From Halovenus salina (GTDB taxonomy: Archaea > Halobacteriota > Halobacteria > Halobacteriales > Haloarculaceae): 64,000 nucleotides of DNA. The stretch is taken from positions 1,922,001-1,986,000 of the forward strand of contig NZ_CP112972.1 of NCBI RefSeq assembly GCF_026410925.1, in the 5' to 3' direction. Position 1 is the first letter of the stretch; each line of letters starts with the position of its first letter. The notes below the pieces were generated by a model. It searched no databases and had not been told where the DNA came from. It was given only the letters and a program-made list of their open reading frames with translations. The position numbers and the translations under genes were made by a program. Shown here in pieces: positions 1 through 64,000 of the stretch.

Positions 1-155
1 TCGAGAAACAGTCCTGTGTGTGGCGTCAGCGGTGCCGACACCCCCACCGTGAGCCCGTCGAACGGGGTCGTCTCGGCGAACTCCTCGGCGCAGGCGTCCA
101 ACAGCGGAGCACGCTTCCGAACGGACGCAATCGAGTGCGTCTCGGTGTCGTTCAT
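1..155 (-). CDS. N-terminal fragment of an adenosylhomocysteinase-like protein (runs off the window)
   Basis: The minus strand is open from an ATG at 155 to the window edge, giving about 51 residues that begin MNDTETHSIASVRKRAPLLD. The spacing of an 'APLLDACAEEFAETTPFDGLTVGV' type stretch resembles the start of the complete adenosylhomocysteinase at 7780-9018 (hot spots: xPLLxxL, PxxGxTVxxxxxL..KTG). In the fragment the segment after GLTVGVSAPLTPHTGLFL would match the substrate-domain start. It is probably a paralogue of that enzyme, but only the first 51 residues are visible, so the function is a guess from a short weak resemblance. Its start lies about 110 bp from the toxin stop codon at 264, with nothing else between. 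Confidence 0.45.
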   Translation of the reverse strand, partial: MNDTETHSIASVRKRAPLLDACAEEFAETTPFDGLTVGVSAPLTPHTGLFL

Positions 156-263
156 GCTCGTACCCCGAATTGGACGGACAAAACGCTTTGCGTATCGACG
201 GAGTGTCGGAACAATCAGGAAGCCGCGACTGGCTGAACCCGGGGACGGTGCGAACGGGAGGCG

Positions 264-731
264 CTAGCGTTCGAGAAACCTGTTCAGCTCGGCAAACTCC
301 GCAGGCGAGAGAATTACCTCGGTCTCGAACGCATCAAACTGGTCGAAGTCGTCGTCGATCGTCAACACGGTGTTGACTCCCTCGTCTATGGCTACCTGTG
401 CGTAATACCCGTCCCATCCGTCGATATTTCCCTCACTCGCCCGAGAAAGGCCACCCCGAACGATATCTGCAGGCATCTCGTCGTACCAGTGGATTCGATT
501 CGCGTCCATGAAATTCTGGAGGAGTCGGGAGGCGTCTGCGTTTGAATACCCGTAATGCGTCGTGAGGACAGTGTGGGCACCGAACAGCGCAGGGTACGGT
601 ACGACGGCATCAATCTCCCCGGCGATGGCGTCTCGGACGTACGAGAGTGCAGCGTCGCGAACCGGGGCGGCGGTGTGTGCCAGCGCAATCACCCCGACAT
701 CGAACAGATACGGACCGCGGTCGTCACTCAT
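264..731 (-). CDS. PIN-domain protein, probable VapC-type toxin
   Basis: 155 residues from the ATG at 731. That start is chosen because it overlaps the antitoxin stop in the sequence ATGAGTGA; an upstream in-frame ATG at 761 would lie deeper in the antitoxin gene. The protein reads like a PIN ribonuclease: an N-terminal FDVGVIAL strand with Asp11, a later GWDGYYAQVAIDEG helix and a TIDDDFDQFD acidic loop. VapC proteins cleave RNA with Mg2+ bound by four acidic residues. The usual Glu in the second helix (P..xxE..xxL) is not seen; the matching stretch is VPYPALFGAHTVL. The gene is the second of a two-gene operon with an AbrB-type partner, which supports a toxin role. Activity is inferred, not shown. 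Confidence 0.75.
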   Translation of the reverse strand: MSDDRGPYLFDVGVIALAHTAAPVRDAALSYVRDAIAGEIDAVVPYPALFGAHTVLTTHYGYSNADASRLLQNFMDANRIHWYDEMPADIVRGGLSRASEGNIDGWDGYYAQVAIDEGVNTVLTIDDDFDQFDAFETEVILSPAEFAELNRFLER

Positions 732-1005
732 CGCTATCTTTCCCTGCACCCCTTTCAACAACTTCCCTGTGCCGTTTGGCTGGACTGGCCTCGTCGGAAA
801 GGGGGGTCGTCTCGCCGCGGTTTGAGGACGCTTCGCTCACGAGTTGGTCCATTTTATCGAGAACCTCGTCGGGGCCGTTCTCCGGCTCGACGACTGCTTT
901 CCCGTCCTCTTCGTGAACGTCTACCTCTGTCCCCGGCGTAATTCCGAGTCGCTCCCGCACCTCCTGCGGGAGGACAATCCGCCCCTTCGAATCTACCTTC
1001 GGCAT
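724..1005 (-). CDS. AbrB/MazE-like swapped-hairpin antitoxin and repressor
   Basis: 93 residues. The first 45 (KVDSKGRIVLPQEVRERLGI, then PGTEVDVHEEDGKAVVEP) are a textbook AbrB/SpoVT DNA-binding domain, which works as a dimer. The rest is a hydrophilic acidic tail, likely the toxin-binding part. It overlaps the downstream PIN gene by 8 bp. In such modules the antitoxin neutralises the toxin and represses its own promoter; here a palindrome sits exactly between the TATA box and the ATG, which fits autorepression. The ATG at 1005 is supported by a TATA-like box centred about 25 nt upstream, so the mRNA is probably leaderless. Confidence 0.85.
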   Translation of the reverse strand: MPKVDSKGRIVLPQEVRERLGITPGTEVDVHEEDGKAVVEPENGPDEVLDKMDQLVSEASSNRGETTPLSDEASPAKRHREVVERGAGKDSDE

Positions 1006-1026
1006 ATTCCCACATCTAGTGGGAAT
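1006..1026 (-). promoter_or_regulatory. Palindromic operator directly upstream of the antitoxin start
   Basis: Perfect inverted repeat: ATTCCCAC (1006-1013), 5-nt spacer, GTGGGAAT (1019-1026). It ends one base before the ATG at 1005. A TATA-like stretch (TTATATTAA read on the minus strand, about 1027-1035) follows immediately upstream. A dimeric AbrB-type protein bound here would block transcription initiation, so this is the likely autoregulatory site. Binding is inferred. Confidence 0.65.
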
Positions 1027-1058
1027 TAATATAACTGTTCTGTCTGTGGTGTTCCGGC

Positions 1059-2396
1059 CTATCTGGGAAGGTACTTCTCGGCGTCGAGGTACTCGCCGGG
1101 CTCTCTGTACTCCTCGCGGTGGCGGTGACAGCGACTCGACTGCCCGTCGCCGACCGCGTGCTGTTCGGGCGGCTCGTGCTCACAGACGGTACTGAACGTC
1201 TCGTCGAGAACCGCTCGCGCTTCGGTCACGTCGCCGCCCTCGACCAGCTCCGTCGCCTGATTCAGCGTCGATTCGACCGACTCTGGGTAGGTCAGCGAGC
1301 CGAACAGCTCCTCGTTGACCTCTCGAATCGGCGTGAACTCCGTCCCCATTCCGAGGCGCTGTTTGGCCCGCTGGAGCGTCGTGGCGGTGGCCCGCTCGCG
1401 CTCGCGAATCACGCGCCGGAACTCCGCGATTGCGGCCCACTGCTCGTCGTCGAGATTCTCGTGCTCTGGCTGGCGAATCTTGAACGGACACCGGGTCGAG
1501 AAGACACAGCCCGACGGTGGGTCCCGCGGGTTCGGCGGCGTGCCACGGAGCGTAATCCGGTCGGCACCGACGTCGGGGTCTGGCTGTGGAATTGCCGACA
1601 AAAGTGACCGCGTGTAGGGGTTTTGCGGGGCGGTGAACAGCCGCTCGGTCGGCCCGACCTCCATGAGCTTCCCGAGGTACATGACGCCCACCCGGTCGCA
1701 GATGTGCCGGACCACAGAGAGGTCGTGGGCGATGAGCATGTAGGTGAGCCCGAACTCCTCCTGGAGGTCAGAGAGGAGGTTGAGAATCTTCGCCTGGACG
1801 GAGACGTCGAGTGCGCTGACAGGTTCGTCGAGGACGAGAAACTCCGGCTCCAGGGCGAGCGCGCGGGCGATACCGATGCGCTGGCGCTGGCCGCCGGAGA
1901 ACTGGTGGGGGTAGCGGTGGTAGTGTTCCGGCCGGAGGCCGACCCGGTCGAGCAGCTCTTGGACGCGCTCGCGACGCCTCGCCGCGCTCTCCCAGTTGTG
2001 AACTTCCAGGGGTTCGCGGACGATCTCCCCGACAGTCATCCGCTCGTTGATGCTCGACATCGGGTTCTGGTAGACCATCTGGGCGTCGCGTCGCCACTCC
2101 TTGAGGCCGCGCCGACCCAGCGTGGTCACGTCGGTGCCGTCGAAGGAGACACGCCCGTCGTCGACATCTTCGAGCTGGAGGATGCTCCGACCGAGCGTCG
2201 TCTTCCCACAGCCGCTCTCGCCGACGATGCCGAACGTCTCGCCGCGGCCGATTTCGAAGGAGACACCGTCGACAGCCTTGACGGGCTTGCCGCCGACGAA
2301 CTTCTCGCTCTCGTAGTAGGTCCGCAGCCCGTCGACGGTGAGGTGGGGCTCGCCGGCTGTGCGCCTGGAGTCGTCTGCTGTCGTGCTGTCACTCAT
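1059..2396 (-). CDS. Peptide-type ABC transporter ATP-binding protein (OppF/DppF-like)
   Basis: 445 residues from the ATG at 2396, chosen because it overlaps the stop of the upstream ATPase gene by 8 bp (ATGAGTGA) and gives a normal N-terminus ([10 protein letters not shown]). Walker A GESGCGKT at about 59-66, Q-loop MVYQNP at about 107-112, signature FSGGQRQR at about 166-173, Walker B LVLDEP at about 187-192, H-loop IAHD at about 222-225. It energises import of peptides or similar solutes at the cytoplasmic face. The C-terminal oligopeptide-transporter domain keeps four Cys (about 297, 303, 405, 423), but the two pairs are separated by a charged insertion of roughly 80-90 residues. It is the last gene of the operon. 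Confidence 0.9.
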
Positions 2397-3546
2397 CGTT
2401 TTCCCTGCTGTGGTGTCGGTCGAGACGCCCGGCGAGGCCGTCGTCTTCGGGGTAGAGCAGACAGGCCGCGGTGTGGTCCTCGCCGACGGCGACGTGTTCA
2501 GGATGGATCGCCTCACACTCCTCGAAGGCCTCGGGACACCGCGGCGCGTACCGGCAGTACGTCGCGGCCTCGTTCGGCGTCGGGACGCTGCCGTCGATGG
2601 TCGGCAGCCGGTCAACCTCGCCGGTCAGCCCAGGGATGCTCTGGAGCAAGCCGCGGGTGTAGGGGTGTTTGGGGTCGTCGAACAGTCGGCTCACCGACGC
2701 CCGCTCGACGATTTCGCCGGCGTACATCACGGCCACGTCGTCGGCGACCTGCGCGATGACGCCCATGTCGTGTGTGATGAAGACGATAGAGAGCCCGCGC
2801 TCGCGCTGGAGGCGCTCTAACAGTTCAAGAATCTGTGCCTGAATCGTCACGTCGAGCGCCGTCGTCGGCTCGTCACAGAGCAACACCGATGGGTCACAAG
2901 CCAGCGCCAGCGCAATGACTGCCCGCTGTTGCATCCCGCCGGAGAACTGGTGGGGATACTCGTCGAGGCGGCGCTTCGGGTCGGGGATGCCGACGCTTTC
3001 GAGCAACTCGGCGGCTCGCTCAGTCGCCTCGCTCCCGCTCAGTCCCTGGTGGATGCCCAGCAGCTCTGTGATCTGGTTGCCGACGGTGTAGACGGGGTTG
3101 AGGCTGCTGAGTGCGTCCTGGAAGACCATCGCAATCTCGCCGCCTCTCACCGAGCGGACGACACTCTGTGGCGCGGCGACGAGGTCGACCGAGCCCCGCT
3201 CGACCGTAATCGAATCGCCGCCGCCCCCGCCGTCGTCGACGGTGACGAAGCCGTCGCCGTCCTCGCCCCAGCGGACCTCGTCGGGATAGTCGCGCGCAAT
3301 CCGCTGGACGAACGCCGGGTCGTGGTACCGGATTTCGCTGTCGGGGTGTATCTCTCCTGGCTGGTCGACCAGGCCGAGTATCGACCGGGCGGTGACGCTC
3401 TTGCCGGAGCCGCTTTCGCCGACGATGCCCAGCGTCTGTTTCGAGGGAACCTCGAAGGAGACGCCGTCGACCGCCCGGACGGTTTCCTGGTCGGTGGTGA
3501 ACGTCGTCCGGAGGTTCTCGACCGACAGCAGTGGCTCTTCGCTCAT
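2389..3546 (-). CDS. Peptide-type ABC transporter ATP-binding protein (OppD/DppD-like)
   Basis: 385 residues. Walker A GESGSGKS at about 43-50, Q-loop [12 protein letters not shown] at about 140-151, signature FSGGMQQR, Walker [13 protein letters not shown], and a C-terminal Cys-containing oligopeptide-transporter domain (YCRYAPRCP ... ACLLYP). It pairs with the OppF-like protein to form the ATPase heterodimer. Between Walker A and the Q-loop there is an unusual acidic, Gly-rich stretch at about 65-130 that lengthens the usual 40-50 residue spacing to about 95. It overlaps the permease gene upstream by 4 bp and the next ATPase by 8 bp, so the genes are translationally coupled. Confidence 0.9.
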
Positions 3547-5231
3547 ACGCCACCACCCCTGGATTCGGTTTCACTTGCGTCGGCGACGCTGCTGTCACTC
3601 TGTGGGTCGACGGCATCTCTGAGCGCGTCACCGACGGCGTTGAATCCCATGACAACGAGTGTCACCATCACACCCGGAATCAGCGAGATGTGCCAGGACT
3701 CGGTCGCGACGAACTCCCGGCCGAGGTCGACCGCCCGGCCCCACTCCGGCGTCGGCGAGGTGATACCCAGTCCGAGAAAGGAGAGCCCGGCGACCGCCAG
3801 GATGACACCGCCCAGCACCAGCGAGCTGTAGATGAGCAGATAGCCAAGCAGGTACGGTAGCATGTGCAACCGCATGATTCCGGTCGCCGACTGGCCGTAG
3901 CTCCGGGCGGCGTCGACCCAGTCCTCCTCTGCAATCTGGAGTGTCGGCCCACGGAAGGCCCGCCAGAGGAACGGCCACCCGGTCGCCGCGAGCACTAGCG
4001 CCAGCAAGACGCCGCCGTTGTACAGCCCCCCGAGCCAGGTATCGCCCAGCAGGACCGTCAGCAGTATCAACAACAACAGCCGCGGGACGCCCATGATAGT
4101 GTCGCCGGTGACGACGAGTATCAGGTCGGCGATTCCGCGGTAGTACGCAGAGATGAGCGCGAAGACCGTCGCGAGCAGCGCGCTGGCACCGACACTCAAC
4201 AGTCCGATAAGGAGCGACACGCGCGCACCGTGGACGAGGAACGTAAAGAGGTCTTTTCCGTTGGTCAGCGTGCCGAAGGGATGGAACCGGTCGAAGCGGT
4301 CGTAGGTCATCGGGGCGACGTTCTCGCCGGGATACCCCTGTGACCGGGTCTGGAGGTTCGCGTTCCCGACGAGGGCCTCGGTGACCTCGCCGAGGTTGGC
4401 GTCGTAGTAGCTGATGCTGTTCGAAAAGGGCGCGTAGATGTTCTGGTCGGCGGGGGCGGTTCCAAGCGCCGGGGCGAACGCGGCCATCGTCAGAAAGAGG
4501 AGGACGACGACCATCCCGAACTGCCCCCAGCGGTGGTACCGGAGCCGACCAATCACGTCGTCACGGGGCGTCCAGTCGGCCTGTCGGTAGTGGCGGCGGT
4601 ACCGTCCATAGCCCGACCAGAGCCAGCCCAGCCAGGCCACGACGTAGAGGTGGACGACGAGCACACGCAGCCCCCACGCGAGCGCCGACGAAAGCCCGAG
4701 GAACGTCCCGTGCCAGGTGCCGTCGGGCGTCTGGTACCCCTGATTGGGTATCGTCTCGCGGGCGGTCAGCGTCGGCAGGTCGCTGAGCCATGCGAAGCCA
4801 GACCGGAGCAGGTCACCGAGCGCGTGGACGATATCGATTGCGCCGGTCACGACCACGAGCCCGCAGACGGCACCGAGACAGAGCCCGAAGATGAAGCCGT
4901 CGAGCAGCTTCTGGGAGCGTAGCGGAACGCGGTCGCTGACACGCAAGACGACCGTGGTACGGGTCGCGGTCGCGATTGCTAGCCCAACCAGCCAGAGGCC
5001 AACGAGGAGGCCGACAGCCGTGATGAGCGCGGTCGTCCCGCCGGTGGTGAGACCATCCGCGAGGCCGCCGTAGCCCGCGCCGACTGCTGTAACGATTGCG
5101 TCGCCGATGTTGAGCACACCTGACGCGATGCGGCCGAGTTCGACCGCGACGAGCAGGCCGACGCCAACCAGCCAGACGACGGCAGGCCGTGGGTTCGCCC
5201 GAACGCGTTCGGTGAGTGGTGTGTATTCCAT
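3543..5231 (-). CDS. Peptide-type ABC transporter permease (DppC-like) with an extra N-terminal membrane region
   Basis: 562 residues, against about 300 for an ordinary DppC. The last 340 residues are the normal permease: a first helix near GQFGMVVVLLFLTMAAFAP, a long external loop, then the transport domain with the coupling-loop stretch FRGPTLQIAEEDWVDAARSYG. The first ~215 residues add about four more predicted membrane segments (PAVVWLVGVGLLVAV..., TTALITAVGLLVGLWLVGLA..., FIFGLCLGAVCGLVVV..., SALAWGLRVLVVHLYVVAWLGWLW). No separate function for this extension is recognised. It starts 2 bp after the DppB-like stop codon and overlaps the ATPase gene by 4 bp. Confidence 0.88.
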   Translation of the reverse strand: MEYTPLTERVRANPRPAVVWLVGVGLLVAVELGRIASGVLNIGDAIVTAVGAGYGGLADGLTTGGTTALITAVGLLVGLWLVGLAIATATRTTVVLRVSDRVPLRSQKLLDGFIFGLCLGAVCGLVVVTGAIDIVHALGDLLRSGFAWLSDLPTLTARETIPNQGYQTPDGTWHGTFLGLSSALAWGLRVLVVHLYVVAWLGWLWSGYGRYRRHYRQADWTPRDDVIGRLRYHRWGQFGMVVVLLFLTMAAFAPALGTAPADQNIYAPFSNSISYYDANLGEVTEALVGNANLQTRSQGYPGENVAPMTYDRFDRFHPFGTLTNGKDLFTFLVHGARVSLLIGLLSVGASALLATVFALISAYYRGIADLILVVTGDTIMGVPRLLLLILLTVLLGDTWLGGLYNGGVLLALVLAATGWPFLWRAFRGPTLQIAEEDWVDAARSYGQSATGIMRLHMLPYLLGYLLIYSSLVLGGVILAVAGLSFLGLGITSPTPEWGRAVDLGREFVATESWHISLIPGVMVTLVVMGFNAVGDALRDAVDPQSDSSVADASETESRGGGV

Positions 5232-5233
5232 GG

Positions 5234-6253
5234 TTATCGCCCTCCGTAGCCGACTCGTGGGTCAATCAGCAGATACAGCAGATCCTGGATGATGTTCATC
5301 AGGACGACGACGACGATGAAGACAAACACCAGCGCGGTCACCAACGGCAGGTCCCCGTTCTGTGCCGCCTGGAAGAACAGCCAGCCGATGCCGTTGATAC
5401 CGAAGACGACCTCGACGATGACCGAGCCGCCGATGAGCAGAAACGCCTCGTTCGTAATCGTCGGCACCAGCGGCACGAACGCGTTCCGCAGGATGTGTTT
5501 CCACACCAGCGAGCGCCGCGAGACGCCGTTTGCCTTGGCCGTCTCGACGTAACTCGAGTTTATCGTTTCGAGGACGGCGGTCCGGGCGATGCGGAGCTCG
5601 CTCCCCATCGACGCCGACCCGAGCACCACCGCGGCCGGCAGCACCTTCTTCGTCGCGGTGATGAATCCGTTCACGGAAGTCAGATTCGACAGGTCCGGCG
5701 TCCCGGTGACCGATGTCTCGGCCAGAAACGAGTTCCAGTCGAAGCCAATGAGCGCCTCCGACTGCGAGAGGACCGCGAGCAGGATAATCGCGAGCCAGAA
5801 GTTCGGCATCGCCCGCCAGATGATGCCGAACATCGAGATGAGATAGTCTGTCGCGCTGTTCGAGTGGAGGCCGGCATACACGCCCAGCGGGATACCGACA
5901 AAAATCGGAATCAGGACCGCCCAGAAGACAATCCACATTGTTCGCGGGCCGTAGATGACCAGCAGGTCGACGACGTCGGTTCCCGGTGCCAGCACCCACG
6001 ACTGGCCGAGGTCGAAGGTGAAGAAATTAATCATGTACTCCCGGTAGTGCTCGTGGACGGGTTGTTCGAGCCCCAACTGCTCACGAATCTGGTAGTATTC
6101 TGCCTGTGAGGCCTCAGTCGCGGCTTCACCGACGATTGCTGCCGCGGGGTCGATTGGTCCGAACCGGAGAATCACGAAGGTGAGTGTCGCGCCGAAGTAC
6201 AACACCGGAATCGACAGCGCCAGCCGGCGGAGAAAGTATCGCAGTCGACTCAT
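5234..6253 (-). CDS. Peptide-type ABC transporter permease (DppB-like)
   Basis: 339 residues, the normal length. It begins with the typical MSRLRYFLRRLALSIPVL membrane start and FVILRFGP stretch of DppB/OppB proteins, followed by an external domain and a five-helix transport domain containing the SSYVETAKANGVSRRSLVWKH coupling region. With the DppC-like protein it forms the translocation channel. It is the first gene of the operon; no substrate-binding protein gene is present within the operon or next to it, so the substrate (peptide, nickel or other) cannot be assigned. The 114 bp between this start and the next gene must hold the promoter. Confidence 0.92.
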   Translation of the reverse strand: MSRLRYFLRRLALSIPVLYFGATLTFVILRFGPIDPAAAIVGEAATEASQAEYYQIREQLGLEQPVHEHYREYMINFFTFDLGQSWVLAPGTDVVDLLVIYGPRTMWIVFWAVLIPIFVGIPLGVYAGLHSNSATDYLISMFGIIWRAMPNFWLAIILLAVLSQSEALIGFDWNSFLAETSVTGTPDLSNLTSVNGFITATKKVLPAAVVLGSASMGSELRIARTAVLETINSSYVETAKANGVSRRSLVWKHILRNAFVPLVPTITNEAFLLIGGSVIVEVVFGINGIGWLFFQAAQNGDLPLVTALVFVFIVVVVLMNIIQDLLYLLIDPRVGYGGR

Positions 6254-6367
6254 TTCGCTGTCGCCCCCTGACGTGGCCGCCGCCGAGCAAGTCTGTCTTC
6301 GTGCACGTGGTCTGTGTCTACGGTCCGTGGCCGTCTACTTAGTGGCTTCGGAGCCGTCAGAAACGTC

Positions 6368-6835
6368 TCATTCCGCCGGAAAGAACGGCTCGGGGTCGGC
6401 GTGCTCGAACGAACCCAGGTGGGTGCCGTCGACTCTGAGGAGGTGCGTGTAGGTCCGCCCGGACTCCTCGGCGTGCTCCTGGCACGTCCCGAGCTCGCTC
6501 CGGTCGAGCGCGCCGGCGACCAGTATCGCCGTCTCGGTCGCCGGGTCGAGCACGACCGTCAGCAAGAAGAGATGACTCGGCGTCGCCGCCCGGTAGACCT
6601 CCGTTCGGGGGAACCCATCGGAGTCGAACAGCTCGGCGAACCTGTCGGCCGCGTCGCCGGGGACGACGTAGCTGTAGCCGTGGTGGTCGGTCTGCCCCTC
6701 TTCGGGGCCAACCGGCGCGGCGTCGCCGGCCGCCATCGACAGCGTCTCCCAGCCGTCTTCGTCGAACTCCGCGGCCATCGCGTCCATCTCGTCGAGGAGC
6801 TTGACCCACCCCTCGTTTGTCGCGTCGTCTGTCAC
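6368..6835 (-). CDS. Conserved haloarchaeal protein of unknown function
   Basis: 155 residues if translation begins at a GTG at 6835 (VTDDATNEGWVKLLDEMDAM). The open frame continues upstream into the epimerase gene, but that part has the composition of a shadow frame, so the GTG start is preferred. The protein is soluble and acidic, with a helical start, a HHGYSYVVPGDAADRF stretch and a hydrophobic strand SHLFLLTVVLDPATETAILVAGAL. No catalytic motif is recognised. It is 46 bp downstream of the epimerase gene and on the same strand, so it may be co-transcribed with it. Confidence 0.65.
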   Translation of the reverse strand: MTDDATNEGWVKLLDEMDAMAAEFDEDGWETLSMAAGDAAPVGPEEGQTDHHGYSYVVPGDAADRFAELFDSDGFPRTEVYRAATPSHLFLLTVVLDPATETAILVAGALDRSELGTCQEHAEESGRTYTHLLRVDGTHLGSFEHADPEPFFPAE

Positions 6836-6881
6836 GGCTAAAGTCTCGTGAGCCACGCCCAAAAGCAATGCGTTGGTGTCC

Positions 6882-7742
6882 TCATTCGCTGCGATGCTGC
6901 CAGGACCACGCTGGCTCCCAGCCGAGCAGCCGGCTCGCTTTCGCCGTTGAGTACGCTGACGAGTCGCCCTCAACCGCGAACTCCGCGGGGGTGTCGCCGT
7001 ACTGTTTCTCGAACAGCTCTCGGAGCGGGCGACCGAGCGCGTTGTCCGTGGCGACGCAGTTGAACGCCTCGTGGCCGTCGAATGCCCCGTTACGGACGCC
7101 CGCCAGCGCGGCCTCGACGAGGTCCACCACGTCTCGAACGTCGATGTACGACCAGTAGTTGCCGGCTCCGGCCGCGAGGTCCTCGACGTAGTCGGGGTCA
7201 CGACAGGGGTACTCCTCGGGGAGCTGAATCCAGGACGGGCGAATCGACGCCACGCGAATCCCCTCTCGCCGGGCGACCGTCTTTGCAATCTCTTCGGTGA
7301 CCACCTTTGAGAGTCCGTACGGGTCCTCGGGCCGCCGTGGGTGGGATTCAGTGATTGGCACCGCATCCGGTAGCGGCGTCTCCTCGGCGAAAAAGAAGCC
7401 GTACGCGCCGTCGGAGGAGGCCTGGACGACGGGTGCGTCGACGCGGCCGGCGGCGGTCACGACGTTGTAGGCCGCCAGCGTGTTGTTCCGGTAGAGGTCA
7501 ACGCCGGCGTGGGTTCCTGCGACCGGAACTGCCGCCCAGTGGACGACTGCGTCCGGGTCGACCGCGGTGACGACATCGAAGACTGCGCCGGCGTCGGTCA
7601 GGTCCAGCCGGCGGTAGTCGACGCCGTCGATGCCATCGTCGGGGAGGCGTCTGTCGAGACAGGTCACCTCATGTGCCGCTGCGAGTCGGTCGAGAATCCA
7701 CCGGCCCGATTCACCTAATCCCCCCGTGACGAGAATATCCAT
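6882..7742 (-). CDS. NAD(P)-dependent epimerase/dehydratase, extended SDR family
   Basis: 286 residues from the ATG at 7742, which places the cofactor motif right at the N-terminus (MDILVTGGLGESGRWILDRL, GxxGxxG). The catalytic YxxxK is in DPYGLSKVVTEE and a Ser-rich strand (VVQASSDGAYGF) supplies the usual Ser. Members act on nucleotide sugars and related compounds as epimerases, dehydratases or reductases. The substrate cannot be read from the sequence. The longer frame to 7769 adds nine residues before the Rossmann start and is less likely. It lies 37 bp downstream of ahcY on the same strand. Confidence 0.85.
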   Translation of the reverse strand: MDILVTGGLGESGRWILDRLAAAHEVTCLDRRLPDDGIDGVDYRRLDLTDAGAVFDVVTAVDPDAVVHWAAVPVAGTHAGVDLYRNNTLAAYNVVTAAGRVDAPVVQASSDGAYGFFFAEETPLPDAVPITESHPRRPEDPYGLSKVVTEEIAKTVARREGIRVASIRPSWIQLPEEYPCRDPDYVEDLAAGAGNYWSYIDVRDVVDLVEAALAGVRNGAFDGHEAFNCVATDNALGRPLRELFEKQYGDTPAEFAVEGDSSAYSTAKASRLLGWEPAWSWQHRSE

Positions 7743-7779
7743 ACCGATACTTGGAGCGGGGCCGGCCAAAAGCTGGCGG

Positions 7780-9018
7780 TCAGAAGCTGCTGTCGGGGTG
7801 TTCCCACTCGTCGGCGTACGCCTGCTGGCGCTCGGTCAGCCCTTCGGTCGAGAGGCCGAGCGTGTCGAGTTTCCGGTCTGCCACTGCACGGTCGAGCCGG
7901 TCGGGGATGTTGTACAGCCCCGGCTCCAGGTCGACTCCGTCGGCGAGCATGTCGTAGGCGGCGACGACCATCATTGCGAAGGTGGTGTCCATCACCTCGG
8001 CCGGGTGGCCCTGGCTGTAGGGGCCGGTCAGGTTGACGAGCCGTCCGTCCGCGAGCAGATTCAGCTCGCGGCCGTCGGGAAGGTGATAGCGGGTGATACC
8101 CTCCTTGGGCGTCGTCGTCTCCTCGGCCATTCCTTCGAGTGCACCGACGTCGATTTCCACGTCGAAGTGGCCGGCGTTGGAGATGATTGCGCCGTCGGGC
8201 ATCCGCTCAAAGTGTCGTTCCCGGATGACGTCGCGGTTGCCCGTCGACGTGATGAACAGCTCGCCAGCTTCGGCGGCCTCGTCCATATCCATCACGCGGT
8301 GGCCGTCCATATGCGCTTCCAGGGCCTTCCGGGGGTCGGCCTCGGTGACGATGGTCTGTGCGCCCATCCCTCGGGCTTTGCGGGCGATGCCACGGCCACA
8401 GTAGCCGTAGCCACAGACCACCACGTCCCGGCCCGAGACCAGCGAGTTCGTCGTGATGGCGATGTTCGTGAGCGCGGATTCGCCGGTCCCGTGGACGTTG
8501 TCGAAGAAGTGTTTCATCGGCGTGTCGTTGACGCCATAGACAGGGAACGAAAGCACGCCCTCCTCGTCCATCGCTTCGAGACGCGTGATGCCGGCGGTGG
8601 TCTGCTCGCCGCCGCCGATGACGGTTTCGGCCACCTCGGGGTGGTCGGCGTGGACCTTGGCAATGAGTTCACAGCCGTCGTCGAGGATGAAATCGGGCTC
8701 GTGTTTGAGCAGGTCGTGCTGTGCCTCGTCGAACTCCGCGTCTGTCATCCCTTCCCAGGCGAAGGCGGTGATACCGTCGTGCTTGTCGAGTGCGTCGACG
8801 ACGTCGCCGTGGGTGCTCTGGGGTTCACTCGGCGCGAACAGCACCTCGGCACCCGCGGCGTGAAGTGTCTCGATTGCGACGCCGGTCTTTGCCTCCAGAT
8901 GTGAGGCAAAGGCGACGGTGTACCCCGACAGCGGCTTGGTCTGGCTGTACTCTTCCCGGAGCGATTCGAGTACCGGCGTGTGGTCGCGCGCCCACGTGAG
9001 TGGGTCTGTTGCCGTCAT
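7780..9018 (-). CDS. ahcY: Adenosylhomocysteinase
   Basis: 412 residues, close to the archaeal family length. Hydrolyses S-adenosylhomocysteine to adenosine and homocysteine, removing the product inhibitor of methyltransferases and feeding the methyl cycle. The substrate domain opens with LSGYTVAFASHLEAKTGV. The NAD-binding Rossmann motif is VVVCGYGYCGRGIA (GxGxxG), followed by the STGNRDVI loop and NAGHFDVEID typical of the family. The C-terminal segment lacks the eight-residue extension seen in eukaryotic enzymes, as usual in Archaea. The epimerase gene follows at 37 bp. The window-start fragment (1-155) may be a paralogue. Confidence 0.97.
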   Translation of the reverse strand: MTATDPLTWARDHTPVLESLREEYSQTKPLSGYTVAFASHLEAKTGVAIETLHAAGAEVLFAPSEPQSTHGDVVDALDKHDGITAFAWEGMTDAEFDEAQHDLLKHEPDFILDDGCELIAKVHADHPEVAETVIGGGEQTTAGITRLEAMDEEGVLSFPVYGVNDTPMKHFFDNVHGTGESALTNIAITTNSLVSGRDVVVCGYGYCGRGIARKARGMGAQTIVTEADPRKALEAHMDGHRVMDMDEAAEAGELFITSTGNRDVIRERHFERMPDGAIISNAGHFDVEIDVGALEGMAEETTTPKEGITRYHLPDGRELNLLADGRLVNLTGPYSQGHPAEVMDTTFAMMVVAAYDMLADGVDLEPGLYNIPDRLDRAVADRKLDTLGLSTEGLTERQQAYADEWEHPDSSF

Positions 9019-9120
9019 ACCTGAGACAACGATGGAATTTCAATAAGCGCTGTGGTCGCCCCCCTCGGCTGTCGACGAACCGTCATGTTCTCCTCTAATA
9101 TTTGGTAGACATTAACACTC

Positions 9121-9363
9121 ATGATGCTGGAGTCTGTATGCGTCGATATGGTCATCCCAGGCTACGACCCACAAGACCTCGACGACATGCTGGAATCGCA
9201 CGTCGACACAGCCGAGGTGGAAGCGCTTCTAACCGACAGCGAGCTGGCGTCGTACCGAAACGGCAGCGAGGCGCTCATTGACCTGCTCGACAGCGAGGAT
9301 TTACACGCGCTGGCCGAGACCAACGACCTCCCGATGGACGTGCCCGAAAGCCACGCCGAGTGA
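9121..9363 (+). CDS. Small acidic protein of unknown function
   Basis: 80 residues, strongly acidic, predicted mostly helical, with a repeated leucine/acidic pattern (DLDDMLESHV, VEALLTDSEL, LIDLLDSEDLHAL). No known domain is recognised. The ATG at 9121 is taken because a TATA-like stretch (CTAATATTT, about 9094-9102) sits some 23 nt upstream, as expected for a leaderless mRNA; a second in-frame ATG at 9148 is possible. It stands alone between divergent ahcY and the membrane-protein pair. Confidence 0.6.
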   Translation: MMLESVCVDMVIPGYDPQDLDDMLESHVDTAEVEALLTDSELASYRNGSEALIDLLDSEDLHALAETNDLPMDVPESHAE

Positions 9364-9429
9364 GTCACACCGCGGCAACGGCATCGACTGTCCCCGAACA
9401 GTCTTGAGGTTCGGCGTCGATGGTGGAGT

Positions 9430-10044
9430 ATGGCAGAGCTGTCACCACAGGATTTGCTGGCTGACAGGCGGACCAACGCGGTCGTCGCCTGGCTGTTCGT
9501 CGTCTTTCTCGGGGCTGTCGTCGTCGAGAGCGTCCTCGACGGCGACCTCCCGTGGGCGCTGTTCGTCCTCGGCATTGTCGCCTGCTGTATCGTGCCGCCG
9601 GTCGCCTTCCGTGACCCGGAGACGATGCTCCCCTGGGAGGTCGTCGCGCTGGCCGGGCTCCCGACGTTCGGGCAGGCGGTTACGCCCGCGCTGATTCCTG
9701 GCGAGTTGCTGGTGTACGTCTCCGTGGCGGCGCTTGCCCTGGTCGTCGCGGTCGAACTCGACCTGTTCACTGACGTCCGGATGACAATCGGATTCGCCAT
9801 CGCGTTTGTCGTCGTCGTCACACTCGCAGCAGCAGGCGTTGGCGCGGTCGTCCGCTGGCGGGTGGACCTGTTGTTCGACACGGCGCTGTTGCTCGAACCG
9901 GGGGTGAGCGACCAGGTTATCCACGACGACCTGATGGTCGAGTTCATATACTCCGCGGTGGCGGGACTCGCCGCCGGTGTCATCTTCCAGCTGTACTTCC
10001 GTCGCCCCGCGATGGACGACCGGATTGTGGAGGGTGACCAATGA
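9430..10044 (+). CDS. Integral membrane protein of unknown function
   Basis: 204 residues with about six predicted membrane segments: VVAWLFVVFLGAVVVESVL, ALFVLGIVACCIVPPVAF, a helix around VVALAGLPTFGQAV, LLVYVSVAALALVVAVEL, IGFAIAFVVVVTLAAAGVGA, and FIYSAVAGLAAGVIFQLYF near the end. Acidic soluble tails are at both ends. The stop codon overlaps the start of the next membrane-protein gene by 4 bp, so the two are almost certainly co-translated and may work together. No catalytic motif is recognised. Confidence 0.75.
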   Translation: MAELSPQDLLADRRTNAVVAWLFVVFLGAVVVESVLDGDLPWALFVLGIVACCIVPPVAFRDPETMLPWEVVALAGLPTFGQAVTPALIPGELLVYVSVAALALVVAVELDLFTDVRMTIGFAIAFVVVVTLAAAGVGAVVRWRVDLLFDTALLLEPGVSDQVIHDDLMVEFIYSAVAGLAAGVIFQLYFRRPAMDDRIVEGDQ

Positions 10045-10703
10045 GACTCCGGGACCGCCTCGGTCTCTCGGAACAACGCCAGCGTCAACTCAGCCGGGGG
10101 ATGCAGCTGACGCTGTTTGGACTGCTCTTTATTGCACTCGAACGCCAGGAACCGGCGCTCCTCGTTACCGTCGGAATCGGCCTCTCGGTGACATTTCTCC
10201 CGGCGATACTCGAACGCGACCACGAGATTCCGATGGACGCGGGGCTGACGCTGTGGATTACCGCTGCCGCTTTCCTCCATACCTTCGGCGTCGTCGGTAT
10301 TCCTGGTACCGGCAACTCACTCTACGGGGCCATCCCAATCTATGACAACATCACCCACGCACTCTCGGCGTCGGTCGTCGCGGGTGTCGGCTACGCCGCA
10401 GTCCGGGCCTTCGACGAGCATTCGGAGGGTATCCACCTCCCGCCGCGGTTCATGTTTGTGTTCATCCTCGTGTTCGTCGTCGCCTTCGGCGTTGTCTGGG
10501 AAATTCTGGAGTTCAGCATCGCCCAGGCAGCGGCCGCGCTCGGCTCCGAGACGACGGGCTTCTCCCAGCACGGCCTCGACGACACGCTGCTCGACCTCGT
10601 CTTCGATGCGCTGGGCGGCGTCATCGTCGCCATCTGGGGGGCCGCCCACCTCACGGCCGTCTCCGACGCCGTCTGGGAGCGTCTGCGCGGCGTCGAGAGC
10701 TAG
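10041..10703 (+). CDS. Integral membrane protein, YjdF/DUF2238-like
   Basis: 220 residues, about six predicted membrane segments. The sequence YDNITHALSASVVAGVGYA, the VVWEILEFSIAQ helix and the GLDDTLLDLVFDALGGVIVAIWG ending resemble the YjdF/DUF2238 membrane family, in which Asp/His residues in helices are conserved. Function of that family is not established. It is coupled to the preceding membrane gene by a 4-bp overlap and its stop codon overlaps the stop of the convergent thioesterase gene. Confidence 0.75.
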   Translation: MRLRDRLGLSEQRQRQLSRGMQLTLFGLLFIALERQEPALLVTVGIGLSVTFLPAILERDHEIPMDAGLTLWITAAAFLHTFGVVGIPGTGNSLYGAIPIYDNITHALSASVVAGVGYAAVRAFDEHSEGIHLPPRFMFVFILVFVVAFGVVWEILEFSIAQAAAALGSETTGFSQHGLDDTLLDLVFDALGGVIVAIWGAAHLTAVSDAVWERLRGVES

Positions 10704-11086
10704 CCCGTCTTGTAGACGCCGCGGGCGTCGGCGAGCAGGGTGTCGTCTGCGGCAGCGAACACCTCGACGTCGACTGTCCCGACGTCATCGCCGCACCGAA
10801 CCACGTCGGCCTCTGCGTAGATGTCGCCCGTTGCGGCGCTGAGGTAGTCGATTCGCATGTCGATTGTCGGCACCGGCTGGTCGACGACCGAGACCAGTGC
10901 CGCCCCGCCGACGGTATCGGCGAGCGTGAACGTCACGCCGCCGTGGGCCATGAGCTGGTCCTCGTTCCAGGAAAGATCCTCGTCCACCTCGAGATGACCC
11001 TCGGCGTGGCCGTCAGCGACCTCGGTGACCTCGACTCCCAGTAGCTGTGCAAACGGCATCCCCTCGAAGAATGCTTCGACATCCAT
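10700..11086 (-). CDS. PaaI-type hotdog-fold thioesterase
   Basis: 128 residues from the ATG at 11086. Hotdog-fold acyl-CoA thioesterases of the PaaI/YbgC group carry the catalytic motif seen here as NEDQLMAHGGVTFTLADTVGG (His-Gly-Gly followed by Asp in the helix). It would hydrolyse aromatic or medium-chain acyl-CoA esters; the exact substrate is unknown. The start is supported by a TATA-like GTTTATG about 28 nt upstream. A perfect 17-bp hairpin lies just beyond that promoter (11131-11167). Confidence 0.85.
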   Translation of the reverse strand: MDVEAFFEGMPFAQLLGVEVTEVADGHAEGHLEVDEDLSWNEDQLMAHGGVTFTLADTVGGAALVSVVDQPVPTIDMRIDYLSAATGDIYAEADVVRCGDDVGTVDVEVFAAADDTLLADARGVYKTG

Positions 11087-11130
11087 ACCGCGGGCTATCA
11101 CTGCTGTCCACATAAACGTGTGCGCTTTCT

Positions 11131-11167
11131 GTCTTGGCCCCCGTTACACAGTAACGGGGGCCAAGAC
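11131..11167. repeat. Perfect 17-bp inverted repeat with a 3-nt loop
   Basis: Left arm GTCTTGGCCCCCGTTAC (11131-11147), loop ACA, right arm GTAACGGGGGCCAAGAC (11151-11167). All 17 pairs match. It is not followed by a T-rich run on either strand, so a plain terminator is unlikely. It marks the left limit of the AT-richer DUF3800 patch and lies about 45-80 bp upstream of the thioesterase start. Confidence 0.85.
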
Positions 11168-11289
11168 GAAGGTTTAATTGTAGTACCCCTGCTATGCTAA
11201 CATGAGCAGGTGACACGGAGGTCGATGATCCCTCCCTGAAGGGGTATGAGCCCTCCAGTGTTGCCTGGTAGGTTCTACACTTGGGCAGA

Positions 11290-11394
11290 CTACCGACTAG
11301 CAAACCGTAGCTCATCAACAGAGGTCACGGCTTGTTGAAGACCCCCCTTCCTGTAATGACGTGCCCAAGAATAAGCTGCGATGTCTGCCAACTG
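11290..11394 (-). pseudogene. C-terminal piece of the DUF3800 gene, cut off by the ISH3-family element
   Basis: The minus strand from the 3-bp repeat (11392-11394) to the stop at 11290 encodes LADIAAYSWARHYRKGGLQQ followed by 13 more residues. This is the expected end of a DUF3800 protein, whose C-terminal motif is GLQxADxxAY. Joining it to the 5' piece at 12867-13469 through one copy of the repeat (CAG, Gln) gives ...KVPGLQ-LADIAAY... in frame. The open frame seen here continues into the element up to 11520, but those upstream residues are encoded by the element end. Confidence 0.85.
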
Positions 11395-12863
11395 TCGGTA
11401 CTTCACGAACGAGTCGACACAGCGTGATCTGAACGCCACAAACGAATCACTTTCTGTATGATTTTGGGGGAGATTCTCGCAACCACTGTGAAAGAACGGA
11501 CGGCAGAAACGAGCTACCACACCAAACGGACGAGAACAGGCAATTTTACGCCGGTGCTGCAGAGAGCTGTCGCTGACGGATCCTCGGACAGGCCGTGGGC
11601 TGACCGCGGTCAGCCCGCGGCTGCCACCGAGCCGTACGTCTCAGGAACACCCACACCGTTCGCCTCGACGTACCAGCGTCGCTCTAACTCGTCTTCGAGT
11701 TCGTTCCGAATCCAGTCACAGAACGTCTTGAACGTGAACTCCTCCGGGAGGTCGCGCCCGCCCCGCCGCGGGCGGGCGACGACCGCCCATCGGAGCACGA
11801 GCCACAGATTCTCCAGCAGTGCCGCGACGAGCATTATCGCAAATCGCACGACGGGATCACGCGTTGTCGTGATCCCTCGTGCTTGCCGAAGCAACCGGTA
11901 ACTCGTCTCGATGCCTGAGCGTTTCCTGTAGAGGCGTTCGACTTTCTTCGGTGACTTTTCAGCAACGCCACAGGCGACGTAGCCCCGAACAACCTCTCCG
12001 TGTTTGCCACGGTCGCCATTCTGGTAGGAGACTGCGACCGCGAGCGGGATCTGAAGCTCCCGCTCGCTGTCCTTGTACATGCGATAGGTCGTCATGTACG
12101 ACTTGTGTACGTCGAGTTTGTCCTTCATGCGCTCACCTTTCTTGGGAACGTGAACGACCGTTGCAGCGATCTCACGGGAACGGCGGATGACGCGTTCGTT
12201 GTAGAACCCGCTGTCGGCAAGCAGGAGGTCGATTTCGAAGGGATAGTTCTCGACGCGGGCGAGCACGCGCTCGACCGCGTCGGCCTCGTCTTCGTCGTTG
12301 CGGACGTACGTCATCGCCAGCGTCACTGGCTTTTCGTTGGAAACGATGTACGCCGTACAGTATCGGTGACACGTTGTGGTCCCATCTTTGGGGGACATTG
12401 AACAGAGTTCGCCTTCATCGGCGTAGTGATCGCCGTGGTAGGGGTTATCGATAAAGTCGATGGAGACGATTCTCGACCGGTCAGCGTCGAGAATCGTCAT
12501 AGCTAGGCGAGCGAGTAGGAGGTTAGCGACGAATTCGAGCCACTGCCGATTGAGTGTATGTAGCCACGTCAAGACGGTGTCGTCGCATGGTGTTCCGTCG
12601 GTGTCCTTGCAGGTTTCCCAAATCGAGGTCTGATTGGTGCAGGCCAAAATGACGACGAGCCAGATATCGCCGGGGTCGAGGGGGCTCCCCTCGACACCCG
12701 GCAACGGGAGTGGAGTGATGACCTCTTCCGCTACGTCTTTTACCTCCGACGCCGAAAGATAACCGTCTGGATTGGGGAGCTTGAACACATCCTAATCCAG
12801 ACACTTTCTCGTGGTCAAATCAACGATTCAATCTAACCGATTACGCTGTTCGTGAAGTACCGA
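11395..12863 (-). mobile_element. ISH3-family insertion sequence (1,469 bp) inserted in the DUF3800 gene
   Basis: Terminal inverted repeats are TCGGTACTTCACGAAC (11395-11410) and its exact complement GTTCGTGAAGTACCGA (12848-12863). The element is flanked by the direct repeat CTG (11392-11394 and 12864-12866), read as a 3-bp target duplication. Inside is one complete DDE transposase gene on the minus strand, with about 200 bp of non-coding sequence between its stop and the left end. Everything needed for movement appears intact, so the element may be active. Confidence 0.9.
11610..12788 (-). CDS. ISH3-family DDE transposase
   Basis: 392 residues. Catalytic residues lie in IVSIDFIDNPYHGD (first Asp), LLLADSGFYNERVI (second Asp) and RSGIETSYRLLRQ (Glu), the spacing and context found in haloarchaeal ISH3/IS4-like transposases; the TTTRDPVVRFAIMLVAALLENLWL and ARPRRGGRDLP stretches are also characteristic. 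It shares this layout with the broken copy at 53276-54420 but is a clearly different member. It catalyses cut-and-paste movement of the element that carries it. No frameshift or internal stop is visible. Confidence 0.93.
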   Translation of the reverse strand: MFKLPNPDGYLSASEVKDVAEEVITPLPLPGVEGSPLDPGDIWLVVILACTNQTSIWETCKDTDGTPCDDTVLTWLHTLNRQWLEFVANLLLARLAMTILDADRSRIVSIDFIDNPYHGDHYADEGELCSMSPKDGTTTCHRYCTAYIVSNEKPVTLAMTYVRNDEDEADAVERVLARVENYPFEIDLLLADSGFYNERVIRRSREIAATVVHVPKKGERMKDKLDVHKSYMTTYRMYKDSERELQIPLAVAVSYQNGDRGKHGEVVRGYVACGVAEKSPKKVERLYRKRSGIETSYRLLRQARGITTTRDPVVRFAIMLVAALLENLWLVLRWAVVARPRRGGRDLPEEFTFKTFCDWIRNELEDELERRWYVEANGVGVPETYGSVAAAG

Positions 12864-13469
12864 CTGTAAACCAGGAACCTTCGTGCTATCTCGTAACTCA
12901 AAGTTGACGGGGTGATCAAGAAGGTCAATACCAGAGAGTAGCTCGTCAACCTCCTCAGAAGGGTTCTTCCAGGTGTCTGAGTCCAGTACAATAGTCACCT
13001 CGGTAAACGTGTCATGAGCGACAATCTGGTTATGCAGTAATGGGTTTATTGCTGATATCAACGATAGACTCTGCAGTTTCTGTGCGCAATCTAACTGGGA
13101 ATCGAAACTGTTCCCGATAATTTCCAAGGCTAAATCGGTGTGTAACTGCTTGATAGAGTACCGTAAAGGACATGCAGTCTCCCACGGTGGACGGGCTTGT
13201 TTGATTGTGTTATCATCATATGCGAACTGTTCAATACACGGAACGACGTGGTTTAGAATGTCTGTCGGCAATCGGGAACCCTTTAATTCAGAAGCCTGAA
13301 AATTCTCTAGCTTCTGATTCACGGTCGTTAGTAGCTGACCAACCGTCGATTGCCCAACCTTGTGAAGGTTAGACTGGTCAGAGAGACACCAACACGCTGC
13401 AACAGTATAGTACGAACCACGTGAACAGTTGCCGCTTTCGTCCACAAATAGATAGAGATGATCAGTCAT
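12828..13469 (-). pseudogene. DUF3800 protein, N-terminal 202 residues, interrupted by an insertion sequence
   Basis: The frame begins at 13469 with MTDHLYLFVDESGN, the signature of DUF3800 proteins, a family with a predicted RNase H-like fold (Asp10, Glu11) often found near mobile DNA and defence genes; its biochemical role is unproven. The authentic sequence ends at KVPGLQ near 12867; the last 11 residues (SVLHEQRNRLD) are read from the insertion-sequence end and are not native. The missing end is at 11290-11394. Intact, it would be about 235 residues. Base composition is visibly AT-richer than the flanking genes, which suggests acquisition by transfer. Confidence 0.85.
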
Positions 13470-13653
13470 TCGCTATCTGTTATTGCTTAAGGATTTAATT
13501 CGGGCTTAAAATAATGTTCTGTTGCAGAGTTGTATTCTCAAAAGTAACTATATTCTTGATGTTTTCCGAGCATCGATTGGATATTCCTTGCTATCAAATG
13601 ATTCAGATTTTCCTTTTCGCCCCTGTTTTTGTTCTCTAATCCCAATTAGCTCC

Positions 13654-14748
13654 ATGAGCAGCCTGTTTTCAAAACTCTCGCTGCGCGAGACGACAGCACC
13701 CAACCGAATCATGGTCTCGCCCATGTGTCAGTACTCCTGTGAGGGCCGCGACGGGCACGCGACCGACTGGCATCAGGTCCATCTCGGGTCGCGGGCGGTC
13801 GGCGGCGCGGGCATCGTCATGACCGAGGCCACTGCAGTCGAAGCCAGGGGGCGCATCTCGCCGGAGGATTTGGGCATCTGGGACGACGCCCACGTCGAGT
13901 CGCTGCGACGCCTCACCGACTTTATCAGCTCACAGGGCTCGATTCCGGCGATTCAGCTCGCCCACGCCGGCTGGAAGGGGTCGACCGTTCGCCCGCGCGA
14001 CGGCCACGACACCATCCCCGCCGACGAAGACGGCGGCTGGACCGTCGCCGGGCCGACGACGGACTCGTTCCCCTACGACCGCCCGGAGCCGGCCATCGAA
14101 CCGCTGGACAGCGAGGGCATCGACGGGGTCATCGAGGCATTCGGCCGCGCGGCCGAACGGGCAGTCGAAGCGGGCTTCGAGGTCGTCGAGGTACACGCGG
14201 CCCACGGTTACCTGCTCCACGAGTTCCTCTCGCCGGTCACCAACACCCGCGAGGACGACTACGGCGGCGACTTCGAGGGCCGAACACGGCTTACCCGCGA
14301 GGTGACCGCCGAGGTGCGCGAACGCGTGCCCGACGGGATTCCGGTCTTCGTACGCATCTCGGCGACCGACTGGCTGCCCGAGCCCTCCTGGACCGTCGAG
14401 GAGTCGGCCCGCCTGGCCGACTGCCTGGCCGAACTCGGCGCAGACCTCGTCGACGTGAGTAGCGGCGGCATCAGCCCGAACTCGTATCCTGACTACCAGG
14501 GACCGAACTACCAGCTCCCGCTGGCCGAACAAATCAAGAACGACACCGAGACGGACATCGCCGTCGGCGCTGTCGGGGCAGTCACGACGCCAGAACAGGC
14601 CGAGGCAATCGTCGCCAACGACCGAGCGGATCTCGTCATCGTCGGCCGGGAACACCTCCGGGACCCCTACTTCGGACTGCGTGCGGCCGCCGCTCTCGGG
14701 GCGGATGTCGACGGGCCACCACAGTACCGCGGCATCGTCCAGGATTGA
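13654..14748 (+). CDS. Old yellow enzyme family NADH:flavin oxidoreductase (YqjM-like)
   Basis: 364 residues from the ATG at 13654 (MSSLFSKLSLRETTAPNRIM); the open frame upstream is AT-rich and not coding. A FMN TIM-barrel ene-reductase that reduces activated C=C bonds with NAD(P)H. Seen motifs: N-terminal NRIMVSPMCQYS (the Cys of the YqjM subgroup), the VHAAHGYLLHEFLSPVTN substrate/FMN stretch with HxxH-like histidines, REDDYGGDFEGR, and the C-terminal phosphate-binding ADLVIVGREHLRDPYF. The length suits the short thermophilic-like OYE class. The physiological substrate is unknown. Confidence 0.93.
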   Translation: MSSLFSKLSLRETTAPNRIMVSPMCQYSCEGRDGHATDWHQVHLGSRAVGGAGIVMTEATAVEARGRISPEDLGIWDDAHVESLRRLTDFISSQGSIPAIQLAHAGWKGSTVRPRDGHDTIPADEDGGWTVAGPTTDSFPYDRPEPAIEPLDSEGIDGVIEAFGRAAERAVEAGFEVVEVHAAHGYLLHEFLSPVTNTREDDYGGDFEGRTRLTREVTAEVRERVPDGIPVFVRISATDWLPEPSWTVEESARLADCLAELGADLVDVSSGGISPNSYPDYQGPNYQLPLAEQIKNDTETDIAVGAVGAVTTPEQAEAIVANDRADLVIVGREHLRDPYFGLRAAAALGADVDGPPQYRGIVQD

Positions 14749-14772
14749 GCTAGAGTGGCCCGTCTCGGACGG

Positions 14773-16452
14773 TCAGTCGCCGTCTGAAACGGCGCGGTCG
14801 AAGCGCATCTCGACGGTCGTTCCCTCGTCGACGGTGATGTCGAGCGTCCCGCCCGAGCGCTCGACCAGCCACTTTATCAGCCAGAGACCGGTTCCGCTGC
14901 CGTGTGAGAGAGCGGTCTCCTCGTCGCGTTCGACCACCTCTCGCTCGGTTTCGGGGACTCCGGGGCCGTCGTCGACGACTCTCACGAGCACGTCCGTCTC
15001 TCTGTTTTCGACGGTCATCACGACCCGTTCTCCCTCGTCGGTGTGTTCGACCGCGTTGACCAGTGCCTCCCGGATTGCGGCGTCTATTCCCTCGATTGCG
15101 ACGATATCGGCCGACTTAGGTACGTCGTGTTCAATACGAGCGTCGGGATACTGGTCGCGGAGGTCCGCAACGATGACCCGAGTCAGCCGGGCAACGTCGA
15201 CGGTCGTTCGCTCGCTCTCGCCGCCGATGAGTTCTTCGAGCTCTCGCACCTTGGTGCCACTGGCCGTCAACGACTCGCCGGCGTCCACTATCCGCTCGGC
15301 GAGTGAGCGAACCTGTGGGTCCTCTGTGGCTCGTTCGATGGTCTGTGCGTTCCCGATGATGATGCTCATGTCGTTCCGGAGGTTATGACGCAACAGCCGG
15401 TTCGTTACCTGGAGCCGCTGGCGGTCGGTTTTCCGGTCGGTGATGTCCCGGAGAACGAGCGCGTGCCCGACGACGCTGTCGTGAACGTCGGTAATCGGTG
15501 TTGCTCTGACCTCCAACGTGCGGTTGTTCGGTGTGTCGACCTCGACGGCTCGCTCCGTCCCGTCGAGGTCGATTGCCGACAGGGCCGGTATCTCTCCGAC
15601 CGCCTGCCCGGTGAGGTCGTCGGTCCCGAGTACCGAAGCCGCTGCCGGATTACATTCGATGGCAATATCGTCCTCATCCGTGACGACGACCGCATCCTGA
15701 ATCGCCTCGACGGCGGCCTCCTGGCCGACCGCCGCGGTCGGCGCGAGTGCCTCGAAGAGGTTCCCACGGAAGATAGTAAAGGCAAACAGTATCCCCGTTA
15801 CCGGGAACGTCAGCGGCGTGAGGTCGATACCTGGGGCTGAGAACCCCAGTGCCGAAATTAGATATCCTACGGCCGGCATGAACGACCCGAGCAACAGCGC
15901 GGCCGCCTGGTCGGTGTACATGTCTCGGTGTCGAACGACCATCCGGACGAGCAGTGCCGTCGCGACTGCAATCAGGAGATAGGAGTAGATGTTGAAAACC
16001 AACTGCCAGACGCCGTTCTCGTATCTGAGTATCGTCACGGCTCCGAGGTCCTCGACCAACGGGTCGGACCACAGCAGGTCGTGCATCGAGGATGTCCAGG
16101 CCAGGACGACAGTCGCCGTTGGGACCGAGGCAAGCGCGCCGACGGTCCACCGGTTTGTCCACGCCATGATTCCGCTGTATTCCAGGGCGAAAAGCAGCCA
16201 GAAGACCGGGACGAACCCGCTCCCCATCCAGTTCAGACGAAGCCAGACGAGCCGAATTCCGAGGTCGTGGGTGAGCAGCCCCAGCCCATAGAAGCCGGCC
16301 CACGCTGCCATTCCGATCAGCAGGCCGGTCAGCGGCGTTGCGCCAGGCTCTGTTCGGTTCCGCCAGGTGTAGGTCGCAATTGCCAGCGAGAACAGCGCCG
16401 CCACGAACAGAAGTGGCACGTAGGCCACCAGCTGTGCCGAGGCCGTGGCCAT
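14773..16452 (-). CDS. Membrane sensor histidine kinase with 7-helix N-terminal domain and PAS
   Basis: 559 residues. Residues 1 to about 235 form seven predicted membrane helices of the histidine-kinase N-terminal 7TM type. A PAS domain follows (about 245-345, starting with AVEAIQDAVVVTDEDDIAIECNP). The phospho-acceptor His356 is in LLRHNLRNDM, then the ATPase domain with N-box EALVNAVEHTD, G1 box DDGPGVP and G2 box GSGTGLWL. It should autophosphorylate in response to a membrane or cytosolic signal and pass phosphate to a response regulator; no regulator is adjacent. The signal is not known. Confidence 0.9.
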   Translation of the reverse strand: MATASAQLVAYVPLLFVAALFSLAIATYTWRNRTEPGATPLTGLLIGMAAWAGFYGLGLLTHDLGIRLVWLRLNWMGSGFVPVFWLLFALEYSGIMAWTNRWTVGALASVPTATVVLAWTSSMHDLLWSDPLVEDLGAVTILRYENGVWQLVFNIYSYLLIAVATALLVRMVVRHRDMYTDQAAALLLGSFMPAVGYLISALGFSAPGIDLTPLTFPVTGILFAFTIFRGNLFEALAPTAAVGQEAAVEAIQDAVVVTDEDDIAIECNPAAASVLGTDDLTGQAVGEIPALSAIDLDGTERAVEVDTPNNRTLEVRATPITDVHDSVVGHALVLRDITDRKTDRQRLQVTNRLLRHNLRNDMSIIIGNAQTIERATEDPQVRSLAERIVDAGESLTASGTKVRELEELIGGESERTTVDVARLTRVIVADLRDQYPDARIEHDVPKSADIVAIEGIDAAIREALVNAVEHTDEGERVVMTVENRETDVLVRVVDDGPGVPETEREVVERDEETALSHGSGTGLWLIKWLVERSGGTLDITVDEGTTVEMRFDRAVSDGD

Positions 16453-16522
16453 TGTTAGCTAATCGAGCCACCTGTTAAAGAATCTACTGATAACCGAGAT
16501 GCCCCTCAGACGAGGCCAACGG

Positions 16523-18496
16523 TCACCGAGAGTCGAGCCGTTTCACGACCTCCCAGCTGGTTTCGTCGACGACGACGATTTCCTCGGGACCTAGCACGTA
16601 GAGGTAGTCGTCGACGTACATCGCCCGGACGCCAGGGCCGCCAACGGAGACGCTTATCTCCGCTTCGAGGGTGCCGTTCTCGTAGGAGAAGACGTAGCTC
16701 GATTCGCCAGCCGGGAGGAAGAAGACGCCGTGGCGCTCGTCTTGCAGGAATGCCCGGTGGTTCCGGTTGGCTTCCGAGAACCGCTCGTCTTCGAGGAGCT
16801 CAACGTCCTTCTCGACGGGGTTGCTCCGGTTACTTACGTCGAACGTCGACAGCTTCACTGAGCCGTCTTCCTCACCCACGCCGAGGATGAGGTCGCCCTC
16901 ATCGGCGAGCGGGTGGAGGTAATGGGAGACGCCGGGAATCTTCAGTTCGCCCTCCATCTCCGGCTCCTCGGGGTCCGAGAGGTCGAGCGTGTAGAAGGGG
17001 TCTATCTGGCGGAACGTGACAACATACCCTTCCTCGCCCTCGAAGCGCACCGAGTAGATACGCTCGGTCTCGCCCAGCCCCGTCACGGAGCCGGTCACCG
17101 ACAGTTCCTCGTCGAGCACGTAGACGTCGTTCTCGGATTCAGCACCGTGGACACGGGGAATCGTTGTCGCAATCCGGAGGTGGTCGTCGTGTTCGTCCAG
17201 CGACCACTGGTTCAGCGGATAGCCGGGCACCTCGCCGCTCGCGGTCACGTTCATCTCGTCGAGGCCGACTCTGACGATGCCGGTCGTCGACAGATTGCGC
17301 TTGTTGTCTTCGGCGTAGGTCGAGAGCTCGTCACTGAGATTTTGCTGTGCCTGCCGGCGCTCGTCGTCGAGGCCGCCGAGCCACTCCTCGATGATGACAT
17401 CGAGTTCGGTCTGTTTCGCCCGCCTGGAGATGTCGAGGGCCTGGAGGTCCTCGATGTCATCGACGACGTCCTCGCTAACGACATCCCTTCCAGGGCCGGT
17501 AAGATAGCTCGTCATTAGCTCGAACCGACTGGTCGAGCGGGTGTAGCTGAGATAGAGCGCGCTCTCCGAGACGTAGGTTGCAGAGTGCCGTATCGAGCCG
17601 ACGACGCTCGTCTCCTCTGTGAGTTCGCCCGTCGCGGGGTCGACCCGGGCGGCCGTGTAGACGGCGTCGGTGTCAGCCTGTGTGCTCGGCCGATAGACAT
17701 CCGTACACGCGACCGACTCGTCGCCGTATGGTTCTATCGGACAGGGCTCGTCCTCGGGCCTGTCCACGAGAACCAGATACAGCGAGCCGTCATAGAGACG
17801 GGCAGTCTGCAGGTCGGCGTCCAGCTTCTCGTTCCAGCGCTGCTGGGGGTCGGCGGGGTCGGAGATGTCGTACCCCCAGATGCGACCCTCCTCGAAGACG
17901 ACCAGGGTCTCGGTTTCCTCGACGAGCAACAGCTCGCCAGCCGCCGGGATGGTCGCCGCAATCTCTGGGTCGGCCGGGTCGTCGATATCGAGCACCGTCG
18001 TCTCCTCGGCGGCTCGCTGGAACCGGTGGCCGCCGTAGTAGACCGACTCGCCGTCGGTTTTCAGCACGTCCGGCTCGTCGAGGGACGCCTCCTGAACGTT
18101 CGTCTCGGAGACGCGGTCGGTCCCGCCGCCGTCGTCGCTGCCGTCACCGTCCGCACCGCCTTGCGGGGCGGCGGCGTCGCCGTCTTCCATCTCGATGTTG
18201 GTTGTCTCGACGCGCTCACGGAAGCCAAAGCGCGTGCGTTGCTGTGCTGTCTGGAAGTAGGACTCGAACGCCTCCGCGGACCCGAAGGTGTCGAGTTCCG
18301 GGTCGTCGGCGGCCCCGTCGACCCCGTCGGTAAGCGAAAGCTGACGGGAGTCGAAACCGTCGGTCCCGTCCGCCGTTCCGTCCGTGTCCGCTGTTCCGGG
18401 CGCGTCCACCAGCCCGAACGCGCCGACGACGAGCACAGCACCGACCAGCACCGTTGCGAGCAGCACGACCCCCTGACTGTTCGATTCGCGTGGCAT
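16523..18496 (-). CDS. Membrane-anchored, exported beta-propeller domain protein
   Basis: 657 residues. One N-terminal hydrophobic segment (GVVLLATVLVGAVLVVGAFGLV) acts as signal or anchor, followed by a low-complexity Asp/Gly/Thr linker. The main part begins with TNVQEASLDEPDVLKTDGESVYY and contains repeated strands such as TVLDIDDPADPEIAATI and YTLDLSDPEEPEMEGELKIPG. These are the marks of the secreted beta-propeller family found in bacteria and haloarchaea (Beta_propel). The role is unknown; such proteins are thought to be extracellular binding scaffolds. It stands apart from its neighbours, with short gaps on both sides. Confidence 0.85.
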   Translation of the reverse strand: MPRESNSQGVVLLATVLVGAVLVVGAFGLVDAPGTADTDGTADGTDGFDSRQLSLTDGVDGAADDPELDTFGSAEAFESYFQTAQQRTRFGFRERVETTNIEMEDGDAAAPQGGADGDGSDDGGGTDRVSETNVQEASLDEPDVLKTDGESVYYGGHRFQRAAEETTVLDIDDPADPEIAATIPAAGELLLVEETETLVVFEEGRIWGYDISDPADPQQRWNEKLDADLQTARLYDGSLYLVLVDRPEDEPCPIEPYGDESVACTDVYRPSTQADTDAVYTAARVDPATGELTEETSVVGSIRHSATYVSESALYLSYTRSTSRFELMTSYLTGPGRDVVSEDVVDDIEDLQALDISRRAKQTELDVIIEEWLGGLDDERRQAQQNLSDELSTYAEDNKRNLSTTGIVRVGLDEMNVTASGEVPGYPLNQWSLDEHDDHLRIATTIPRVHGAESENDVYVLDEELSVTGSVTGLGETERIYSVRFEGEEGYVVTFRQIDPFYTLDLSDPEEPEMEGELKIPGVSHYLHPLADEGDLILGVGEEDGSVKLSTFDVSNRSNPVEKDVELLEDERFSEANRNHRAFLQDERHGVFFLPAGESSYVFSYENGTLEAEISVSVGGPGVRAMYVDDYLYVLGPEEIVVVDETSWEVVKRLDSR

Positions 18497-18568
18497 ATCT
18501 GTGATGACGTGGCCGACTCCTATAACCGCAACTTAGGCTCAAACAGCCGTTTGAGCCGACAGCGCCGC

Positions 18569-19690
18569 CTAGAAGAACTCGTCGAGTCGCTCGGCGGCCT
18601 CCTCGACGCGGGGTGAGACGAGCGCAAACCGCATCCACTCCGAGCGGGAGTCACCGAACGCCTCGCCGGGCATTCCAGCGACACCGGCTTCGTCGATGAG
18701 CCACTCGATGTTCTCCATCGTCCCGGGGGTCCCCGGGAACCGGGCCATGACGTAGAAACTCCCCTCGGGCTCGGTGTAGTCGGCCCCGGCGGCGTCGAGG
18801 GCAGAGGTAAAGCGGTCGATGCGCTCGACCATCCGCTCGCGGACCGCCTCGTAGTACTCGGGGCCGGTCTCGCGAAGCGCCTGTAACACGGCGGTCTGGG
18901 CGGGCCGTGAGATGGCGACGTTCGTCAGCATATGCCGAGTCCGGGCCGAATCGACGAGGTCGCCGTAGGGGCCGGGGCGGTCCTCCCGGGGGAAGATGGC
19001 GTAGCCGACCCGCCAGCCCGTAATCGCCATCGACTTCGAGAACGAGTTTGTGACGACACGGTTCGGTGAGTCGAAGGAGAGCGCGGACGTGAACCGTCCG
19101 GAGTAATCGAAGTGGTCGTACACCTCGTCGCTGACCAGCAGTGCGCCGTACTCCTCGGCAATCTCGACCAGCTCCTCGATGGTGTCGCCGTCGTAGGTGA
19201 CGCCCATGGGGTTGTTCGGGGAGTTGACGACGATGACGGCGGTCTCTGTGCTCGCGCGTTCGCGAACCGCCGCCGGGTTGAGGTGACCGTCCGCCTCGAC
19301 GGGCACGAACGTCTTCTCAGCGTCGAGCAGGCTCGTCCGCCCGTCGTAGTAGGGGTAGACTGGGTCGGTGAGGATGATTTCGTTGCCCTCCATCGCGTCG
19401 AGTCCCTCGGTCATGGCGAGGTGATTGGCCTCCCCCGCGCCGTTCGTGATGACGACCTGGGAGATATCGACACCCCGACGCTGTGCGATCTCCTCGCGGA
19501 GTTCGGGAAGCCCGACACTCGGGGGGTACTGGAACTCCTCGGGGCTGGCGTCGGCATACTCGTGGAGCCCATCCCGGAGTGCCTCGGGTGGCTCCCAGTC
19601 GGGGTTGCCACTGACCATGTCGATGACATCGCCGTCGGCCTCGCTGGCGTAGTTCATCACGTAGAAAAACGGTGGTGTATCGTCGTCCAT
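18569..19690 (-). CDS. PLP-dependent aminotransferase, class I/II
   Basis: 373 residues. The PLP lysine is Lys219 in TNSFSKSMAITGWRVGY; Asn160 region NSPNNPMG, Asp188 and Tyr191 in SDEVYDHFDY, and Arg near the C-terminus (SEWMRFALVSP) complete the cofactor and substrate contacts. It transfers amino groups between amino acids and 2-oxo acids; aspartate/aromatic-type specificity is possible but cannot be fixed. The start MDDDTPPFFYVMNYA is usual for haloarchaeal members. It lies 60 bp upstream of a GNAT gene end and in the same direction. Confidence 0.92.
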   Translation of the reverse strand: MDDDTPPFFYVMNYASEADGDVIDMVSGNPDWEPPEALRDGLHEYADASPEEFQYPPSVGLPELREEIAQRRGVDISQVVITNGAGEANHLAMTEGLDAMEGNEIILTDPVYPYYDGRTSLLDAEKTFVPVEADGHLNPAAVRERASTETAVIVVNSPNNPMGVTYDGDTIEELVEIAEEYGALLVSDEVYDHFDYSGRFTSALSFDSPNRVVTNSFSKSMAITGWRVGYAIFPREDRPGPYGDLVDSARTRHMLTNVAISRPAQTAVLQALRETGPEYYEAVRERMVERIDRFTSALDAAGADYTEPEGSFYVMARFPGTPGTMENIEWLIDEAGVAGMPGEAFGDSRSEWMRFALVSPRVEEAAERLDEFF

Positions 19691-19750
19691 ACGACCACCT
19701 GCGAGCGGTGTCTACCTGTCTCTTGTGGTCGTGTTGTCGTCGGCCAGCAT

Positions 19751-20290
19751 CTACAGATACCGCGACATACGGTGTGTGATACTCATCGGGTTGACGACGC
19801 TGAATCCGGCACGCGAGTACAGCCGCTGGAGCTTTCGCTCGGATTTGCCGACCGACAGCCAGACGTATTCTGTGCCTTCTGCCTGTGCGTGACCCATCCC
19901 GGCGGACAGAAGTCTGGTCCCGATACCAGCTCCCTGGTACTCCTGGTGAACGAAAATGGCCAGCTCGTGTCGACCGGTGTCGTCGGGGACGAAACTGACG
20001 TGGCCGACGACTCGGTCGCCGTGGCACGCAACAACGTCGGGGCCGTCGAGAATCGTATCCAGCCACTCGCGTATCGCAGGCTCTGACAGCGGCGGCACCC
20101 CCTGTGCGCGTTGCTCTGGGGCGAAGTCGTCGTACATCTCGACCAGCTGCGCGCGGTCTTCCTTGTGGTAGGCCCTGACAGCTATCTCCCGACCTGCATC
20201 GTCTGTGAACGCCTGTGGCGGATGACTTGGCCGTATCCGCTCGGGGCCGACTCTTTCTCGAACTGTGCGAACGAACTCTCGAACGCCCAT
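19751..20290 (-). CDS. GNAT-family N-acetyltransferase
   Basis: 179 residues. The acetyl-CoA binding motif is in QEYQGAGIGTRLLSAGMGHA (Q/RxxGxG/A), preceded by strands GHVSFVPDDTGRHELAIFVH and followed by VWLSVGKSERKLQRLYSRAGF, all typical of GNAT enzymes. It would acetylate an amine on a small molecule or protein. The first 30 residues are a basic extension before the domain. Upstream is a 134-bp AT-rich gap that must contain its promoter. Confidence 0.88.
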   Translation of the reverse strand: MGVREFVRTVRERVGPERIRPSHPPQAFTDDAGREIAVRAYHKEDRAQLVEMYDDFAPEQRAQGVPPLSEPAIREWLDTILDGPDVVACHGDRVVGHVSFVPDDTGRHELAIFVHQEYQGAGIGTRLLSAGMGHAQAEGTEYVWLSVGKSERKLQRLYSRAGFSVVNPMSITHRMSRYL

Positions 20291-20424
20291 GAATTATATG
20301 AATGACTGTGGACACAAAGGTACTTTGGACATATACTCATTATATCCTAATACAGTTGGATATATAACAATCTATAATGTGGGTGCGCCAACGCCAGAAA
20401 AGATAGTCCGTCAGGTGCCGCGTG
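20291..20424. promoter_or_regulatory. AT-rich intergenic segment with an inverted repeat
   Basis: Between the GNAT start and the hemE stop. It contains several TATA-like stretches and the inverted repeat TATATCC (20341-20347) ... GGATATA (20358-20364) separated by 10 nt. It probably carries the GNAT promoter and possibly a regulator site. No small ORF with coding character is seen. Confidence 0.4.
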
Positions 20425-21432
20425 CTACCACTGCCAGTCTTTCGCGGTCTCGACAAAGGCCTCGACGCCGTCGACGGGTGTATCCTTGTGGACGCCGTGG
20501 CCGAGATTCAGAATGTGCCCCTCGGGACCGGCGGCCTCGATAATCTCGCGGGTCTGCTCGCGGACGGCGTCTGTCTCGCCGTACAACGCTGTGGGGTCGA
20601 GGTTCCCCTGGACGGGAGTCTCGCCCAGTTGCTCGCGGGCGGTCGCCATCTCGGTGGTCCAGTCCAGACTCACGACATCGGCCCCAGTCTCTTCGAGGAG
20701 GTCGAGCCGGCCGTTCATCCGGCGGACGAAGATAATCGTCGGCACGTCCAGCCCGTCGAGGATGCGCTGGTGGAGCGGCAACAGGAACTCCCGGTAGTCG
20801 GCGGTCGTCAGCTCGCCGGCATAGGTGTCGAACAGCTGGAGCACGTCCGCACCGTTGTCGATCTGGAACTGCAGATACTCTCGGACGACCTCGGCGAAGG
20901 AGTCAAGTAGTGCCCGAAAGGCGTCGGGATGGCGCGCCCGGAGCGCTCGCAGGGGGCGGTGGGTGCGACTGGGCTCGCCGGCCACCGCATAGGACGCGAG
21001 CGTGAACGGGCCGCCGGCGAAGCCGATAATCGCAGTCTCATCGCCGACGCGCTCAGTGAGCCGACGGAGGAGCGCACCAACGTACTCCAGTTCCTCGCGC
21101 ACGTCGCCGACAGCCCGGTCGGCATCGTCGGGGCCGTCAACGGGGTTCTCGACGACCGGGCCGACACCGCTCTCGATATGATAGGAGAAACCGAGTGGCT
21201 CCAGCACGGTCAGAATATCGGAGAACATCACCAGTCCGTCAGGACGGTAGTACTCCCAGGGGAGGAGCGTAATTTCCTCTGCAACCGCCGGCGTCTTGAT
21301 GGCTTCGAGAAAGCTGTACTCCTCGCGTATCTCGCGGTACTCGGGGATGTGGCGGCCGGCCTGTCGCATCATCCAGACAGGAGGCCGCTCGGTGTGCTCT
21401 CCACGCGCCGCGCGAACGAGCAGGTCGTCCAT
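20425..21432 (-). CDS. hemE: Uroporphyrinogen decarboxylase
   Basis: 335 residues, the family length. Converts uroporphyrinogen III to coproporphyrinogen III in haem synthesis by removing four acetate carboxyls. The signature MMRQAGRHIPEYRE near residue 22 is present, as are FSDILTVLEPLGF, GFAGGPFTLASYAV and the C-terminal NLGHGVHKDTPVDGVEAFV. All are characteristic of HemE. It is divergent from the uspA-like gene, with about 85 bp between them. Confidence 0.95.
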   Translation of the reverse strand: MDDLLVRAARGEHTERPPVWMMRQAGRHIPEYREIREEYSFLEAIKTPAVAEEITLLPWEYYRPDGLVMFSDILTVLEPLGFSYHIESGVGPVVENPVDGPDDADRAVGDVREELEYVGALLRRLTERVGDETAIIGFAGGPFTLASYAVAGEPSRTHRPLRALRARHPDAFRALLDSFAEVVREYLQFQIDNGADVLQLFDTYAGELTTADYREFLLPLHQRILDGLDVPTIIFVRRMNGRLDLLEETGADVVSLDWTTEMATAREQLGETPVQGNLDPTALYGETDAVREQTREIIEAAGPEGHILNLGHGVHKDTPVDGVEAFVETAKDWQW

Positions 21433-21516
21433 TGTCTTCTGGTTCGGTCAGGAGGCGTTAAGCGTTTGCGAACCACCGCCGGAAGCTTCAAACGTCCGTG
21501 CATGTGAACAATACAC

Positions 21517-21945
21517 ATGAACGGGCGCGTCCTCTTGCCGCTGGACGGCAACGAACACGGGAGGCGGGCCTACGAGTACGCGGCCGAGCTCTTTCCGGAT
21601 GCCACATTCGTCCTGTTACACGTCATCAACCCCGCGGACGCGAACGTCCCGGTCGACGGCGCGATATCGACGTTTCCGGAGGGGTGGTACGAGAAGCGAC
21701 AGGACCGTGCCGAGCAGGTCTTTGCGGGCATCGAGGAGCTGGCCGCCGAGGACGGTATCGAGACCACACAGGCCGTCGAACTCGGCAAGCCGACGCGGAA
21801 GATACTCGACGTGGCAGCGGCCGAGCAGGTCGACCACATTGTGATGGCGACACACGGCCGCCAGGGCGTCTCGCGGCTCTTGCTCGGGAGCACCGCCGAG
21901 ACCGTCGCCCGGTGTTCCGACGTTCCTGTGACCATCGCTCCCTGA
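21517..21945 (+). CDS. Universal stress protein, UspA family
   Basis: 142 residues. N-terminal VLLPLDGNEHGRRAYEYA contains the first strand and the nucleotide-contact Asp. The ATP-binding motif is seen as MATHGRQGVSRLLLGSTAETV (GxxGx9GS). UspA proteins bind ATP or AMP and assist survival under stress through unknown partners. The Usp-type ending CSDVPVTIA is intact. It is the first gene of a rightward group; the CBS gene follows after 78 bp. Confidence 0.92.
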   Translation: MNGRVLLPLDGNEHGRRAYEYAAELFPDATFVLLHVINPADANVPVDGAISTFPEGWYEKRQDRAEQVFAGIEELAAEDGIETTQAVELGKPTRKILDVAAAEQVDHIVMATHGRQGVSRLLLGSTAETVARCSDVPVTIAP

Positions 21946-22023
21946 CGACTGTTTCCGTCGATTCTCGTCAGGGCGTACCAATGTGTAAGGACTTAGTAGA
22001 TGGGCCGTGGATTATCGGGCAGT

Positions 22024-22875
22024 ATGAACGTCGAAGATGTCATGACGAGTCGTGAGGAGGTCGTCACCGTCGAGGTGCCGGGGACGCGTGACGACGCACT
22101 CGATTACCTACAGGAACGCCAGTTCTCTTCGGTCCCCGCGGTCAAACAGACCGACGACGGGGAACAGTTTCGCGGTATCGTCTCGCGGAGTTCGCTCATC
22201 AAACGCCCCGACGAGGACCAACTCGCTCTGCTCGCCGACGACGGTGCCTCGACGACGACCGGAACGCCGGTCAGCGAGGTCGCCGACCTGATGCTCCGGG
22301 AAGACGAGCGCCGAGTCCCGGTTCTGGACGGCGACGAACTCGACGGTATCGTCACCGTAACCGACATCGTGCGAGCAATCGCCCGCGGCGCAGTCTCGGA
22401 GGATGTCGAGGTCGGCTCCGTCGAGGGCGCGGAGGTCAACTGCGTCTACAGCGGCACCCCCCTTCCCGTCGCCGAGCGGGAACTCGCCCACGCCGGCGTC
22501 CCCTACGCGGTCGTGCTCGACGACGACGGCGGGATGACCGGCATGCTGACAGAGGTCGACCTCCTCGCTGTTGCTCGCGTCGTCGAGGGCGAAGAGGATA
22601 TCGGTGAGTCGATTGCCAACGAGGACGACGACTGGGCCTGGGAGGGTATCAAAGCGGTCGGCAACAGCTACATGCCCACCCGGAACGTCGAGATTCCGAA
22701 CAGGGCAGTCGAGGCCTTCATGACCGCTGATGTCGTCTCTGTGAGTTCGAAACGGCCGGTCACAGAGGCCGCACAGCTCATGATCGAACACGACATCGAA
22801 CAGATACCCATCGTCAGCGGCGGCCAGCTCTCGGGTATCGTCCAGGACGTGGACTTACTGGAGGCGATACGATGA
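22024..22875 (+). CDS. Protein with four CBS domains
   Basis: 283 residues from the ATG at 22024 (MNVEDVMTSREEVVTVEVPG). Two Bateman modules are visible: CBS motifs begin at MNVEDVMTS, VSEVADLMLREDERRVPVLD, a divergent third around VAERELAHAGVPYAVVLDDDGG, and MTADVVSVSSKRPVTEAAQLM. CBS pairs bind adenosyl nucleotides or S-adenosylmethionine and regulate partner proteins. The stop codon overlaps the glyS start by 4 bp, so expression is coupled to the glycyl-tRNA synthetase. No effector domain is attached. Confidence 0.9.
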   Translation: MNVEDVMTSREEVVTVEVPGTRDDALDYLQERQFSSVPAVKQTDDGEQFRGIVSRSSLIKRPDEDQLALLADDGASTTTGTPVSEVADLMLREDERRVPVLDGDELDGIVTVTDIVRAIARGAVSEDVEVGSVEGAEVNCVYSGTPLPVAERELAHAGVPYAVVLDDDGGMTGMLTEVDLLAVARVVEGEEDIGESIANEDDDWAWEGIKAVGNSYMPTRNVEIPNRAVEAFMTADVVSVSSKRPVTEAAQLMIEHDIEQIPIVSGGQLSGIVQDVDLLEAIR

Positions 22876-24608
22876 GTGAGGGCGACCGCCTCGCCGAGCT
22901 CGCCAAGCGCCGCGGCTTTTTTAACCAGACCGCGGCGGCCTACGGCGGCGTCGCCGGCTTCTACACCTACGGCCCGCAGGGCGCGGCGCTGAAAGACAAC
23001 ATCGAGGCCGCCTGGCGCGACCGCTACGTCACCCGCGAGGGCCACATGGAGATCGACGCGCCGACCGTGCTCCCCGAGCCGGTCTTCGAGGCCTCGGGCC
23101 ATGTCGAGACGTTTACCGACATGCTCGTCGAGTGTGCCAACTGCGGCGAGAGTCACCGCGCAGACCACCTCGTCGAGGACCACCCCGACTCGACCGTCGA
23201 GGACGCCGAAGCCCTCCCGAACGAGGAGGTCGGCGAACTTATCGCCGAATACAGCATCGACTGCCCCGACTGCGGGACGGCGCTCGCCGAGGAACCCGTC
23301 GAGGACTTCAATCTCATGTTCGAGACGAACATCGGTCCCGGCAGCTCCTCGCCGGGCTACCTGCGCCCCGAGACCGCACAGGGCATCTTCGTCGACTTCC
23401 CGCAGTGGGCCGAGTACGCCCGCAACCAGCTCCCCTTCGGCGTCGCCCAGATTGGCAAGGCCTACCGCAACGAAATCAGCCCGCGCAAGTCCATCATCCG
23501 GGTCCGGGAGTTCGCACAGGCCGAACTCGAGCACTTCGTCGACCCCGAGGACGAGCCGCCGCTCGAACGCGTCGAGGACGTCGAAATTCCACTCTACTCT
23601 GTTTCCCAACAGCAGTCCGACGGCGGCGTCGAGGAGATGACGGTGCGAGAAGCCGTCGATAACGGTGTCGTCGACAGTGAGTGGCTGGCCTACTACCTCG
23701 GTATCTCGAAGGCGTGGTACGAGCGCATCGGCGTCGACATGGACCGCTTTCGGTACCGCCAACACCTCTCCGGCGAGCTCTCACACTACGCCTCGGAGTG
23801 TTGGGACGCCGAGTCCGAACTCGGCGGCGACTGGGTCGAGTTGACCGGCTTCGCCACGCGTGGCACCTACGACCTCGACAAACACGCCGAGTACACCGGC
23901 GAGGACTTCTCGGTCTTCCAGCAGTACGACGAGCCCGTCACCGTCGAGCGCCCGACGGTCGACCCAGAGATGAGCTATCTCGGGCCCGAGTTCGGCAACG
24001 CGGCGGGCGACATCGTCGATGAACTCGAAGCCCTGGCCGAGCGCGACCCCGACGCCTTCGACGGCGAGACTGTGACCGTCGAGGCCGACGGCGGGAGCTA
24101 CGAGGTCCCGACCGAGAAGACCGGCTTTGCGGTCGAAGAGGTGACTGAGGCCGGCGAACACGTCACGCCACATATCATCGAACCCTCTTTCGGCGTCGGG
24201 CGGCTCATCTACACGTCGCTGGCGCATAGCTACCGCGAGGACGAAATCGACGGCGAGGAGCGGACCCGGCTGGCACTGCCGCCGGAGGTCGCACCCACGA
24301 CCGTCGGTGTCTTCCCCTTGATGGATAAGGACGGCCTCGGCGAGCGCGCCCGCGAGTTGGCGAGCGACCTTCGGGCGGCCGGCCTTGAAGTCACCTACGA
24401 CGACTCGGGTGCAATCGGGCGGCGCTACCGCCGTCAGGACGAGGTCGGGACGCCGTTCTGTGTCACCGTCGACTACGACACGCTCGACGAGGAGACCGTG
24501 ACCGTCCGCGAGCGCGACAGCACCGACCAGGTACGGGTTCCCGTCGCAGACCTTCCGGAAACGCTCGCTTCCCTCCGCGACGGCGACATCACATTCGACG
24601 ACCTCTGA
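22872..24608 (+). CDS. glyS: Glycyl-tRNA synthetase (alpha2, class II)
   Basis: 578 residues. Charges tRNA-Gly with glycine. Class II motifs: motif 1 near RGFFNQTAAAYGGVAGFYTYGPQG, motif 2 FGVAQIGKAYRNEISPRKSIIRVREF, and motif 3 EPSFGVGRLIYTSL; a Cys4 cluster (CANCGESH ... CPDCGT) suggests a zinc-binding insertion, as in archaeal enzymes. The C-terminal anticodon-binding domain begins at about PTTVGVFPLMD. The start ATG overlaps the CBS gene stop by 4 bp. The next gene follows in 4 bp, giving a three-gene operon. Confidence 0.97.
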   Translation: MSEGDRLAELAKRRGFFNQTAAAYGGVAGFYTYGPQGAALKDNIEAAWRDRYVTREGHMEIDAPTVLPEPVFEASGHVETFTDMLVECANCGESHRADHLVEDHPDSTVEDAEALPNEEVGELIAEYSIDCPDCGTALAEEPVEDFNLMFETNIGPGSSSPGYLRPETAQGIFVDFPQWAEYARNQLPFGVAQIGKAYRNEISPRKSIIRVREFAQAELEHFVDPEDEPPLERVEDVEIPLYSVSQQQSDGGVEEMTVREAVDNGVVDSEWLAYYLGISKAWYERIGVDMDRFRYRQHLSGELSHYASECWDAESELGGDWVELTGFATRGTYDLDKHAEYTGEDFSVFQQYDEPVTVERPTVDPEMSYLGPEFGNAAGDIVDELEALAERDPDAFDGETVTVEADGGSYEVPTEKTGFAVEEVTEAGEHVTPHIIEPSFGVGRLIYTSLAHSYREDEIDGEERTRLALPPEVAPTTVGVFPLMDKDGLGERARELASDLRAAGLEVTYDDSGAIGRRYRRQDEVGTPFCVTVDYDTLDEETVTVRERDSTDQVRVPVADLPETLASLRDGDITFDDL

Positions 24609-24612
24609 ACCG

Positions 24613-25221
24613 ATGGACAGAGTCGACGTGCGAACCGTGCTGTTCCGGGACGAAATCGCCCGTCGACTGGTCCACGCGAGCGGGAGTGTGTTGCCGCTCG
24701 CCTATCTTGCTGACCTCACGACGTGGCCCCAGACCCAGGCGCTGTTTGTTGTCGGCGCGACGGTTGCGCTGGCTCTGGAGGCACTCCGTCACACCGGCCG
24801 TATCGACTGGCGCATTTACGACTACCTCATCCGCGAGTACGAGGCCGACAACGTCGCGGCCTACGCCCTCTATATGCTGTCGAGTGCGGTCGTCGTCGTG
24901 GCCTTCGAGCCACAGATTGCCGTCCCTGCCGTCTTCATGTTGACCGTCGGCGACTCACTCAGCGGGCTGGTCGCCGGCGACGAGTTCCGCCGGGTGAAAC
25001 GGCCCCGGGCGCTCGCGGTGATGTTTGCTGTCAGTGCGGCGCTTGCCGCGCCTTTCCACCCCGAGACGCCGCTTGCGGTCCTGTTGGGTGCGGCAGGGGC
25101 GACCGTCGCCGACGGCTACAAGCCGGTGATTCGAACCTACGTCATCGACGACAATCTCACGATTCCCCCAGTCGGGGCGGCGGCGATGGCCGTCGGTATC
25201 GAACTGACCGCGCTGGTGTGA
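24613..25221 (+). CDS. Dolichol kinase-like membrane protein
   Basis: 202 residues with about six predicted membrane segments. The stretch VFMLTVGDSLSGLVAGDEF and the following KRPRALAVMFAVSAALAA match the CTP-binding core of the dolichol/phytol/diacylglycerol kinase family (Sec59, VTE5, Dgk1). In haloarchaea the expected substrate is dolichol, used as carrier of N-linked glycans, but this is inferred from the family only. It begins 4 bp after the glyS stop codon. Confidence 0.82.
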   Translation: MDRVDVRTVLFRDEIARRLVHASGSVLPLAYLADLTTWPQTQALFVVGATVALALEALRHTGRIDWRIYDYLIREYEADNVAAYALYMLSSAVVVVAFEPQIAVPAVFMLTVGDSLSGLVAGDEFRRVKRPRALAVMFAVSAALAAPFHPETPLAVLLGAAGATVADGYKPVIRTYVIDDNLTIPPVGAAAMAVGIELTALV

Positions 25222-25232
25222 CTGGTTCGGTT

Positions 25233-25601
25233 TCACTGTAGCCACTCGTACCATTCGTCGAGTTCCACGACGTTGTTGGAGAGCTCGGCGATTCCGTACT
25301 GTTCGAGGACGGCGTCTACAGTTCGTGCCAGTCCTTCCGGGTCCTCGTCCGGAAGCTTCTGGTCGTAGTAGAGGAGGAGCCCGGAGTGGTCTACCTCCCG
25401 GTGGAGCGCTTCGAAGTCCTTCGCGTTGTTCGAGATCAAGAGCGTCTCGTTTTCACCACACCATCGGAGCAACGCTCTGTCGCTCGTGTGCTCGCCGAAT
25501 CGGTCCTTTGCTTGACTGACGGGATAGCCCCGACTCCGAAGGATGTGCTCGAACACTCGTCCGACGTGTTCGTCGAGCAGCAACTCCGGCGTCGAACTCA
25601 T
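25233..25601 (-). CDS. DUF5615-type PIN-like toxin candidate
   Basis: 122 residues. The N-terminus LLLDEHVGRVFEHILRSRG and the SDRALLRWCGENETLLISNNAKDFEAL stretch match the DUF5615 family, which is PIN-like with an acidic active site (Asp9, Asp near NxKDF). The start overlaps the stop of the DUF433 gene by 4 bp. DUF433/DUF5615 pairs are widespread predicted toxin-antitoxin modules. Nuclease activity is expected from the fold but is not shown here. Confidence 0.82.
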   Translation of the reverse strand: MSSTPELLLDEHVGRVFEHILRSRGYPVSQAKDRFGEHTSDRALLRWCGENETLLISNNAKDFEALHREVDHSGLLLYYDQKLPDEDPEGLARTVDAVLEQYGIAELSNNVVELDEWYEWLQ

Positions 25602-25873
25602 GAAATCGGTTCTTTGGGCTTCAGCGACGACTCGCTGACCGACTCGAACGCCGCGGCGTTCTCGTGTTCGTGTGCCCGCATCTCCTCGATGTTGTCGTAG
25701 TAGTACGCCAGCGCCTCGTAGACTGCCGCCAGTGAAACCTCGAACTGGTCGGCGACGTAGGCCGGCGACTGCCCGCCTTCGATTGCCTTCGCGGCGACGT
25801 GACGAACGCCGACCCGGGTCCCCTCGATGCGAGGTTCCCCGCCGAGTACGTCTTCGTCGCTGGTGATGGGCAT
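25598..25873 (-). CDS. DUF433-type antitoxin candidate
   Basis: 91 residues from the ATG at 25873. The sequence DEDVLGGEPRIEGTRVGVRHVA and the helix-turn-helix-like ADQFEVSLAAVYEALAYYYDNIEEM are the DUF433 hallmark. The start is supported by a TATA box (GTATAAAAG on the minus strand, about 25896-25904) 27 nt upstream, consistent with a leaderless mRNA. As the first gene of the pair it would neutralise the DUF5615 product and probably repress the operon. Confidence 0.85.
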   Translation of the reverse strand: MPITSDEDVLGGEPRIEGTRVGVRHVAAKAIEGGQSPAYVADQFEVSLAAVYEALAYYYDNIEEMRAHEHENAAAFESVSESSLKPKEPIS

Positions 25874-26082
25874 ACGCTGTTCTTGGGCGTGTTCTCTTTT
25901 ATACCTTCGTCCGGCCGTGTTTTTCGACCGGTGCGTTTTGTGGCGTGTGTCACTCTCCAGTCCGTCCCGAACCGACCGCACATTCGTATGCCGCGTGATT
26001 CACTCCCTGCCTGCCTCGTTCCGTTGCTTGCGGGCCGCTCGCGTCGCGGCCTCCAGTCGGTCGGCCTCGCTCTCGCTGGATG

Positions 26083-29000
26083 TTACTCTCCGACGGCCTC
26101 CTCCACTATCTCGATTTCCTCGTCGGTCAGCCCGTACAGTTCGTAGACGATTTGGTCGATGAGGTCGTCGGTTCGCTCGATTTTCGCCTCCAGTTCCTCG
26201 GCGCGGGCTTTCGTCTCCCGGTAGCTCGCCAGCCCCTCCGCGACGTCGGCCACCGCGGGGAGGGTCAGCTTCCGCAGGCGGTCGACCAGCGAATTGGTCT
26301 TCGTCGCCGTCTCGCGGAACTCCGCGAAGCCGCCGGCCTCCTCGACGGCCACCGGGACGAACGCCTCCACGAGGTCGGCCTCGGTCTCGGTGAGGTCGGT
26401 CACCCGCAACGCCGGCAGCGGCTCGGTCTCGGCATACCCCCACCGGTCGGTCTCGGGGTCGTCCCCGCCGTAGTCGTCGCGTCGGGCACCCTCCAGTTGT
26501 GCCTCCTCGGGCTTGTACCGCGCCGTGAGCCGAATCTCGACGGTGGTCGACGACTCCCGGACCACCTCGCAGTCGCCCACGCGGAGGTTCGGGTGCTCCT
26601 CTGTGGTCCGCTGGAGGATGGAGTCGGCCGCGCCCTCCGGGGGCTGGGTCAGGCCGATGTCTGCGAGAGTTTGACCTTCATTATATGCTCCGAAGTAGTC
26701 TATTAAATCCAAATTTAATTTATCGTGCTCTGTTCTCAAAATTATCATACATTCTGATAAAATTATCGCATAATTGTATCTATTTCTGGCATTCGAGTCT
26801 TCTTCCTGATAATTATTTAATATTTTAGCACAGTCCGTGATCCTCGTAGGCATCTTTTCTGATAATGAAAATGATATTTCATCACCTACGTAATTGGAGC
26901 CTAACGTTGGCATTGGCAACTGAACAATGTGTCCCCTTTTTACTTGAGCCAAAGCCTCTCCTTCCTCTGGGTTTATTATATTTTGGTAGTACCAATTGAC
27001 AAAACTGGAATTGATGAGAGCAAGTAAAAATAATGGAACATAATTCTCGCTTTTGGGAATTACTATGTGTAGATTATCCCGTGCTATGAATCGTTCATTA
27101 TCCAGTGCCGCGATTAGTGAGTCCCCTGTTTGTCGAATTAATATCTTCTTTTTTACATTGAAGATTTCTGGATCTCGCGGTGCAGCTAACCATTCCCCAT
27201 AGCTAATCCAGTAGTCATTATCCCACTTAATCAAATATCTGCTAATCAGACTTCCTCTAAGTAGTGGCCGGAACGAATCGTCTTCTTTTTGCTCGGAGAC
27301 GTATGGTTTCTCGTCTACAATTTCCTGTGTTTGTGGAGGGTTTCCCTTTCCCTTCTCAAATGGTTTTGTTCCATTGTATATATCACAAACATCTTTCATT
27401 TTCACTGATTCGGAAAACTTTTGTTCAATAGACAATGCTTCTGTGTCGGCAAATATGTTGACTGCTGAGCCTTCTCTGTTTTGAAGGAATTTTTGCTCTA
27501 GCTCTGATTTTGTCACTGTGTTGTCATATCTTCTCTTTTCAACACTAATCGAATTATGATTCTGAATCTCTGTTGAAAATATCAGCGATATTGGCTCAAC
27601 AGTGGCATCCGAAAATACTTCGTGTTCGTACTCAACAACCGAATGAATTGATGTTTGATTAAAAATTAATTCTCTAATATTTGTGAATTTTAGGTTAGTC
27701 AGCCAGGTGTTAGGAACAATCATACCAATCATTCCGCCATGTTTGGATATCTGCGTACACATCTCCATAAACAATAAATATCGGTCTAATTGGTAATCTT
27801 GGTAATCAAAGGTTAGATTGAAGTAGTCCTTTTTTACCTCAGACATCTCTTTTCCGTACGGTGGGTTCTTTACAATTGCATCAAATCCACTCTCCGCCTT
27901 CACCTCCCCGTCGATGTCGAAAAACACCTCGGGGAACTCCAGTTCCCAGTGGAAAAACGCCTCCTCCTCGGCGGTCGCCTGCGCGCTCTGGAACCAGTCG
28001 GTCTCGGCAATCTCGGCCCACTCTTCGTCGTCCTCGATAGCGCCGGCCATCTCCCGGTAGGCGTCCTCGGGCACGTCCAGGCCGAAGGCCTCGGCGGTGT
28101 GGACGTTCGCCAGCTCGAACAGGCGCTGGTAGAGCGGGTCGGCGCGGATGTCGTCGTAGATCTCTTCCATCGAGTGGATGTCCGCGAGCGTCTCGTTGTC
28201 GATGTCGAGCAACTCCTGCATCCGGTCCATCACGTGGTCGAGGGTCCGCCGCCGGGTGCGGTCGAAGGCCTCGAACAGCGTCAGTTGCCCCGCGGCCTCC
28301 TCGTCGCCGTCCGAGAGCACCTCCGTGATGTCCGACCCCACCAGCGAGTTCCCCGTCTTGAGGTGGTGGTCGAGGAAGGCAAGGGGCTGGTCCGCGGCCA
28401 GCGTTTCGAGCCACATCGACAGCTTCCCAAGCTCGACGGCCATCCCGTTGATGTCGACGCCGTAGATGCACTCCTTGGCGATTGTCCGCCGGAGGTCCTG
28501 CTCGTCGTAGGACTGTATCTCCTGCTCGCGGACCACCTCCATCACCTGCTCGGTCAGGTATCCCGTCGCGCTCGTCAGGAAGTGGGCGCTCCCCATCGCC
28601 GGGTCGAGTATCTTCAAATCGAGCACCGACTGCCAGAACCGCCGGAAGTACTCCGCCTCGCCCGGCTCCAGCCCGTCCGCGGCGAGGTCGTCTCTGATGT
28701 CTTCAAGCAGCGGGTCGACGGTCTCCTCGACGATGTAACTCACCACGTAGTCGGGGGTGTAGTACGCCCCCGTCGCCTTGCGCTCGCCGTCGTCGTTGAC
28801 CACGTAGAGGCCGCCGGCCTCGACGGTCTCGACCGCATCGGCGACGCTGACCTCCGTCGCAGGTTTCCAGACCTGGCCGCCGTCGGCGGCGACCGCGGCG
28901 TACTCCTCGGGCGCGACGTGGAACCCGTGTTCGAGCAGCCCCTCGTAGATACTCCCCAGATGGCGGGTGTCGAGGTCGGCGTAATCCGCAAGCACGAACG

Positions 29001-30216
29001 AGCCGTCCGTTTCGGTGGTCCCGAGCCGGTAGACCACCTCGGCGACGTATCTGTCTGCGACCTCGTGCTCTGCGAGGAAGGCGTGGTTTTCGTCGTCGAA
29101 CAGCCCGCCGTTGTAGGGCGGAATCCCCAGCTCCTCGTTGCCCTCGTCGACCAAATCGAAGAGGTTGCCGAGCCGGTTCCACATTGTCGTCGAGTACTCG
29201 CTGTAGGTGTCGAACCCCTCGCCGGCGCTAATCTCGTCGTGAATCTCTGAACGCAGTTGTGTCAGACTGAAATTCTCCTCGTACTCCGCGACCTGCTCGG
29301 GCGATTCTGGGTGTATCAGGTCACGAGATTCCGCGTAGAGGACGAACATCAGCCGGTACAACAACACGAGCGACTGCTCTTTGAGTTCGGTCAGCGCGGC
29401 CTCGTCGTCGGGGTCGATGTCGAGGTCGTTGGTCGCGACGAATCCCTCGCCGAGCACTCTGAGCGCGGTGAACACGTTGTCTTGGAGGTCCGACCCGAGT
29501 TCCTGAGCCGCGGTCTCGCTCTCGGACCAGACCGTATCCAGAAACGACGTGCCGGCCGTCTCGGCGAACGCTTCGGGCCGGAAGAACACGTAGAAGTATT
29601 TGAACGCCTCCAGGTCGCCCGATTCTAGCAGCTCCGGCAGGTCGACCTCGTAGTACGTCTCGGTGGCGTAATCTTTGGTCCCGTAGAGCCGCCACTTGCG
29701 CCCGTCGGTGAGAATCCCCCACCGGAGCCCCTCCGGCGTCTTGTCGAGATAGTACTTAATCTGCTGAGAGGCGTCGTAGTACGACCTGTTTTCGGCGAAC
29801 CGCTGGCCGAAGTCGGCGTTCCACTGTTTCGCTTCGAGCACCGCCGAGGCGAGGTTGTACATCGCTCCGGCGTCGCCTTTCTTCTTTTGCAGTGCCGCTC
29901 CCCGGCGCGTATCGCCGGACTCGAACAGCAGTCGGTCGTTGTACCCTTCGCCGCCCGGCAGCGTCGTCTCGGACATCATGCCGAATCCGAGCGCGTCGAG
30001 GACCTCCTCTATCCAGATATCGAGCAGTTCGTCTTCGTTGTACGAGGCAAGCAGCGACCCCTCGATCTCCCATAGCTCCTGTAGCTCCTCGAAGGCCTCC
30101 TGTGCGGCCTCGTCACAGTCCCAGGCGTCGAGGTCGTCGACGCGCTCGTCGAGATAGTAGCCCGCAAACAGGTTCGCGTTGTGATATGGCGTCGTCTGGA
30201 GGGTTGCCTGGCTCAT
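26083..30216 (-). CDS. Single-chain restriction-modification enzyme (type IIG-like, Eco57I-type methyltransferase)
   Basis: 1,377 residues. The N-terminal part carries a nuclease-like pattern, NDRLLFES ... LEAKQWNADF (about 93-133, PD-(D/E)xK type), then a helical linker. The adenine methyltransferase core follows: SAM motif ILDPAMGSAHFL (about 535-546) and catalytic NPPYGK (about 783-788). Next are a target-recognition region and a C-terminal helical end (AEELEAKIERTDDLIDQIVYELYGLT). Such enzymes cut and methylate one DNA site from one polypeptide. DNA from about 26690 to 27890, encoding residues ~775-1175, is visibly AT-rich with phage-like codon use, while both ends are GC-rich. No BREX or DISARM partner genes are nearby. 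Full length, with no internal stop. Confidence 0.88.
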   Translation of the reverse strand: MSQATLQTTPYHNANLFAGYYLDERVDDLDAWDCDEAAQEAFEELQELWEIEGSLLASYNEDELLDIWIEEVLDALGFGMMSETTLPGGEGYNDRLLFESGDTRRGAALQKKKGDAGAMYNLASAVLEAKQWNADFGQRFAENRSYYDASQQIKYYLDKTPEGLRWGILTDGRKWRLYGTKDYATETYYEVDLPELLESGDLEAFKYFYVFFRPEAFAETAGTSFLDTVWSESETAAQELGSDLQDNVFTALRVLGEGFVATNDLDIDPDDEAALTELKEQSLVLLYRLMFVLYAESRDLIHPESPEQVAEYEENFSLTQLRSEIHDEISAGEGFDTYSEYSTTMWNRLGNLFDLVDEGNEELGIPPYNGGLFDDENHAFLAEHEVADRYVAEVVYRLGTTETDGSFVLADYADLDTRHLGSIYEGLLEHGFHVAPEEYAAVAADGGQVWKPATEVSVADAVETVEAGGLYVVNDDGERKATGAYYTPDYVVSYIVEETVDPLLEDIRDDLAADGLEPGEAEYFRRFWQSVLDLKILDPAMGSAHFLTSATGYLTEQVMEVVREQEIQSYDEQDLRRTIAKECIYGVDINGMAVELGKLSMWLETLAADQPLAFLDHHLKTGNSLVGSDITEVLSDGDEEAAGQLTLFEAFDRTRRRTLDHVMDRMQELLDIDNETLADIHSMEEIYDDIRADPLYQRLFELANVHTAEAFGLDVPEDAYREMAGAIEDDEEWAEIAETDWFQSAQATAEEEAFFHWELEFPEVFFDIDGEVKAESGFDAIVKNPPYGKEMSEVKKDYFNLTFDYQDYQLDRYLLFMEMCTQISKHGGMIGMIVPNTWLTNLKFTNIRELIFNQTSIHSVVEYEHEVFSDATVEPISLIFSTEIQNHNSISVEKRRYDNTVTKSELEQKFLQNREGSAVNIFADTEALSIEQKFSESVKMKDVCDIYNGTKPFEKGKGNPPQTQEIVDEKPYVSEQKEDDSFRPLLRGSLISRYLIKWDNDYWISYGEWLAAPRDPEIFNVKKKILIRQTGDSLIAALDNERFIARDNLHIVIPKSENYVPLFLLALINSSFVNWYYQNIINPEEGEALAQVKRGHIVQLPMPTLGSNYVGDEISFSLSEKMPTRITDCAKILNNYQEEDSNARNRYNYAIILSECMIILRTEHDKLNLDLIDYFGAYNEGQTLADIGLTQPPEGAADSILQRTTEEHPNLRVGDCEVVRESSTTVEIRLTARYKPEEAQLEGARRDDYGGDDPETDRWGYAETEPLPALRVTDLTETEADLVEAFVPVAVEEAGGFAEFRETATKTNSLVDRLRKLTLPAVADVAEGLASYRETKARAEELEAKIERTDDLIDQIVYELYGLTDEEIEIVEEAVGE

Positions 30217-30317
30217 CGTCTGCCTTACACCAGCCAGCCGAGTAGTATCAAAGTACTGTTAGCCGTTATCCGGAGCCGAACCGTCTTATTTATCGATCAG
30301 CCAACTGACCGACCCAT

Positions 30318-30752
30318 ATGCTGAACGAATACGGCTACGTCGTCAACGTCGATGCCGCAGTCCTCGGCGACGGCGAGTACCTCCTCATCGAGCGCAGTGC
30401 CGAGGAAGACCACGCCGCTGGCGCGCTCGCCTTCCCCGGCGGCAAGGTCGAACAGTCTCCCGGCGGCGAGAACACCGTCAGCGAGACGGCCAGACGCGAG
30501 GTACGCGAGGAGGTCGGCGTCGAAATCGATGCTGTCGAGTACGTCACCAGCAGGACCTTCGAGGCCGACACCGGAACGCCCTGTCTCAATCTCGTCACCT
30601 GCTGTGAGTACGCCGGCGGCGAGGCCCACCCACGCGAACCCGAAGAGGTCGCCGCGGTCCACTGGCTCACCCCGGCAGAGATTCGCGCACACGAGTCTGT
30701 TCCCCCGTACATCCGTGACTACCTCGACGCAATCGAGAGACACCGCCGCTAG
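30318..30752 (+). CDS. Nudix hydrolase
   Basis: 144 residues. The Nudix box lies at about 40-68: GGKVEQSPGGENTV followed by SETARREVREEVGVE. The core REVREEVGV is exact, but the loop before it is a few residues longer than in the standard motif. Enzymes of this fold hydrolyse nucleoside diphosphates linked to another group, often for clearing damaged nucleotides. It is divergent from the restriction-modification gene; a TATA-like CTTATTTATC lies about 27 nt before the ATG. Substrate unknown. Confidence 0.9.
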   Translation: MLNEYGYVVNVDAAVLGDGEYLLIERSAEEDHAAGALAFPGGKVEQSPGGENTVSETARREVREEVGVEIDAVEYVTSRTFEADTGTPCLNLVTCCEYAGGEAHPREPEEVAAVHWLTPAEIRAHESVPPYIRDYLDAIERHRR

Positions 30753-32284
30753 GACTCCGGTTCGTCGTCGCCTCGCCACCACAGATACCCGCCGAGCGAA
30801 GCCAGCGCCGTCGGCACACCGAAGCCAGGCCCCAGTCCATCCAGGTCTGGTCCGAGTCCGGTTCCGTTCGCTGGTTCCTGGGTCCGGCTGCTGTTCGGGC
30901 CTCCCGTGGGCGCTGAGCCCTCTCTGCTCGCTCCGCCGCCACCGCCGACTCCACCCCCACCACCTCGACCACCACCGCCACCTCCGCCAGCACTTCCGCT
31001 ACGTCTGCCGTCTCCACTACCTCCATCGTCTGGTTGGTCGGCGGGTGTTCCTCCCTGGCCGTCGCCGGAGGTTTCGGTTGCAGTTGCGGTCGGGGTCTCC
31101 ACGCGCCCGTTCTCGAGCTCGGGCGGCCACGCGTCGTGGTGGCCGAGCGTGCCGAGTCCGACCCTGGACCCCTTACTTTTTCCGGTCGGGTCGGCGACGG
31201 TCGGCGAAGACCGCACCGAACTCGTCGGCCCGGTGAACCGCCACGCCTCCTCACCGCTCGCGGCGTCGACGGCGTATAGCGTCTCGGCTCCGGTTCCGAC
31301 GTAGACGGTGCCGTCAGCGACTGTCGGCGACGACTGCACACTTCCCGTCGGCTCGGTGAAGGCCCACACCTGCTCACCAGTCTCGGCGTCGACGGCGTAC
31401 AGCGTTGCGTCGTCGGCCCCGACGTAGACGGTACCCTCGGCGACAGTTGGCGACGACCGGAGCGTGTCTGTCGGCTCGGTGAACCGCCACACCTCCTCGC
31501 CGGTCTTGGCGTCGACCGCATACAGCGCGTCGTCGCTGGCTCCGACGTATACGGTGTCGTCAACGACCGTCGGCGAGGACCGAACCGAGCTCCTGGGCGT
31601 CGAGAACGTCCACGTCTGCTCGCCAGTCTCCGCGTCGAGAGCGTACAGCGTCCCGTCGACGCTGCCGACGTAGACGACTCCCTCTGCGACCGTCGGCGAC
31701 GCGGATATCCCGCCCGCCGGCTCGGTGAACTGCCACGCCTCCTCGCCGGCCTCAGCGTCGACAGCGTACAGATTGCCGTCCATACAGCCGACATAGACGG
31801 TACCGTCGACGACAGCCGGTGACGACGCCCAAATCTGTCCCGACGGCCCGGCAAACGTCCACTTCTCCGTGCCGGTCGCGGCATCGACGGCGTACAGTCG
31901 ACTGTCCATACAACCGACGTAGACTGTTCCGTCGACGACCGTGGGCGAGGACTCGACGCCGTCTCCCGGCTGGGTGAAGGCCCACACCTGCTCGCCCGTC
32001 TCGGCGTCGACGGCGTACAGCTGGCCGTCCATCGTCCCGACGTGGACGGTGCCGTCGACGACTGTTGGCGAGGACTGTATCGCCGCGTCCGGCGCGCTGA
32101 ACGCCCATGCTCGCTCGCCGGTCGCGGCGTCGACCGCATAGAGGTTACTATCGAACGAGCCGACGTAGACGGTCAGCCCCTCGGCGCGTGCACCGGCAGG
32201 GATGGTGAGGACACCGGCTCCGGCGGCTCCGACGACTCCCCGGAGAAACGTCCGCCGTCCCGGCCGACCAGCTCCCTCGTCCAT
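30749..32284 (-). CDS. Tat-exported PQQ-type beta-propeller protein with C-terminal anchor signal
   Basis: 511 residues from the ATG at 32284. A Tat signal is present (RRTFLRGVVGAAGAGVL). About nine to ten repeats of the form SSPTVVDGTVYVGxxDxxLYAVDAxTGExxW form a PQQ-like beta-propeller; the Tyr-Val-Gly and Ala-x-x-Gly pattern is very regular. After it come a Thr/Gly-rich linker, a glycine-only stretch and LGPGFGVPTALASLGGYLWW with a charged tail, which resembles a PGF-CTERM surface-anchoring signal. Likely a cell-surface protein; ligand unknown. It converges on the Nudix gene with a 4-bp overlap. Confidence 0.88.
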   Translation of the reverse strand: MDEGAGRPGRRTFLRGVVGAAGAGVLTIPAGARAEGLTVYVGSFDSNLYAVDAATGERAWAFSAPDAAIQSSPTVVDGTVHVGTMDGQLYAVDAETGEQVWAFTQPGDGVESSPTVVDGTVYVGCMDSRLYAVDAATGTEKWTFAGPSGQIWASSPAVVDGTVYVGCMDGNLYAVDAEAGEEAWQFTEPAGGISASPTVAEGVVYVGSVDGTLYALDAETGEQTWTFSTPRSSVRSSPTVVDDTVYVGASDDALYAVDAKTGEEVWRFTEPTDTLRSSPTVAEGTVYVGADDATLYAVDAETGEQVWAFTEPTGSVQSSPTVADGTVYVGTGAETLYAVDAASGEEAWRFTGPTSSVRSSPTVADPTGKSKGSRVGLGTLGHHDAWPPELENGRVETPTATATETSGDGQGGTPADQPDDGGSGDGRRSGSAGGGGGGGRGGGGGVGGGGGASREGSAPTGGPNSSRTQEPANGTGLGPDLDGLGPGFGVPTALASLGGYLWWRGDDEPES

Positions 32285-32372
32285 ACCGGCCTGTTCGCGG
32301 CCGCGAGCAAAAAGCGCCCCGCGTCGGACCCGACTCCGAGGAGTATAAGCCACTCAGGCGACGACTACCGAT

Positions 32373-32987
32373 ATGGACCCTGAGGACGTTCGCCAGGACT
32401 GGGCCGACCGCTCCGGGAAGTTCTCGCCGACGTACTACGCTCGTCTCGGCCCGAATGAGGTGAGCGAGACGCTCGTCGACGTGCTCTCACACTATGCTGT
32501 CGATTCGGCCGCGGTTCTCGAAGTCGGCTGTGGCTGTGGCCGCCATCTGAACCACCTCCGGGAACACGGGTTCGCGAACCTCACTGGCGTCGATATCAAC
32601 GCCGAGGCATTCGAGGTGATGGACGACCACTACCCCCGTCTCGCCGAGACCGGGAACTTCCACACCGGCGCTATCGAGGACCTGCTCCCGGAGTTCGAGG
32701 ACGACGCCTTCGATGTCGTCTATTCTGTCGAGACACTCCAGCACGTCCACCCCGAGGACACCTGGGTGTTCGAGGACCTGGTCCGCGTCACCGACGACCT
32801 GCTGGTCACCGCCGAGAACGAGGGAAACAGTCCCACGCGGGGCCGGGACAGCGAGGTCAGCTACGTCGACGACGACTTCCCGCTCTATCACCGCAACTGG
32901 AAGGAGGTGTTCGACGACCTCGGACTCGCCCAACTCCTCTGTGAACCGACCGCACGGGATACGATTCGCGTTTTTCGGGGCGTTTGA
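32373..32987 (+). CDS. Class I SAM-dependent methyltransferase
   Basis: 204 residues. Motif I is VLEVGCGCGRHLNHL, motif post-I LTGVDINAEAFEVM, and the catalytic-loop region DVVYSVETLQHVHPED. The small one-domain size suits a small-molecule methyltransferase. The substrate cannot be read from the sequence. It is divergent from the PQQ-propeller gene, with 88 bp between the starts. Confidence 0.9.
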   Translation: MDPEDVRQDWADRSGKFSPTYYARLGPNEVSETLVDVLSHYAVDSAAVLEVGCGCGRHLNHLREHGFANLTGVDINAEAFEVMDDHYPRLAETGNFHTGAIEDLLPEFEDDAFDVVYSVETLQHVHPEDTWVFEDLVRVTDDLLVTAENEGNSPTRGRDSEVSYVDDDFPLYHRNWKEVFDDLGLAQLLCEPTARDTIRVFRGV

Positions 32988-33103
32988 CACTCCACTGCTG
33001 TCACAGCTGGCTCTCCGTTTTGAGGGGGTAACGACCCTTTACCGTCCGGTCTGTCGTGTAACAGAGGGGAACCTATATGTACGACCAGGTGTGTGCCTTG
33101 GAT

Positions 33104-33790
33104 ATGTCCTCCCCACTCGTACAGGCCGTTCGTAGCCGTCTCTCAGTTCGCCCGATACTCCTTTGGGCGGTTTCGCTTGCGTTCGTCGTTGCGGTCACCG
33201 AGGACCTCGTTGTCGTCCTCGCTATCGCCGCCGGGTTTGCCGGCAGCGAGGCTCTCGACGTGCTCGTCGACGTTCCCGGCATCGACGAGCGGTGGGCAAA
33301 GGCGGCCCTCGGGCTGGTGGTGACAGTCGCGGGTGGCGTCTGGCTGTGGGTCGAGCTATCTGGGGCGACGAGCGTGGAGACCGTCTTCCCTGCCCTCGCC
33401 CTCGCCACGGGGCTCTGGCTAACACTCGACGCCCGGGCCGACTTCGTCCAGGGTCGTCGCGTCACCGAACCCGACACCGACGAGATGGAGGCCGGTGAGG
33501 CGATGCTCGCAATGCAACATATCCGCCTGGTCGCAACGGAAATCCAGACTGGACCGAAGACGGTCTCCGAACTGGCGACCGCCTGTGACCTCACCGAGTC
33601 GCGGGTGCGTACCGCAATCGACCTCGCGAGCGAGGACGGGACTGTATACCCTGTCGAAACCGACGCTGACGACCCCCGGTACGCGCTTGATGAACAGAAA
33701 ATCGGCGCTACCGGCGTCGGCCAACTGCTTGGCGGGGGTCTCTGGACGCTCGTGAGCCGTCTCGCCCGGCCACTGGTCGACCAGTTCTGA
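33104..33790 (+). CDS. Membrane protein with C-terminal winged-helix-like domain
   Basis: 228 residues from an ATG at 33104. This start is preferred over the one at 33077 because a TATA-like CCTATATG stands 25-32 nt upstream. Four hydrophobic segments cover the first ~115 residues (ILLWAVSLAFVVAVTEDLVVVLAIAAG, ALGLVVTVAGGVWLWVEL, FPALALATGLWLTL). A soluble tail at about 150-210 (TEIQTGPKTVSELATACDLTESRVRTAIDLASEDGTVYPV) reads as a winged helix. Possibly a membrane-linked regulator. No family name is recognised. Confidence 0.65.
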   Translation: MSSPLVQAVRSRLSVRPILLWAVSLAFVVAVTEDLVVVLAIAAGFAGSEALDVLVDVPGIDERWAKAALGLVVTVAGGVWLWVELSGATSVETVFPALALATGLWLTLDARADFVQGRRVTEPDTDEMEAGEAMLAMQHIRLVATEIQTGPKTVSELATACDLTESRVRTAIDLASEDGTVYPVETDADDPRYALDEQKIGATGVGQLLGGGLWTLVSRLARPLVDQF

Positions 33791-33851
33791 CGCGCCCACG
33801 CTTCGAGGAGTGAGAAACCGTCCGTTCGCCAGCCAGACCCCCGGTGAGCTG

Positions 33852-35330
33852 TTACTCCAACTCTGCCCGGAGCAGTTGATTCACGTCGCCGGGGTCGGCG
33901 CTGCCACCTGTTTTCTGCATGACCTGTCCCACGAGGAAGTTGATAGCGCCGCCCTCGCCGTCGTGGTAGTCTTCGACGGCGTCGGGGTTCTCCTCGATTG
34001 CCGCCTCGACGGCCTGCTGGATTTCGTCGCCACTCGATTTACCGAGCCCTTCCCGCTCAACGACACTGTCGGGGTCTGCTTCCTCGTCGAGCATCTCGCG
34101 CAGGACGGTCTCACGGGCGTTCTTGGCGGTAATCTCGTCGGTCGCGACCAGCTCGATGAGCCGGCTCACTTCGTCTAGGCGGCCCTCGATTTCGGTCACG
34201 CCCATGTCGCGGTAGTTCAGCTCGCCCAGCAGCTCGTCGGCGACCCACGTCGCCGCCAGGTCGGGGTCGAAAGCGGATGCCACGTCCTCGTAGAAGTCGG
34301 CGACCTGCTTGGTAGTGGTGAGCTTGTCCGCGGCCTCGCTGCTCAGGCCGTACGCCGACTGGAACCGCTCACGACGGGCGTCTGGCAGCTCGGGAATGTC
34401 GATCTCGTCCTTCCAGCCCGAGACCCGAAGCGGCGGGAGGTCGGCCTCGCCGAAGTAGCGGTAATCTTTCTCCTCCTCTTTCGAGCGCATCGAGACGGTG
34501 ATACCGCGGGATTCGTCCCAGTGGCGGGTCTCCTGTTCGACGACTCGACCCCGCCGGATGGCGTTTTTCTGTCTGGTCGCCTCGTAGGACAGCGCCTTCT
34601 CTGCGCCCTTGTGACTGGAGATGTTCTTGACCTCCGTGCGGTTTGCCGACTCCAGGGCCTCTTCGGCGATTGTTCCGTCCTCGGCGACGGCCGCTTCCTC
34701 GACGACGGAGAGGTTGGCGTCGATGCGGAGGCTGCCGTCCCGGGATGCGTCGAAGACACCCAGGTATTCGAGCACCTCTTCGAGCTTCGCCAGGAAGGCC
34801 CGGACCTCTCCTGCTCCTCGGAAGTCCGGCTTCGTGACGATTTCGAGCAGTGGCACGCCGGCGCGGTTGTAGTCGACCAGCGTGTAGTCGGCGGTGTCGA
34901 TAGAGCCGCCCTGGTGTTTGAGGCTGCCGGGGTCCTCTTCGAGATGTGCCCGGCGGATGCCGACGGCCCGTCGGCTCCCCTCGACGGAGAACTCGAGCTC
35001 GCCGTCCTGACAGATGGGGTCGTCGTACTGCGTAATCTGGAAGTTCTTGGGCAGGTCGGGGTAGTAGTAGTTCTTCCGGTGGAATCGCGTCTCCTCGGGA
35101 ATCGAGGCGTCGAGCGCTTTACCGACCTTCACGGCGGCCTCGACGGCCGCCTCGTTGAGAACGGGCAACGCGCCGGGCAGGCCGAGACAGACCGGACAGG
35201 TCTGGGTGTTGGGTTCCTCGCTGGGGTCGGTCGAACAGCCACAAAAAATCTTGGTGTCCGTCTCGAGCTGGACGTGGACCTCCAGCCCGATGACCACCGC
35301 GAGGTCGTCCTGTTCCTGTGCTTGTGCCAT
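33852..35330 (-). CDS. gatB: Aspartyl/glutamyl-tRNA amidotransferase subunit B
   Basis: 492 residues, the family length. Part of the GatCAB complex that converts Asp-tRNA(Asn) or Glu-tRNA(Gln) to the amidated form, needed because Archaea lack GlnRS. The opening VVIGLEVHVQLETDTKIFCGCSTD with its Cys pair, later CPVCLGLPGALPVLN, DYNRAGVPLLEIVTKPDFR and the C-terminal GatB/YqeY domain ending in NFLVGQVMQKTGGSADP are all canonical. The start ATG at 35330 matches the family. Confidence 0.96.
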   Translation of the reverse strand: MAQAQEQDDLAVVIGLEVHVQLETDTKIFCGCSTDPSEEPNTQTCPVCLGLPGALPVLNEAAVEAAVKVGKALDASIPEETRFHRKNYYYPDLPKNFQITQYDDPICQDGELEFSVEGSRRAVGIRRAHLEEDPGSLKHQGGSIDTADYTLVDYNRAGVPLLEIVTKPDFRGAGEVRAFLAKLEEVLEYLGVFDASRDGSLRIDANLSVVEEAAVAEDGTIAEEALESANRTEVKNISSHKGAEKALSYEATRQKNAIRRGRVVEQETRHWDESRGITVSMRSKEEEKDYRYFGEADLPPLRVSGWKDEIDIPELPDARRERFQSAYGLSSEAADKLTTTKQVADFYEDVASAFDPDLAATWVADELLGELNYRDMGVTEIEGRLDEVSRLIELVATDEITAKNARETVLREMLDEEADPDSVVEREGLGKSSGDEIQQAVEAAIEENPDAVEDYHDGEGGAINFLVGQVMQKTGGSADPGDVNQLLRAELE

Positions 35331-35540
35331 TGTCCGCGATTCGACGTGCTGGGGCTAAAGCCTGACGACACCGCTTGAGCCGCGTTTCCGGCGAGGTCGA
35401 CAGCGGACCGAGAACTGAAACGTCTCTCCTCGGATAGCCGGCTGTTCCACTCCTCAGTATCGCTCTGTCTGTCGATACCACAAACCGAAACTAAAGAGCG
35501 AGCGACCAGGAGCGAACGCCGTTTCGACGGAGGTTTGAGT

Positions 35541-35549
35541 AGGAGGTGA
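35541..35549 (+). promoter_or_regulatory. Strong Shine-Dalgarno sequence for the HD-domain gene
   Basis: AGGAGGTGA, complementary to the archaeal 16S rRNA 3' end, 14 nt before the GTG at 35564. It supports the GTG start and implies a leadered mRNA, in contrast to the many leaderless genes nearby. Confidence 0.65.
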
Positions 35550-35563
35550 GATAAATTGGGTTT

Positions 35564-36739
35564 GTGAAAAATATTCGCGACCCGCTTTACGGGTTCATTA
35601 CGGTCAACGAGATGGAACTGGATGTGATAAGCACACCGGCGGTCCAGCGGCTCCGTCGGGTTGCACATCTCGGGTTGTCCGATGCGGTGTATCCGAGCGC
35701 TACGCACTCTCGGTTCGAGCACTCTCTCGGTGTCATGCATCTCGCCGGGGAGCTGGCTGAATCGCTGTCGTTCTCGGAGGAGACGGTACAGGCATACCGG
35801 CTCGCCGGGCTGTTGCACGACGTTGGCCACCCGCCGTTCTCTCACGCGCTCGAAGCGGTTATCGAAGAGAGGCTCGGGTTCGAGCACGAACGACAGTCCG
35901 AACGGATAATCCGAGAACTCGACGAGCTGTACGCGCCGGACGCCGAGTTCATCATCGACATTATTCACGGAAACACGGCGTACGACATTGTTGCCGGGGA
36001 TATTGACGCCGATAGACTCGACTATCTACAGCGGGACTCCCAACGGACTGGCTTTCGGAACAGCAGCGTCGACGTCCAGACAATCATCAAGTTCGCACAG
36101 GCCCACGACGACCGGATTGTCTTCGACAAGAAAGCGGTCCAAGCCATCGAGGACATGTTCTCCGCTCGGCTCAGGCTGCTGAAGACCGTCGCCGGACACC
36201 ACGCCACGCGCATCGCCGAGGCGATGCTCCGCCAGGCCGTGAACGACTTTCTCGATACCAGTTCGTACACGGCCGAGGACGTGCTCTCGTGGGACGACTA
36301 TCAGCTTCACACGCGTCTCCTGGAGTACGAAGGATATGATTCTCTCCCGAAGAATACGAACGGCGGCCTGTACACTCGGATTGCGAACAGGAACCTCTAC
36401 AAACGCGCCCTGTACGTCAACGAGAACGCTATCGGGCGGGAGGCGATTTCAGATATCGCAAACGAGTACGACGACCATCACGCTATCGAACAGGCACTCG
36501 CGGCCGAGGCTGGCGTTAGTCCGCGACGGGTTCTCGTGGACTTACCCTCGCTCCCGCCGGACGAGAGCACGACGGTCAACATCATGATGCCCGACGGGAT
36601 TCAGCAGTTCTCCGACATCTCACCGACACCGTCGCACCTTATCGATGTCCAGTGGCGAAACACAACTCTCGGCGTGTACTCGCCACAGAGCGCCACCAGT
36701 GCTGTTCGGGAGGCAGCCCAAGAGTACTTCGACCTCTGA
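35564..36739 (+). CDS. HD-domain phosphohydrolase
   Basis: 391 residues from a GTG supported by the Shine-Dalgarno at 35541. The HD motif is intact: HSRFEHSLGV (first His), LLHDVGHPPFSH (His-Asp), and a later NTAYDIVAGDIDADRLDYLQRDS stretch with the final Asp. This order is that of the YdhJ/SAMHD1-like HD hydrolases, many of which cleave dNTPs or nucleotides. The substrate here is unknown. The A+T content in the first half is a little higher than in its neighbours. About 200 bp of quiet sequence and a MITE follow. Confidence 0.88.
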   Translation: MKNIRDPLYGFITVNEMELDVISTPAVQRLRRVAHLGLSDAVYPSATHSRFEHSLGVMHLAGELAESLSFSEETVQAYRLAGLLHDVGHPPFSHALEAVIEERLGFEHERQSERIIRELDELYAPDAEFIIDIIHGNTAYDIVAGDIDADRLDYLQRDSQRTGFRNSSVDVQTIIKFAQAHDDRIVFDKKAVQAIEDMFSARLRLLKTVAGHHATRIAEAMLRQAVNDFLDTSSYTAEDVLSWDDYQLHTRLLEYEGYDSLPKNTNGGLYTRIANRNLYKRALYVNENAIGREAISDIANEYDDHHAIEQALAAEAGVSPRRVLVDLPSLPPDESTTVNIMMPDGIQQFSDISPTPSHLIDVQWRNTTLGVYSPQSATSAVREAAQEYFDL

Positions 36740-36874
36740 ACGGACCAGTCCACGAGGGGTTCCTGTACAGCATCCGCCGGCCACCCCTTCACAACGCAGC
36801 CACGTCGCCGGGGCGTCGACACTCCGGCTCAGACTGGTCACGAACACGTCCTCATAGTGATTGTTGCGGTTATT

Positions 36875-36917
36875 TTCGTGACCACGTCACGAATATCAGT
36901 GTTTCACGGCGTGAGAC
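36875..36917. repeat. Dispersed 43-bp repeat, copy A
   Basis: Matches the segment at 47242-47284 at 33 of 43 positions, including the block GTCACG-ATATCAGTG. In this copy it contains the perfect hairpin TTCGTGAC-CAC-GTCACGAA (36875-36893) followed by an imperfect one (GTTTCAC ... GTGAGAC). It lies 136 bp downstream of the HD-domain gene. Confidence 0.5.
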
Positions 36918-36943
36918 CCACGTCTCGTTTCCCGACGGCGGTA

Positions 36944-37329
36944 GTGTTCAGATAAGAGATTTGGAGGGGGATTCAGACGAAGAAAGCCCTCGACTGTCTC
37001 GACTCCCGCGTTCCGAAAGACTCGCGCCGCTCGTCTTTCGTCGTTCCGCTCATGCTATTCGCGGAACACTCGCTGCGCGTGGTTCGAAAGAGCGGAGCTC
37101 TTTCGTCATCACGAAAATCTTTGATTTTCGAACGACTTCGGCCGTTTCACGGCCTGCAGTGTCTCCTCACGGCGCAACGCGCCGTTCGGACGGGCCGAGG
37201 CGGCAGTGCCGCCTCGCGGCTTACGTCGTCCGGGTTCGTCGAGACAGCCTCGCCCTTTCAGTCCGCCAGGGTTTGCTTGGTTAGCCGGTAGAAACAATAT
37301 GTTTGCTCGGTGCTTATCTGAACACCGCC
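36944..37329. mobile_element. MITE (386 bp) with IS6-family ends and a chain of hairpins
   Basis: Ends are GTGTTCAGATAAG (36944-36956) and its complement CTTATCTGAACAC (37313-37325), identical to the ends of the IS6-family element at 52387-53075. The extended ends also agree one-to-one with that element: CGGTAGTGTTC... on one side and GGCGGTGTTC... on the other. A 12-bp direct repeat, CCGACGGCGGTA, flanks it (36932-36943 and 37330-37341). There is no ORF with coding character inside; the interior is seven successive perfect hairpins. Probably moved in trans by an IS6 transposase. Confidence 0.82.
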
Positions 37330-37409
37330 CCGACGGCGGTAACGACTCGCAACAATCAGTATCAGACAATCACACGCCTTTTTGTCCGACGGCCCCTCTT
37401 TCGAACCGA

Positions 37410-38294
37410 ATGCAGGTCACCTTGCTCGGCACGGGCGACACGACCGGTACACCCACCGTTGGCTGTGACTGTGACACCTGCGAGAGCGCCCGTGAGCCGT
37501 CCGACGAACTCCGCGAACGACTCCGCCAGCAGGGGGCAACAATCACCCCGAGCGGCGGCGTCGAACGAACGCGCTTCTCGGTTCACGTCCACAACGAACG
37601 CACCGACGAGTCTCTCTTGATAGATTTTAGCCCCGATTTCCGCCACCAGTTCCTCCGGGAAGATGTCCCGCTTCCGGACGCGGCCGTCGTCACGCATATC
37701 CACTTCGACCATCTCGACGGGCTGGGCAACTGCTACCGCCTCCTCGACGAAATCGAGGTCTTCGCTGCCGACGAGACCGACCCAGCGACCGGTGAGAGTG
37801 TCGCCGACACCGTAGCCAGCGATTACGACTACCTCGATGGGGTGGCTGTCGAACCCCAGACGCCCCTCGAACCCTTCGAGACCTGTGGGTTCGAGGGCAC
37901 GCTCGTCCCGGTCGTCCATCCGCCACTTCTCTGCTACGGACTGACAGTCGAAGACCTCGAGACCGGGGCAAAGCTCGCGGTGACGGGCGACACCTGTTAT
38001 GCGATTCCGGAGGTTACGCGACGCCAGCTCGCGGGGGCGGACCTGTTGCTCGCCGAGGCGCTGGTGCCCGCTGATCTCTGTGAATACCACCCACTCGGCG
38101 GCGACCACCACGACAGCGACGGGGTCCCCCGGACCTTCGGGACGAAACACATGACACGAGAGGGTGCGCTCGAACTAGCCGACGAACTCGACGCCGAGCA
38201 GACCCGCCTCGTTCATGCTGCTCACTTCTATTCGGCCGAGGAGGCCTTCGAGACAGCGCTCGCTGTCGACGGCGAGCAGTATCACCTGCCCTAA
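37410..38294 (+). CDS. Metallo-beta-lactamase-fold hydrolase (PhnP-like)
   Basis: 294 residues from the ATG at 37410; the frame upstream of it runs through the MITE and is not coding. The fold is clear: MQVTLLGTGDTTGTP, a CDCDTCESA metal-ligand-like Cys stretch, the HIHFDHLDG zinc motif (HxHxDH), VTGDTCYA with the bridging Asp, and a late HAAH His. It resembles PhnP-type cyclic phosphodiesterases and related nucleotide hydrolases. The exact substrate is unknown. It is likely on its own promoter. Confidence 0.88.
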   Translation: MQVTLLGTGDTTGTPTVGCDCDTCESAREPSDELRERLRQQGATITPSGGVERTRFSVHVHNERTDESLLIDFSPDFRHQFLREDVPLPDAAVVTHIHFDHLDGLGNCYRLLDEIEVFAADETDPATGESVADTVASDYDYLDGVAVEPQTPLEPFETCGFEGTLVPVVHPPLLCYGLTVEDLETGAKLAVTGDTCYAIPEVTRRQLAGADLLLAEALVPADLCEYHPLGGDHHDSDGVPRTFGTKHMTREGALELADELDAEQTRLVHAAHFYSAEEAFETALAVDGEQYHLP

Positions 38295-38381
38295 AACTTG
38301 TTCAGATACTGGTATTCATCCGGCTATTTTATCAGTCTGGTTTTCATGCAGTTATATATGACACGCACGGGCTCACGGCTG

Positions 38382-40037
38382 ATGACTACCTACGAGCGAA
38401 CGCTCTGGAAGACCATGGAGCTGCTCGGCATCACGGAGTCGATAGAGCGGAAGGTGCTGACAGCTATCGTGTTGCAGTTTCTTGCAACGGTCGCCATCTT
38501 CCTGCTGCCGTTTTTCGTCTCTGGGGTCGTCTTTTTCGTTCTCGCGGCGGTGCTATTCGTCCTCGCGGCAGCCGCTGCGGCGAACACCGTTCTGGTCGTC
38601 CGTCGTGACTTCATCACGCCGGTCCTCGACCTCGAAGCGACCGCGACACAGATGGCACAGGGAGACATTGATGTCCAGGCCGAGCAAAGCGACCAGCCAG
38701 ACGAGATTGGCTCGCTGCAAAACGCCTTCGTCGACCTAGAGGAGTTCCTCGATACCGTGGGACGCCAGGCCGATGCGCTCTCACGCCAGCAGTTCGACGA
38801 CTCGGTACTCGACGAGGACGTCCCCGGCGAGTTCGGCGAATCGATGTCTCGGATGACGACGAGCCTCCGGGAGTACACCGAAAACCTCCAGGATATGAGT
38901 AACCAGATGGAGCGCCGGTCGATGCATCTCCAGCAGCTCGTGACCGCCTTCAGCGATGCCGCAGAGCGCGCACAGGAGGGCGACCTCACGGCGACCATCG
39001 ACGAGAACTCTCTCCAGCTCGAAGAGGAACAACACGAACAGCTCGTCGACAACTACAACGAACTCATCCGGACCATCGGCGAGACAGTCAGCCAGGTCCA
39101 GACCTTTGCGACCGATGTCTCCAAGGCCAGCGACGACGTGACCGAAACCACCGACGAGGTCGAGAGTATCAGCACCGACGTTGCCAGGTCGATTCAGGAA
39201 ATCTCCGACGGCGCGGCAAAACAGACCGAGGAACTCCAGGCGGTCGCCGAGGAGATAAACAACCTCTCAGCGACGGTCGAACAGATTGCGGCCTCGGCCA
39301 ACAACGCCGCCTCGACCGCCGGGGAGGCCGCCGAGCGCAGCCGGAGCGGCCGCGAGGCTGCCGAGGATGCGATCACCGAACTCGACGAGCTGGAGGCGAG
39401 TATCAGCGAGACCGCGACTGCCGTCGAGCAACTCGTCGAGGAGATTCAGGAGATCGACGAAATCGTCTCGTTCATCGACGAGGTCGCCGAGGAGACGAAC
39501 CTGCTCGCGCTGAACGCCTCTATCGAGGCAGCCCGTGCCGGGCAGGCCGGCGAAGGGTTCGGCGTCGTTGCCGACGAGGTCAAGAATCTCGCTGAAGAGA
39601 CCAAAGAGTCGGCGGGTGAGATTTCAGCCCGCATCGAAGCCGTCCAGACACAGTCCGAAGAGACGGTCGCCGACGTCCAGGCCATGGAGTCACAAGTATC
39701 CGACAGCGTCGGCACCATCGAGATGACATTGAACAACTTCGAGGACATCGTCGACGAGGTTGGGACGGTCAACACGACCATCCAAGAGATAAGCGACGCG
39801 ACCGACGAGCAGTCCCGTACTGCACAGGACGTGGTCGGGATGGTCGACTCTGTCGCGAGTATCAGCGAGGAGACGACCGCACAGGCCGAAGACGTGGCCG
39901 CCGCGACCCAACAACAGACTGCGTCTGTCTCGGAGGTGAGCCAGAGCGTCCGGTCGCTGTCGGCTCAGTCCGACGACCTGCGCTCGTTGCTCGAACAGTT
40001 CACCGTCGAATCTGCTGTCGCCTCACAGCCGAAGTAG
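38382..40037 (+). CDS. Membrane methyl-accepting transducer (chemotaxis signalling protein)
   Basis: 551 residues from the ATG at 38382, chosen because a TATA box (GTTATATATG, 38351-38360) is about 27 nt upstream; in-frame ATGs at 38298 and 38358 lie in or before it. Two close membrane helices (about residues 30-75) have almost no external domain between them, then a HAMP domain ([17 protein letters not shown]...), a second HAMP-like stretch, and the MCP signalling domain with the hairpin tip [41 protein letters not shown]. It should signal to CheA, but no che genes are in the window. Sensor input unknown, perhaps membrane state or a partner. Confidence 0.9.
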
Positions 40038-40928
40038 CTACTCTGCCTCGCCCGTTTCGATTGGCGCGCGAATTGTGTTGCCCCACTCCGTCCAGGAGCC
40101 GTCGTAGTTCTCCACGTCGTCGAACCCGAGCAGCTCCGAGAGGACGTACCACTCGATAGAGGAGCGCTCGCCGACCCGGCAGTAAGTGATGACCGACTGG
40201 TCTTCCTCGATGCCGACCTCCTCGTAGAGTTCGCGCAGTTCGTCGGGACTCTTGAACGTGCCGTCCTCGTCGTTCAACACTGTCGTCGTCGGGACGCTAC
40301 GCGCCCCAGGGATGTGGCCGCCGCGCTGGGCGGTCTCCTGAAGCCCTTCGGGAGCGATGACCTCGCCGGTGAACTCCGCGGGGGAGCGAACGTCGACAAG
40401 CGGGACACCGCCCTCGATTGCCTGCTCGACGTCGCTCTTGTAGGCTCGGATGTTCTCGTAGGGGCCGCTTGCGGTGTACTCCTGGGGCGTGAACTCCGCC
40501 GTCTCCGTCGACAGCTCGTAGTCGTTGTCGACCCAGTAGCCCTTCCCGCCGTCGAGCACGCGGACGTCGTCGTGACCGTAGTACTTGTACTCCCAGTAGG
40601 CAAACAGCGCGAACCAGTTCGGCACGCGCCCGCCGCCGTAGAGCACCACCGTCGAATCCTCAGTGATGCCGGCCTCGCTGTTCAGGTTCTCGAAGGCTTC
40701 CTTGTCGAGGATATCTCGGGTCGTTCCGTCGCTCAGGTCTTCCTCCCAGTGGAAGAAGGTCGCACCGGGAATGTGGCCATCCTCGTAGGGTGTGTACTCC
40801 GAGTCGGCTGTGACTGTCGGGTTGTTAACCTCGAGCAGTCGGTACTCGGGGTCGTCTGCCTGGAATTGTTCGAGGTGTTCGTCTACCCACTCTGCCGTGA
40901 CGAGTGCGTCTGTTTCGTGTGCCGTCAT
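40038..40928 (-). CDS. Sulfurtransferase with tandem rhodanese domains
   Basis: 296 residues from the ATG at 40928, supported by a TATA-like TATTTTATTG about 28 nt upstream. Two rhodanese domains; only the second has the catalytic Cys, Cys250 in ITYCRVGERSS. The active-loop CRxGxR order is of the thiosulfate sulfurtransferase type (mercaptopyruvate enzymes have CGxGxT). Transfers sulfane sulfur from thiosulfate to cyanide or thiols. The stop is directly adjacent to the stop of the convergent transducer gene. Confidence 0.9.
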   Translation of the reverse strand: MTAHETDALVTAEWVDEHLEQFQADDPEYRLLEVNNPTVTADSEYTPYEDGHIPGATFFHWEEDLSDGTTRDILDKEAFENLNSEAGITEDSTVVLYGGGRVPNWFALFAYWEYKYYGHDDVRVLDGGKGYWVDNDYELSTETAEFTPQEYTASGPYENIRAYKSDVEQAIEGGVPLVDVRSPAEFTGEVIAPEGLQETAQRGGHIPGARSVPTTTVLNDEDGTFKSPDELRELYEEVGIEEDQSVITYCRVGERSSIEWYVLSELLGFDDVENYDGSWTEWGNTIRAPIETGEAE

Positions 40929-41125
40929 CACCTGTATATTGGTTTCCAGCAATAAAATACACCACCCTCACGGGTATGTTGGCGGCCCTCGATGACGCCG
41001 CGAAAACAGTTCTATCGGCGCTGGTGGCGGTCTCTGTGGCCTCTCTGGTCTCTCCCACGCCGTCCTGTTGTCGCAGATTCCGGCAATAATATCTTGTTTA
41101 TACTCGGCGCGGCTGGTCGCGCGCT

Positions 41126-41653
41126 TCAGGCCTGCTGGAGCTTGTTCTGGAACTTCTCGCGGACCTTCTCGACTTTCGGACTCGCGTGCATCTGGCAGTA
41201 CGCGTCGTTGGGATTTTTCTCGAAGTAGTCCTGATGTTTCTCCTCTGCGCGGTAGAAGGTTTCCAGGTCCTGCAGTTCGGTCACCACGTCGTCGTCGTAC
41301 TCCTCGTCGACAGCCTCGATGTAGGCCTCGGCCTGGTGGCGCTGGTCCTCGTCGTGGGCGAGGACGATAGAGCGGTACTGTGTGCCCACGTCGGGACCCT
41401 GACGGTTCAGCTGTGTCGGGTCGTGGACGGTGAAAAATACGTCGAGCAGGTCGGCGTACTCCAGTGTCTCGTCGTCGTAGTCGACTTGGATGACCTCCGC
41501 GTGGCCGGTGTTGCCCGAACAGACCTCCCTGTAGGTTGGGTCCTCGGCGTGGCCGCCGGCGTACCCGGAGGTGACACTGTCGACGCCGTCGAGCTGTTTG
41601 AACGCCGCCTCGGTACACCAGAAACAACCGCCACCGAACGTTGCGCTTGGCAT
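41126..41653 (-). CDS. msrA: Peptide methionine-S-sulfoxide reductase
   Basis: 175 residues. Catalytic Cys10 in TFGGGCFWCTEAAF, with the MsrA signature GYAGGHAEDPTYREVCSGNTGHAEVIQV and DPTQLNRQGPDVGTQYRS. Repairs oxidised methionine in proteins with thioredoxin. The family motif is complete. The divergent-facing neighbours are not related; the 197-bp gap to the sulfurtransferase start contains no gene. Confidence 0.96.
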   Translation of the reverse strand: MPSATFGGGCFWCTEAAFKQLDGVDSVTSGYAGGHAEDPTYREVCSGNTGHAEVIQVDYDDETLEYADLLDVFFTVHDPTQLNRQGPDVGTQYRSIVLAHDEDQRHQAEAYIEAVDEEYDDDVVTELQDLETFYRAEEKHQDYFEKNPNDAYCQMHASPKVEKVREKFQNKLQQA

Positions 41654-41716
41654 ACCTCTGTTTGGGGCGCGATTCGTATGAATCTGACTGCTACGGCCAG
41701 TGTCGCCCGGGTGCGT

Positions 41717-42331
41717 TCAGTCGCCCGCGCCGCGGTTCGAACGCGAGGGCGGTGGAATCTGTGTCTCCGGGTCGGGGACACGCGGAAGGACACAGCGGGC
41801 CGGCTCGTCGCCGACGTGGGCGTACTGGCTCGGCGCGTTCGCCAGCGGGTGTGCAGGGTTGCGGTCGCTGGCGATGCGGGCGGCGCGCACGTCGGCGAAA
41901 TCCCGAAGCCGGTTGCGGATGCCACGCCAGTGTAGGCCCGTCGGCCCCGGAATCGAGATATCGTGGTGTTGCTGTGTTCCTCGCCCTGCCAGGACCGAGG
42001 CGTTGACGTTCGCGGCGAGGTCGTCGTGGTCCAATAGTACCCCGATTCGCGCGTCCGCGGGTGAGCGTGCTGCGAGCACGTCCAACCCGAGATGGAGCGC
42101 GCGATACTCTGCCACGTTGTTGTCCGGGCAGTTCTGGGGGCGCGACAGCCGGGCGACCCGCTGGCCGTCGCGTGTCTGGATGACTGCCCCGAGGCCACCA
42201 CCCGACTCTCTGAACGACCCGTCTGTCGCCAGATAGAACTCGAGGTGGTGTGTCTCTGGTGGGTGGGCAATATGTGGTGTCGGTGCCTCGTCGAACAGGT
42301 CTCGAAGTGACGGCCGGCCGTATGCGGCCAT
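41717..42331 (-). CDS. rnhA: Ribonuclease HI, haloarchaeal type
   Basis: 204 residues: an N-terminal extension of about 28, then a type 1 RNase H domain. Catalytic Asp in YLATDGSFRESGGGLGAVI, Glu in NNVAEYRALHLGLDVLA, Asp in GVLLDHDDLAANVN. The final helix, normally NxxADxLA, reads NPAHPLANAP, so the fourth carboxylate appears to be His. The enzyme removes RNA from RNA:DNA hybrids. It has a long C-terminal tail rich in Pro/Arg. About 60 bp separates it from msrA. Confidence 0.85.
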   Translation of the reverse strand: MAAYGRPSLRDLFDEAPTPHIAHPPETHHLEFYLATDGSFRESGGGLGAVIQTRDGQRVARLSRPQNCPDNNVAEYRALHLGLDVLAARSPADARIGVLLDHDDLAANVNASVLAGRGTQQHHDISIPGPTGLHWRGIRNRLRDFADVRAARIASDRNPAHPLANAPSQYAHVGDEPARCVLPRVPDPETQIPPPSRSNRGAGD

Positions 42332-42378
42332 ACATTCCGTAGGAGGGCTGTTTATAAATAACTACTGTCGATTGGGGA

Positions 42379-42618
42379 CTATTCCAGGGCCTGCGGGCTG
42401 CCGACGTAGACCGCGACGACGTTGAGCGTCACGAGCGCCACGAACGCCAGTGTCGTCGGCCTGGACTCCAGCCCGGAGAGCAACAGCGACAGGTGTAGAA
42501 AGGGGAGCACAATCGCAGCCCAGAACGCGAGTCGTCTGACGGGCCGAACGACAAGTGCACGGATGTCTGGGCGGGAGCCGGGCAGGGCGGTCGTCTCAGA
42601 GAGCGGGGAGATTGACAT
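42379..42618 (-). CDS. Small membrane protein of unknown function
   Basis: 79 residues from the ATG at 42618 (MSISPLSETTALPGSRPD). Two predicted membrane helices: LAFWAAIVLPFLHLSLLLSGL and TLAFVALVTLNVVAVYVG. A short basic stretch before the first helix suggests a cytoplasmic N-terminus. No family is recognised. It is 47 bp upstream of rnhA on the same strand. Confidence 0.55.
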   Translation of the reverse strand: MSISPLSETTALPGSRPDIRALVVRPVRRLAFWAAIVLPFLHLSLLLSGLESRPTTLAFVALVTLNVVAVYVGSPQALE

Positions 42619-42766
42619 TGGAGGGGTCACCTGGATAGGGCTACAACGGATTCCCACATATAACCGACCGAGCGTTCAGCTTGTTTCGGCTCGCTTAACG
42701 CTGGCGACGCCGATTTTATACCAGTATTTGTATCTTTTATAACGCGCTTAGAGGGGCGGAAATATT

Positions 42767-43231
42767 TTATAAGATATTCTCGGTGCTTTTTGGCGATTCT
42801 CGCTCGGAGAGGTCACCGAGTGGTGCGACGTCGACCTCGTGGGGGGCGGGCGTATGAATCGTCGCCGTCTCTCGAATCGCGTCGGCGACAGCGCGTCGCC
42901 AGTCTGCGACCGCCTCGACATGGCGGTCGTGGTGGCGTTCGACGGTATAGGTCTCTGTTGGGTCGTCTCGGAGCGCTTGTTCGGTGTCGACGGCGCTGGG
43001 ATATGCCGGGGCCGTCTGCTCGATGAGCACGCTCGGGTCGACGTGGAGTGTCTCGCCGCCGTCATCTGTCGCCGTGGCGACGTGCAGGCGGGCGCGCATC
43101 CGACCACTGAACGGCGGCGTTATCCGGAGCACCGCCCGGCGGGGAGTCGACTGATTCAGCTCCATCGCCGTCACGAGGTCCTCGACGGTGACTGCGAGTG
43201 ACCGAATCGATGTTGGGTCCCCATCTGGCAT
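42767..43231 (-). CDS. Soluble protein of unknown function
   Basis: 154 residues from the ATG at 43231 (MPDGDPTSIRSLAVTVEDLV). No known domain is recognised. It has a helical first part, a central strand-rich segment (RRAVLRITPPFSGRMRARLHVA) and an acidic/His-rich second half. The ORF is GC-rich with acidic composition like its neighbours, so it looks genuine. Downstream it ends in the AT-rich gap before the membrane protein at 42618. Alternative start at 43258 is possible. Confidence 0.6.
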   Translation of the reverse strand: MPDGDPTSIRSLAVTVEDLVTAMELNQSTPRRAVLRITPPFSGRMRARLHVATATDDGGETLHVDPSVLIEQTAPAYPSAVDTEQALRDDPTETYTVERHHDRHVEAVADWRRAVADAIRETATIHTPAPHEVDVAPLGDLSERESPKSTENIL

Positions 43232-43448
43232 GTACGGCTGTCGGGACTGCAGCGACAAGTACCTGCTGTCATACCTTGTCAGGCACGGCCAGAATCGCGG
43301 GCGTCGGCAGATGCGAAGCCGATACTATTTTAGCTCTAGTCTGCCTTAGACAAACTGTGCACCGCGCGGGTCGACCTACAGTCAGCCCAGTGACAGAATA
43401 TGCTGCCCTCTCGCCGAACACCGCTATTCGGAGGATATTTCACGAACA

Positions 43449-44015
43449 ATGACTGACGAACTCACAATTCTGGTCGTCGACGACGAGCAAGATATCGCCG
43501 ACCTGTATACGACGTGGCTCGGGATGGAACACGAGGTCCGCAAGGCGTACGGGGGCGACGAGGCTCTCGAGAAAGCTGACGCCGACGTCGATATCGTCTT
43601 CCTTGACCGCCAGATGCCTGACTACTCGGGTGACGAGGTGCTCGAACGGATTCGTGACAGAGGGCTGGACTGCCGGGTCGTCATGGTGACGGCGGTCGAC
43701 CCCGATTTCGACATCGTCTCGATGGATTTCGACGACTACCTGACCAAGCCGGTCATGCGCGACGACCTCGACGAGGCCGTCGAGACCATGCGCGAGCGCG
43801 AGGAGTACGATCAGACCCTCCAAGAGTACTACGCGCTCGCCTCGAAGAAGGCCACTCTCGAAGCCGAGAAGACGCCCTCCGAGCTCCAAGACAGCGAGGA
43901 GTATCAGGAGATGGTCGACCGTCTCGACGACCTCGAAGAGGAGGCCGACCCCGCCACCGCTGGCTTCGACGACGATTACGACTCGCTGTTCCAGGAGTTC
44001 CCCGGCGGCGAGTAG
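43449..44015 (+). CDS. Response regulator with HalX domain
   Basis: 188 residues. Receiver domain residues 1-120: acidic pocket Asp11/Asp12 (VVDDEQDIADLY), phospho-acceptor Asp53 in VFLDRQMPDYSGDE, and Lys100 in YLTKP. The C-terminal 65 residues (ETMREREEYDQTLQEYYALASKKATLEAEK...) are a HalX-type helical domain found after receivers in haloarchaea. It has no DNA-binding domain. Kinase partner not in the vicinity; the sensor kinase at 14773-16452 is too far to link. Confidence 0.92.
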   Translation: MTDELTILVVDDEQDIADLYTTWLGMEHEVRKAYGGDEALEKADADVDIVFLDRQMPDYSGDEVLERIRDRGLDCRVVMVTAVDPDFDIVSMDFDDYLTKPVMRDDLDEAVETMREREEYDQTLQEYYALASKKATLEAEKTPSELQDSEEYQEMVDRLDDLEEEADPATAGFDDDYDSLFQEFPGGE

Positions 44016-44077
44016 CCCGTTGTTTGTGGATTGTGGCGGCGTAGCGTTAATGAGACGCGCGCACCTATCAGCGGGCA

Positions 44078-46048
44078 GTGAGTGACCGTACCGCTGCCCT
44101 CGACGCTGTTATATTCGGGCTCGACATCCAGAGCGGCGACGTGCGCGGCGACGCACCCTCGTACGCGCTGGTCACCTTCGACGGCGAGACACTCGAACGC
44201 GACGTGGTCAGCTACCGCAAGCTCCGCCGCCGTATCGAGGACGAGGAGCCCGCGATGGTTGCAACGGACAACATGTACGAGCTTGCAGAGGACAAAGACG
44301 CCCTGGTCCACTTTCTCGGTTCGCTTCCCGACCGGACCCGCCTGGTCCAGGTCACAGGTGCCCACGAACCCGAGCCCCTCTCTCGGGTCGCCTCGCGTCA
44401 CGGCGTCCCCTACGCGAAGAAGCCGATGGCAGAGGCCGAGGCCGCGGCGCGTCTGGCGGCGGCGAACGTCGGCCAGGAGGTGACTGCCTTCACCGACACG
44501 ACCGAGGTGAAAGTCGCCCGTGGGCGGTCGACCGGGAGTGGCGGCTGGAGCGAGGACCGGTTCACCCGCCGCATCCACGGCTCGGTCAAGCGCCGCACAC
44601 GCGAGGTCGAGTCTGCTCTCGACAAGGCCGGCCTCGACTACGAGCGCAATGTCACAGAGAAGTACGGTGGCTTCGCCAACGCCGTCTTCACCGTCGAGGC
44701 CCGCCCCGAGGATATCCCGGTGTCGGCGAACCGCTCTGGCGACACCCGCGTCGAGATCGAGCGGGTCCGCCGTGACGGCGTCGAGTTCCGACCGTTGGCG
44801 AAGCGCCGTGACCCTATCGTCGTCGGCATCGACCCCGGGACGACAACCGCGGCGGCGACCATCGGCCTCGACGGCGAGGTTCTCGATGTGTTGAGTACAC
44901 GGACCGCAGACACGGCGGCGGTTATTGAGTGGATAATCGAGCGCGGACGCCCGATACTCGTCGCCGCAGACGTGACGCCGATGCCAGAGACCGTCGAGAA
45001 CATCCGCCGGAGCTTCGATGCTGCAGGCTGGAAACCCGACCGGGACCTGCCGGTGGACGTCAAAAAACACCGGACACGAGAGACGGGCTACGACAACGAC
45101 CACGAACGCGACGCTATCGCGGCCGCCCTGGGAGCCTACGACGCCCACAACGACCAGTTCGACCGTATCGCCGCCAAGGTGCCCCCGCGACAGGACCTCG
45201 GGACCGTCGTCGCGCGGGTCGTGGCCGACGAAGAGCCAGTCGAGGCGGTGCTCGCAGATCTCGCCGACGACGAGGAAGAGGACGAAGAGGACCACGAACA
45301 CGTCGAGCGCGAGCTCACCGACGAGGAGCGCCGGATTCGCCAGCTCGAAACACAGGTCGAGCGCCTGCAACAACACGTCGACGATCTTGAAACAACCGTC
45401 GAGCAGAAAGACGAGACAATCGCCGACCTGGAGGATGAACTCACCGAGGCGCGCAAACAGGAACGCCGCGAGGCACGCGAGCGCCGGGAGGTCACCCGGC
45501 TCGAACGCGAAAACCGCCGACTCGAACGCGAGCGCGACGAGGCACGCGAGGAAATCGACGCACTTGAAGGGAAGCTCGAACGTCTGAAGGCGCTGTGGAA
45601 ACTCGACCACTCGAACTTCGCTGACGTGGCCGAGAAGAAGGCAGGGCTGGCACCGGTGAAAGTCGTCGAGCAGTTCACCCACGACGCAATCGAGTCGGCC
45701 CACGAGCGCTTCGGGCTCGCCGAAGACGACATCATCCTCCTCCGAGACGCCAGTGGTGCGGGCCGCTCGACCGCTCAGCTACTCGCCGAGTTCGACCCGA
45801 AGATTGTCCTCCGGAACGGTGACCTCTCGGATATGGCCGACCGGGTACTGTTCGACCACGAGATACCGGTCGCCCCCGCCGACCTGGTGACTATCCAGGA
45901 GGTCGACGAACTCGCCGTCACCCGAGAGTCCGAGGTCAAAGCCGCCATCGAGGACTGGGAACGCCGTGCCGAGGAGCGCCGCCGACAGCAAAGCGCCGAG
46001 ATGGTCGACAGACTCATCAGCGAACACAGGGCTGACCGACCCAACTGA
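44078..46048 (+). CDS. DUF460 protein, RNase H-like with coiled coil
   Basis: 656 residues, starting at a GTG at 44078. The N-terminal half has a Ruv/RNase H-like core (IVVGIDPGTTTAAATIGLDGEVL, a DxGT-type strand), and PVDVKKHRTRETGYDNDHERDAIAAALGAY with the closing acidic residues. The middle is a long coiled coil rich in Glu/Arg (about 400-535). The C-terminus has a smaller domain. DUF460 is conserved in Archaea but its function is unknown; a nucleic-acid-processing role is inferred from the fold. No gene overlaps. Confidence 0.85.
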   Translation: MSDRTAALDAVIFGLDIQSGDVRGDAPSYALVTFDGETLERDVVSYRKLRRRIEDEEPAMVATDNMYELAEDKDALVHFLGSLPDRTRLVQVTGAHEPEPLSRVASRHGVPYAKKPMAEAEAAARLAAANVGQEVTAFTDTTEVKVARGRSTGSGGWSEDRFTRRIHGSVKRRTREVESALDKAGLDYERNVTEKYGGFANAVFTVEARPEDIPVSANRSGDTRVEIERVRRDGVEFRPLAKRRDPIVVGIDPGTTTAAATIGLDGEVLDVLSTRTADTAAVIEWIIERGRPILVAADVTPMPETVENIRRSFDAAGWKPDRDLPVDVKKHRTRETGYDNDHERDAIAAALGAYDAHNDQFDRIAAKVPPRQDLGTVVARVVADEEPVEAVLADLADDEEEDEEDHEHVERELTDEERRIRQLETQVERLQQHVDDLETTVEQKDETIADLEDELTEARKQERREARERREVTRLERENRRLERERDEAREEIDALEGKLERLKALWKLDHSNFADVAEKKAGLAPVKVVEQFTHDAIESAHERFGLAEDDIILLRDASGAGRSTAQLLAEFDPKIVLRNGDLSDMADRVLFDHEIPVAPADLVTIQEVDELAVTRESEVKAAIEDWERRAEERRRQQSAEMVDRLISEHRADRPN

Positions 46049-46164
46049 ACTCGCGCCGCGAAGCAGAAGTTCATATATCGCACAATATAATAATCTTCTT
46101 GGGATTCTTACCGGCGACAGATTGGCATAACGCACTCTTGTGTCTGTCTCGAACAACTAGTCGC

Positions 46165-46620
46165 ATGTCATCAGAGCGTGTCATCGAGTTACTCGAAACG
46201 GCTTACATGGACGAACTGGAGACGGTGATGAACTACCAGACGAACGCGATTGTCCTCGACGGCGTGCGTGCCGAGGAAATCAAAGAGAGCCTTCAGCAGG
46301 ATATCCAGGAGGAACTGAACCACGCACAGCAACTCGGCGAGCGCCTCAAACAACTGGATGAGCGGCCACCTGGCTCCGCGGAGTTTACCTCGCGACAGGA
46401 CTCTCTGCAGCCCCCCGAAGACTCGACCGACGTTCTCACGGTTATCGAAGGTGTCCTCGACGCCGAAACAGATGCTATCGACACGTACCGGAGTCTCGTC
46501 GAGGCGGCCGACGCGGCCGGCGATCCGGTCACCGAGGACCTCGCGGTGACAATTCTCTCCGACGAGGAGGCCCACCGGACCGAGTTCCGCGGGTTCAGAA
46601 AGGAGTACAGGACCGACTAG
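46165..46620 (+). CDS. Ferritin-like di-iron protein
   Basis: 151 residues from the ATG at 46165 (MSSERVIELLETAYMDELET). Two helical pairs of ferritin type: ETAYMDELETVMNYQTN (Glu/Tyr), QQDIQEELNHAQQLGERL (ExxH), DAETDAIDTYRSLVEAAD and ILSDEEAHRTEFRGF (ExxH). These match the E, E-H, E, E-H metal ligands of the bacterioferritin/rubrerythrin group. It probably binds iron for storage or peroxide defence. It is convergent with a small membrane gene. Confidence 0.85.
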   Translation: MSSERVIELLETAYMDELETVMNYQTNAIVLDGVRAEEIKESLQQDIQEELNHAQQLGERLKQLDERPPGSAEFTSRQDSLQPPEDSTDVLTVIEGVLDAETDAIDTYRSLVEAADAAGDPVTEDLAVTILSDEEAHRTEFRGFRKEYRTD

Positions 46621-46626
46621 CCCGGC

Positions 46627-46815
46627 CTACATCAACCCGCCCATCCCCATCGCCTGCATGAGGTTCGTGACCAGTCCATAGACCATCAGACCAAGGCCAG
46701 CAACAATCAGTGCGAGTGCACCGCCGAGGAGGAGACTCTCCCACGCCGCGAGCGCGACGCCGCCGACGAGCATGAGCAAGCCGACAACACCGGCGAGACC
46801 AAGATTCTTGAGCAT
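46627..46815 (-). CDS. Small conserved haloarchaeal membrane protein
   Basis: 62 residues from an ATG at 46815, too short for a confident family call. Two hydrophobic segments: [21 protein letters not shown] and [17 protein letters not shown], followed by the Met/Gly-rich tail [10 protein letters not shown]. The pattern MLKNLGLAG... is familiar from many haloarchaeal genomes, but no function is known. It lies between the ferritin-like protein and eIF-1A, divergent from the latter. Confidence 0.72.
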
Positions 46816-46907
46816 ATCGGCACGTCTTCGGCCGCGAGTATAAACGTCTCCTTTTGACGCTGGCGCAAGTGGAAGATTTAAACTATATCGATGCCGAACG
46901 ACCCGGT

Positions 46908-47195
46908 ATGAGTGACAACGAGGGACGGAAGAACCTGCGGATGCCCGAGGACGACGAAGTGTTCGCGGTCGTGACCAATATGCTGGGCGCAAACCGCGTC
47001 AACGTCCGCTGTATGGACGGCGTCGAGCGAACGGCCCGCATTCCAGGGAAAATGCAAAAGCGCATCTGGATTCGCGAGGACGATGTCGTCCTCGTCGAAC
47101 CCTGGGACTGGCAAGACGAAAAGGCCGACATCACGTGGCGCTACGAGAAACAGGAGGCCGACCAACTCCGCGAGGAAGGCCACATCCAAGAGTAA
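46908..47195 (+). CDS. eif1A: Translation initiation factor eIF-1A
   Basis: 95 residues. S1-like OB fold that helps bring the initiator tRNA to the small subunit. Characteristic segments: [64 protein letters not shown]. The start at 46908 is supported by a TATA-like TTTAAACTATA about 26 nt upstream; the longer frame to 46854 has no such support. It stands alone, as usual for haloarchaea. Confidence 0.95.
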
Positions 47196-47241
47196 CTGCC
47201 GGGGCTCGTCTTTCTCACTCATCGCAGTCGGTGTGGCGATG

Positions 47242-47284
47242 TTCTCGACCGTGTCACGGATATCAGTGCATGACCGCGTGTGAC
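47242..47284. repeat. Dispersed 43-bp repeat, copy B
   Basis: Partner of the segment at 36875-36917 (33 of 43 positions identical). The hairpin of copy A is not conserved here, so the shared feature is the sequence itself. It lies 47 bp downstream of eIF-1A. No function is assigned. Confidence 0.5.
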
Positions 47285-47382
47285 GTCCCCTCTCTCAACA
47301 CTCACACAGCACTTCTGCTACTAGGTCGTGCGGTTGTTTGCGTCGCTACGGGGCGCTACCGATATAAAAAATCGTGCTCGGA

Positions 47383-47970
47383 TTACTTCCGGGACTTGTT
47401 ACTGGAGAGACTTGGCCGGGTCCGCTCGGTACCCTTGCCTTTCGACTCCAGACCGCGGTTCTGTGTGCCGGCGCTCGTGAGACCACGCATCGCGCGGTTC
47501 TTGTGTGTGTCGTCGCAGATCCAGTTCAGGTCGTCGTCGTTCTCGATTGCCGGATGCTCGGGGTCCAGCATGATGACTTCGAACCACTTCTGGCTGCCGT
47601 CTTCCCCGACCCAGTAGGAGTTGAGCACGCGCAGATTGGTGAACTTCCGGGTGCATCGCTCCTCGCCGATGCGCTGGATGTTCTTGCGTCGGTTGAGCCG
47701 ATTGACGCCCTGGCGAGACGAGCGCCGGCCAGCCTTGTGGCGCTGCTTGCGTGCGCCGCCCTTGCGGACGCTGACGCGTGCGAGGACGACGCCCTGCTTT
47801 GCCTTGTAGCCAAGCGAGCGTGCCTGGTCGAGTCGGGTCGGGCGCTCGATGCGCTCGATAGCGCCCTGATTGCGCCATTCCTGCTGTCGTTCCCACTGGA
47901 GCTGTGCGACCTTTCCGTCGTCCGGGTCCTTCCATGCGTCCCGGATGTGTGAGTAGAAGCTTCGTGCCAT
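47383..47970 (-). CDS. rpl15e: Ribosomal protein L15e
   Basis: 195 residues; large-subunit protein of Archaea and eukaryotes. The basic N-terminus MARSFYSHIRDAWKDPDDGK, the YKAKQGVVLARVSVRKGGARK stretch and NSYWVGEDGSQKWFEVIMLDPEHP are diagnostic. It has the usual basic C-terminal tail (RTRPSLSSNKSRK), here somewhat extended. It is preceded by a gap of about 180 bp containing its promoter. Confidence 0.97.
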   Translation of the reverse strand: MARSFYSHIRDAWKDPDDGKVAQLQWERQQEWRNQGAIERIERPTRLDQARSLGYKAKQGVVLARVSVRKGGARKQRHKAGRRSSRQGVNRLNRRKNIQRIGEERCTRKFTNLRVLNSYWVGEDGSQKWFEVIMLDPEHPAIENDDDLNWICDDTHKNRAMRGLTSAGTQNRGLESKGKGTERTRPSLSSNKSRK

Positions 47971-48148
47971 CGTATCACCACGGGCGTTGCGTGGTTCAAA
48001 CCGTCGACGAGGTGACCCTCGTGTGGTTCACATCCCGACCTGTCTACAACAGGTGCCCACCGGTGCCCGTCGTCCTGGTAGGTGTCCTTCTGTATTCAAG
48101 TTGCAGACAAAAGCCCTTCGAAGCTAGCCTGACGCCTGTGGCGACAGT

Positions 48149-48511
48149 CTACGGCAGCTCCTCGTCGCCTTCGATAGAAACGTCACCGGCCGGCTTGCTC
48201 AGGTACGCCGCATAGAGGACCATCGCCGCAATCGTGAAATCGAGGCTGTGTTCGATGACGTGGTGGTACATCATCGGAACGACTCCCGAGACGGTCCCGA
48301 CGCCGATGAACGACCGGATGAACAGCGCCCCGACCGCGACGGTGACGACGACATAGCGCCGTGACCGACGCCGCAGACAGGTAACGACACTGGCGACGAA
48401 CAGGAGTCCGGTGCCGACGCCAGCGAGCAGGATGATGCCGAGCAAGACCAGCGATCCCTCGACACCCGGCCACTCGCCGGCCGAGCTGAGTACTGCCGTG
48501 CTGTACTCCAT
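48149..48511 (-). CDS. Small membrane protein of unknown function
   Basis: 120 residues from an ATG at 48511 (MEYSTAVLSSAGEW). Four hydrophobic segments: LVLLGIILLAGVGTGLLFVASVVTC, YVVVTVAVGALFIRSFIGVGTV and two further toward the C-terminus, where DFTIAAMVLYAAYLSKPAG ends the protein. It is divergent from the winged-helix regulator at 48637, an arrangement that would allow the regulator to control it. Family function is unknown. Confidence 0.7.
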   Translation of the reverse strand: MEYSTAVLSSAGEWPGVEGSLVLLGIILLAGVGTGLLFVASVVTCLRRRSRRYVVVTVAVGALFIRSFIGVGTVSGVVPMMYHHVIEHSLDFTIAAMVLYAAYLSKPAGDVSIEGDEELP

Positions 48512-48636
48512 CGTATGCGTGTGTGTACGACAGGCGCTGTTATGAAAGGTGCGCCCGCTCCGGGAGTTCTCCATGGCTGGGAAACCGCCGGCCGTTTATA
48601 TACGCGCTCCCGTAGATTGAGCTAGGTGAACGTCTA

Positions 48637-49146
48637 GTGTCAGAGACGCGGTCACACGTTCGTGAGTGTATCCACCGAAACCCCGGCATCCACTTCAACG
48701 CCGTCAGCCGGAAACTCGACATCGCGACCGGACAGACGCAGTACCACCTCCGGAAGCTCTTCCGGCGCGGTGACATCCAGCGCGAGTCCATCTGTGGACG
48801 GACTCACTACTACCCGCCAACGTACTCCGAGTGGGAACGGGGCGCGATTGCGCTGTTGCGCCGAGAGAGCACCCGCGAGGTTGTCGTCCTGTTGCTCGAA
48901 CGCGAGCGCGTCCCGCCGGCTGATATCGCCGACCGCCTCGGGACCGCCCGCAGCACCGTCGAGTGGCACCTCTCGAATCTCGTCGAGTACGACGTCGTCC
49001 GGAAGACCGACACTGACGACGGACTGGTCGTCGAGCTGACCGACTCCGAAACGACCTATCGGCTGCTCCGGGAGGTCGAACCACGCCTCTCCGACCGGCT
49101 CGTCGACCGGTTCTCGCGGCTCGCCGACGAACTCCTCGCCGAGTGA
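48637..49146 (+). CDS. Winged-helix transcriptional regulator with two wHTH domains
   Basis: 169 residues from a GTG at 48637. Two winged helices are visible: HVRECIHRNPGIHFNAVSRKLDIATGQTQYHLRKLFRRGDI (N-terminal), and LLLERERVPPADIADRLGTARSTVEWHLSNLVEYDVVRKT (C-terminal). This doubled ArsR-like layout is common in haloarchaea. It would bind DNA as a dimer and is divergent from the membrane gene, with 125 bp between. The inducer is unknown. Confidence 0.88.
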   Translation: MSETRSHVRECIHRNPGIHFNAVSRKLDIATGQTQYHLRKLFRRGDIQRESICGRTHYYPPTYSEWERGAIALLRRESTREVVVLLLERERVPPADIADRLGTARSTVEWHLSNLVEYDVVRKTDTDDGLVVELTDSETTYRLLREVEPRLSDRLVDRFSRLADELLAE

Positions 49147-49299
49147 CTGCATGTCGGCTGTGGTGCCGAAAACGCTATCTCTCTCACAGGTTGTTCTCTC
49201 TGTACAGTTTTCGTACCGCCGGTCTGCCAGGAGTGCTCCGTGTCTGTACGGCCATACCTTCGGAGGATCGTTCTAATGCGTGCCCTCTGTCGGAATCTG

Positions 49300-49763
49300 T
49301 ACAAGTGGTCTACTTCAAGCAACATCCTTTCGTATCGTCTTTTGACTGACAGCATGGTCGTGAGCTTGTCGGCCACACGTGAGTCAATCATCTTGTCTCA
49401 CCCCATCGCCTCCAACTCGTACGGGGGGACGGCCGTGACGCGCTTGTTGCGGACCGTCATTTCCTCATTGACGACCCGCGCGCCTAGGTCAAGAAACCGC
49501 TCCAGGCTGACGCTGCCTGGGAAGCCAATGTAGTTTTAGATGTGCGCACACTTCGTGATCGCTGCCATCTCGCCGTCGAAGACTATCGCGCAAATTCCGT
49601 ACCGGGCGGTGAAGACGGCGGCCGAGATGAACAGCTCGCCACCTTTCGCTTAGAAGGCTATTCCACCGGAGTTGAGCGGGTACGCTTCCACCGTTGGCGG
49701 CTCCGGAAGTCCGTACTCCGACGGGTCGCCAAGCGTGCCGGCGACGACCCACTCATGCGCTTG
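49300..49763 (-). pseudogene. Decayed gene with three in-frame stop codons
   Basis: Minus-strand frame beginning AHEWVVAGTLGDPSEYGLPE keeps coding character and codon bias for about 120 residues but is broken by TAA at about residue 35 (after GGIAF), TAA after KCAHI, and TGA after ELEAMG. Other readable pieces are GELFISAAVFTARYG and GFPGSVSLERFLDLGARVVN. I do not recognise the family. It starts right after the stop codon of the binding-protein gene at 49767, so it was probably the next gene of that operon. The remaining 49147-49300 shows no gene. Confidence 0.55.
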
Positions 49764-49766
49764 GAT

Positions 49767-51023
49767 TCAGCTGTTCCCCGAAATGATATCTGCAACGAGC
49801 TGGTGGTCGAATAGCTGTTCGTCAGGACTGAACTCGGGGTACGTGTCACCGTTCTCGTAGCTCGGCCACGCGCCAAACTGCTCCGGGTACAGTTGCTTGG
49901 CGGTCATCTCCAGCTGGAAGAGGTTCATCAGCGGTCCCTGCCAGCGTGTTCCCTGAACAGCCACTCGGTCGTTCTGGACCGCGGCCAACTCGCGGCCGAC
50001 GGGGTCCTCATTGAGATTCTGCCGCAGCTGCTCGAAGTCGACGGCATCCGTGACCGTCCACAGCGCCAGCAGCACGTCGGGATTGGCGTCCAACACGGCC
50101 TCCATATCGACCTGTTTGAACGCACCGTCCCACTCCTCGTCGCTGAAGGCGTCGACTGCCCCGAGCGGCCGGGTGTGGGCGTTGAAGTAGCCCGGCGCGT
50201 TGAGCCGGAGCACGTAGATCGTCGAGAGGTCCGCCGAGATCGAGAGGAACGCCGCGGTCGGGCGCTCGTCCTCCGGCGGGAGCCCGGCCTCGATGGTGTC
50301 ACGCAGGTCGTCGTGGACGGCTCGCAGCTTTTCGTACCGGGATTGCTCGCCGTACAGGCTCCCGACCTGCTCGAACACGTCCCAGAGGCGGTGGTACTCG
50401 TAGTCGTCAGTCCACTCCTTTGGCGGCGACTGGTGGAAACTGCTGTAGTAGTTACCGAGCCACGGGCCGGCATTTTCGGCGATTTCGTCGACGTCCTCCC
50501 GCGCCCAGTTGTCCTGGGTCGTCACCCACGCGGGGTCGACGAGGTGTAGATCGCTGTCGAATTCGTACAGCTGCTCCTTTGAGAACCCGTACGCATCTGT
50601 TCTATCACGCCACGCGATTTCGACACCGTCGAGACCGGCGGTGAAGTACTCCAGCGTCGAGGCGGTGCCGTCCCACCAGACGCTGTTGACGCTCTCGCCG
50701 CGGTCGAGCGCGGTCGCCATGTCGGCGAACCACGGGAAGTGAGTAAACACATTCGTCGGCGGCTCCTCCAGCGTGACTTCACCGACCGGCGACAGCTCGG
50801 CGGTGTACGTCGGCTCCTCGGTCGACTGTTCGGTTGGGGTCGACTCATTCGCCGTTTCGGTCGGTTCTGGTTGCTCCTCGGTGGGCGTCGGGCTCGAAGC
50901 CGACTCCTCCGATGACTGCCCGATACATCCTGCAAGCAGTCCCGAAACAGCGAGCGTACTGCCGCACTTGATCGCCGTTCTCCGGGTTAGCGGGTTTGCT
51001 CGATTCGTGTTGTCTTCATTCAC
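49767..51023 (-). CDS. Iron/siderophore-type ABC transporter substrate-binding lipoprotein
   Basis: 418 residues from the GTG at 51023, which lies 2 bp after the upstream gene's stop codon. A Tat lipoprotein signal is seen: TRRTAIKCGSTLAVSGLLAGC with the lipobox Cys. The body is a FecB/FepB-type (TroA fold) binding domain, e.g. NVFTHFPWFADMATALDRGE, LHLVDPAWVTTQDNW and NPDVLLALWTVTDAVDF. It would capture an iron chelate outside the membrane. No permease or ATPase of this system is in the window. Paralogue of the gene at 51026. Confidence 0.85.
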   Translation of the reverse strand: MNEDNTNRANPLTRRTAIKCGSTLAVSGLLAGCIGQSSEESASSPTPTEEQPEPTETANESTPTEQSTEEPTYTAELSPVGEVTLEEPPTNVFTHFPWFADMATALDRGESVNSVWWDGTASTLEYFTAGLDGVEIAWRDRTDAYGFSKEQLYEFDSDLHLVDPAWVTTQDNWAREDVDEIAENAGPWLGNYYSSFHQSPPKEWTDDYEYHRLWDVFEQVGSLYGEQSRYEKLRAVHDDLRDTIEAGLPPEDERPTAAFLSISADLSTIYVLRLNAPGYFNAHTRPLGAVDAFSDEEWDGAFKQVDMEAVLDANPDVLLALWTVTDAVDFEQLRQNLNEDPVGRELAAVQNDRVAVQGTRWQGPLMNLFQLEMTAKQLYPEQFGAWPSYENGDTYPEFSPDEQLFDHQLVADIISGNS

Positions 51024-51025
51024 GT

Positions 51026-52234
51026 TTAAATCTCTCCGTTGATGATGTCTGCAACCCGCTGGCGGTCGAACAGTGTGAGTGAGTCCTCCCGAAGCGTCTC
51101 TATCCCGTTCCACTCGCCGAACGCCTCGGGGTAGAACTGCCTCGCCGCTGCCTCTGTTTGGAAGAGGTTGACGACCGGACCTTGGTAAGCTGTGCCACCA
51201 CGGTACAGCCGGTCGTTCTGTACTGCTGACAACTGACTACCGATCGGATCCGCACGCATCGTTTCCATTTTAGACTCAAACTCCTCGGTTGAGACGTGCG
51301 AGAAGCCGTACTGGAAGACGATGGCGTCGGGGTCGACCTCGAGCAGTTGCTCGTAGTCGAACTGGCCGTAGCCCCCCTCGATGTGGTCGTCAAAGGCCCC
51401 ACGCATCTCGATGTCGCGGTACTGCTTGTGATTGTTCCCCTCCTGAACGGGATACACGTAGAACGTGGCCTCCTCGAATTTGGAGTTGACAGAGACGAGG
51501 CCGACGGACGGTCGCTCCTCTGACGGTGGCAGCATCTCTTCGATGGTCGCCTGCATGTCGCTGTGGATGGACGTAAGTGCCTCGTACCGCTCTCGCTCGT
51601 CGAAAGCGTCTGCGACGACCTCGAAGGCCTCGTACAGTGAGTAGTATGGGTAGTCGTGCCAGTCGTCGCCACGCCGCCGGATATAGTTCCCAAGAAACGG
51701 ATTGACCTCGGTAGCGATTTCCTCGATGTCGTCCTCACCCCAGTCGTCGGCTAAAACGCTGATCCAGTTGGGATCGAACAGGTGGACGTCAGCGTCCAAT
51801 TCGTAGAATATCTCCTTGTCGAACTCGCCGCCACCAGAAATCGGCGAGACGTCCTCAAAGGAAACCTCGACGTCTGGCAGTAGATCATAGAACACGTTTG
51901 GCATGCCCTCTGGGTCCCACAGACCCTGAAGGCTATCGGCCTTGCCTAGGGCAATTCCCATGTCGCCGTACGTACTAAGGTAACTCACCCAGGTCTCCGG
52001 CGACTCCTCGAATTCGACGGTCCCCATCGGTTCCATCGACACCGAGTAGCTCTGGTCCTCTGGCGTGGACGTCTCTGTCGCAGTCGATCCCCCGCTACTC
52101 GTCTCCGTCGGCGTCGATTCGGAGTCAGCCTGACTCGAGCACCCTGCAAGCAGTCCCGCCGCCACGAGCGCGCTGCCGTGGCGCATGTAGTCTCTGCGCG
52201 TCGGTCCGACCCCGTCTCCTGTTTCGCCTCTCAT
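51026..52234 (-). CDS. Iron/siderophore-type ABC transporter substrate-binding lipoprotein, second copy
   Basis: 402 residues. Tat lipoprotein signal PTRRDYMRHGSALVAAGLLAGC. Binding-protein body with LHLFD/DVHLFDPNWISVLADDWG, YYSLYEAFEVVADAFDERERYEAL and DPDAIVFQYGFSHVSTEEFE. The lead gene of a two-gene operon with the paralogue at 49767. Directly before the ATG is an iron box (52238-52253) with a TATA stretch (AAATAAAATAAAAG, 52251-52264) behind it, so it should be repressed when iron is plentiful. Confidence 0.87.
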   Translation of the reverse strand: MRGETGDGVGPTRRDYMRHGSALVAAGLLAGCSSQADSESTPTETSSGGSTATETSTPEDQSYSVSMEPMGTVEFEESPETWVSYLSTYGDMGIALGKADSLQGLWDPEGMPNVFYDLLPDVEVSFEDVSPISGGGEFDKEIFYELDADVHLFDPNWISVLADDWGEDDIEEIATEVNPFLGNYIRRRGDDWHDYPYYSLYEAFEVVADAFDERERYEALTSIHSDMQATIEEMLPPSEERPSVGLVSVNSKFEEATFYVYPVQEGNNHKQYRDIEMRGAFDDHIEGGYGQFDYEQLLEVDPDAIVFQYGFSHVSTEEFESKMETMRADPIGSQLSAVQNDRLYRGGTAYQGPVVNLFQTEAAARQFYPEAFGEWNGIETLREDSLTLFDRQRVADIINGEI

Positions 52235-52237
52235 GCT

Positions 52238-52253
52238 TTTAGGCTAGCCTAAA
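52238..52253 (-). promoter_or_regulatory. DtxR/IdeR-type iron box
   Basis: Perfect 16-bp palindrome TTTAGGCTAGCCTAAA, core TTAGGCTAGCCTAA (52239-52252), ending 4 nt before the ATG of the binding-protein gene and overlapping its TATA region. It matches the known DtxR-family consensus, used by haloarchaeal Idr/SirR repressors. A weaker second copy, TTAGGCGAACCAAA (52275-52288), lies 36 bp upstream. Iron-dependent repression is the expected effect. Confidence 0.78.
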
Positions 52254-52386
52254 TAAAATAAAAGTGTTCTGATTTTAGGCGAACCAAAAAGTCGAAACGC
52301 TCTCCTATTGTCGTGTATCGTATCTCTATTACTGTTCCGTCGTCGAGGTGATCAGCAAGAAATAACATTTGACAATGCAGACGGCG

Positions 52387-53075
52387 GTGTTCAGATAAGG
52401 ATTGAAGAGTGAGGCGTAGCGTTTTCTGAGTGACCATGCCCGAAAACGCTAGCCTCAGCGGTAGTATCGACCAGATCGACTTAGAGTTTATTGAACGCGA
52501 AGCGACACCGCGATTTGTGATGAAACTCAGTATTCAGCTGCATCTTGCTGGACTGTCGCTTCCGAATACTGTTTCAGTTCTCGAAATATTCGGTGTCGAA
52601 CGTGCACGTTCCACCGTTCATAACTGGGTTCACAAGGCAGATTTACAGCCCAGAGAAGGACAAAGCCCGGATCACGTTGCGGTTGATGAGACCGTGATCC
52701 GACTCAACGACGAGCAGTATTGGCTGTACGCCGCCGTCGACCCAGAAACAAACGAATTACTGCATACACAGCTTGAACCGACAACAAACAAGGTCATCGC
52801 TCACGCGTTTGTTGCTGAACTCCGCGAGAAACACGACGTTGACGATGCCGTGTTTCTCATTGATGGCTCGCACTCGCTGAACGCTGCGTGTTCAAGACAC
52901 GGCCTCGATTTCAGATACGAACGCCATGGAAATCGCAATAGTGTCGAACGTGTATTTCGTGAAGTAAAACGACGAACCTCTTCGTTTTCAAACTGTTTCA
53001 GCAACGCCGCCGCAGACACAGCTGACGACTGGCTCAAATCATTCAGTTTCGCATGGAATCAGCTTATCTGAACAC
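52387..53075 (+). mobile_element. IS6-family insertion sequence
   Basis: About 690 bp with 13-bp inverted ends GTGTTCAGATAAG (52387-52399) and CTTATCTGAACAC (53063-53075). One transposase gene fills it; its TGA stop is inside the right end. No direct repeat is seen at the edges, which is usual when IS6 elements rearrange or delete neighbouring DNA. It sits where the promoter and N-terminus of the third binding-protein gene should be. Confidence 0.85.
52436..53071 (+). CDS. IS6-family transposase
   Basis: 211 residues from the ATG at 52436. DDE catalytic residues: VAVDETVIRLNDEQYWLYAAVD (Asp), VFLIDGSHSL (Asp) and NSVERVFREVKRRTSSF (Glu). An N-terminal HTH-like stretch (SLPNTVSVLEIFGVERARSTVHNWVHK) should bind the ends. 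Haloarchaeal IS6 (ISH14/15-like) members have this size. No frameshift is seen. Confidence 0.93.
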   Translation: MPENASLSGSIDQIDLEFIEREATPRFVMKLSIQLHLAGLSLPNTVSVLEIFGVERARSTVHNWVHKADLQPREGQSPDHVAVDETVIRLNDEQYWLYAAVDPETNELLHTQLEPTTNKVIAHAFVAELREKHDVDDAVFLIDGSHSLNAACSRHGLDFRYERHGNRNSVERVFREVKRRTSSFSNCFSNAAADTADDWLKSFSFAWNQLI

Positions 53076-53229
53076 TACCGGCAAGATGGTATCTCGAAAG
53101 AGTTACTTATCGAACTCAATGCCGATGCACACTTTATTTTCGAAGATATAACTGAACGGGTTGGGCCGTTCTGTGGGAATACGAGCTTCTCGACCTGCTC
53201 GTGGCACGAAGATAATCCCTCTTATAGCC
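53076..53229 (+). pseudogene. Middle fragment of a third binding-protein gene
   Basis: The + frame reads RQDGISKELLIELNADAHFI, then EDITERVGPFCGNTSFSTCS and WHEDNPSYS. It aligns with the intact paralogue's GGGEFDKEIFYELDADVHLF, EDDIEEIATEVNPFLGNYI and WHDYPYYS. It begins at the IS6 right edge (the part before is lost) and is cut at 53229 by the ISH3-family element. The rest of the gene is at 54630-55219, and the two join in frame through the GCC repeat. Confidence 0.8.
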
Positions 53230-54626
53230 TCAGTCGATCACATCGAGTTAGAGGAAGCGTCTGCTTGAGGAAGATGTGCAACAACCACAAGCAGACAACA
53301 AGATAGAGGAAGAGCACCTGCTTAATTTTGTCGTCAACAGTCTTGAGAAGGAACTTGCGGTAGATCTCGGAGAAGACGTTAAGGTTTCTACGGAGACATT
53401 GTATGAGGTCCTCGCCGGCGCCAGCGCCGGCGGGACCTCGATCAATCACGTCTGCGAAACGACAGACGACTCGCCGCATGCCAATACCGTCCGAGGATAT
53501 CTCACCGATCAGTTCGACCTAGATACTGTCGAGGCAGTTGGAGACATGCTCTTACAACGAGATGCGCTTGAGACATTGCCGGATCGGCCGGTGGAGGTCG
53601 TCGTCGACCTCCACCTCGATCCCTACTACGGTGACGAAGACGAGACAGAGGCTCTGTACTTCTCACAGGCGAAACGAGGAACCACCGCGTTTCACGCCTA
53701 TGCCACGCTCTACGCGCGGGTGCGCAACAAGCGCTACACACTGGCAGTTCGTCAGCTGGTTGACGGTGAGACGGCTAGCGATGTCCTCGCAGAGTTTCTC
53801 GAACTTCTCGACGGCCTTGACCTGGCCGTCAAGGCCGTCTACCTTGACCGCGGATTTTACAACAGCACCTGTCTCAGCTTGCTGTACGCGCACAACTACG
53901 CCTACGTCATGCCGATTGTCAAGTGGGGCGAGGCGATCCAGGAGGAACTCAACAGAGGCTGGAGCCGCGAGATCGAACACGATCTCGCCGGCAAGGTAAC
54001 GTTCCCTGTGTTCATCGACTGTGTCTACCAACAAGGACGGTACGACGAACACGGGGTGGCGCGCCACGGCTACGCCGCTGACGCGCCGTTCATCGACACG
54101 CCACGAGATGCACGAGAGCACTACAGCAAACGTTTCGGCATCGAATCGAGCTATCGATTAGCCAAACAGAGTCTCGCGTTCACTGTTCGCAGGACGCTGG
54201 TCTGCGACTGGTGATGTTTATCGTGAGCTTGCTGCTCCAGAACAGCTGGCGGTATCTCCACTGGCAATACGTGGCGGCGCCCCGCCGCGGGGGGCGCCGC
54301 CTCTGGAAATGGCCGTTCAGAGAGTTCTGTGAGATGGTACTCCGGGCAGCCTGGACAGCACTTGGCGTCCGCAGAGCTGTCCCAGCGAACCAACCGCTTG
54401 ACGACCGGTTCTTCCGGTAGCTGCCCCAAATGAGGACAGCGGTCGTGAGTGGCAACGCTGTCGCGTCGGCGGCGATCCGCCGCCGACAGCGACTGGTAAG
54501 CATCAAACTCCGGCCGCCAAGAACAGAACTTACCGGTTCACTCCGTTCGAACTCTATCCAAGTATCGAAGACAACTATTCAGCGGCTACTGGACAGGGTA
54601 GTGAGCTCTTTGATGTGATCGACTGA
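53230..54626 (+). mobile_element. ISH3-family insertion sequence, second copy (inactive)
   Basis: About 1,397 bp. Ends TCAGTCGATCACATC (53230-53244) and GATGTGATCGACTGA (54612-54626) are exact inverted repeats. Flanked by GCC on both sides (53227-53229 and 54627-54629). Removing the element restores the binding-protein reading frame (...SYS-LYE...). Its transposase gene is frameshifted. Confidence 0.85.
53276..54420 (+). pseudogene. ISH3-family transposase with a frameshift
   Basis: First part, 53276 to about 54183: EVVVDLHLDPYYGDEDETEA with the first Asp, VKAVYLDRGFYNSTCLS with the second, and FGIESSYRLAKQSLAFT with the Glu. The frame then ends in LVCDW-stop at 54214. The C-terminal part continues in another frame from about 54186: SQDAGLRLVMFIVSLLLQNSWRY, then APRRGGRRLW and VPANQPLDDRFFR to 54420. 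One base lost near 54183 explains it. The element is probably immobile by itself unless frameshifting is programmed. Confidence 0.82.
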
Positions 54627-54629
54627 GCC

Positions 54630-55219
54630 TATATGAAGCGACGAAAAAAGTCGCACAGGTATTCCAGCGGATGGATCGATACGACACACTCGTAGCGTTA
54701 CACGATACGTTCCTTCGCAGAATTCAGGAACGGCTTCCACCGGAAAGTGAACGACCAGCCATCGCGCTGCTTTCACCGGCCTCGGTTGAGCCCGAGACGT
54801 TTTACCCTTCCCGACTTGGTGATACAACTGCGTACAAACACTGGCACGATCTCGGTGTGAGTGATGCACTTGAAAATTCATATATTCAGAGTTTCACCTC
54901 TGACCGTGGCGAGATCGACTATGAACCGCTGTTAGAGATTGACCCAGAGGTGTTGATGTTTTATACCGACAAACATTGGTCACGGTCTGATTTTCGGGAC
55001 CAGTACCTCGCGTTCTTACAGAATCACAATACGGCGAGCCAGCTCACAGCGGTCCAGAATGGCAACGTATACCCAGCAGGAGGTATGCCTCAAGGTCCAA
55101 TCATCAACTTCTCGAAAACCGAACGCGCAGCAAAGCAGCTGTTCCCCGAAGAGTTCGACAAAAACGAGCAGTTATACGACCGCCAGAAGATAGCCGATAT
55201 TCGGGCTGGGGACCTTTGA
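54630..55219 (+). pseudogene. C-terminal fragment of the third binding-protein gene
   Basis: From the IS edge the frame reads LYEATKKVAQVFQRMDRYDT and continues to the stop at 55219: RIQERLPPESERPAIALLSP, then YEPLLEIDPEVLMFYTD, GNVYPAGGMPQGPIINFSKT and LYDRQKIADIRAGDL. These match the intact paralogues (e.g. SLYEAFEVVADAFDERERYE, IEEMLPPSEERPSVGLVS, FDRQRVADIINGEI). No signal peptide or N-terminal lobe remains, so it is not functional. The shorter start at 54671 would also give no complete domain. Confidence 0.85.
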
Positions 55220-55601
55220 ATTATGGAGTAGACGACACTTGGAGATACCGTCTGATCGTCAATTGCATCTGCTCGACTGCCGTAGGCTCGGTGATAGGAA
55301 AGAGTGGATGCTTGATGCTGGCAAGAGCCAGGAAATCATCGATCAGGTGATCGATCTTAGGTTAGAATTTGATACTCACTTGATTTACTCCTGATTGGTG
55401 GGTATTGGCTGTCTCTCCTCAAATACCGAATCAGCTCGATATCGACGGCAAGTGTTGCTCTGTTGGTGGTCTGTAGAAATCCAAACGCAGAATCTCTGTC
55501 TGGCTGGCATATGTCCTGTTTTGTATATCGCCATATGGTTTACTGAGCAACACAGACAAACCTCTCTCAAAAGGCATGAAGCCGCCAGAAAAGCGCCGCA
55601 G
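55220..55601. other. Gene-free segment with a palindrome
   Basis: No ORF with coding character. It contains the perfect inverted repeat ATCGATCA-GG-TGATCGAT (55338-55355), followed by TTAGGTTAG (55358-55366), which looks like half of an iron box, and a weak inverted pair GTGTTGCTC (about 55449) / GAGCAACAC (about 55545). The AT-rich base composition and lack of genes suggest decayed mobile or regulatory DNA. Confidence 0.4.
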
Positions 55602-55985
55602 TTACTCGATTTGCTCGCGGTAGTCCTCGGACGAGAGCAGCTCGTCGAGTTCGCTATCGTCGTCGAGGTCGAGTTCGACCATCCAGCCGTCGCCGTAGGG
55701 GTCTTCGTTGACGAGTTCGGGCACGTCGATGAGTTCTTCGTTGACTGCAGTCACCGTCCCCGTGACGGGGGAATAGATGTCCGAGACTGCCTTGATCGAC
55801 TCGACGACGCCGAAGTCCGTCTCGTGTTCCAGTGTCTCGCCCTCTGTGGGGAGTTCGACGAAAACCACGTCGCCGAGTTCGTCCTGTGCGAAATCGGAGA
55901 TGCCAATTCGCGCGGTTCCGTCTTCGATGCGGACCCACTCGTGTGATTCGAGGTACCGACAGTCCTCGGGAATCTCGAAGCTCAT
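55602..55985 (-). CDS. gcvH: Glycine cleavage system H protein
   Basis: 127 residues, the usual length. The lipoyl carrier that shuttles the aminomethyl group between P, T and L proteins. Lipoylated Lys65 lies in [16 protein letters not shown]. The N-terminal [32 protein letters not shown] is canonical. Its ATG overlaps the gcvT stop by 4 bp (ATGA), so the two are translated together. gcvP is not in the window. Confidence 0.97.
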
Positions 55986-57049
55986 GAGAGAAATGGGGGT
56001 GTCCTCGTATGTGCTTTCTTCGGTTCGCCGCGGATGACGACGCGAACCGACGCCTTCTCGCCGGCGTACTCAGCGGGCAGATATGCGAGCGCAATCGGCT
56101 CGCCGAGCGTCGGGCTCATCGTCCCGCTCGTGACGGTCCCAAGGTGGTCGCCGTCGGGTGTCGTCACGTCGTACCCCTGGCGGGGGACACCCCGCTCGTT
56201 GAGGACGATACCGACCAGCTTCTGTTCGGGGCCCTCGACGTCGACGCCTTCGAGAGCGTCGCGGCCGACAAACTCCGTGTCGAGCTTGACCGTGAAGCCG
56301 ATGCCCGCCTCGTAAGGGTTGCGTGGGTTCTCTTCGGGGTGGAAATCCTCGCCAGAGAGCAGAAAACCCTGTTCCAGTCGGAGGGTATCGCGCGCGCCAA
56401 GTCCGCAGGGCTGGCAGTCGATACTGTCCCAGATAGCCTGAGCGTCGTCCCACGCACAGACCACTTCGAAGCCCGCCTCGCCGGTGTAGCCGGTCCGTGC
56501 GACGTAGGCCTCACAGCCAGCGACCGTGCCCGCCTTCACGTCGAACGGCGACAGCGAGCTGAGGTCAACATCGGTCTGCTCGCCGAGCAATGCCGGAGAT
56601 TCGGGTCCCTGAATCGCGAACATCGCGTACTCCTCGGTCCGGTCTGTCACCGTCGCATCGAGGTCCCATTGATCGCGGTGGCGCTTCCAGCGCTCGGTCA
56701 TCTGCTCGTCGTGGCCGGCGTTCGGGATGAACAGGAAACCGCCCTCGTCTGGCCGGTCGTACAACACCGTGTCGTCGAGGATGATTCCCTGTTTGTCGGT
56801 GATAGCGGCGTACTGGGCCTCGCCAGGGTCGAGCGCGGCCACGTCGTTGGTGACCAGCCGTTGCATGAGTGTCGTCGCGTCGGGCCCCGAAACGGTTATC
56901 TCGCTCATGTGCGAGACGTCGAACTTGCCGACGGCCTCGCGGACGGCGCTGTGTTCATCGCGTATCGAGTCGAACTCAACGGGCATCTCCCAGCCCCCGA
57001 AATCCGTCGTCTTCGTCGCGTGGTCGACGGGTGGTTGTCGTAGTGCCAT
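55982..57049 (-). CDS. gcvT: Glycine cleavage system T protein (aminomethyltransferase)
   Basis: 355 residues from the ATG at 57049 ([26 protein letters not shown]). Transfers the one-carbon unit from the H-protein-bound aminomethyl group to tetrahydrofolate and releases ammonia. Seen: the folate-site start [55 protein letters not shown] and the [14 protein letters not shown] Arg/Asp loop. The order gcvT-gcvH is typical for haloarchaea. Confidence 0.96.
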
Positions 57050-57177
57050 ACCTCGACCGTCGCGCCCCCTGCCCCTAATGGTTGCGTCAGCGGCAGCAGT
57101 AAACCGCATGACGATATATAAAATGCCGGGGCAGCGTGAACCGAAACTGACCAGTGGCCGCCGGTACAGCCTCCGCT

Positions 57178-57483
57178 ATGGACGAACAACGAGAGGTCGC
57201 GGCGTTCATCGACCGACACGACATCGAAGCACCGCCGGAGTTCCGACTGCTCGACGTGGTTTCGGAACTCGGCGAGGTCGCAAAAGACGTGAACGAATCG
57301 ACCGGCTACGGAGACGACCCCAGCGAGGTGACGGTCAACGAGGACGAACTCGGCGACGCGCTGTTTGCTCTCCTTGCGCTTGCAGACGCCGTCGATATCG
57401 ACGCCCAAGATGCACTTGAGACCGCGCTGACAAAATACGAGTCTCGCCTCGAGACACAGGACGAGCCTGGATCCGGCGTGTAA
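57178..57483 (+). CDS. MazG-like nucleotide pyrophosphohydrolase
   Basis: 101 residues from an ATG at 57178. The all-alpha NTP-PPase metal pattern ExxE ... ExxD is seen as LLDVVSELGEVAKDVN and NEDELGDALFALLALAD. Small one-domain members hydrolyse (d)NTPs to NMPs and pyrophosphate, often to clean the nucleotide pool. Divergent from gcvT, convergent with hemAT. Substrate unknown. Confidence 0.85.
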   Translation: MDEQREVAAFIDRHDIEAPPEFRLLDVVSELGEVAKDVNESTGYGDDPSEVTVNEDELGDALFALLALADAVDIDAQDALETALTKYESRLETQDEPGSGV

Positions 57484-57488
57484 TCCGG

Positions 57489-58976
57489 CTACGTGTCGTC
57501 TGCGGTGAGTCGCGAGGCGGCCGTGGAAATCTCTTGAATCTGGCTGGTCTGTTGCTCGTTTGCCGCCGCAATTGTCTCGATTTCGCCGGCCATCTCGTCG
57601 AGGTCGGCTACCAGTGAGTCGACCATACTTGCCACTTCCTCGGTCGTCGCGGCCTGGTCGTCGGTCGCGTTCGCCACCTCCTGAATGCCGTCTGTAGTCT
57701 CTCGGACTGCGCTCAGAATCTTGTCGAGGTTCTCCATCGTCTTGCCGACCTCTTCCATCCCGTCTGCGACCTGGTCGGTTGCTTCGGCTAGACTGTCGGC
57801 CGTTTCGTCGGTGTCGGCCTGGACCTGTGTCACCGTCTCCTCGATTTCGCCGGCGTTTGCCTTCGTCTCGCTGGCGAGGGTTTTGATTTCGTCGGCGACG
57901 ACGGCGAACCCGTCGCCTGCCTCGCCCGCCCGTGCCGCCTCGATAGACGCGTTCAACGCTAGCATATTGGTCTGGTCGGCGATGTCGTTGATGACGGTCG
58001 TCACCTCGTTCACCTCGTCCATCTGGCCCTGTAGACTGTCGACGTCGGTCGCGACATCCTCGACTGCCGTCTCGATGTCCTCCATCGCACCCAGTGCGTC
58101 GCGTGCGGACTCACTCCCGTCCTGTGCGAGTGTCTCAGCGCGGTCGCTCGTCTCGGAAACCTCTGCTGCTGTCGATGCTATCTCCTCGATAGTCGCGCTC
58201 ATCGTTGCGACCTCGCCCGCGACCTGGTCGATCTGATCGGTCTGTTGTGTTATCGAATCGCTCACAACCGTCGCACTCTCTGTGACATCTTCGGCAGCGC
58301 CGGAGAGTTCGTCTATTGGTCTGGCGAGTTCGTTTTCGACCTGCTCCATCAGTTCTTCCTGGCGTTCGGCGGTCTCCTCAATATCTTGGCTGTAGGAGTC
58401 GAGGTAGGTTTCCATTGCTACCTGCTGGTCGAGGTTGATGAGCTTCTGGACGCTCAGTATCTGGTCGACAAACTTGTCGACTGCCGCGCTCGCCTCGCTG
58501 TCGAGGTCAGTCTTGATATCTTCCGCAAGTGCTTCCGCAATGCCTCGGTAGTAGATACTGTATGCGCCAAGATAGATCTCCGGCCCCAGGTCGAGCATAT
58601 CGTGGAGCTTGCCGATGCGTGCGCGCCTATCGAAATAGGATTGGTCGTACTCGCCGTCGCCAAGCTCTAGCAGGTACTGGCTCTGGGTTCGTTTGAGCGC
58701 CTCGACTGGTTTCGAGGAGCTGTCCATGATTGCCACCGTCTCGCTGTGGGCTTGCAGATGGTCGTAGAACTCCTCGACCAACGCCGGGGCTATCTCTTCG
58801 AACAACCCCTCCATCTCCGCGAGACGGTCTGCGTCCGCGCCGCCGAACTGCGTGAACTCCTTTCGCCAGCGGATTTCGTCGCCGTCGAGACCGAGCCTAT
58901 CTGTCAGGCGCGACCCGTCTACCCCGCGTCGCTCCGTCTCGCCCACTTTGATTTCGCTCTTGTCTGATTTTGCCAT
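57489..58976 (-). CDS. hemAT: Haem-based aerotaxis transducer HemAT
   Basis: 495 residues, soluble. The N-terminal globin-coupled sensor domain (about 35-190) has the proximal His125 in RIGKLHDMLDLGPEIYLGAYSIYYRGI, the hallmark of HemAT. The rest is a cytoplasmic MCP signalling domain with the tip [41 protein letters not shown]. It binds O2 at haem and signals to CheA for aerotaxis. The start is supported by a TATA box (GATATATATG, about 59001-59010) some 28 nt upstream. No che genes are near. Confidence 0.95.
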   Translation of the reverse strand: MAKSDKSEIKVGETERRGVDGSRLTDRLGLDGDEIRWRKEFTQFGGADADRLAEMEGLFEEIAPALVEEFYDHLQAHSETVAIMDSSSKPVEALKRTQSQYLLELGDGEYDQSYFDRRARIGKLHDMLDLGPEIYLGAYSIYYRGIAEALAEDIKTDLDSEASAAVDKFVDQILSVQKLINLDQQVAMETYLDSYSQDIEETAERQEELMEQVENELARPIDELSGAAEDVTESATVVSDSITQQTDQIDQVAGEVATMSATIEEIASTAAEVSETSDRAETLAQDGSESARDALGAMEDIETAVEDVATDVDSLQGQMDEVNEVTTVINDIADQTNMLALNASIEAARAGEAGDGFAVVADEIKTLASETKANAGEIEETVTQVQADTDETADSLAEATDQVADGMEEVGKTMENLDKILSAVRETTDGIQEVANATDDQAATTEEVASMVDSLVADLDEMAGEIETIAAANEQQTSQIQEISTAASRLTADDT

Positions 58977-59263
58977 ACGTATACTACTCTATCTTTAATA
59001 GATATATATGTTATTTACAGTCTTTTATAATACAGCACCGTTCCCGACGCCCGTCGGGTGGCTGTCTGACCAGCAGGAAACACTGTCCGGTACAGCTGTT
59101 TGGCGACATATCGTGAGAACCGTTGAATGCCTGGCGACGCTTCGTCAGGCCAGCCCGCAACTGGACACGTGGCGTCTGTGACGACTACCGAGGTGGGGTA
59201 TTTAAATTGCCGCACAGCTGAGAGTGAGGCCCTTCCTCGGCCAGCGCCGAGAGGTAGCCGACG

Positions 59264-60038
59264 ATGCAAACGACTACGTCTGCTGACGGCACAAGTATCG
59301 CGTACGAACAACACGGCGAGGGGCCGCCTCTCGTCCTCGTCCATGGCTCCTCTGGAACACGCCACTCCTGGGAGGCGGTCGTTCCACATCTCGCCGAGGA
59401 GTTCCAGGTAATCGTCCCACAGGCGCGGGCGCGGCGCGAGCGGCGACGGCGAGGAGTATGCCCTCTCCCGCGAGGTTGCAGACCTCCGTGCAGTGGTCGA
59501 CGATATCGAGGGTGACGTGACCGTCTTCGGCCACTCCTTCGGTGGTCTCGTAGCGCTGGCAGCAGCGGCCGACCTCGACCTCGAGCGTCTTGTCCTCTAC
59601 GAGCCCGCCGTCCTCGTCGGCGAGCACAGGGGCGATGACCTGGCTGGGCGGCTGCAAGCACACCTTGACGACGGTGACCGTGAGGGCGCAATGAAACTGT
59701 TCTACCAGGAGGGTGGCGGTATTCCGGTACCCGAACAGCTCCCTATCTGGCCCGAGGAGGTCCCCTTCGACCTCGCCGACACCGTCGTCAGAGAGAACAA
59801 AGCAGTCAAATCGTACGAACCGCCGTCGGACCCCGATATCGACTGTCTGACGCTGCTGTTGACGGGTGAACGCGGACCGGAGCATCTGCGGGCCGCCGTC
59901 GAGGAACTCGCTGACCGACTCCCCCGGAACACGCTCGTCGAGTTCGAGGAGGCCGGTCACATGGCAACGGAGTCAGCGCCTGAGGCGGTCGCCGAGGCTG
60001 TCCGGTCGTTCTGTCTGGAGGAAGCGACCCAGTCCTGA
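59264..60038 (+). pseudogene. Alpha/beta-hydrolase with a frameshift
   Basis: First frame from 59264: SIAYEQHGEGPPLVLVHGSSGTRHSWEAVVPHLAEEF (the oxyanion-hole HG). The second frame carries on as RRGRGASGDGEEYALSREVADLRAVVDD, then VFGHSFGGLVALAAA (nucleophile GHSFGG), ending at 60038 with the His in EEAGHMATESAPEAVAEAV. The frame changes once near 59420-59426, in a GC-rich run, by a single base gained or lost. Everything else is intact, so a sequencing error is possible. Otherwise the gene is dead. Confidence 0.82.
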
Positions 60039-60054
60039 GAACACGAGAAAGACG

Positions 60055-60960
60055 TTACTCTGGTGGCGTACGGCCGCGGCCAAATTCGTCGAAGATCTCG
60101 AGGTCGTCGGGGATGTCGTACTCGATGCGCCGCTGTTCCCGGCGGTCGACGTTCGCCTCGTCGAGTGGGGTCGCGACCGACTCCCACCCCGGTTTGACCG
60201 CAATCGATTCGGCGGGCGAGCCGGCCGCGATGTGATGGGCTGGAATGTCCCGCTGCGCGGCGGATTTCGCGGCGAGAATCGCGTTCTCACCGACGCGGAC
60301 GCCCGCTCGAACCATCGAATCGAACGTGATACGGGCGTCGTCTTCGAGAATCGTGTGGTAGTTACGCACCTCCGTCTGGTCGACCACGTCGTGGTCATGG
60401 CTGTAGACGTGAGCACTGTCCGACACCGAGACACGGTCACCGATGGTCAGCTCACCACGGTCGTCAAGGTGGACATCGTCGTGGATGACGACGTTGTCGC
60501 CGACGGTGATGTTGTGGCCGTAGGTCATCGAGATGCCTTTGAAAAAGCGGCAGTTCTCGCCACACTCGGCGAAGAGGTGGTCGGCGAGCATCGAACGAAA
60601 TTCGAGCGCGAAGTCGACGTTGTCGGCCATCGGCGTGTCGTCGAACTGTCGCCATAGCCACTGGAGGTGTTTCGAGCGCTGGAACTGCTCGTCGTCGGCC
60701 GCGACTTCGGCGTAATACTCGCTTTCGAGGGTCGCGTTGCAGGGGTCGTAACTCTGGAGCCGGACGCGTTCTGCGGGCGAGACGTCGCCGCCGGACTGCC
60801 ACCGCTCGTAGGCCTCGCGGTCGCCGTGGAGGTCAACGAGTACGTCCTCGACCACGGCACAGGTGTCCTCCTCGCCCGCGAGCCGACGGTCGACATCGTC
60901 GACGAACTCCTGCAGACTCTCTGCCATTTCCGCCGGCAGAGAGACGTGGCGTTTGGTCAT
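60055..60960 (-). CDS. Hexapeptide-repeat (left-handed beta-helix) acyltransferase
   Basis: 301 residues from the ATG at 60960 (MTKRHVSLPAEMAESLQEF). An N-terminal helical part of about 130 residues is followed by the beta-helix: YGHNITVGDNVVIHDDVHLDD, then GELTIGDRVSVSDSAHVYSHDHDV, the active-site-like His in SHDHD, and GVRVGENAILAAKSAAQRDIPAHHIAAGSPAE. It transfers an acetyl or similar group to a sugar or amine. Its stop is 17 bp from the frameshifted hydrolase. Confidence 0.88.
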   Translation of the reverse strand: MTKRHVSLPAEMAESLQEFVDDVDRRLAGEEDTCAVVEDVLVDLHGDREAYERWQSGGDVSPAERVRLQSYDPCNATLESEYYAEVAADDEQFQRSKHLQWLWRQFDDTPMADNVDFALEFRSMLADHLFAECGENCRFFKGISMTYGHNITVGDNVVIHDDVHLDDRGELTIGDRVSVSDSAHVYSHDHDVVDQTEVRNYHTILEDDARITFDSMVRAGVRVGENAILAAKSAAQRDIPAHHIAAGSPAESIAVKPGWESVATPLDEANVDRREQRRIEYDIPDDLEIFDEFGRGRTPPE

Positions 60961-61046
60961 ACTCTCTCTTGTCAGGCAAGCCCGTAGTGGTTTTCGTTGT
61001 GGAACCGTTCTGCCACGAACGCGCGTGCTGGTGTCGCCGCCGACTG

Positions 61047-63605
61047 TTACGCCGACTGGTGGGGATGCACCGCGCGCGCCCACAACAGCAGCATACTCGG
61101 GAAGACGAGCACGCTAACCACGAACGACAGCGCCAGCGCGACGACGACGATGAACCCGAAGGACTGGAAGACAATCGAGGGGTGGACCAGCAACGTCGCG
61201 AACGCCGCACTCGACGTGAGCGCGCTCCCGAGCAACGCTCCGCCGGTGCCGGTGACGGTCGTCGACAGCGCCTCGACGGGGGTCGCCCCCGCGGCGAGTT
61301 CGTGAGCGAACCGGTCGCTCACGTGGATGTTGTAGTCGATACCCAGCCCGATGGTGATGCTGACGAGAAAGGCCGTAATAAACGTCAGCGAAAGGCCGAG
61401 CAGCGCCATGCTGGCGAAGACGGCTCCGACGACGAGCACGATGGGGACGACGGTGACGATACCGAGCGTTGCACTCCCGCGCTCGATTCGATAGGTCGCC
61501 GCGAGCACGACCGCAACACCCGCGAAGGCAAGGGCCATCGTCCAGATGATGCTGTCGGCAATCTCGCCGAGCCCGGCGTTCGCGACGGTGGCGAAATCGA
61601 CCGGCACCACGTCGTCGGACTCGGTCGCCATCTCGTCGGCAATGCCGTGCATCTCCTCGCCGCGGTCGTCGACGTCGACGCCCTGCTCGACGGGAACGAC
61701 CAGCCGCATCGACTCGTAGCCGTCCGCTGTCCGTTCGAGGACCGCGCCCGTCTGCTCACGAGACTCGTACAGTGCGTCGTAGACGACCGGGAGGCCGCCA
61801 TCGACGTCCGCGGGCGTCGTCGCTGCCATCCGCTCTGCGAAGGCGGGGTTCTCTTCGGCGACCGTCGAGAGCAGCGAATCGAGTTGGTCGTCCGTTTCGG
61901 CCACCCCGGCGAGCAGAGCCGCGAAGTCGCCGTCGGCGACCGCGGTCTCGACAGCTAGCGAGAGCGGTGAGATAACCGACACCTCGCCGCCCTGCTCAAA
62001 GGTCATCTCGCTCTCTCTGGCAGCCTGTGTTCCCCGGTGGATTGTTGCGAGTGCGCGCGGGTCTGTCGCGTCGCCACGTACCAGGAATGTCGTCCGGCGC
62101 TCGCGGTCGTCGTCGGACCGGAAGTTCGCCTGGACGTACTGCTGGTTCTGTCGGAACTCGGTCTCGTGAGCAGTCCAGCCCATCGGACCGGGAAGGTCGG
62201 TCTGCCAGTCGTCGTCGGTGACGAAACTCTGCTGGAACCCCTGTCTGTCGAGGTCGTCGTAGGTGAGCAGGCCAGCCCCGCCCACGACCAGCGACACGAC
62301 GACCACGACGAGAGCGCCGTGGCGGGCGAGCGTGACGCCAGACCCGAGTATCCCGCCGAGCCGGCCGCTCGTCCCGAGTGCCGTCTTGCGTCGATCGATA
62401 CCCCGGGATTCGAGTGCTGTGTCGACCCGGACTTTCAGGGCTGGCACCAGCGTCACGAAGACGAACACCGCGGCGAGCACGCCGAGTGTGATGACGAGCC
62501 CGAACGCCCGGATGAAGCCGACGGGGTTAGTGATGTTGGCGAGAAAGCCGACGCCCGCGGTCACGGCCACGAGCAGGAAGGCGACCATCACCGACGCGGT
62601 CGACCGGCGCATCGCCGGCCGAACCTTGTCGCCGCCGGCCCGCTGTTCGCGGTGGCGCATGAACACGTGTAACCCGAAGTCGATACTCAGCGCCACGATG
62701 AGTACGGGACCGACGATACTGGCGAAGCCGGCGGGAATCCCGAGCCATCCCAGGATGCCGAAAAACCAGAGCACCGAGACACAGACGCCCGTGAATCCGA
62801 GTATCACGTCAACGATGTCGCGGTAGGCAAACGCTAGGACGGCGACTACGAGCAACAGTGCCGGCGGGACCACCAGGGTGAACACGTCGACAATCTGTTG
62901 CTCGCTCCAGTCGGCCTCCGCCACGGCACCCAGCGTGAACAGGGCCGGACGGTCCTCGGCGGCGTCGTACAGCGCCTGCTGTGCTCGTTCGTCGGGCAAC
63001 GGCTCCTGTTGCTGGGTGACGCTCGCGACCGCGAACGTGAACTGTGTGCGCATGCTCTCGGCGGTGACACTGCCGGGGTCGTAGCTCGCTGGCAGATACC
63101 GCCCCGCGACGACCGGGTCGCCCAGTGTCTCCGCAATCGCGGCACGCAATTCGTCGTCGCTTGCCGCTTCGATTGCCGCCCGCTGTTCGCTGACGGAGGC
63201 GTCGTCGCCGGCCAGGTGGGTACCGACCAGCGTCGGCGGTCCCTGAATCCTTGGCCCCGTGAGTTCGGCAGTGACTGTCGCGTTGTCGAGTACCTCTTCC
63301 TGATAGGAAAGCGTCTCGACGAGCGAGGACCGCGAGAGGACGTTCCCCTCCGGTCGGACGTAGACGCTGGAGACGGCAGTCTCCTCGTTGTCGAGGTAGT
63401 GTTTGTCGAGATACTGGAGGCCGTCACCAACCTCGGTCGTGTTGAACACCTCGTCGTCGATGCTCGTCTGGTCGGCCATGTCAAGATTCGCCACGCCTGC
63501 CCCGGCCACGCCGGTCAACAGCAGTGCGACGACGATGACCAGCAGGTCGTGTTTCGCCGTCACGCCGGCGACGCGGTCGGCCAGCCACGCGAACGGTGAC
63601 GACAT
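61047..63605 (-). CDS. RND-superfamily (MMPL-type) membrane transporter
   Basis: 852 residues from the ATG at 63605 (MSSPFAWLADRVAGVTAKHDLL). Two repeats, each with one membrane helix, a large external domain and five more helices (first set around VVPPALLLVVAVLAFAYRDIVDVILGF; second around IIWTMALAFAGVAVVLAATYRIE). The Asp-bearing sequence ALSIDFGLHVFMRHREQ and, in the second half, SITIGLGIDYNIHVSDRF are the RND proton-relay region. Likely exports a lipid or hydrophobic compound using the cation gradient. Cargo unknown; no membrane fusion protein is adjacent. Confidence 0.93.
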   Translation of the reverse strand: MSSPFAWLADRVAGVTAKHDLLVIVVALLLTGVAGAGVANLDMADQTSIDDEVFNTTEVGDGLQYLDKHYLDNEETAVSSVYVRPEGNVLSRSSLVETLSYQEEVLDNATVTAELTGPRIQGPPTLVGTHLAGDDASVSEQRAAIEAASDDELRAAIAETLGDPVVAGRYLPASYDPGSVTAESMRTQFTFAVASVTQQQEPLPDERAQQALYDAAEDRPALFTLGAVAEADWSEQQIVDVFTLVVPPALLLVVAVLAFAYRDIVDVILGFTGVCVSVLWFFGILGWLGIPAGFASIVGPVLIVALSIDFGLHVFMRHREQRAGGDKVRPAMRRSTASVMVAFLLVAVTAGVGFLANITNPVGFIRAFGLVITLGVLAAVFVFVTLVPALKVRVDTALESRGIDRRKTALGTSGRLGGILGSGVTLARHGALVVVVVSLVVGGAGLLTYDDLDRQGFQQSFVTDDDWQTDLPGPMGWTAHETEFRQNQQYVQANFRSDDDRERRTTFLVRGDATDPRALATIHRGTQAARESEMTFEQGGEVSVISPLSLAVETAVADGDFAALLAGVAETDDQLDSLLSTVAEENPAFAERMAATTPADVDGGLPVVYDALYESREQTGAVLERTADGYESMRLVVPVEQGVDVDDRGEEMHGIADEMATESDDVVPVDFATVANAGLGEIADSIIWTMALAFAGVAVVLAATYRIERGSATLGIVTVVPIVLVVGAVFASMALLGLSLTFITAFLVSITIGLGIDYNIHVSDRFAHELAAGATPVEALSTTVTGTGGALLGSALTSSAAFATLLVHPSIVFQSFGFIVVVALALSFVVSVLVFPSMLLLWARAVHPHQSA

Positions 63606-63805
63606 CGCTATCGTCCCTCCCCGTGGCCGCGTGTCGTACTTCCCTGTGTATCCGCTTCTGTTGTGCGTTCTCTCATTCCGTACGCTCATGTAGTATGAGA
63701 TATAACTTGCAACTTGTACCAACATGTTGGTGACACACTCACCGTGTATCGCCCACTCGACTTACAGAAGCGATGTTCAGACAGACGTTTGCCCCGACAG
63801 CGGCC

Positions 63806-64000
63806 ATGATTAGTGCCCGCTTTCGTATCAAGCTCCCAGAGGACCTCTGGGTCGCGGAGCTGTCGACGGCGTACCCACAGACGACGTTTCGGCTGCTGTC
63901 GGGGTACAAACTCGACGGTCGGGCACTCGAACTCGGTGAGGTTCTCGGAGATAACCCCGAAGAGGTAATCGCGGCGATTCGGGACCACCGGTCGATACAC
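63806..64000 (+). CDS. N-terminus of a bat-like HTH regulator (runs off the window)
   Basis: 65 residues from an ATG at 63806 (MISARFRIKLPEDLWVAELS). It reads LSTAYPQTTFRLLSGYKLDGRALELGEVLGDNP, which resembles the sensory N-terminal domain in front of the HTH_10 DNA-binding domain in haloarchaeal bacterio-opsin activator-like regulators. The DNA-binding part is beyond the window. The start at 63773 is in frame but less likely. Confidence 0.7.
   Translation, partial: MISARFRIKLPEDLWVAELSTAYPQTTFRLLSGYKLDGRALELGEVLGDNPEEVIAAIRDHRSIH

Follow-up and report, generated by a model that had tools for sequence, protein, structure and literature searches.

The sequence analysed was a 64,000-nt stretch of the Halovenus salina genome (assembly GCF_026410925.1, contig NZ_CP112972.1, positions 1,922,001-1,986,000, forward strand), hereafter the window. 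It contains a solitary restriction-modification gene, bordered by genes with housekeeping or otherwise unrelated roles (uroD, usp, CBS, a class II tRNA synthetase, a DUF433/DUF5615 pair, NUDIX, PQQ, and gatB). The features of the gene are listed below in window coordinates, with the basis of each assignment in brackets.

26083..30216, minus strand: Type IIG-like restriction-modification fusion gene, intact ORF, 1377 aa (Eco57I, PF07669; TaqI_C, PF12950)
29827..29937, minus strand: PD-(D/E)XK nuclease motif, D94 to E128-A-K130 (family conservation)
28588..28605, minus strand: SAM-binding motif I DPAMGS, residues 538-543, in the conserved backbone (invariant in the family alignment)
26670..27892, minus strand: exchangeable AT-rich cassette, residues ~776-1182 (GC step, collapse of identity at both edges, phylogenetic conflict)
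27856..27867, minus strand: catalytic motif IV NPPY, residues 784-787, 5' exchange zone (NPP in 62/62)
26902..27396, minus strand: target-recognition domain proper, residues 941-1105 (TaqI_C match at 984-1101; beta-rich in the model; identity to L116 and L190)
26640..26724, minus strand: 3' exchange zone LDLIDYFGAYNEGQTLADIGLTQPP, residues ~1165-1192, end of the long spacer helix (family-conserved LNLxLxDxxGxYxxG...QPP)
26086..26640, minus strand: conserved C-terminal tail, residues ~1193-1377 (GC 66%; conservation)

The family used for comparison consisted of the window gene and 61 full-length homologues, all belonging to its own order, which were collected by searching the genomes of the archaeal family and by searching the order with the centre of the protein alone. 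One genome per species was sampled, which limits the view of recent events. The protein begins with the nuclease, continues with a gamma-type N6-adenine methyltransferase and the recognition domain, and ends in a helical tail, and the PADLOC REase_MTase_IIG profile spans residues 10-799 of the 1377 aa. In the family alignment, the nuclease motif was conserved at D94 (62/62), at position 128 (E or D in 60/62), and at K130 (61/62). This motif, the invariant SAM-binding motif, and NPPY are encoded in one ORF, so that nuclease and methyltransferase share a polypeptide as in Type IIG enzymes; the recognition domain lies in the same chain, as located by the TaqI_C match, and no specificity-subunit gene was found among the flanking ORFs. 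The gene is predicted from these features to encode a single-chain Type IIG-like enzyme that is presumably active. By analogy with known Type IIG enzymes, its one recognition domain should direct both cutting and methylation. Enzymes of this class characteristically cut DNA some way from an asymmetric site and are stimulated by AdoMet. Residue 783 (window 27868-27870), which precedes the catalytic NPPY, is K in the window enzyme and G in 60/62 relatives, and methylation activity is therefore not guaranteed.

Type IIG fusions such as Eco57I, TspDTI, and the MmeI-like enzymes (PMC3384240, PMC4833311) have the same nuclease-linker-methyltransferase(NPPY)-recognition order in one chain. The window enzyme, a predicted nuclease-methyltransferase, differs from them in its low similarity to solved or characterised members and in the long conserved tail that follows the recognition domain. 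A structure model covering residues 440-1377 (mean pLDDT 75) resolved the cassette into the catalytic half of the methyltransferase and a beta-rich recognition domain, together with connecting helices; a long spacer helix occupies residues 1143-1166, and the 3' border lies at its end. The solved folds nearest to the model were CamA, BrxX, M.BseCI, and M.TaqI, and since overall TM-scores were modest (~0.3 on query length), the model supports domain identity rather than detail. CamA, BrxX/PglX, M.BseCI, and M.TaqI, which were also matched by sequence profiles, resemble the window enzyme in the methyltransferase and recognition domain; unlike it, their structures have no nuclease domain.

Base composition changes sharply within the gene. 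A first-pass annotation of this DNA had described a restriction-modification fusion with GC-rich ends and an AT-rich middle at 26690-27890, beginning just before NPPYGK, ending near residue 1175, and differing in codon use. The ORF and GC profile agreed with this description, and the coordinates proved right to within ~20 bp. GC content falls from 64% to 38% between ~27890 and 26670. In 300-bp windows, it was 0.35-0.42 between ~26600 and 27950 versus 0.58-0.72 on either side, and only 4 of 628 sliding 1.2-kb windows fell below 42% GC, all of them overlapping the centre (next lowest elsewhere, 47%). The 5' composition edge was located at residues ~776-784, immediately ahead of NPPYGK (784-789) or on it, in the codons for GFDAIVKNPPY, and the 3' edge at residues ~1177-1183, in the codons for GQTLADIGLTQPP. 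GC3 drops from 93% to 37% in the centre and is 85% after it. With the gene's own backbone as the reference for codon use, leucine was encoded by TTA 10 times and CTC once in the centre, versus 2 and 47 times, respectively, in the backbone. Amino-acid content accounted for about one third of the GC drop (64% in the backbone, 55% expected for the centre had it used the codons of the backbone, and 38% observed there), and for 23% as the family average.

A centre lower in GC than the backbone was found in 62/62 enzymes, and centre GC was unrelated to backbone GC (slope 0.01, r = 0.01). The step of 26 points in the window gene was the second largest of the 62; enzymes in low-GC hosts (L203 and L204) show a smaller step, of 3-7 points. 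HsdS proteins of the same archaeal family, which served as a control, had recognition domains averaging 46% GC and flanks averaging 56%. The sole GC-rich centre was that of L084 (66% versus ~70% in its backbone, a gap of ~4 points), and AT-richness is thus not needed for the architecture.

Regional alignment showed the ends to be mostly 50-90% identical in the nearer subfamily and the centre mostly 10-30%, with similarity collapsing at both of the predicted borders; the centre is poorly alignable, and these low identities carry alignment noise. Tail residues 1271-1377 were 65-92% identical within the same backbone subfamily. Over all pairs of the 62 enzymes, N-terminal identity was correlated with that of the methyltransferase front (rho 0.85) and, less closely, of the tail (0.44), versus 0.00 for the centre. 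The backbone of the window gene was 70-79% identical to those of enzymes whose centres were only 20-30% identical, and the closest centres (46-51%) were found in enzymes with backbones only 45% identical. Phylogenies disagreed accordingly: the backbone tree placed the window gene in a 17-member clade (support 0.99), the centre tree grouped it with L116 and L117 (0.999), both of the other backbone subfamily, and the two trees had 4 of 59 splits in common. The segment thus has a phylogeny independent of its flanking backbone, as is characteristic of mobile recognition domains, and the exchange proposed in the first-pass annotation is well supported.

Recent swaps were recognised in three pairs of relatives (L041/L045, L119/L120, and L043/L053), and in the DNA their breakpoints fall on the codons for NPP. 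L041 and L045 were 97% identical in the N-terminal part and front half and 22% in the centre, their DNA being near-identical up to the NPP codons and unrelated beyond. The reverse was seen in L119 and L120, whose centres were 92% identical, backbones 68-75%, and tails 48%. The breakpoints sit at conserved codons, which is compatible with homologous recombination. For the window gene, searches of the order and class detected no near-identical donor or alternate cassette, the best matches having 46-51% protein identity; genome contigs searched with the centre and viral contigs searched with the whole protein gave no match. The exchange in the window gene itself is therefore undated and visible at no more than 46-51% identity. 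The search for characterised relatives of the recognition domain yielded none, with plasmid relatives at most 37% identical, which left no basis for predicting a recognition sequence.

Searching the phylum with the complete protein yielded many matches, in many genomes, that were confined to residues 770-1106. These lie in Type IIG enzymes of ~960 aa with a different architecture (PADLOC PDLC03604), most of them from one low-GC, non-haloarchaeal archaeal family, in which methyl-coenzyme M reductase was present in 4/6 genomes tested. Identity between the ~960-aa enzymes and the window protein was 24-32% in the N half where alignable, up to 45% in the centre, and up to 59% in the recognition domain proper. 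The window recognition domain was 59% identical to both L116 and L190, so that the cross-family match equals the best haloarchaeal one; the nearest cross-family cassette relatives reside in genes of 42-45% GC. The second family has swap patterns of its own: L190 and L201 were 93% identical in the N-terminal part, 31-35% in the centre, and 81% in the tail, and L190 and L191 were 47%, 83-90%, and 49% identical, respectively. Judged by sequence similarity, related cassettes occur in both Type IIG families, and the swap patterns identify motif IV through the recognition domain as the exchanged unit in each.

The enzyme is very probably built from a fixed backbone, a replaceable cassette, and a fixed tail, with the cassette swapped among relatives. 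In this arrangement the backbone holds the PD-(D/E)XK nuclease, a helical connector, and the SAM-binding half of the methyltransferase, and the cassette holds the methyltransferase from motif IV onward and the target-recognition domain. We infer that homologous recombination at the conserved GFDAxxxNPPY codons on one side and LNLxLxDxxGxYxxG...QPP codons on the other would exchange the cassette for that of a different enzyme, in some cases from a different backbone subfamily and, over longer times, from a separate Type IIG family and a different lineage of archaea. As a single recognition domain should guide both activities, a swap would alter cutting and methylation together and could in a single step produce a new specificity that works. 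The first-pass annotation had proposed a swap of the target-recognition segment; exchange stood, and what is exchanged extends beyond the recognition domain, running from catalytic motif IV to the spacer helix. That a different centre would change the cut sequence, as it also proposed, can be soundly inferred. It is also possible, although somewhat less likely than not, that archaea share a set of AT-rich cassettes (catalytic half and recognition domain) that move between non-orthologous single-chain Type IIG enzymes, pass from haloarchaea to low-GC archaea of other lineages or back, and cycle too fast to adopt host composition.

The first-pass annotation regarded the exchange as recent and took the AT-rich composition as its trace. 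Replacement of the centre once, recently, by an AT-rich foreign segment in the window gene would agree with the size of the step, with the sharply different codon use, and with the position of the closest centres in other families. It is unlikely, given that the same composition trend is present in all 62 relatives and in HsdS recognition domains and that no donor exceeds 51% identity. The AT-richer centre in every enzyme, the lack of a link to backbone GC, and the AT-rich HsdS domains leave the term recent unsupported. Relatives with the same centre and the same composition had been named as evidence that would speak against exchange; the relatives do share the low GC, but their centres differ in sequence. 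The composition agrees with a pool of shared cassettes that keeps a base composition of its own, and it provides no clock for one recent event. Alternatively, AT-richness could be a local product rather than the trace of a donor pool, arising from loss of GC-biased gene conversion or codon selection where a homologous partner is missing, or from selection for AT-rich recognition DNA. This is compatible with exchange and is possible but somewhat doubtful: the low GC found throughout the family and in HsdS, and the small drop that persists in low-GC hosts, agree with it, whereas the independence of centre GC from host backbone GC, the GC-rich centre of L084, and the low GC of the genes that hold the nearest cross-family relatives do not.

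Divergence in place, with no exchange and a recognition region evolving very fast under diversifying selection, would suit a recognition domain, which is expected to diverge fast, and the many centre pairs (most of those in the family) with less than 30% identity. It cannot yield a centre that is more conserved than its flanks, as in L119/L120, nor the reverse pattern in L041/L045, nor the opposite behaviour of L190/L191 and L190/L201; with well-supported conflicting clades it is already contradicted for the family and is highly unlikely here. Assignment of the protein to BREX PglX or DISARM DrmMI methyltransferases instead of Type IIG is suggested by profile matches (NCBIfam BREX-1 PglX, 5e-34; PADLOC DrmMI, 4e-94) and was rejected as extremely improbable. 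PglX scores of 117 and 73 bits were far under the cut-offs of 500 (curated) and 900, the DrmMI match covers mainly residues 465-881, which is the methyltransferase, and the nuclease motif is conserved. PglX works with BREX partners, but no BREX partner was found among the flanking genes searched, nor any DISARM match in nine flanking proteins.

In the passages searched, recognition domains of Helicobacter pylori and other bacteria are described as being replaced between conserved flanks, within or between genes and sometimes across species barriers (Furuta et al. 2011, PMC3077401; 2014, PMC3983042; reviewed in PMC7379913), and their movement between non-orthologous proteins is known from 2012 work cited in PMC7379913. 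Most of those cases involve S subunits that are proteins in their own right, or Type III Mod; in the present family, which is archaeal, the exchanged unit also takes in the catalytic half of the methyltransferase of a single-chain Type IIG enzyme. Type IIG genes of Haloferax volcanii (HVO_A0006/HVO_A0237 and HVO_A0079; PMC4389544, PMC5867850, PMC6471742, PMC10609329) are described in the same body of passages, and haloarchaeal Type IIG enzymes are reported there to have a patchy spread and a PD-(D/E)XK nuclease and to be often plasmid-borne (PMC4389544, PMC6471742, PMC10609329). The present family resembles them in these respects, a comparison made by description rather than direct homology. 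The passages report no cassette exchange or composition step for the Haloferax volcanii genes; nor do those searched, which cover few subscription papers, describe this archaeal family as a cassette system, a unit containing the catalytic half, or a host-independent GC content. Recognition-domain mobility and haloarchaeal Type IIG genes are thus already known, and the single-chain archaeal cassette form appears new within those passages. The present analysis puts numbers on such mobility in an archaeal family of single-chain Type IIG enzymes, whose backbone and centre are statistically independent. The junctions at defined codons provide natural evidence of where such enzymes tolerate joining, and methylation calling on haloarchaeal isolates already available could test whether the recognition sequence changes. 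A recognition domain that is low in GC is no proof of recent transfer.

The genome carries a second copy on contig G000:C3 (135,744 bp; L038, L039, L170-L172), which is terminally redundant, positions 1-~33,900 matching 101,844-135,744 at >99.9% identity in sampled stretches, and probably represents a ~101.8-kb circular plasmid whose assembled ends overlap. L039 was considered as a decaying third copy with two frameshifts and rejected, as it is the same gene with two 1-bp gaps in the redundant plasmid end; the genome therefore encodes two enzymes of this kind, one on the chromosome and one on the plasmid, and their centres are unrelated. None of the genes flanking the window enzyme recurred beside its relatives except for a DUF433/DUF5615 pair near L121 similar to the one in the window.

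25233-25981: DUF433/DUF5615 pair, directly downstream of the enzyme gene (domain content)

This pair is toxin-antitoxin-like by domains, and its DUF5615 protein has a weak PIN-like match. The last 50-107 codons of the gene family persist in at least a dozen genomes (L085-L094) as 3' relics that stand alone and are often broken, sometimes two or three in tandem, and L045 has an additional 3' end immediately after the intact gene; these relics may be the trace of repeated replacement in that part of the gene. Duplicated enzyme relatives with equal scores lie ~100-113 kb apart on G077:C4 and G048:C1 and could be true duplications or assembly effects. A haloarchaeal-type copy with 54% identity (L167, PUKV01000164.1) is present on a contig labelled Syntrophomonadaceae, a bacterium, and this label is probably a metagenome binning error.

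Follow-up and report, generated by a model that had tools for sequence, protein, structure and literature searches.

Remains of a FhuD-like substrate-binding protein gene beside two insertion sequences in a haloarchaeal chromosome

The window considered here, a stretch of 64,000 nucleotides, is part of a haloarchaeal chromosome (genome G000, contig 1, positions 1922001-1986000). Two intact genes encoding substrate-binding proteins, SBP_A and then SBP_B, follow each other leftward and, to the right of this pair, an IS6-family element is followed by a short coding piece, then by an ISH3-family element and then by a longer coding piece with its end at position 55219 (Table 1). The PF01497 score of SBP_A (26.9 bits) is slightly below the cut-off of 27.5, and SBP_B, upstream of which no iron box of its own was found, groups with other haloarchaeal B-type genes in a supported clade of the tree. 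Elsewhere in the window there is a large DNA methyltransferase-like gene (26083-30216, minus strand) with DrmMI as its best PADLOC match, followed by type IIG models; a segment of 40% G+C at 27-28 kb inside this gene is perhaps an exchanged recognition domain.

Table 1. Features of the binding-protein locus (positions are those of the window)
Feature	Positions	Strand	Evidence
SBP_B, intact substrate-binding-protein gene, second of the leftward pair	49767..51023	-	Pfam PF01497, 43.7 bits
SBP_A, intact substrate-binding-protein gene, first of the leftward pair	51026..52234	-	Pfam PF01497, 26.9 bits
Putative proximal iron box TTTAGGCTAGCCTAAA, ends 3 nt before the SBP_A start	52238..52253		Motif search
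Putative distal iron box TTTAGGCGAACCAAAA, matching at 11 of 12 positions and lying 39 nt upstream of the SBP_A start	52274..52289		Motif search
IS6-family insertion sequence, 697 bp, transposase frame intact, inverted ends	52383..53079	+	Profile and end/flank comparison
Transposase of the IS6 element, scanned as 211 aa (ORF listed as 52430-53071)	52436..53071	+	NCBIfam transpos_IS6 (NF033587), 194 bits, cut-off 125
Third binding-protein pseudogene, piece 1, covering approximately orthologue residues 138-202	53080..53230	+	Orthologue alignment
AGCCT, 5-bp target duplication of ISH3, left side	53226..53230		Flank comparison
ISH3-family insertion sequence, 1395 bp	53231..54625	+	NCBIfam transpos_ISH3 and flanking 5-bp duplication
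ISH3-family transposase with a frameshift, 312 aa instead of the 381 aa of the other four copies	53276..54214	+	Copy alignment
AGCCT, 5-bp target duplication of ISH3, right side	54626..54630		Flank comparison
Third binding-protein pseudogene, piece 2, covering approximately orthologue residues 202-398	54626..55219	+	Orthologue alignment and PF01497
5' remnant of a decayed aldo/keto-reductase gene, keeping about 58 of its 321 codons	55224..55391	+	Alignment to relatives

The two coding pieces match a single orthologous protein in the correct order: the full-length protein of genome G001 aligns with 53079-53240 (residues 137-206, 59% identity) and with 54623-55216 (residues 201-398, 73%), and the overlap between the two matches takes in the AGCCT duplication. 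We collected 12 relatives from one scan of named genomes, 62-77% identical over piece 2; three of these relatives are identical with the loci from G001, G022 and G039, which were counted once. Piece 1 matched all 12 intact orthologues with E values from 1e-16 to 1e-20, far beyond chance when compared with the sequence left of the IS6 element (52235-52382), in which no N-terminal coding sequence was recognisable and the best match had an E value of about 0.1. Piece 2 contains a PF01497 match of 40.9 bits that spans profile positions 110-229 of 235; two intact orthologues that were scanned gave 55.6 and 56.6 bits for the same family, and the search of solved structures yielded no PDB sequence match to an intact orthologue at E 0.01. 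In a tree of 51 rows, piece 2 and the 12 relatives form a group of 13 rows with a support of 100/100, in which the neighbour of piece 2 is a gene carried by a Halostella pelagica plasmid.

In all 12 relatives the orthologue is an open, full-length gene, with a lipoprotein-type N-terminus and an N-terminal part that are both absent from the window. The N-terminal LxGC motif of these orthologues is presumably a lipobox. The preliminary description, which had proposed that a third, rightward binding-protein gene lost its promoter and N-terminal part at the IS6 element, is borne out, and in none of the 12 does the fragment stand without a full N-terminus. Across the 18 genomes of the genus that were compared (its own included), this type of gene occurs at an identity of at least 70% only in the genome studied and in G001, where it lies elsewhere.

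The ISH3-family element encodes a transposase that matches NCBIfam transpos_ISH3 (NF033541) with 329 bits (cut-off 225) and has terminal inverted repeats with CAGTCGATCACATC ends. Perfect 5-bp duplications flank all five near-identical ISH3 copies of the genome, this one included, and the reading frame of the binding protein continues across the element as ...TAT AGC CTA TAT GAA... The split had first been placed at 53229/54627, within 2 bases of the mapped ends, and the two pieces had been said to join in frame through a single GCC; the frame holds, and the join is the duplicated AGCCT, found on both sides, so that GCC was rejected as the target duplication. Uninterrupted sequence is present at the corresponding place in 12 of 12 relatives, as expected of an empty site. 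Only one substitution and one 1-nt deletion distinguish this element from the four other copies, which indicates a very recent insertion. The deletion shortens the transposase from 381 to 312 aa, so that an intact transposase, which bears on whether the copy is active and not on its membership of the family, is lacking; this deletion, unique to this copy among the five, may be genuine or may stem from sequencing. Another transposase of the ISH3 family, apparently intact, is encoded at 11610-12788 (minus strand; NCBIfam, 414 bits) and adjoins a 213-aa gene at 12828-13469. Paper searches covering ISH3 target duplications, pseudogenes created by insertion sequences in haloarchaea and the insertion sequences of Halovenus gave no title or abstract on this locus.

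The IS6-family element has terminal inverted repeats (GTGTTCAGATAAG / CTTATCTGAACAC), and its 8-bp flanks are unlike each other (ATGCAGAC / GGCAAGAT), so that there is no target duplication. Flanks were compared for 7 copies out of the 19 IS6-type matches in the genome: four have an 8-bp duplication and three, among them the copy studied here, have none. According to the passages of PMC7986276 on transposition, insertion of an IS6 element generates 8-bp direct repeats, and intramolecular replicative transposition deletes adjacent DNA with loss of these repeats; the missing duplication is therefore what would be expected if this copy had transposed in that way. The absence of the duplication bears on how the copy arrived and not on the family to which it belongs. 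The other long IS6 copies of the genome are only 83-87% identical to it, with no close sibling there, and the nearest copies found are three in G003, at 90%.

The same missing duplication would also fit a different history, in which the fragment was not cut in place and an IS6-linked inversion, or recombination between two IS6 elements, brought a distant gene, or one that already lacked its 5' part, upstream of the leftward pair. The 19 IS6-type matches of the genome could recombine, and not one of the 12 relatives has the orthologue divergent from an A/B-like pair; it neighbours A/B-like genes in five of the 12 loci, where all run in the same direction. A recent inversion, however, should have left a partner IS6 copy sharing the orphan flanks, and none was found among the 7 copies examined, and should have left the N-terminal half elsewhere in the genome, where it was not found at the level of identity expected of an orthologue. 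We consider such a rearrangement possible, although the less likely course. The preliminary description had proposed looking for an intact divergent gene in related strains; the search returned none among the 12 relatives, nor was the ancestral state of the exact locus found in any relative examined. As the intact divergent gene was found in no relative, deletion in place at the IS6 element, which we prefer, is a step that we infer.

Both putative iron boxes between SBP_A and the IS6 element are accounted for by SBP_A, given their register of 3 and 39 nt before its start. The presumed regulator is called FerR/DtxR-like on the basis of PMC11349517, in a part of which the fhu genes of Haloferax volcanii are described as preceded by a ferR signal. 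With at most one mismatch, the whole genome contains 28 sites for this box and 7 for the reversed control pattern. Close pairs of boxes recur at a fixed spacing on contig 1 of G000, where the starts are 35-37 bases apart in seven of the eight close pairs listed, and the proximal box of the pairs ends 2-5 nt before the start codon in the genes that could be read; such a spacing would put the two boxes on either side of the TATA region in a leaderless promoter. In eight of the 12 intact orthologues, a 16-base palindrome, either TTTAGGNNNNCCTAAA or the same with one base changed, ends 3-4 nt before the start, and four of these eight have a weaker second box that ends 38-40 nt before the start. 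The remaining four (L079, L082, L083 and L086) have no box of their own and lie inside tandem arrays of binding-protein genes in which a pair of boxes accompanies the first gene, the spacing being unsure for L083, the called start of which is upstream of the boxes.

These positions weigh against the suggestion that the intact gene once diverged from SBP_A and shared the iron-box region of the leftward operon, which we rejected and now regard as very unlikely. The genes do point apart today with the boxes between them, and the boxes, being almost palindromic, might in principle act on both sides; both are nevertheless in the register of SBP_A, each intact orthologue either has a box ending 3-4 nt from its own start or sits in a tandem array, and no N-terminal coding sequence lies between the distal box and the IS6 element. 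The idea of a shared promoter is corrected accordingly: in these genes, each iron box stands at a fixed place just before the start of its own gene. The broken gene has no iron box left in register; it must have had a box of its own or sat behind another gene, and in both cases that part has been lost.

A third lesion, absent from the preliminary description, lies wholly inside piece 1 and was recovered in separate comparisons: after the HFI codons, exactly 48 nt are missing in frame, corresponding to 16 codons (DPNYM..LIPNW...D) that follow HFI/HFV in 12 of 12 intact genes. Of the 20 positions of piece 1 that are otherwise invariant, five carry a change private to it, against 0 to 3 in the intact genes; for piece 2 the count is seven of 75, against 0 to 8. 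The 196 codons of piece 2 are free of stops and frameshifts, and its pN/pS against the intact genes is 0.165-0.307, inside the range of the 66 intact pairs (0.113-0.476), so that it has no visible decay, which fits a late inactivation.

An open frame and a pN/pS like that of intact pairs are the point against regarding the gene as dead, and piece 2, open from the ATG at 54671, might still be translated as a 182-aa cytosolic domain of some use. We find this hardly credible, since such a product would be without the signal peptide and the N-terminal part of a two-lobed binding protein, its Pfam match covers only the C-terminal portion of the profile and, with so recent an ISH3 insertion, an open frame needs no selection. 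Wrong assembly at the insertion sequences can practically be dismissed, since near-identical ISH3 copies make misjoining possible in principle but matching AGCCT copies and an in-frame continuation would then be a remarkable accident, and the IS6 element is too unlike the other long copies to be a collapsible repeat.

Directly downstream, past the end given in the preliminary description, the aldo/keto-reductase remnant is interrupted by a stop as its third codon and has lost single nucleotides at two places. In Haloarcula pellucida and on the Halostella plasmid, an aldo/keto-reductase gene (Pfam PF00248) starts right after the stop of the orthologue, and the genome studied has an intact copy, 66% identical, elsewhere. 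Because the remnant is more decayed than the binding-protein pieces, decay of the cassette probably began before ISH3 arrived. On the Halostella pelagica plasmid (L076:6548-9142), the orthologue and the aldo/keto reductase precede a convergent gene for a lysine/ornithine monooxygenase (Pfam PF13434); the latter neighbour hints at a possible link with siderophore biosynthesis.

Farther right, gcvT and gcvH are conserved across the genus genomes compared and the region after gcvH varies, with nos-like ABC genes in G001, a siderophore-type ABC operon and a binding protein in G003 and others in G007, the gene names beyond gcvH in these three genomes coming from reading the translations and not from family searches. 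As synteny with G001 picks up again at an HTH gene (48637-49146), the block formed by A, B and the broken gene occupies a variable slot. It extends over 49200-55500, between this HTH gene and gcvH, and its cargo differs in G001, G003 and G007.

As judged from its sequence, the window carries a pseudogene of the PF01497 family and not a working member. It is very probable that this was a FhuD-like, iron-regulated gene for a siderophore or iron substrate-binding lipoprotein, once placed before an aldo/keto-reductase gene and now dead through the action of insertion sequences. An IS6-linked deletion would have taken away the promoter together with any iron box, the signal peptide and roughly the first 136 codons, presumably by intramolecular replicative transposition that deleted the flank and left no 8-bp duplication; the remnant also lost the 48 nt in frame; and later, very recently, ISH3 inserted by simple transposition, duplicating AGCCT. 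The pieces, the lesions, the duplication and the orthologues are seen in the sequences, and we infer the order of events and the mechanism of the IS6 deletion. The two insertions had been described as occurring in series and as having destroyed the gene: both elements stand and ISH3 is clearly recent, but the data put no date on the IS6 event, so that the order is a probable one, and the 48-nt deletion and the decayed downstream gene mean that the two insertions are not the whole story.

The remains cannot give a functional receptor, because they have neither a promoter or iron box in register, nor a lipoprotein signal, nor the N-terminal part. The loss was probably tolerated because redundancy is normal in this family, a search with the full protein listing eight other open, full-length places in the genome (E at or below 1e-45). 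The kind of feature is already known, an ordinary pseudogene made by insertion sequences among intact paralogues. It clearly exemplifies a redundant iron-receptor gene lost through several successive lesions, the latest of which is marked by an intact target duplication, and it illustrates a possible course of the turnover of binding-protein paralogues in haloarchaea. More tentatively, and with some doubt, the slot beside gcvH might be an exchange site of the genus for iron-uptake cassettes, and the broken gene the relic of a siderophore-receptor and aldo/keto-reductase cassette spread by plasmids, dispensable beside A and B and dismantled stepwise by small deletions, by IS6 and finally by ISH3.

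Among known systems, the broken gene resembles haloarchaeal FhuD-type proteins, of which Haloferax volcanii has 11 FhuD paralogues according to a passage of PMC11349517, in the PF01497 match of piece 2 and of the two intact orthologues, in the many paralogues per genome and in the iron-type box upstream of the intact members. It is unlike them in having no N-terminal part, signal peptide or promoter and in being split in its rest, siderophore binding being a prediction. The IS6 element is like the archaeal branch of its family as portrayed in parts of PMC7986276, with its 697 bp, a transposase of about 211 aa, inverted ends and the 8-bp duplications of four sibling copies, and differs from a typical IS6 in bordering a deletion and having no duplication, a loss described there for intramolecular transposition. 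The other element shares with the ISH3 family (NF033541) its 329-bit transposase, terminal inverted repeats and 5-bp duplications, and is set apart from the other copies by its 1-nt deletion (312 against 381 aa). Finally, in the tandem binding-protein operons of Halosimplex, Halorhabdus and Salinarchaeum (L079, L082, L083 and L086), the orthologue also has A-like and B-like paralogues as neighbours; the genes of those operons all share one orientation, and a pair of boxes is found close to the first of them, whereas here the broken gene faces away.
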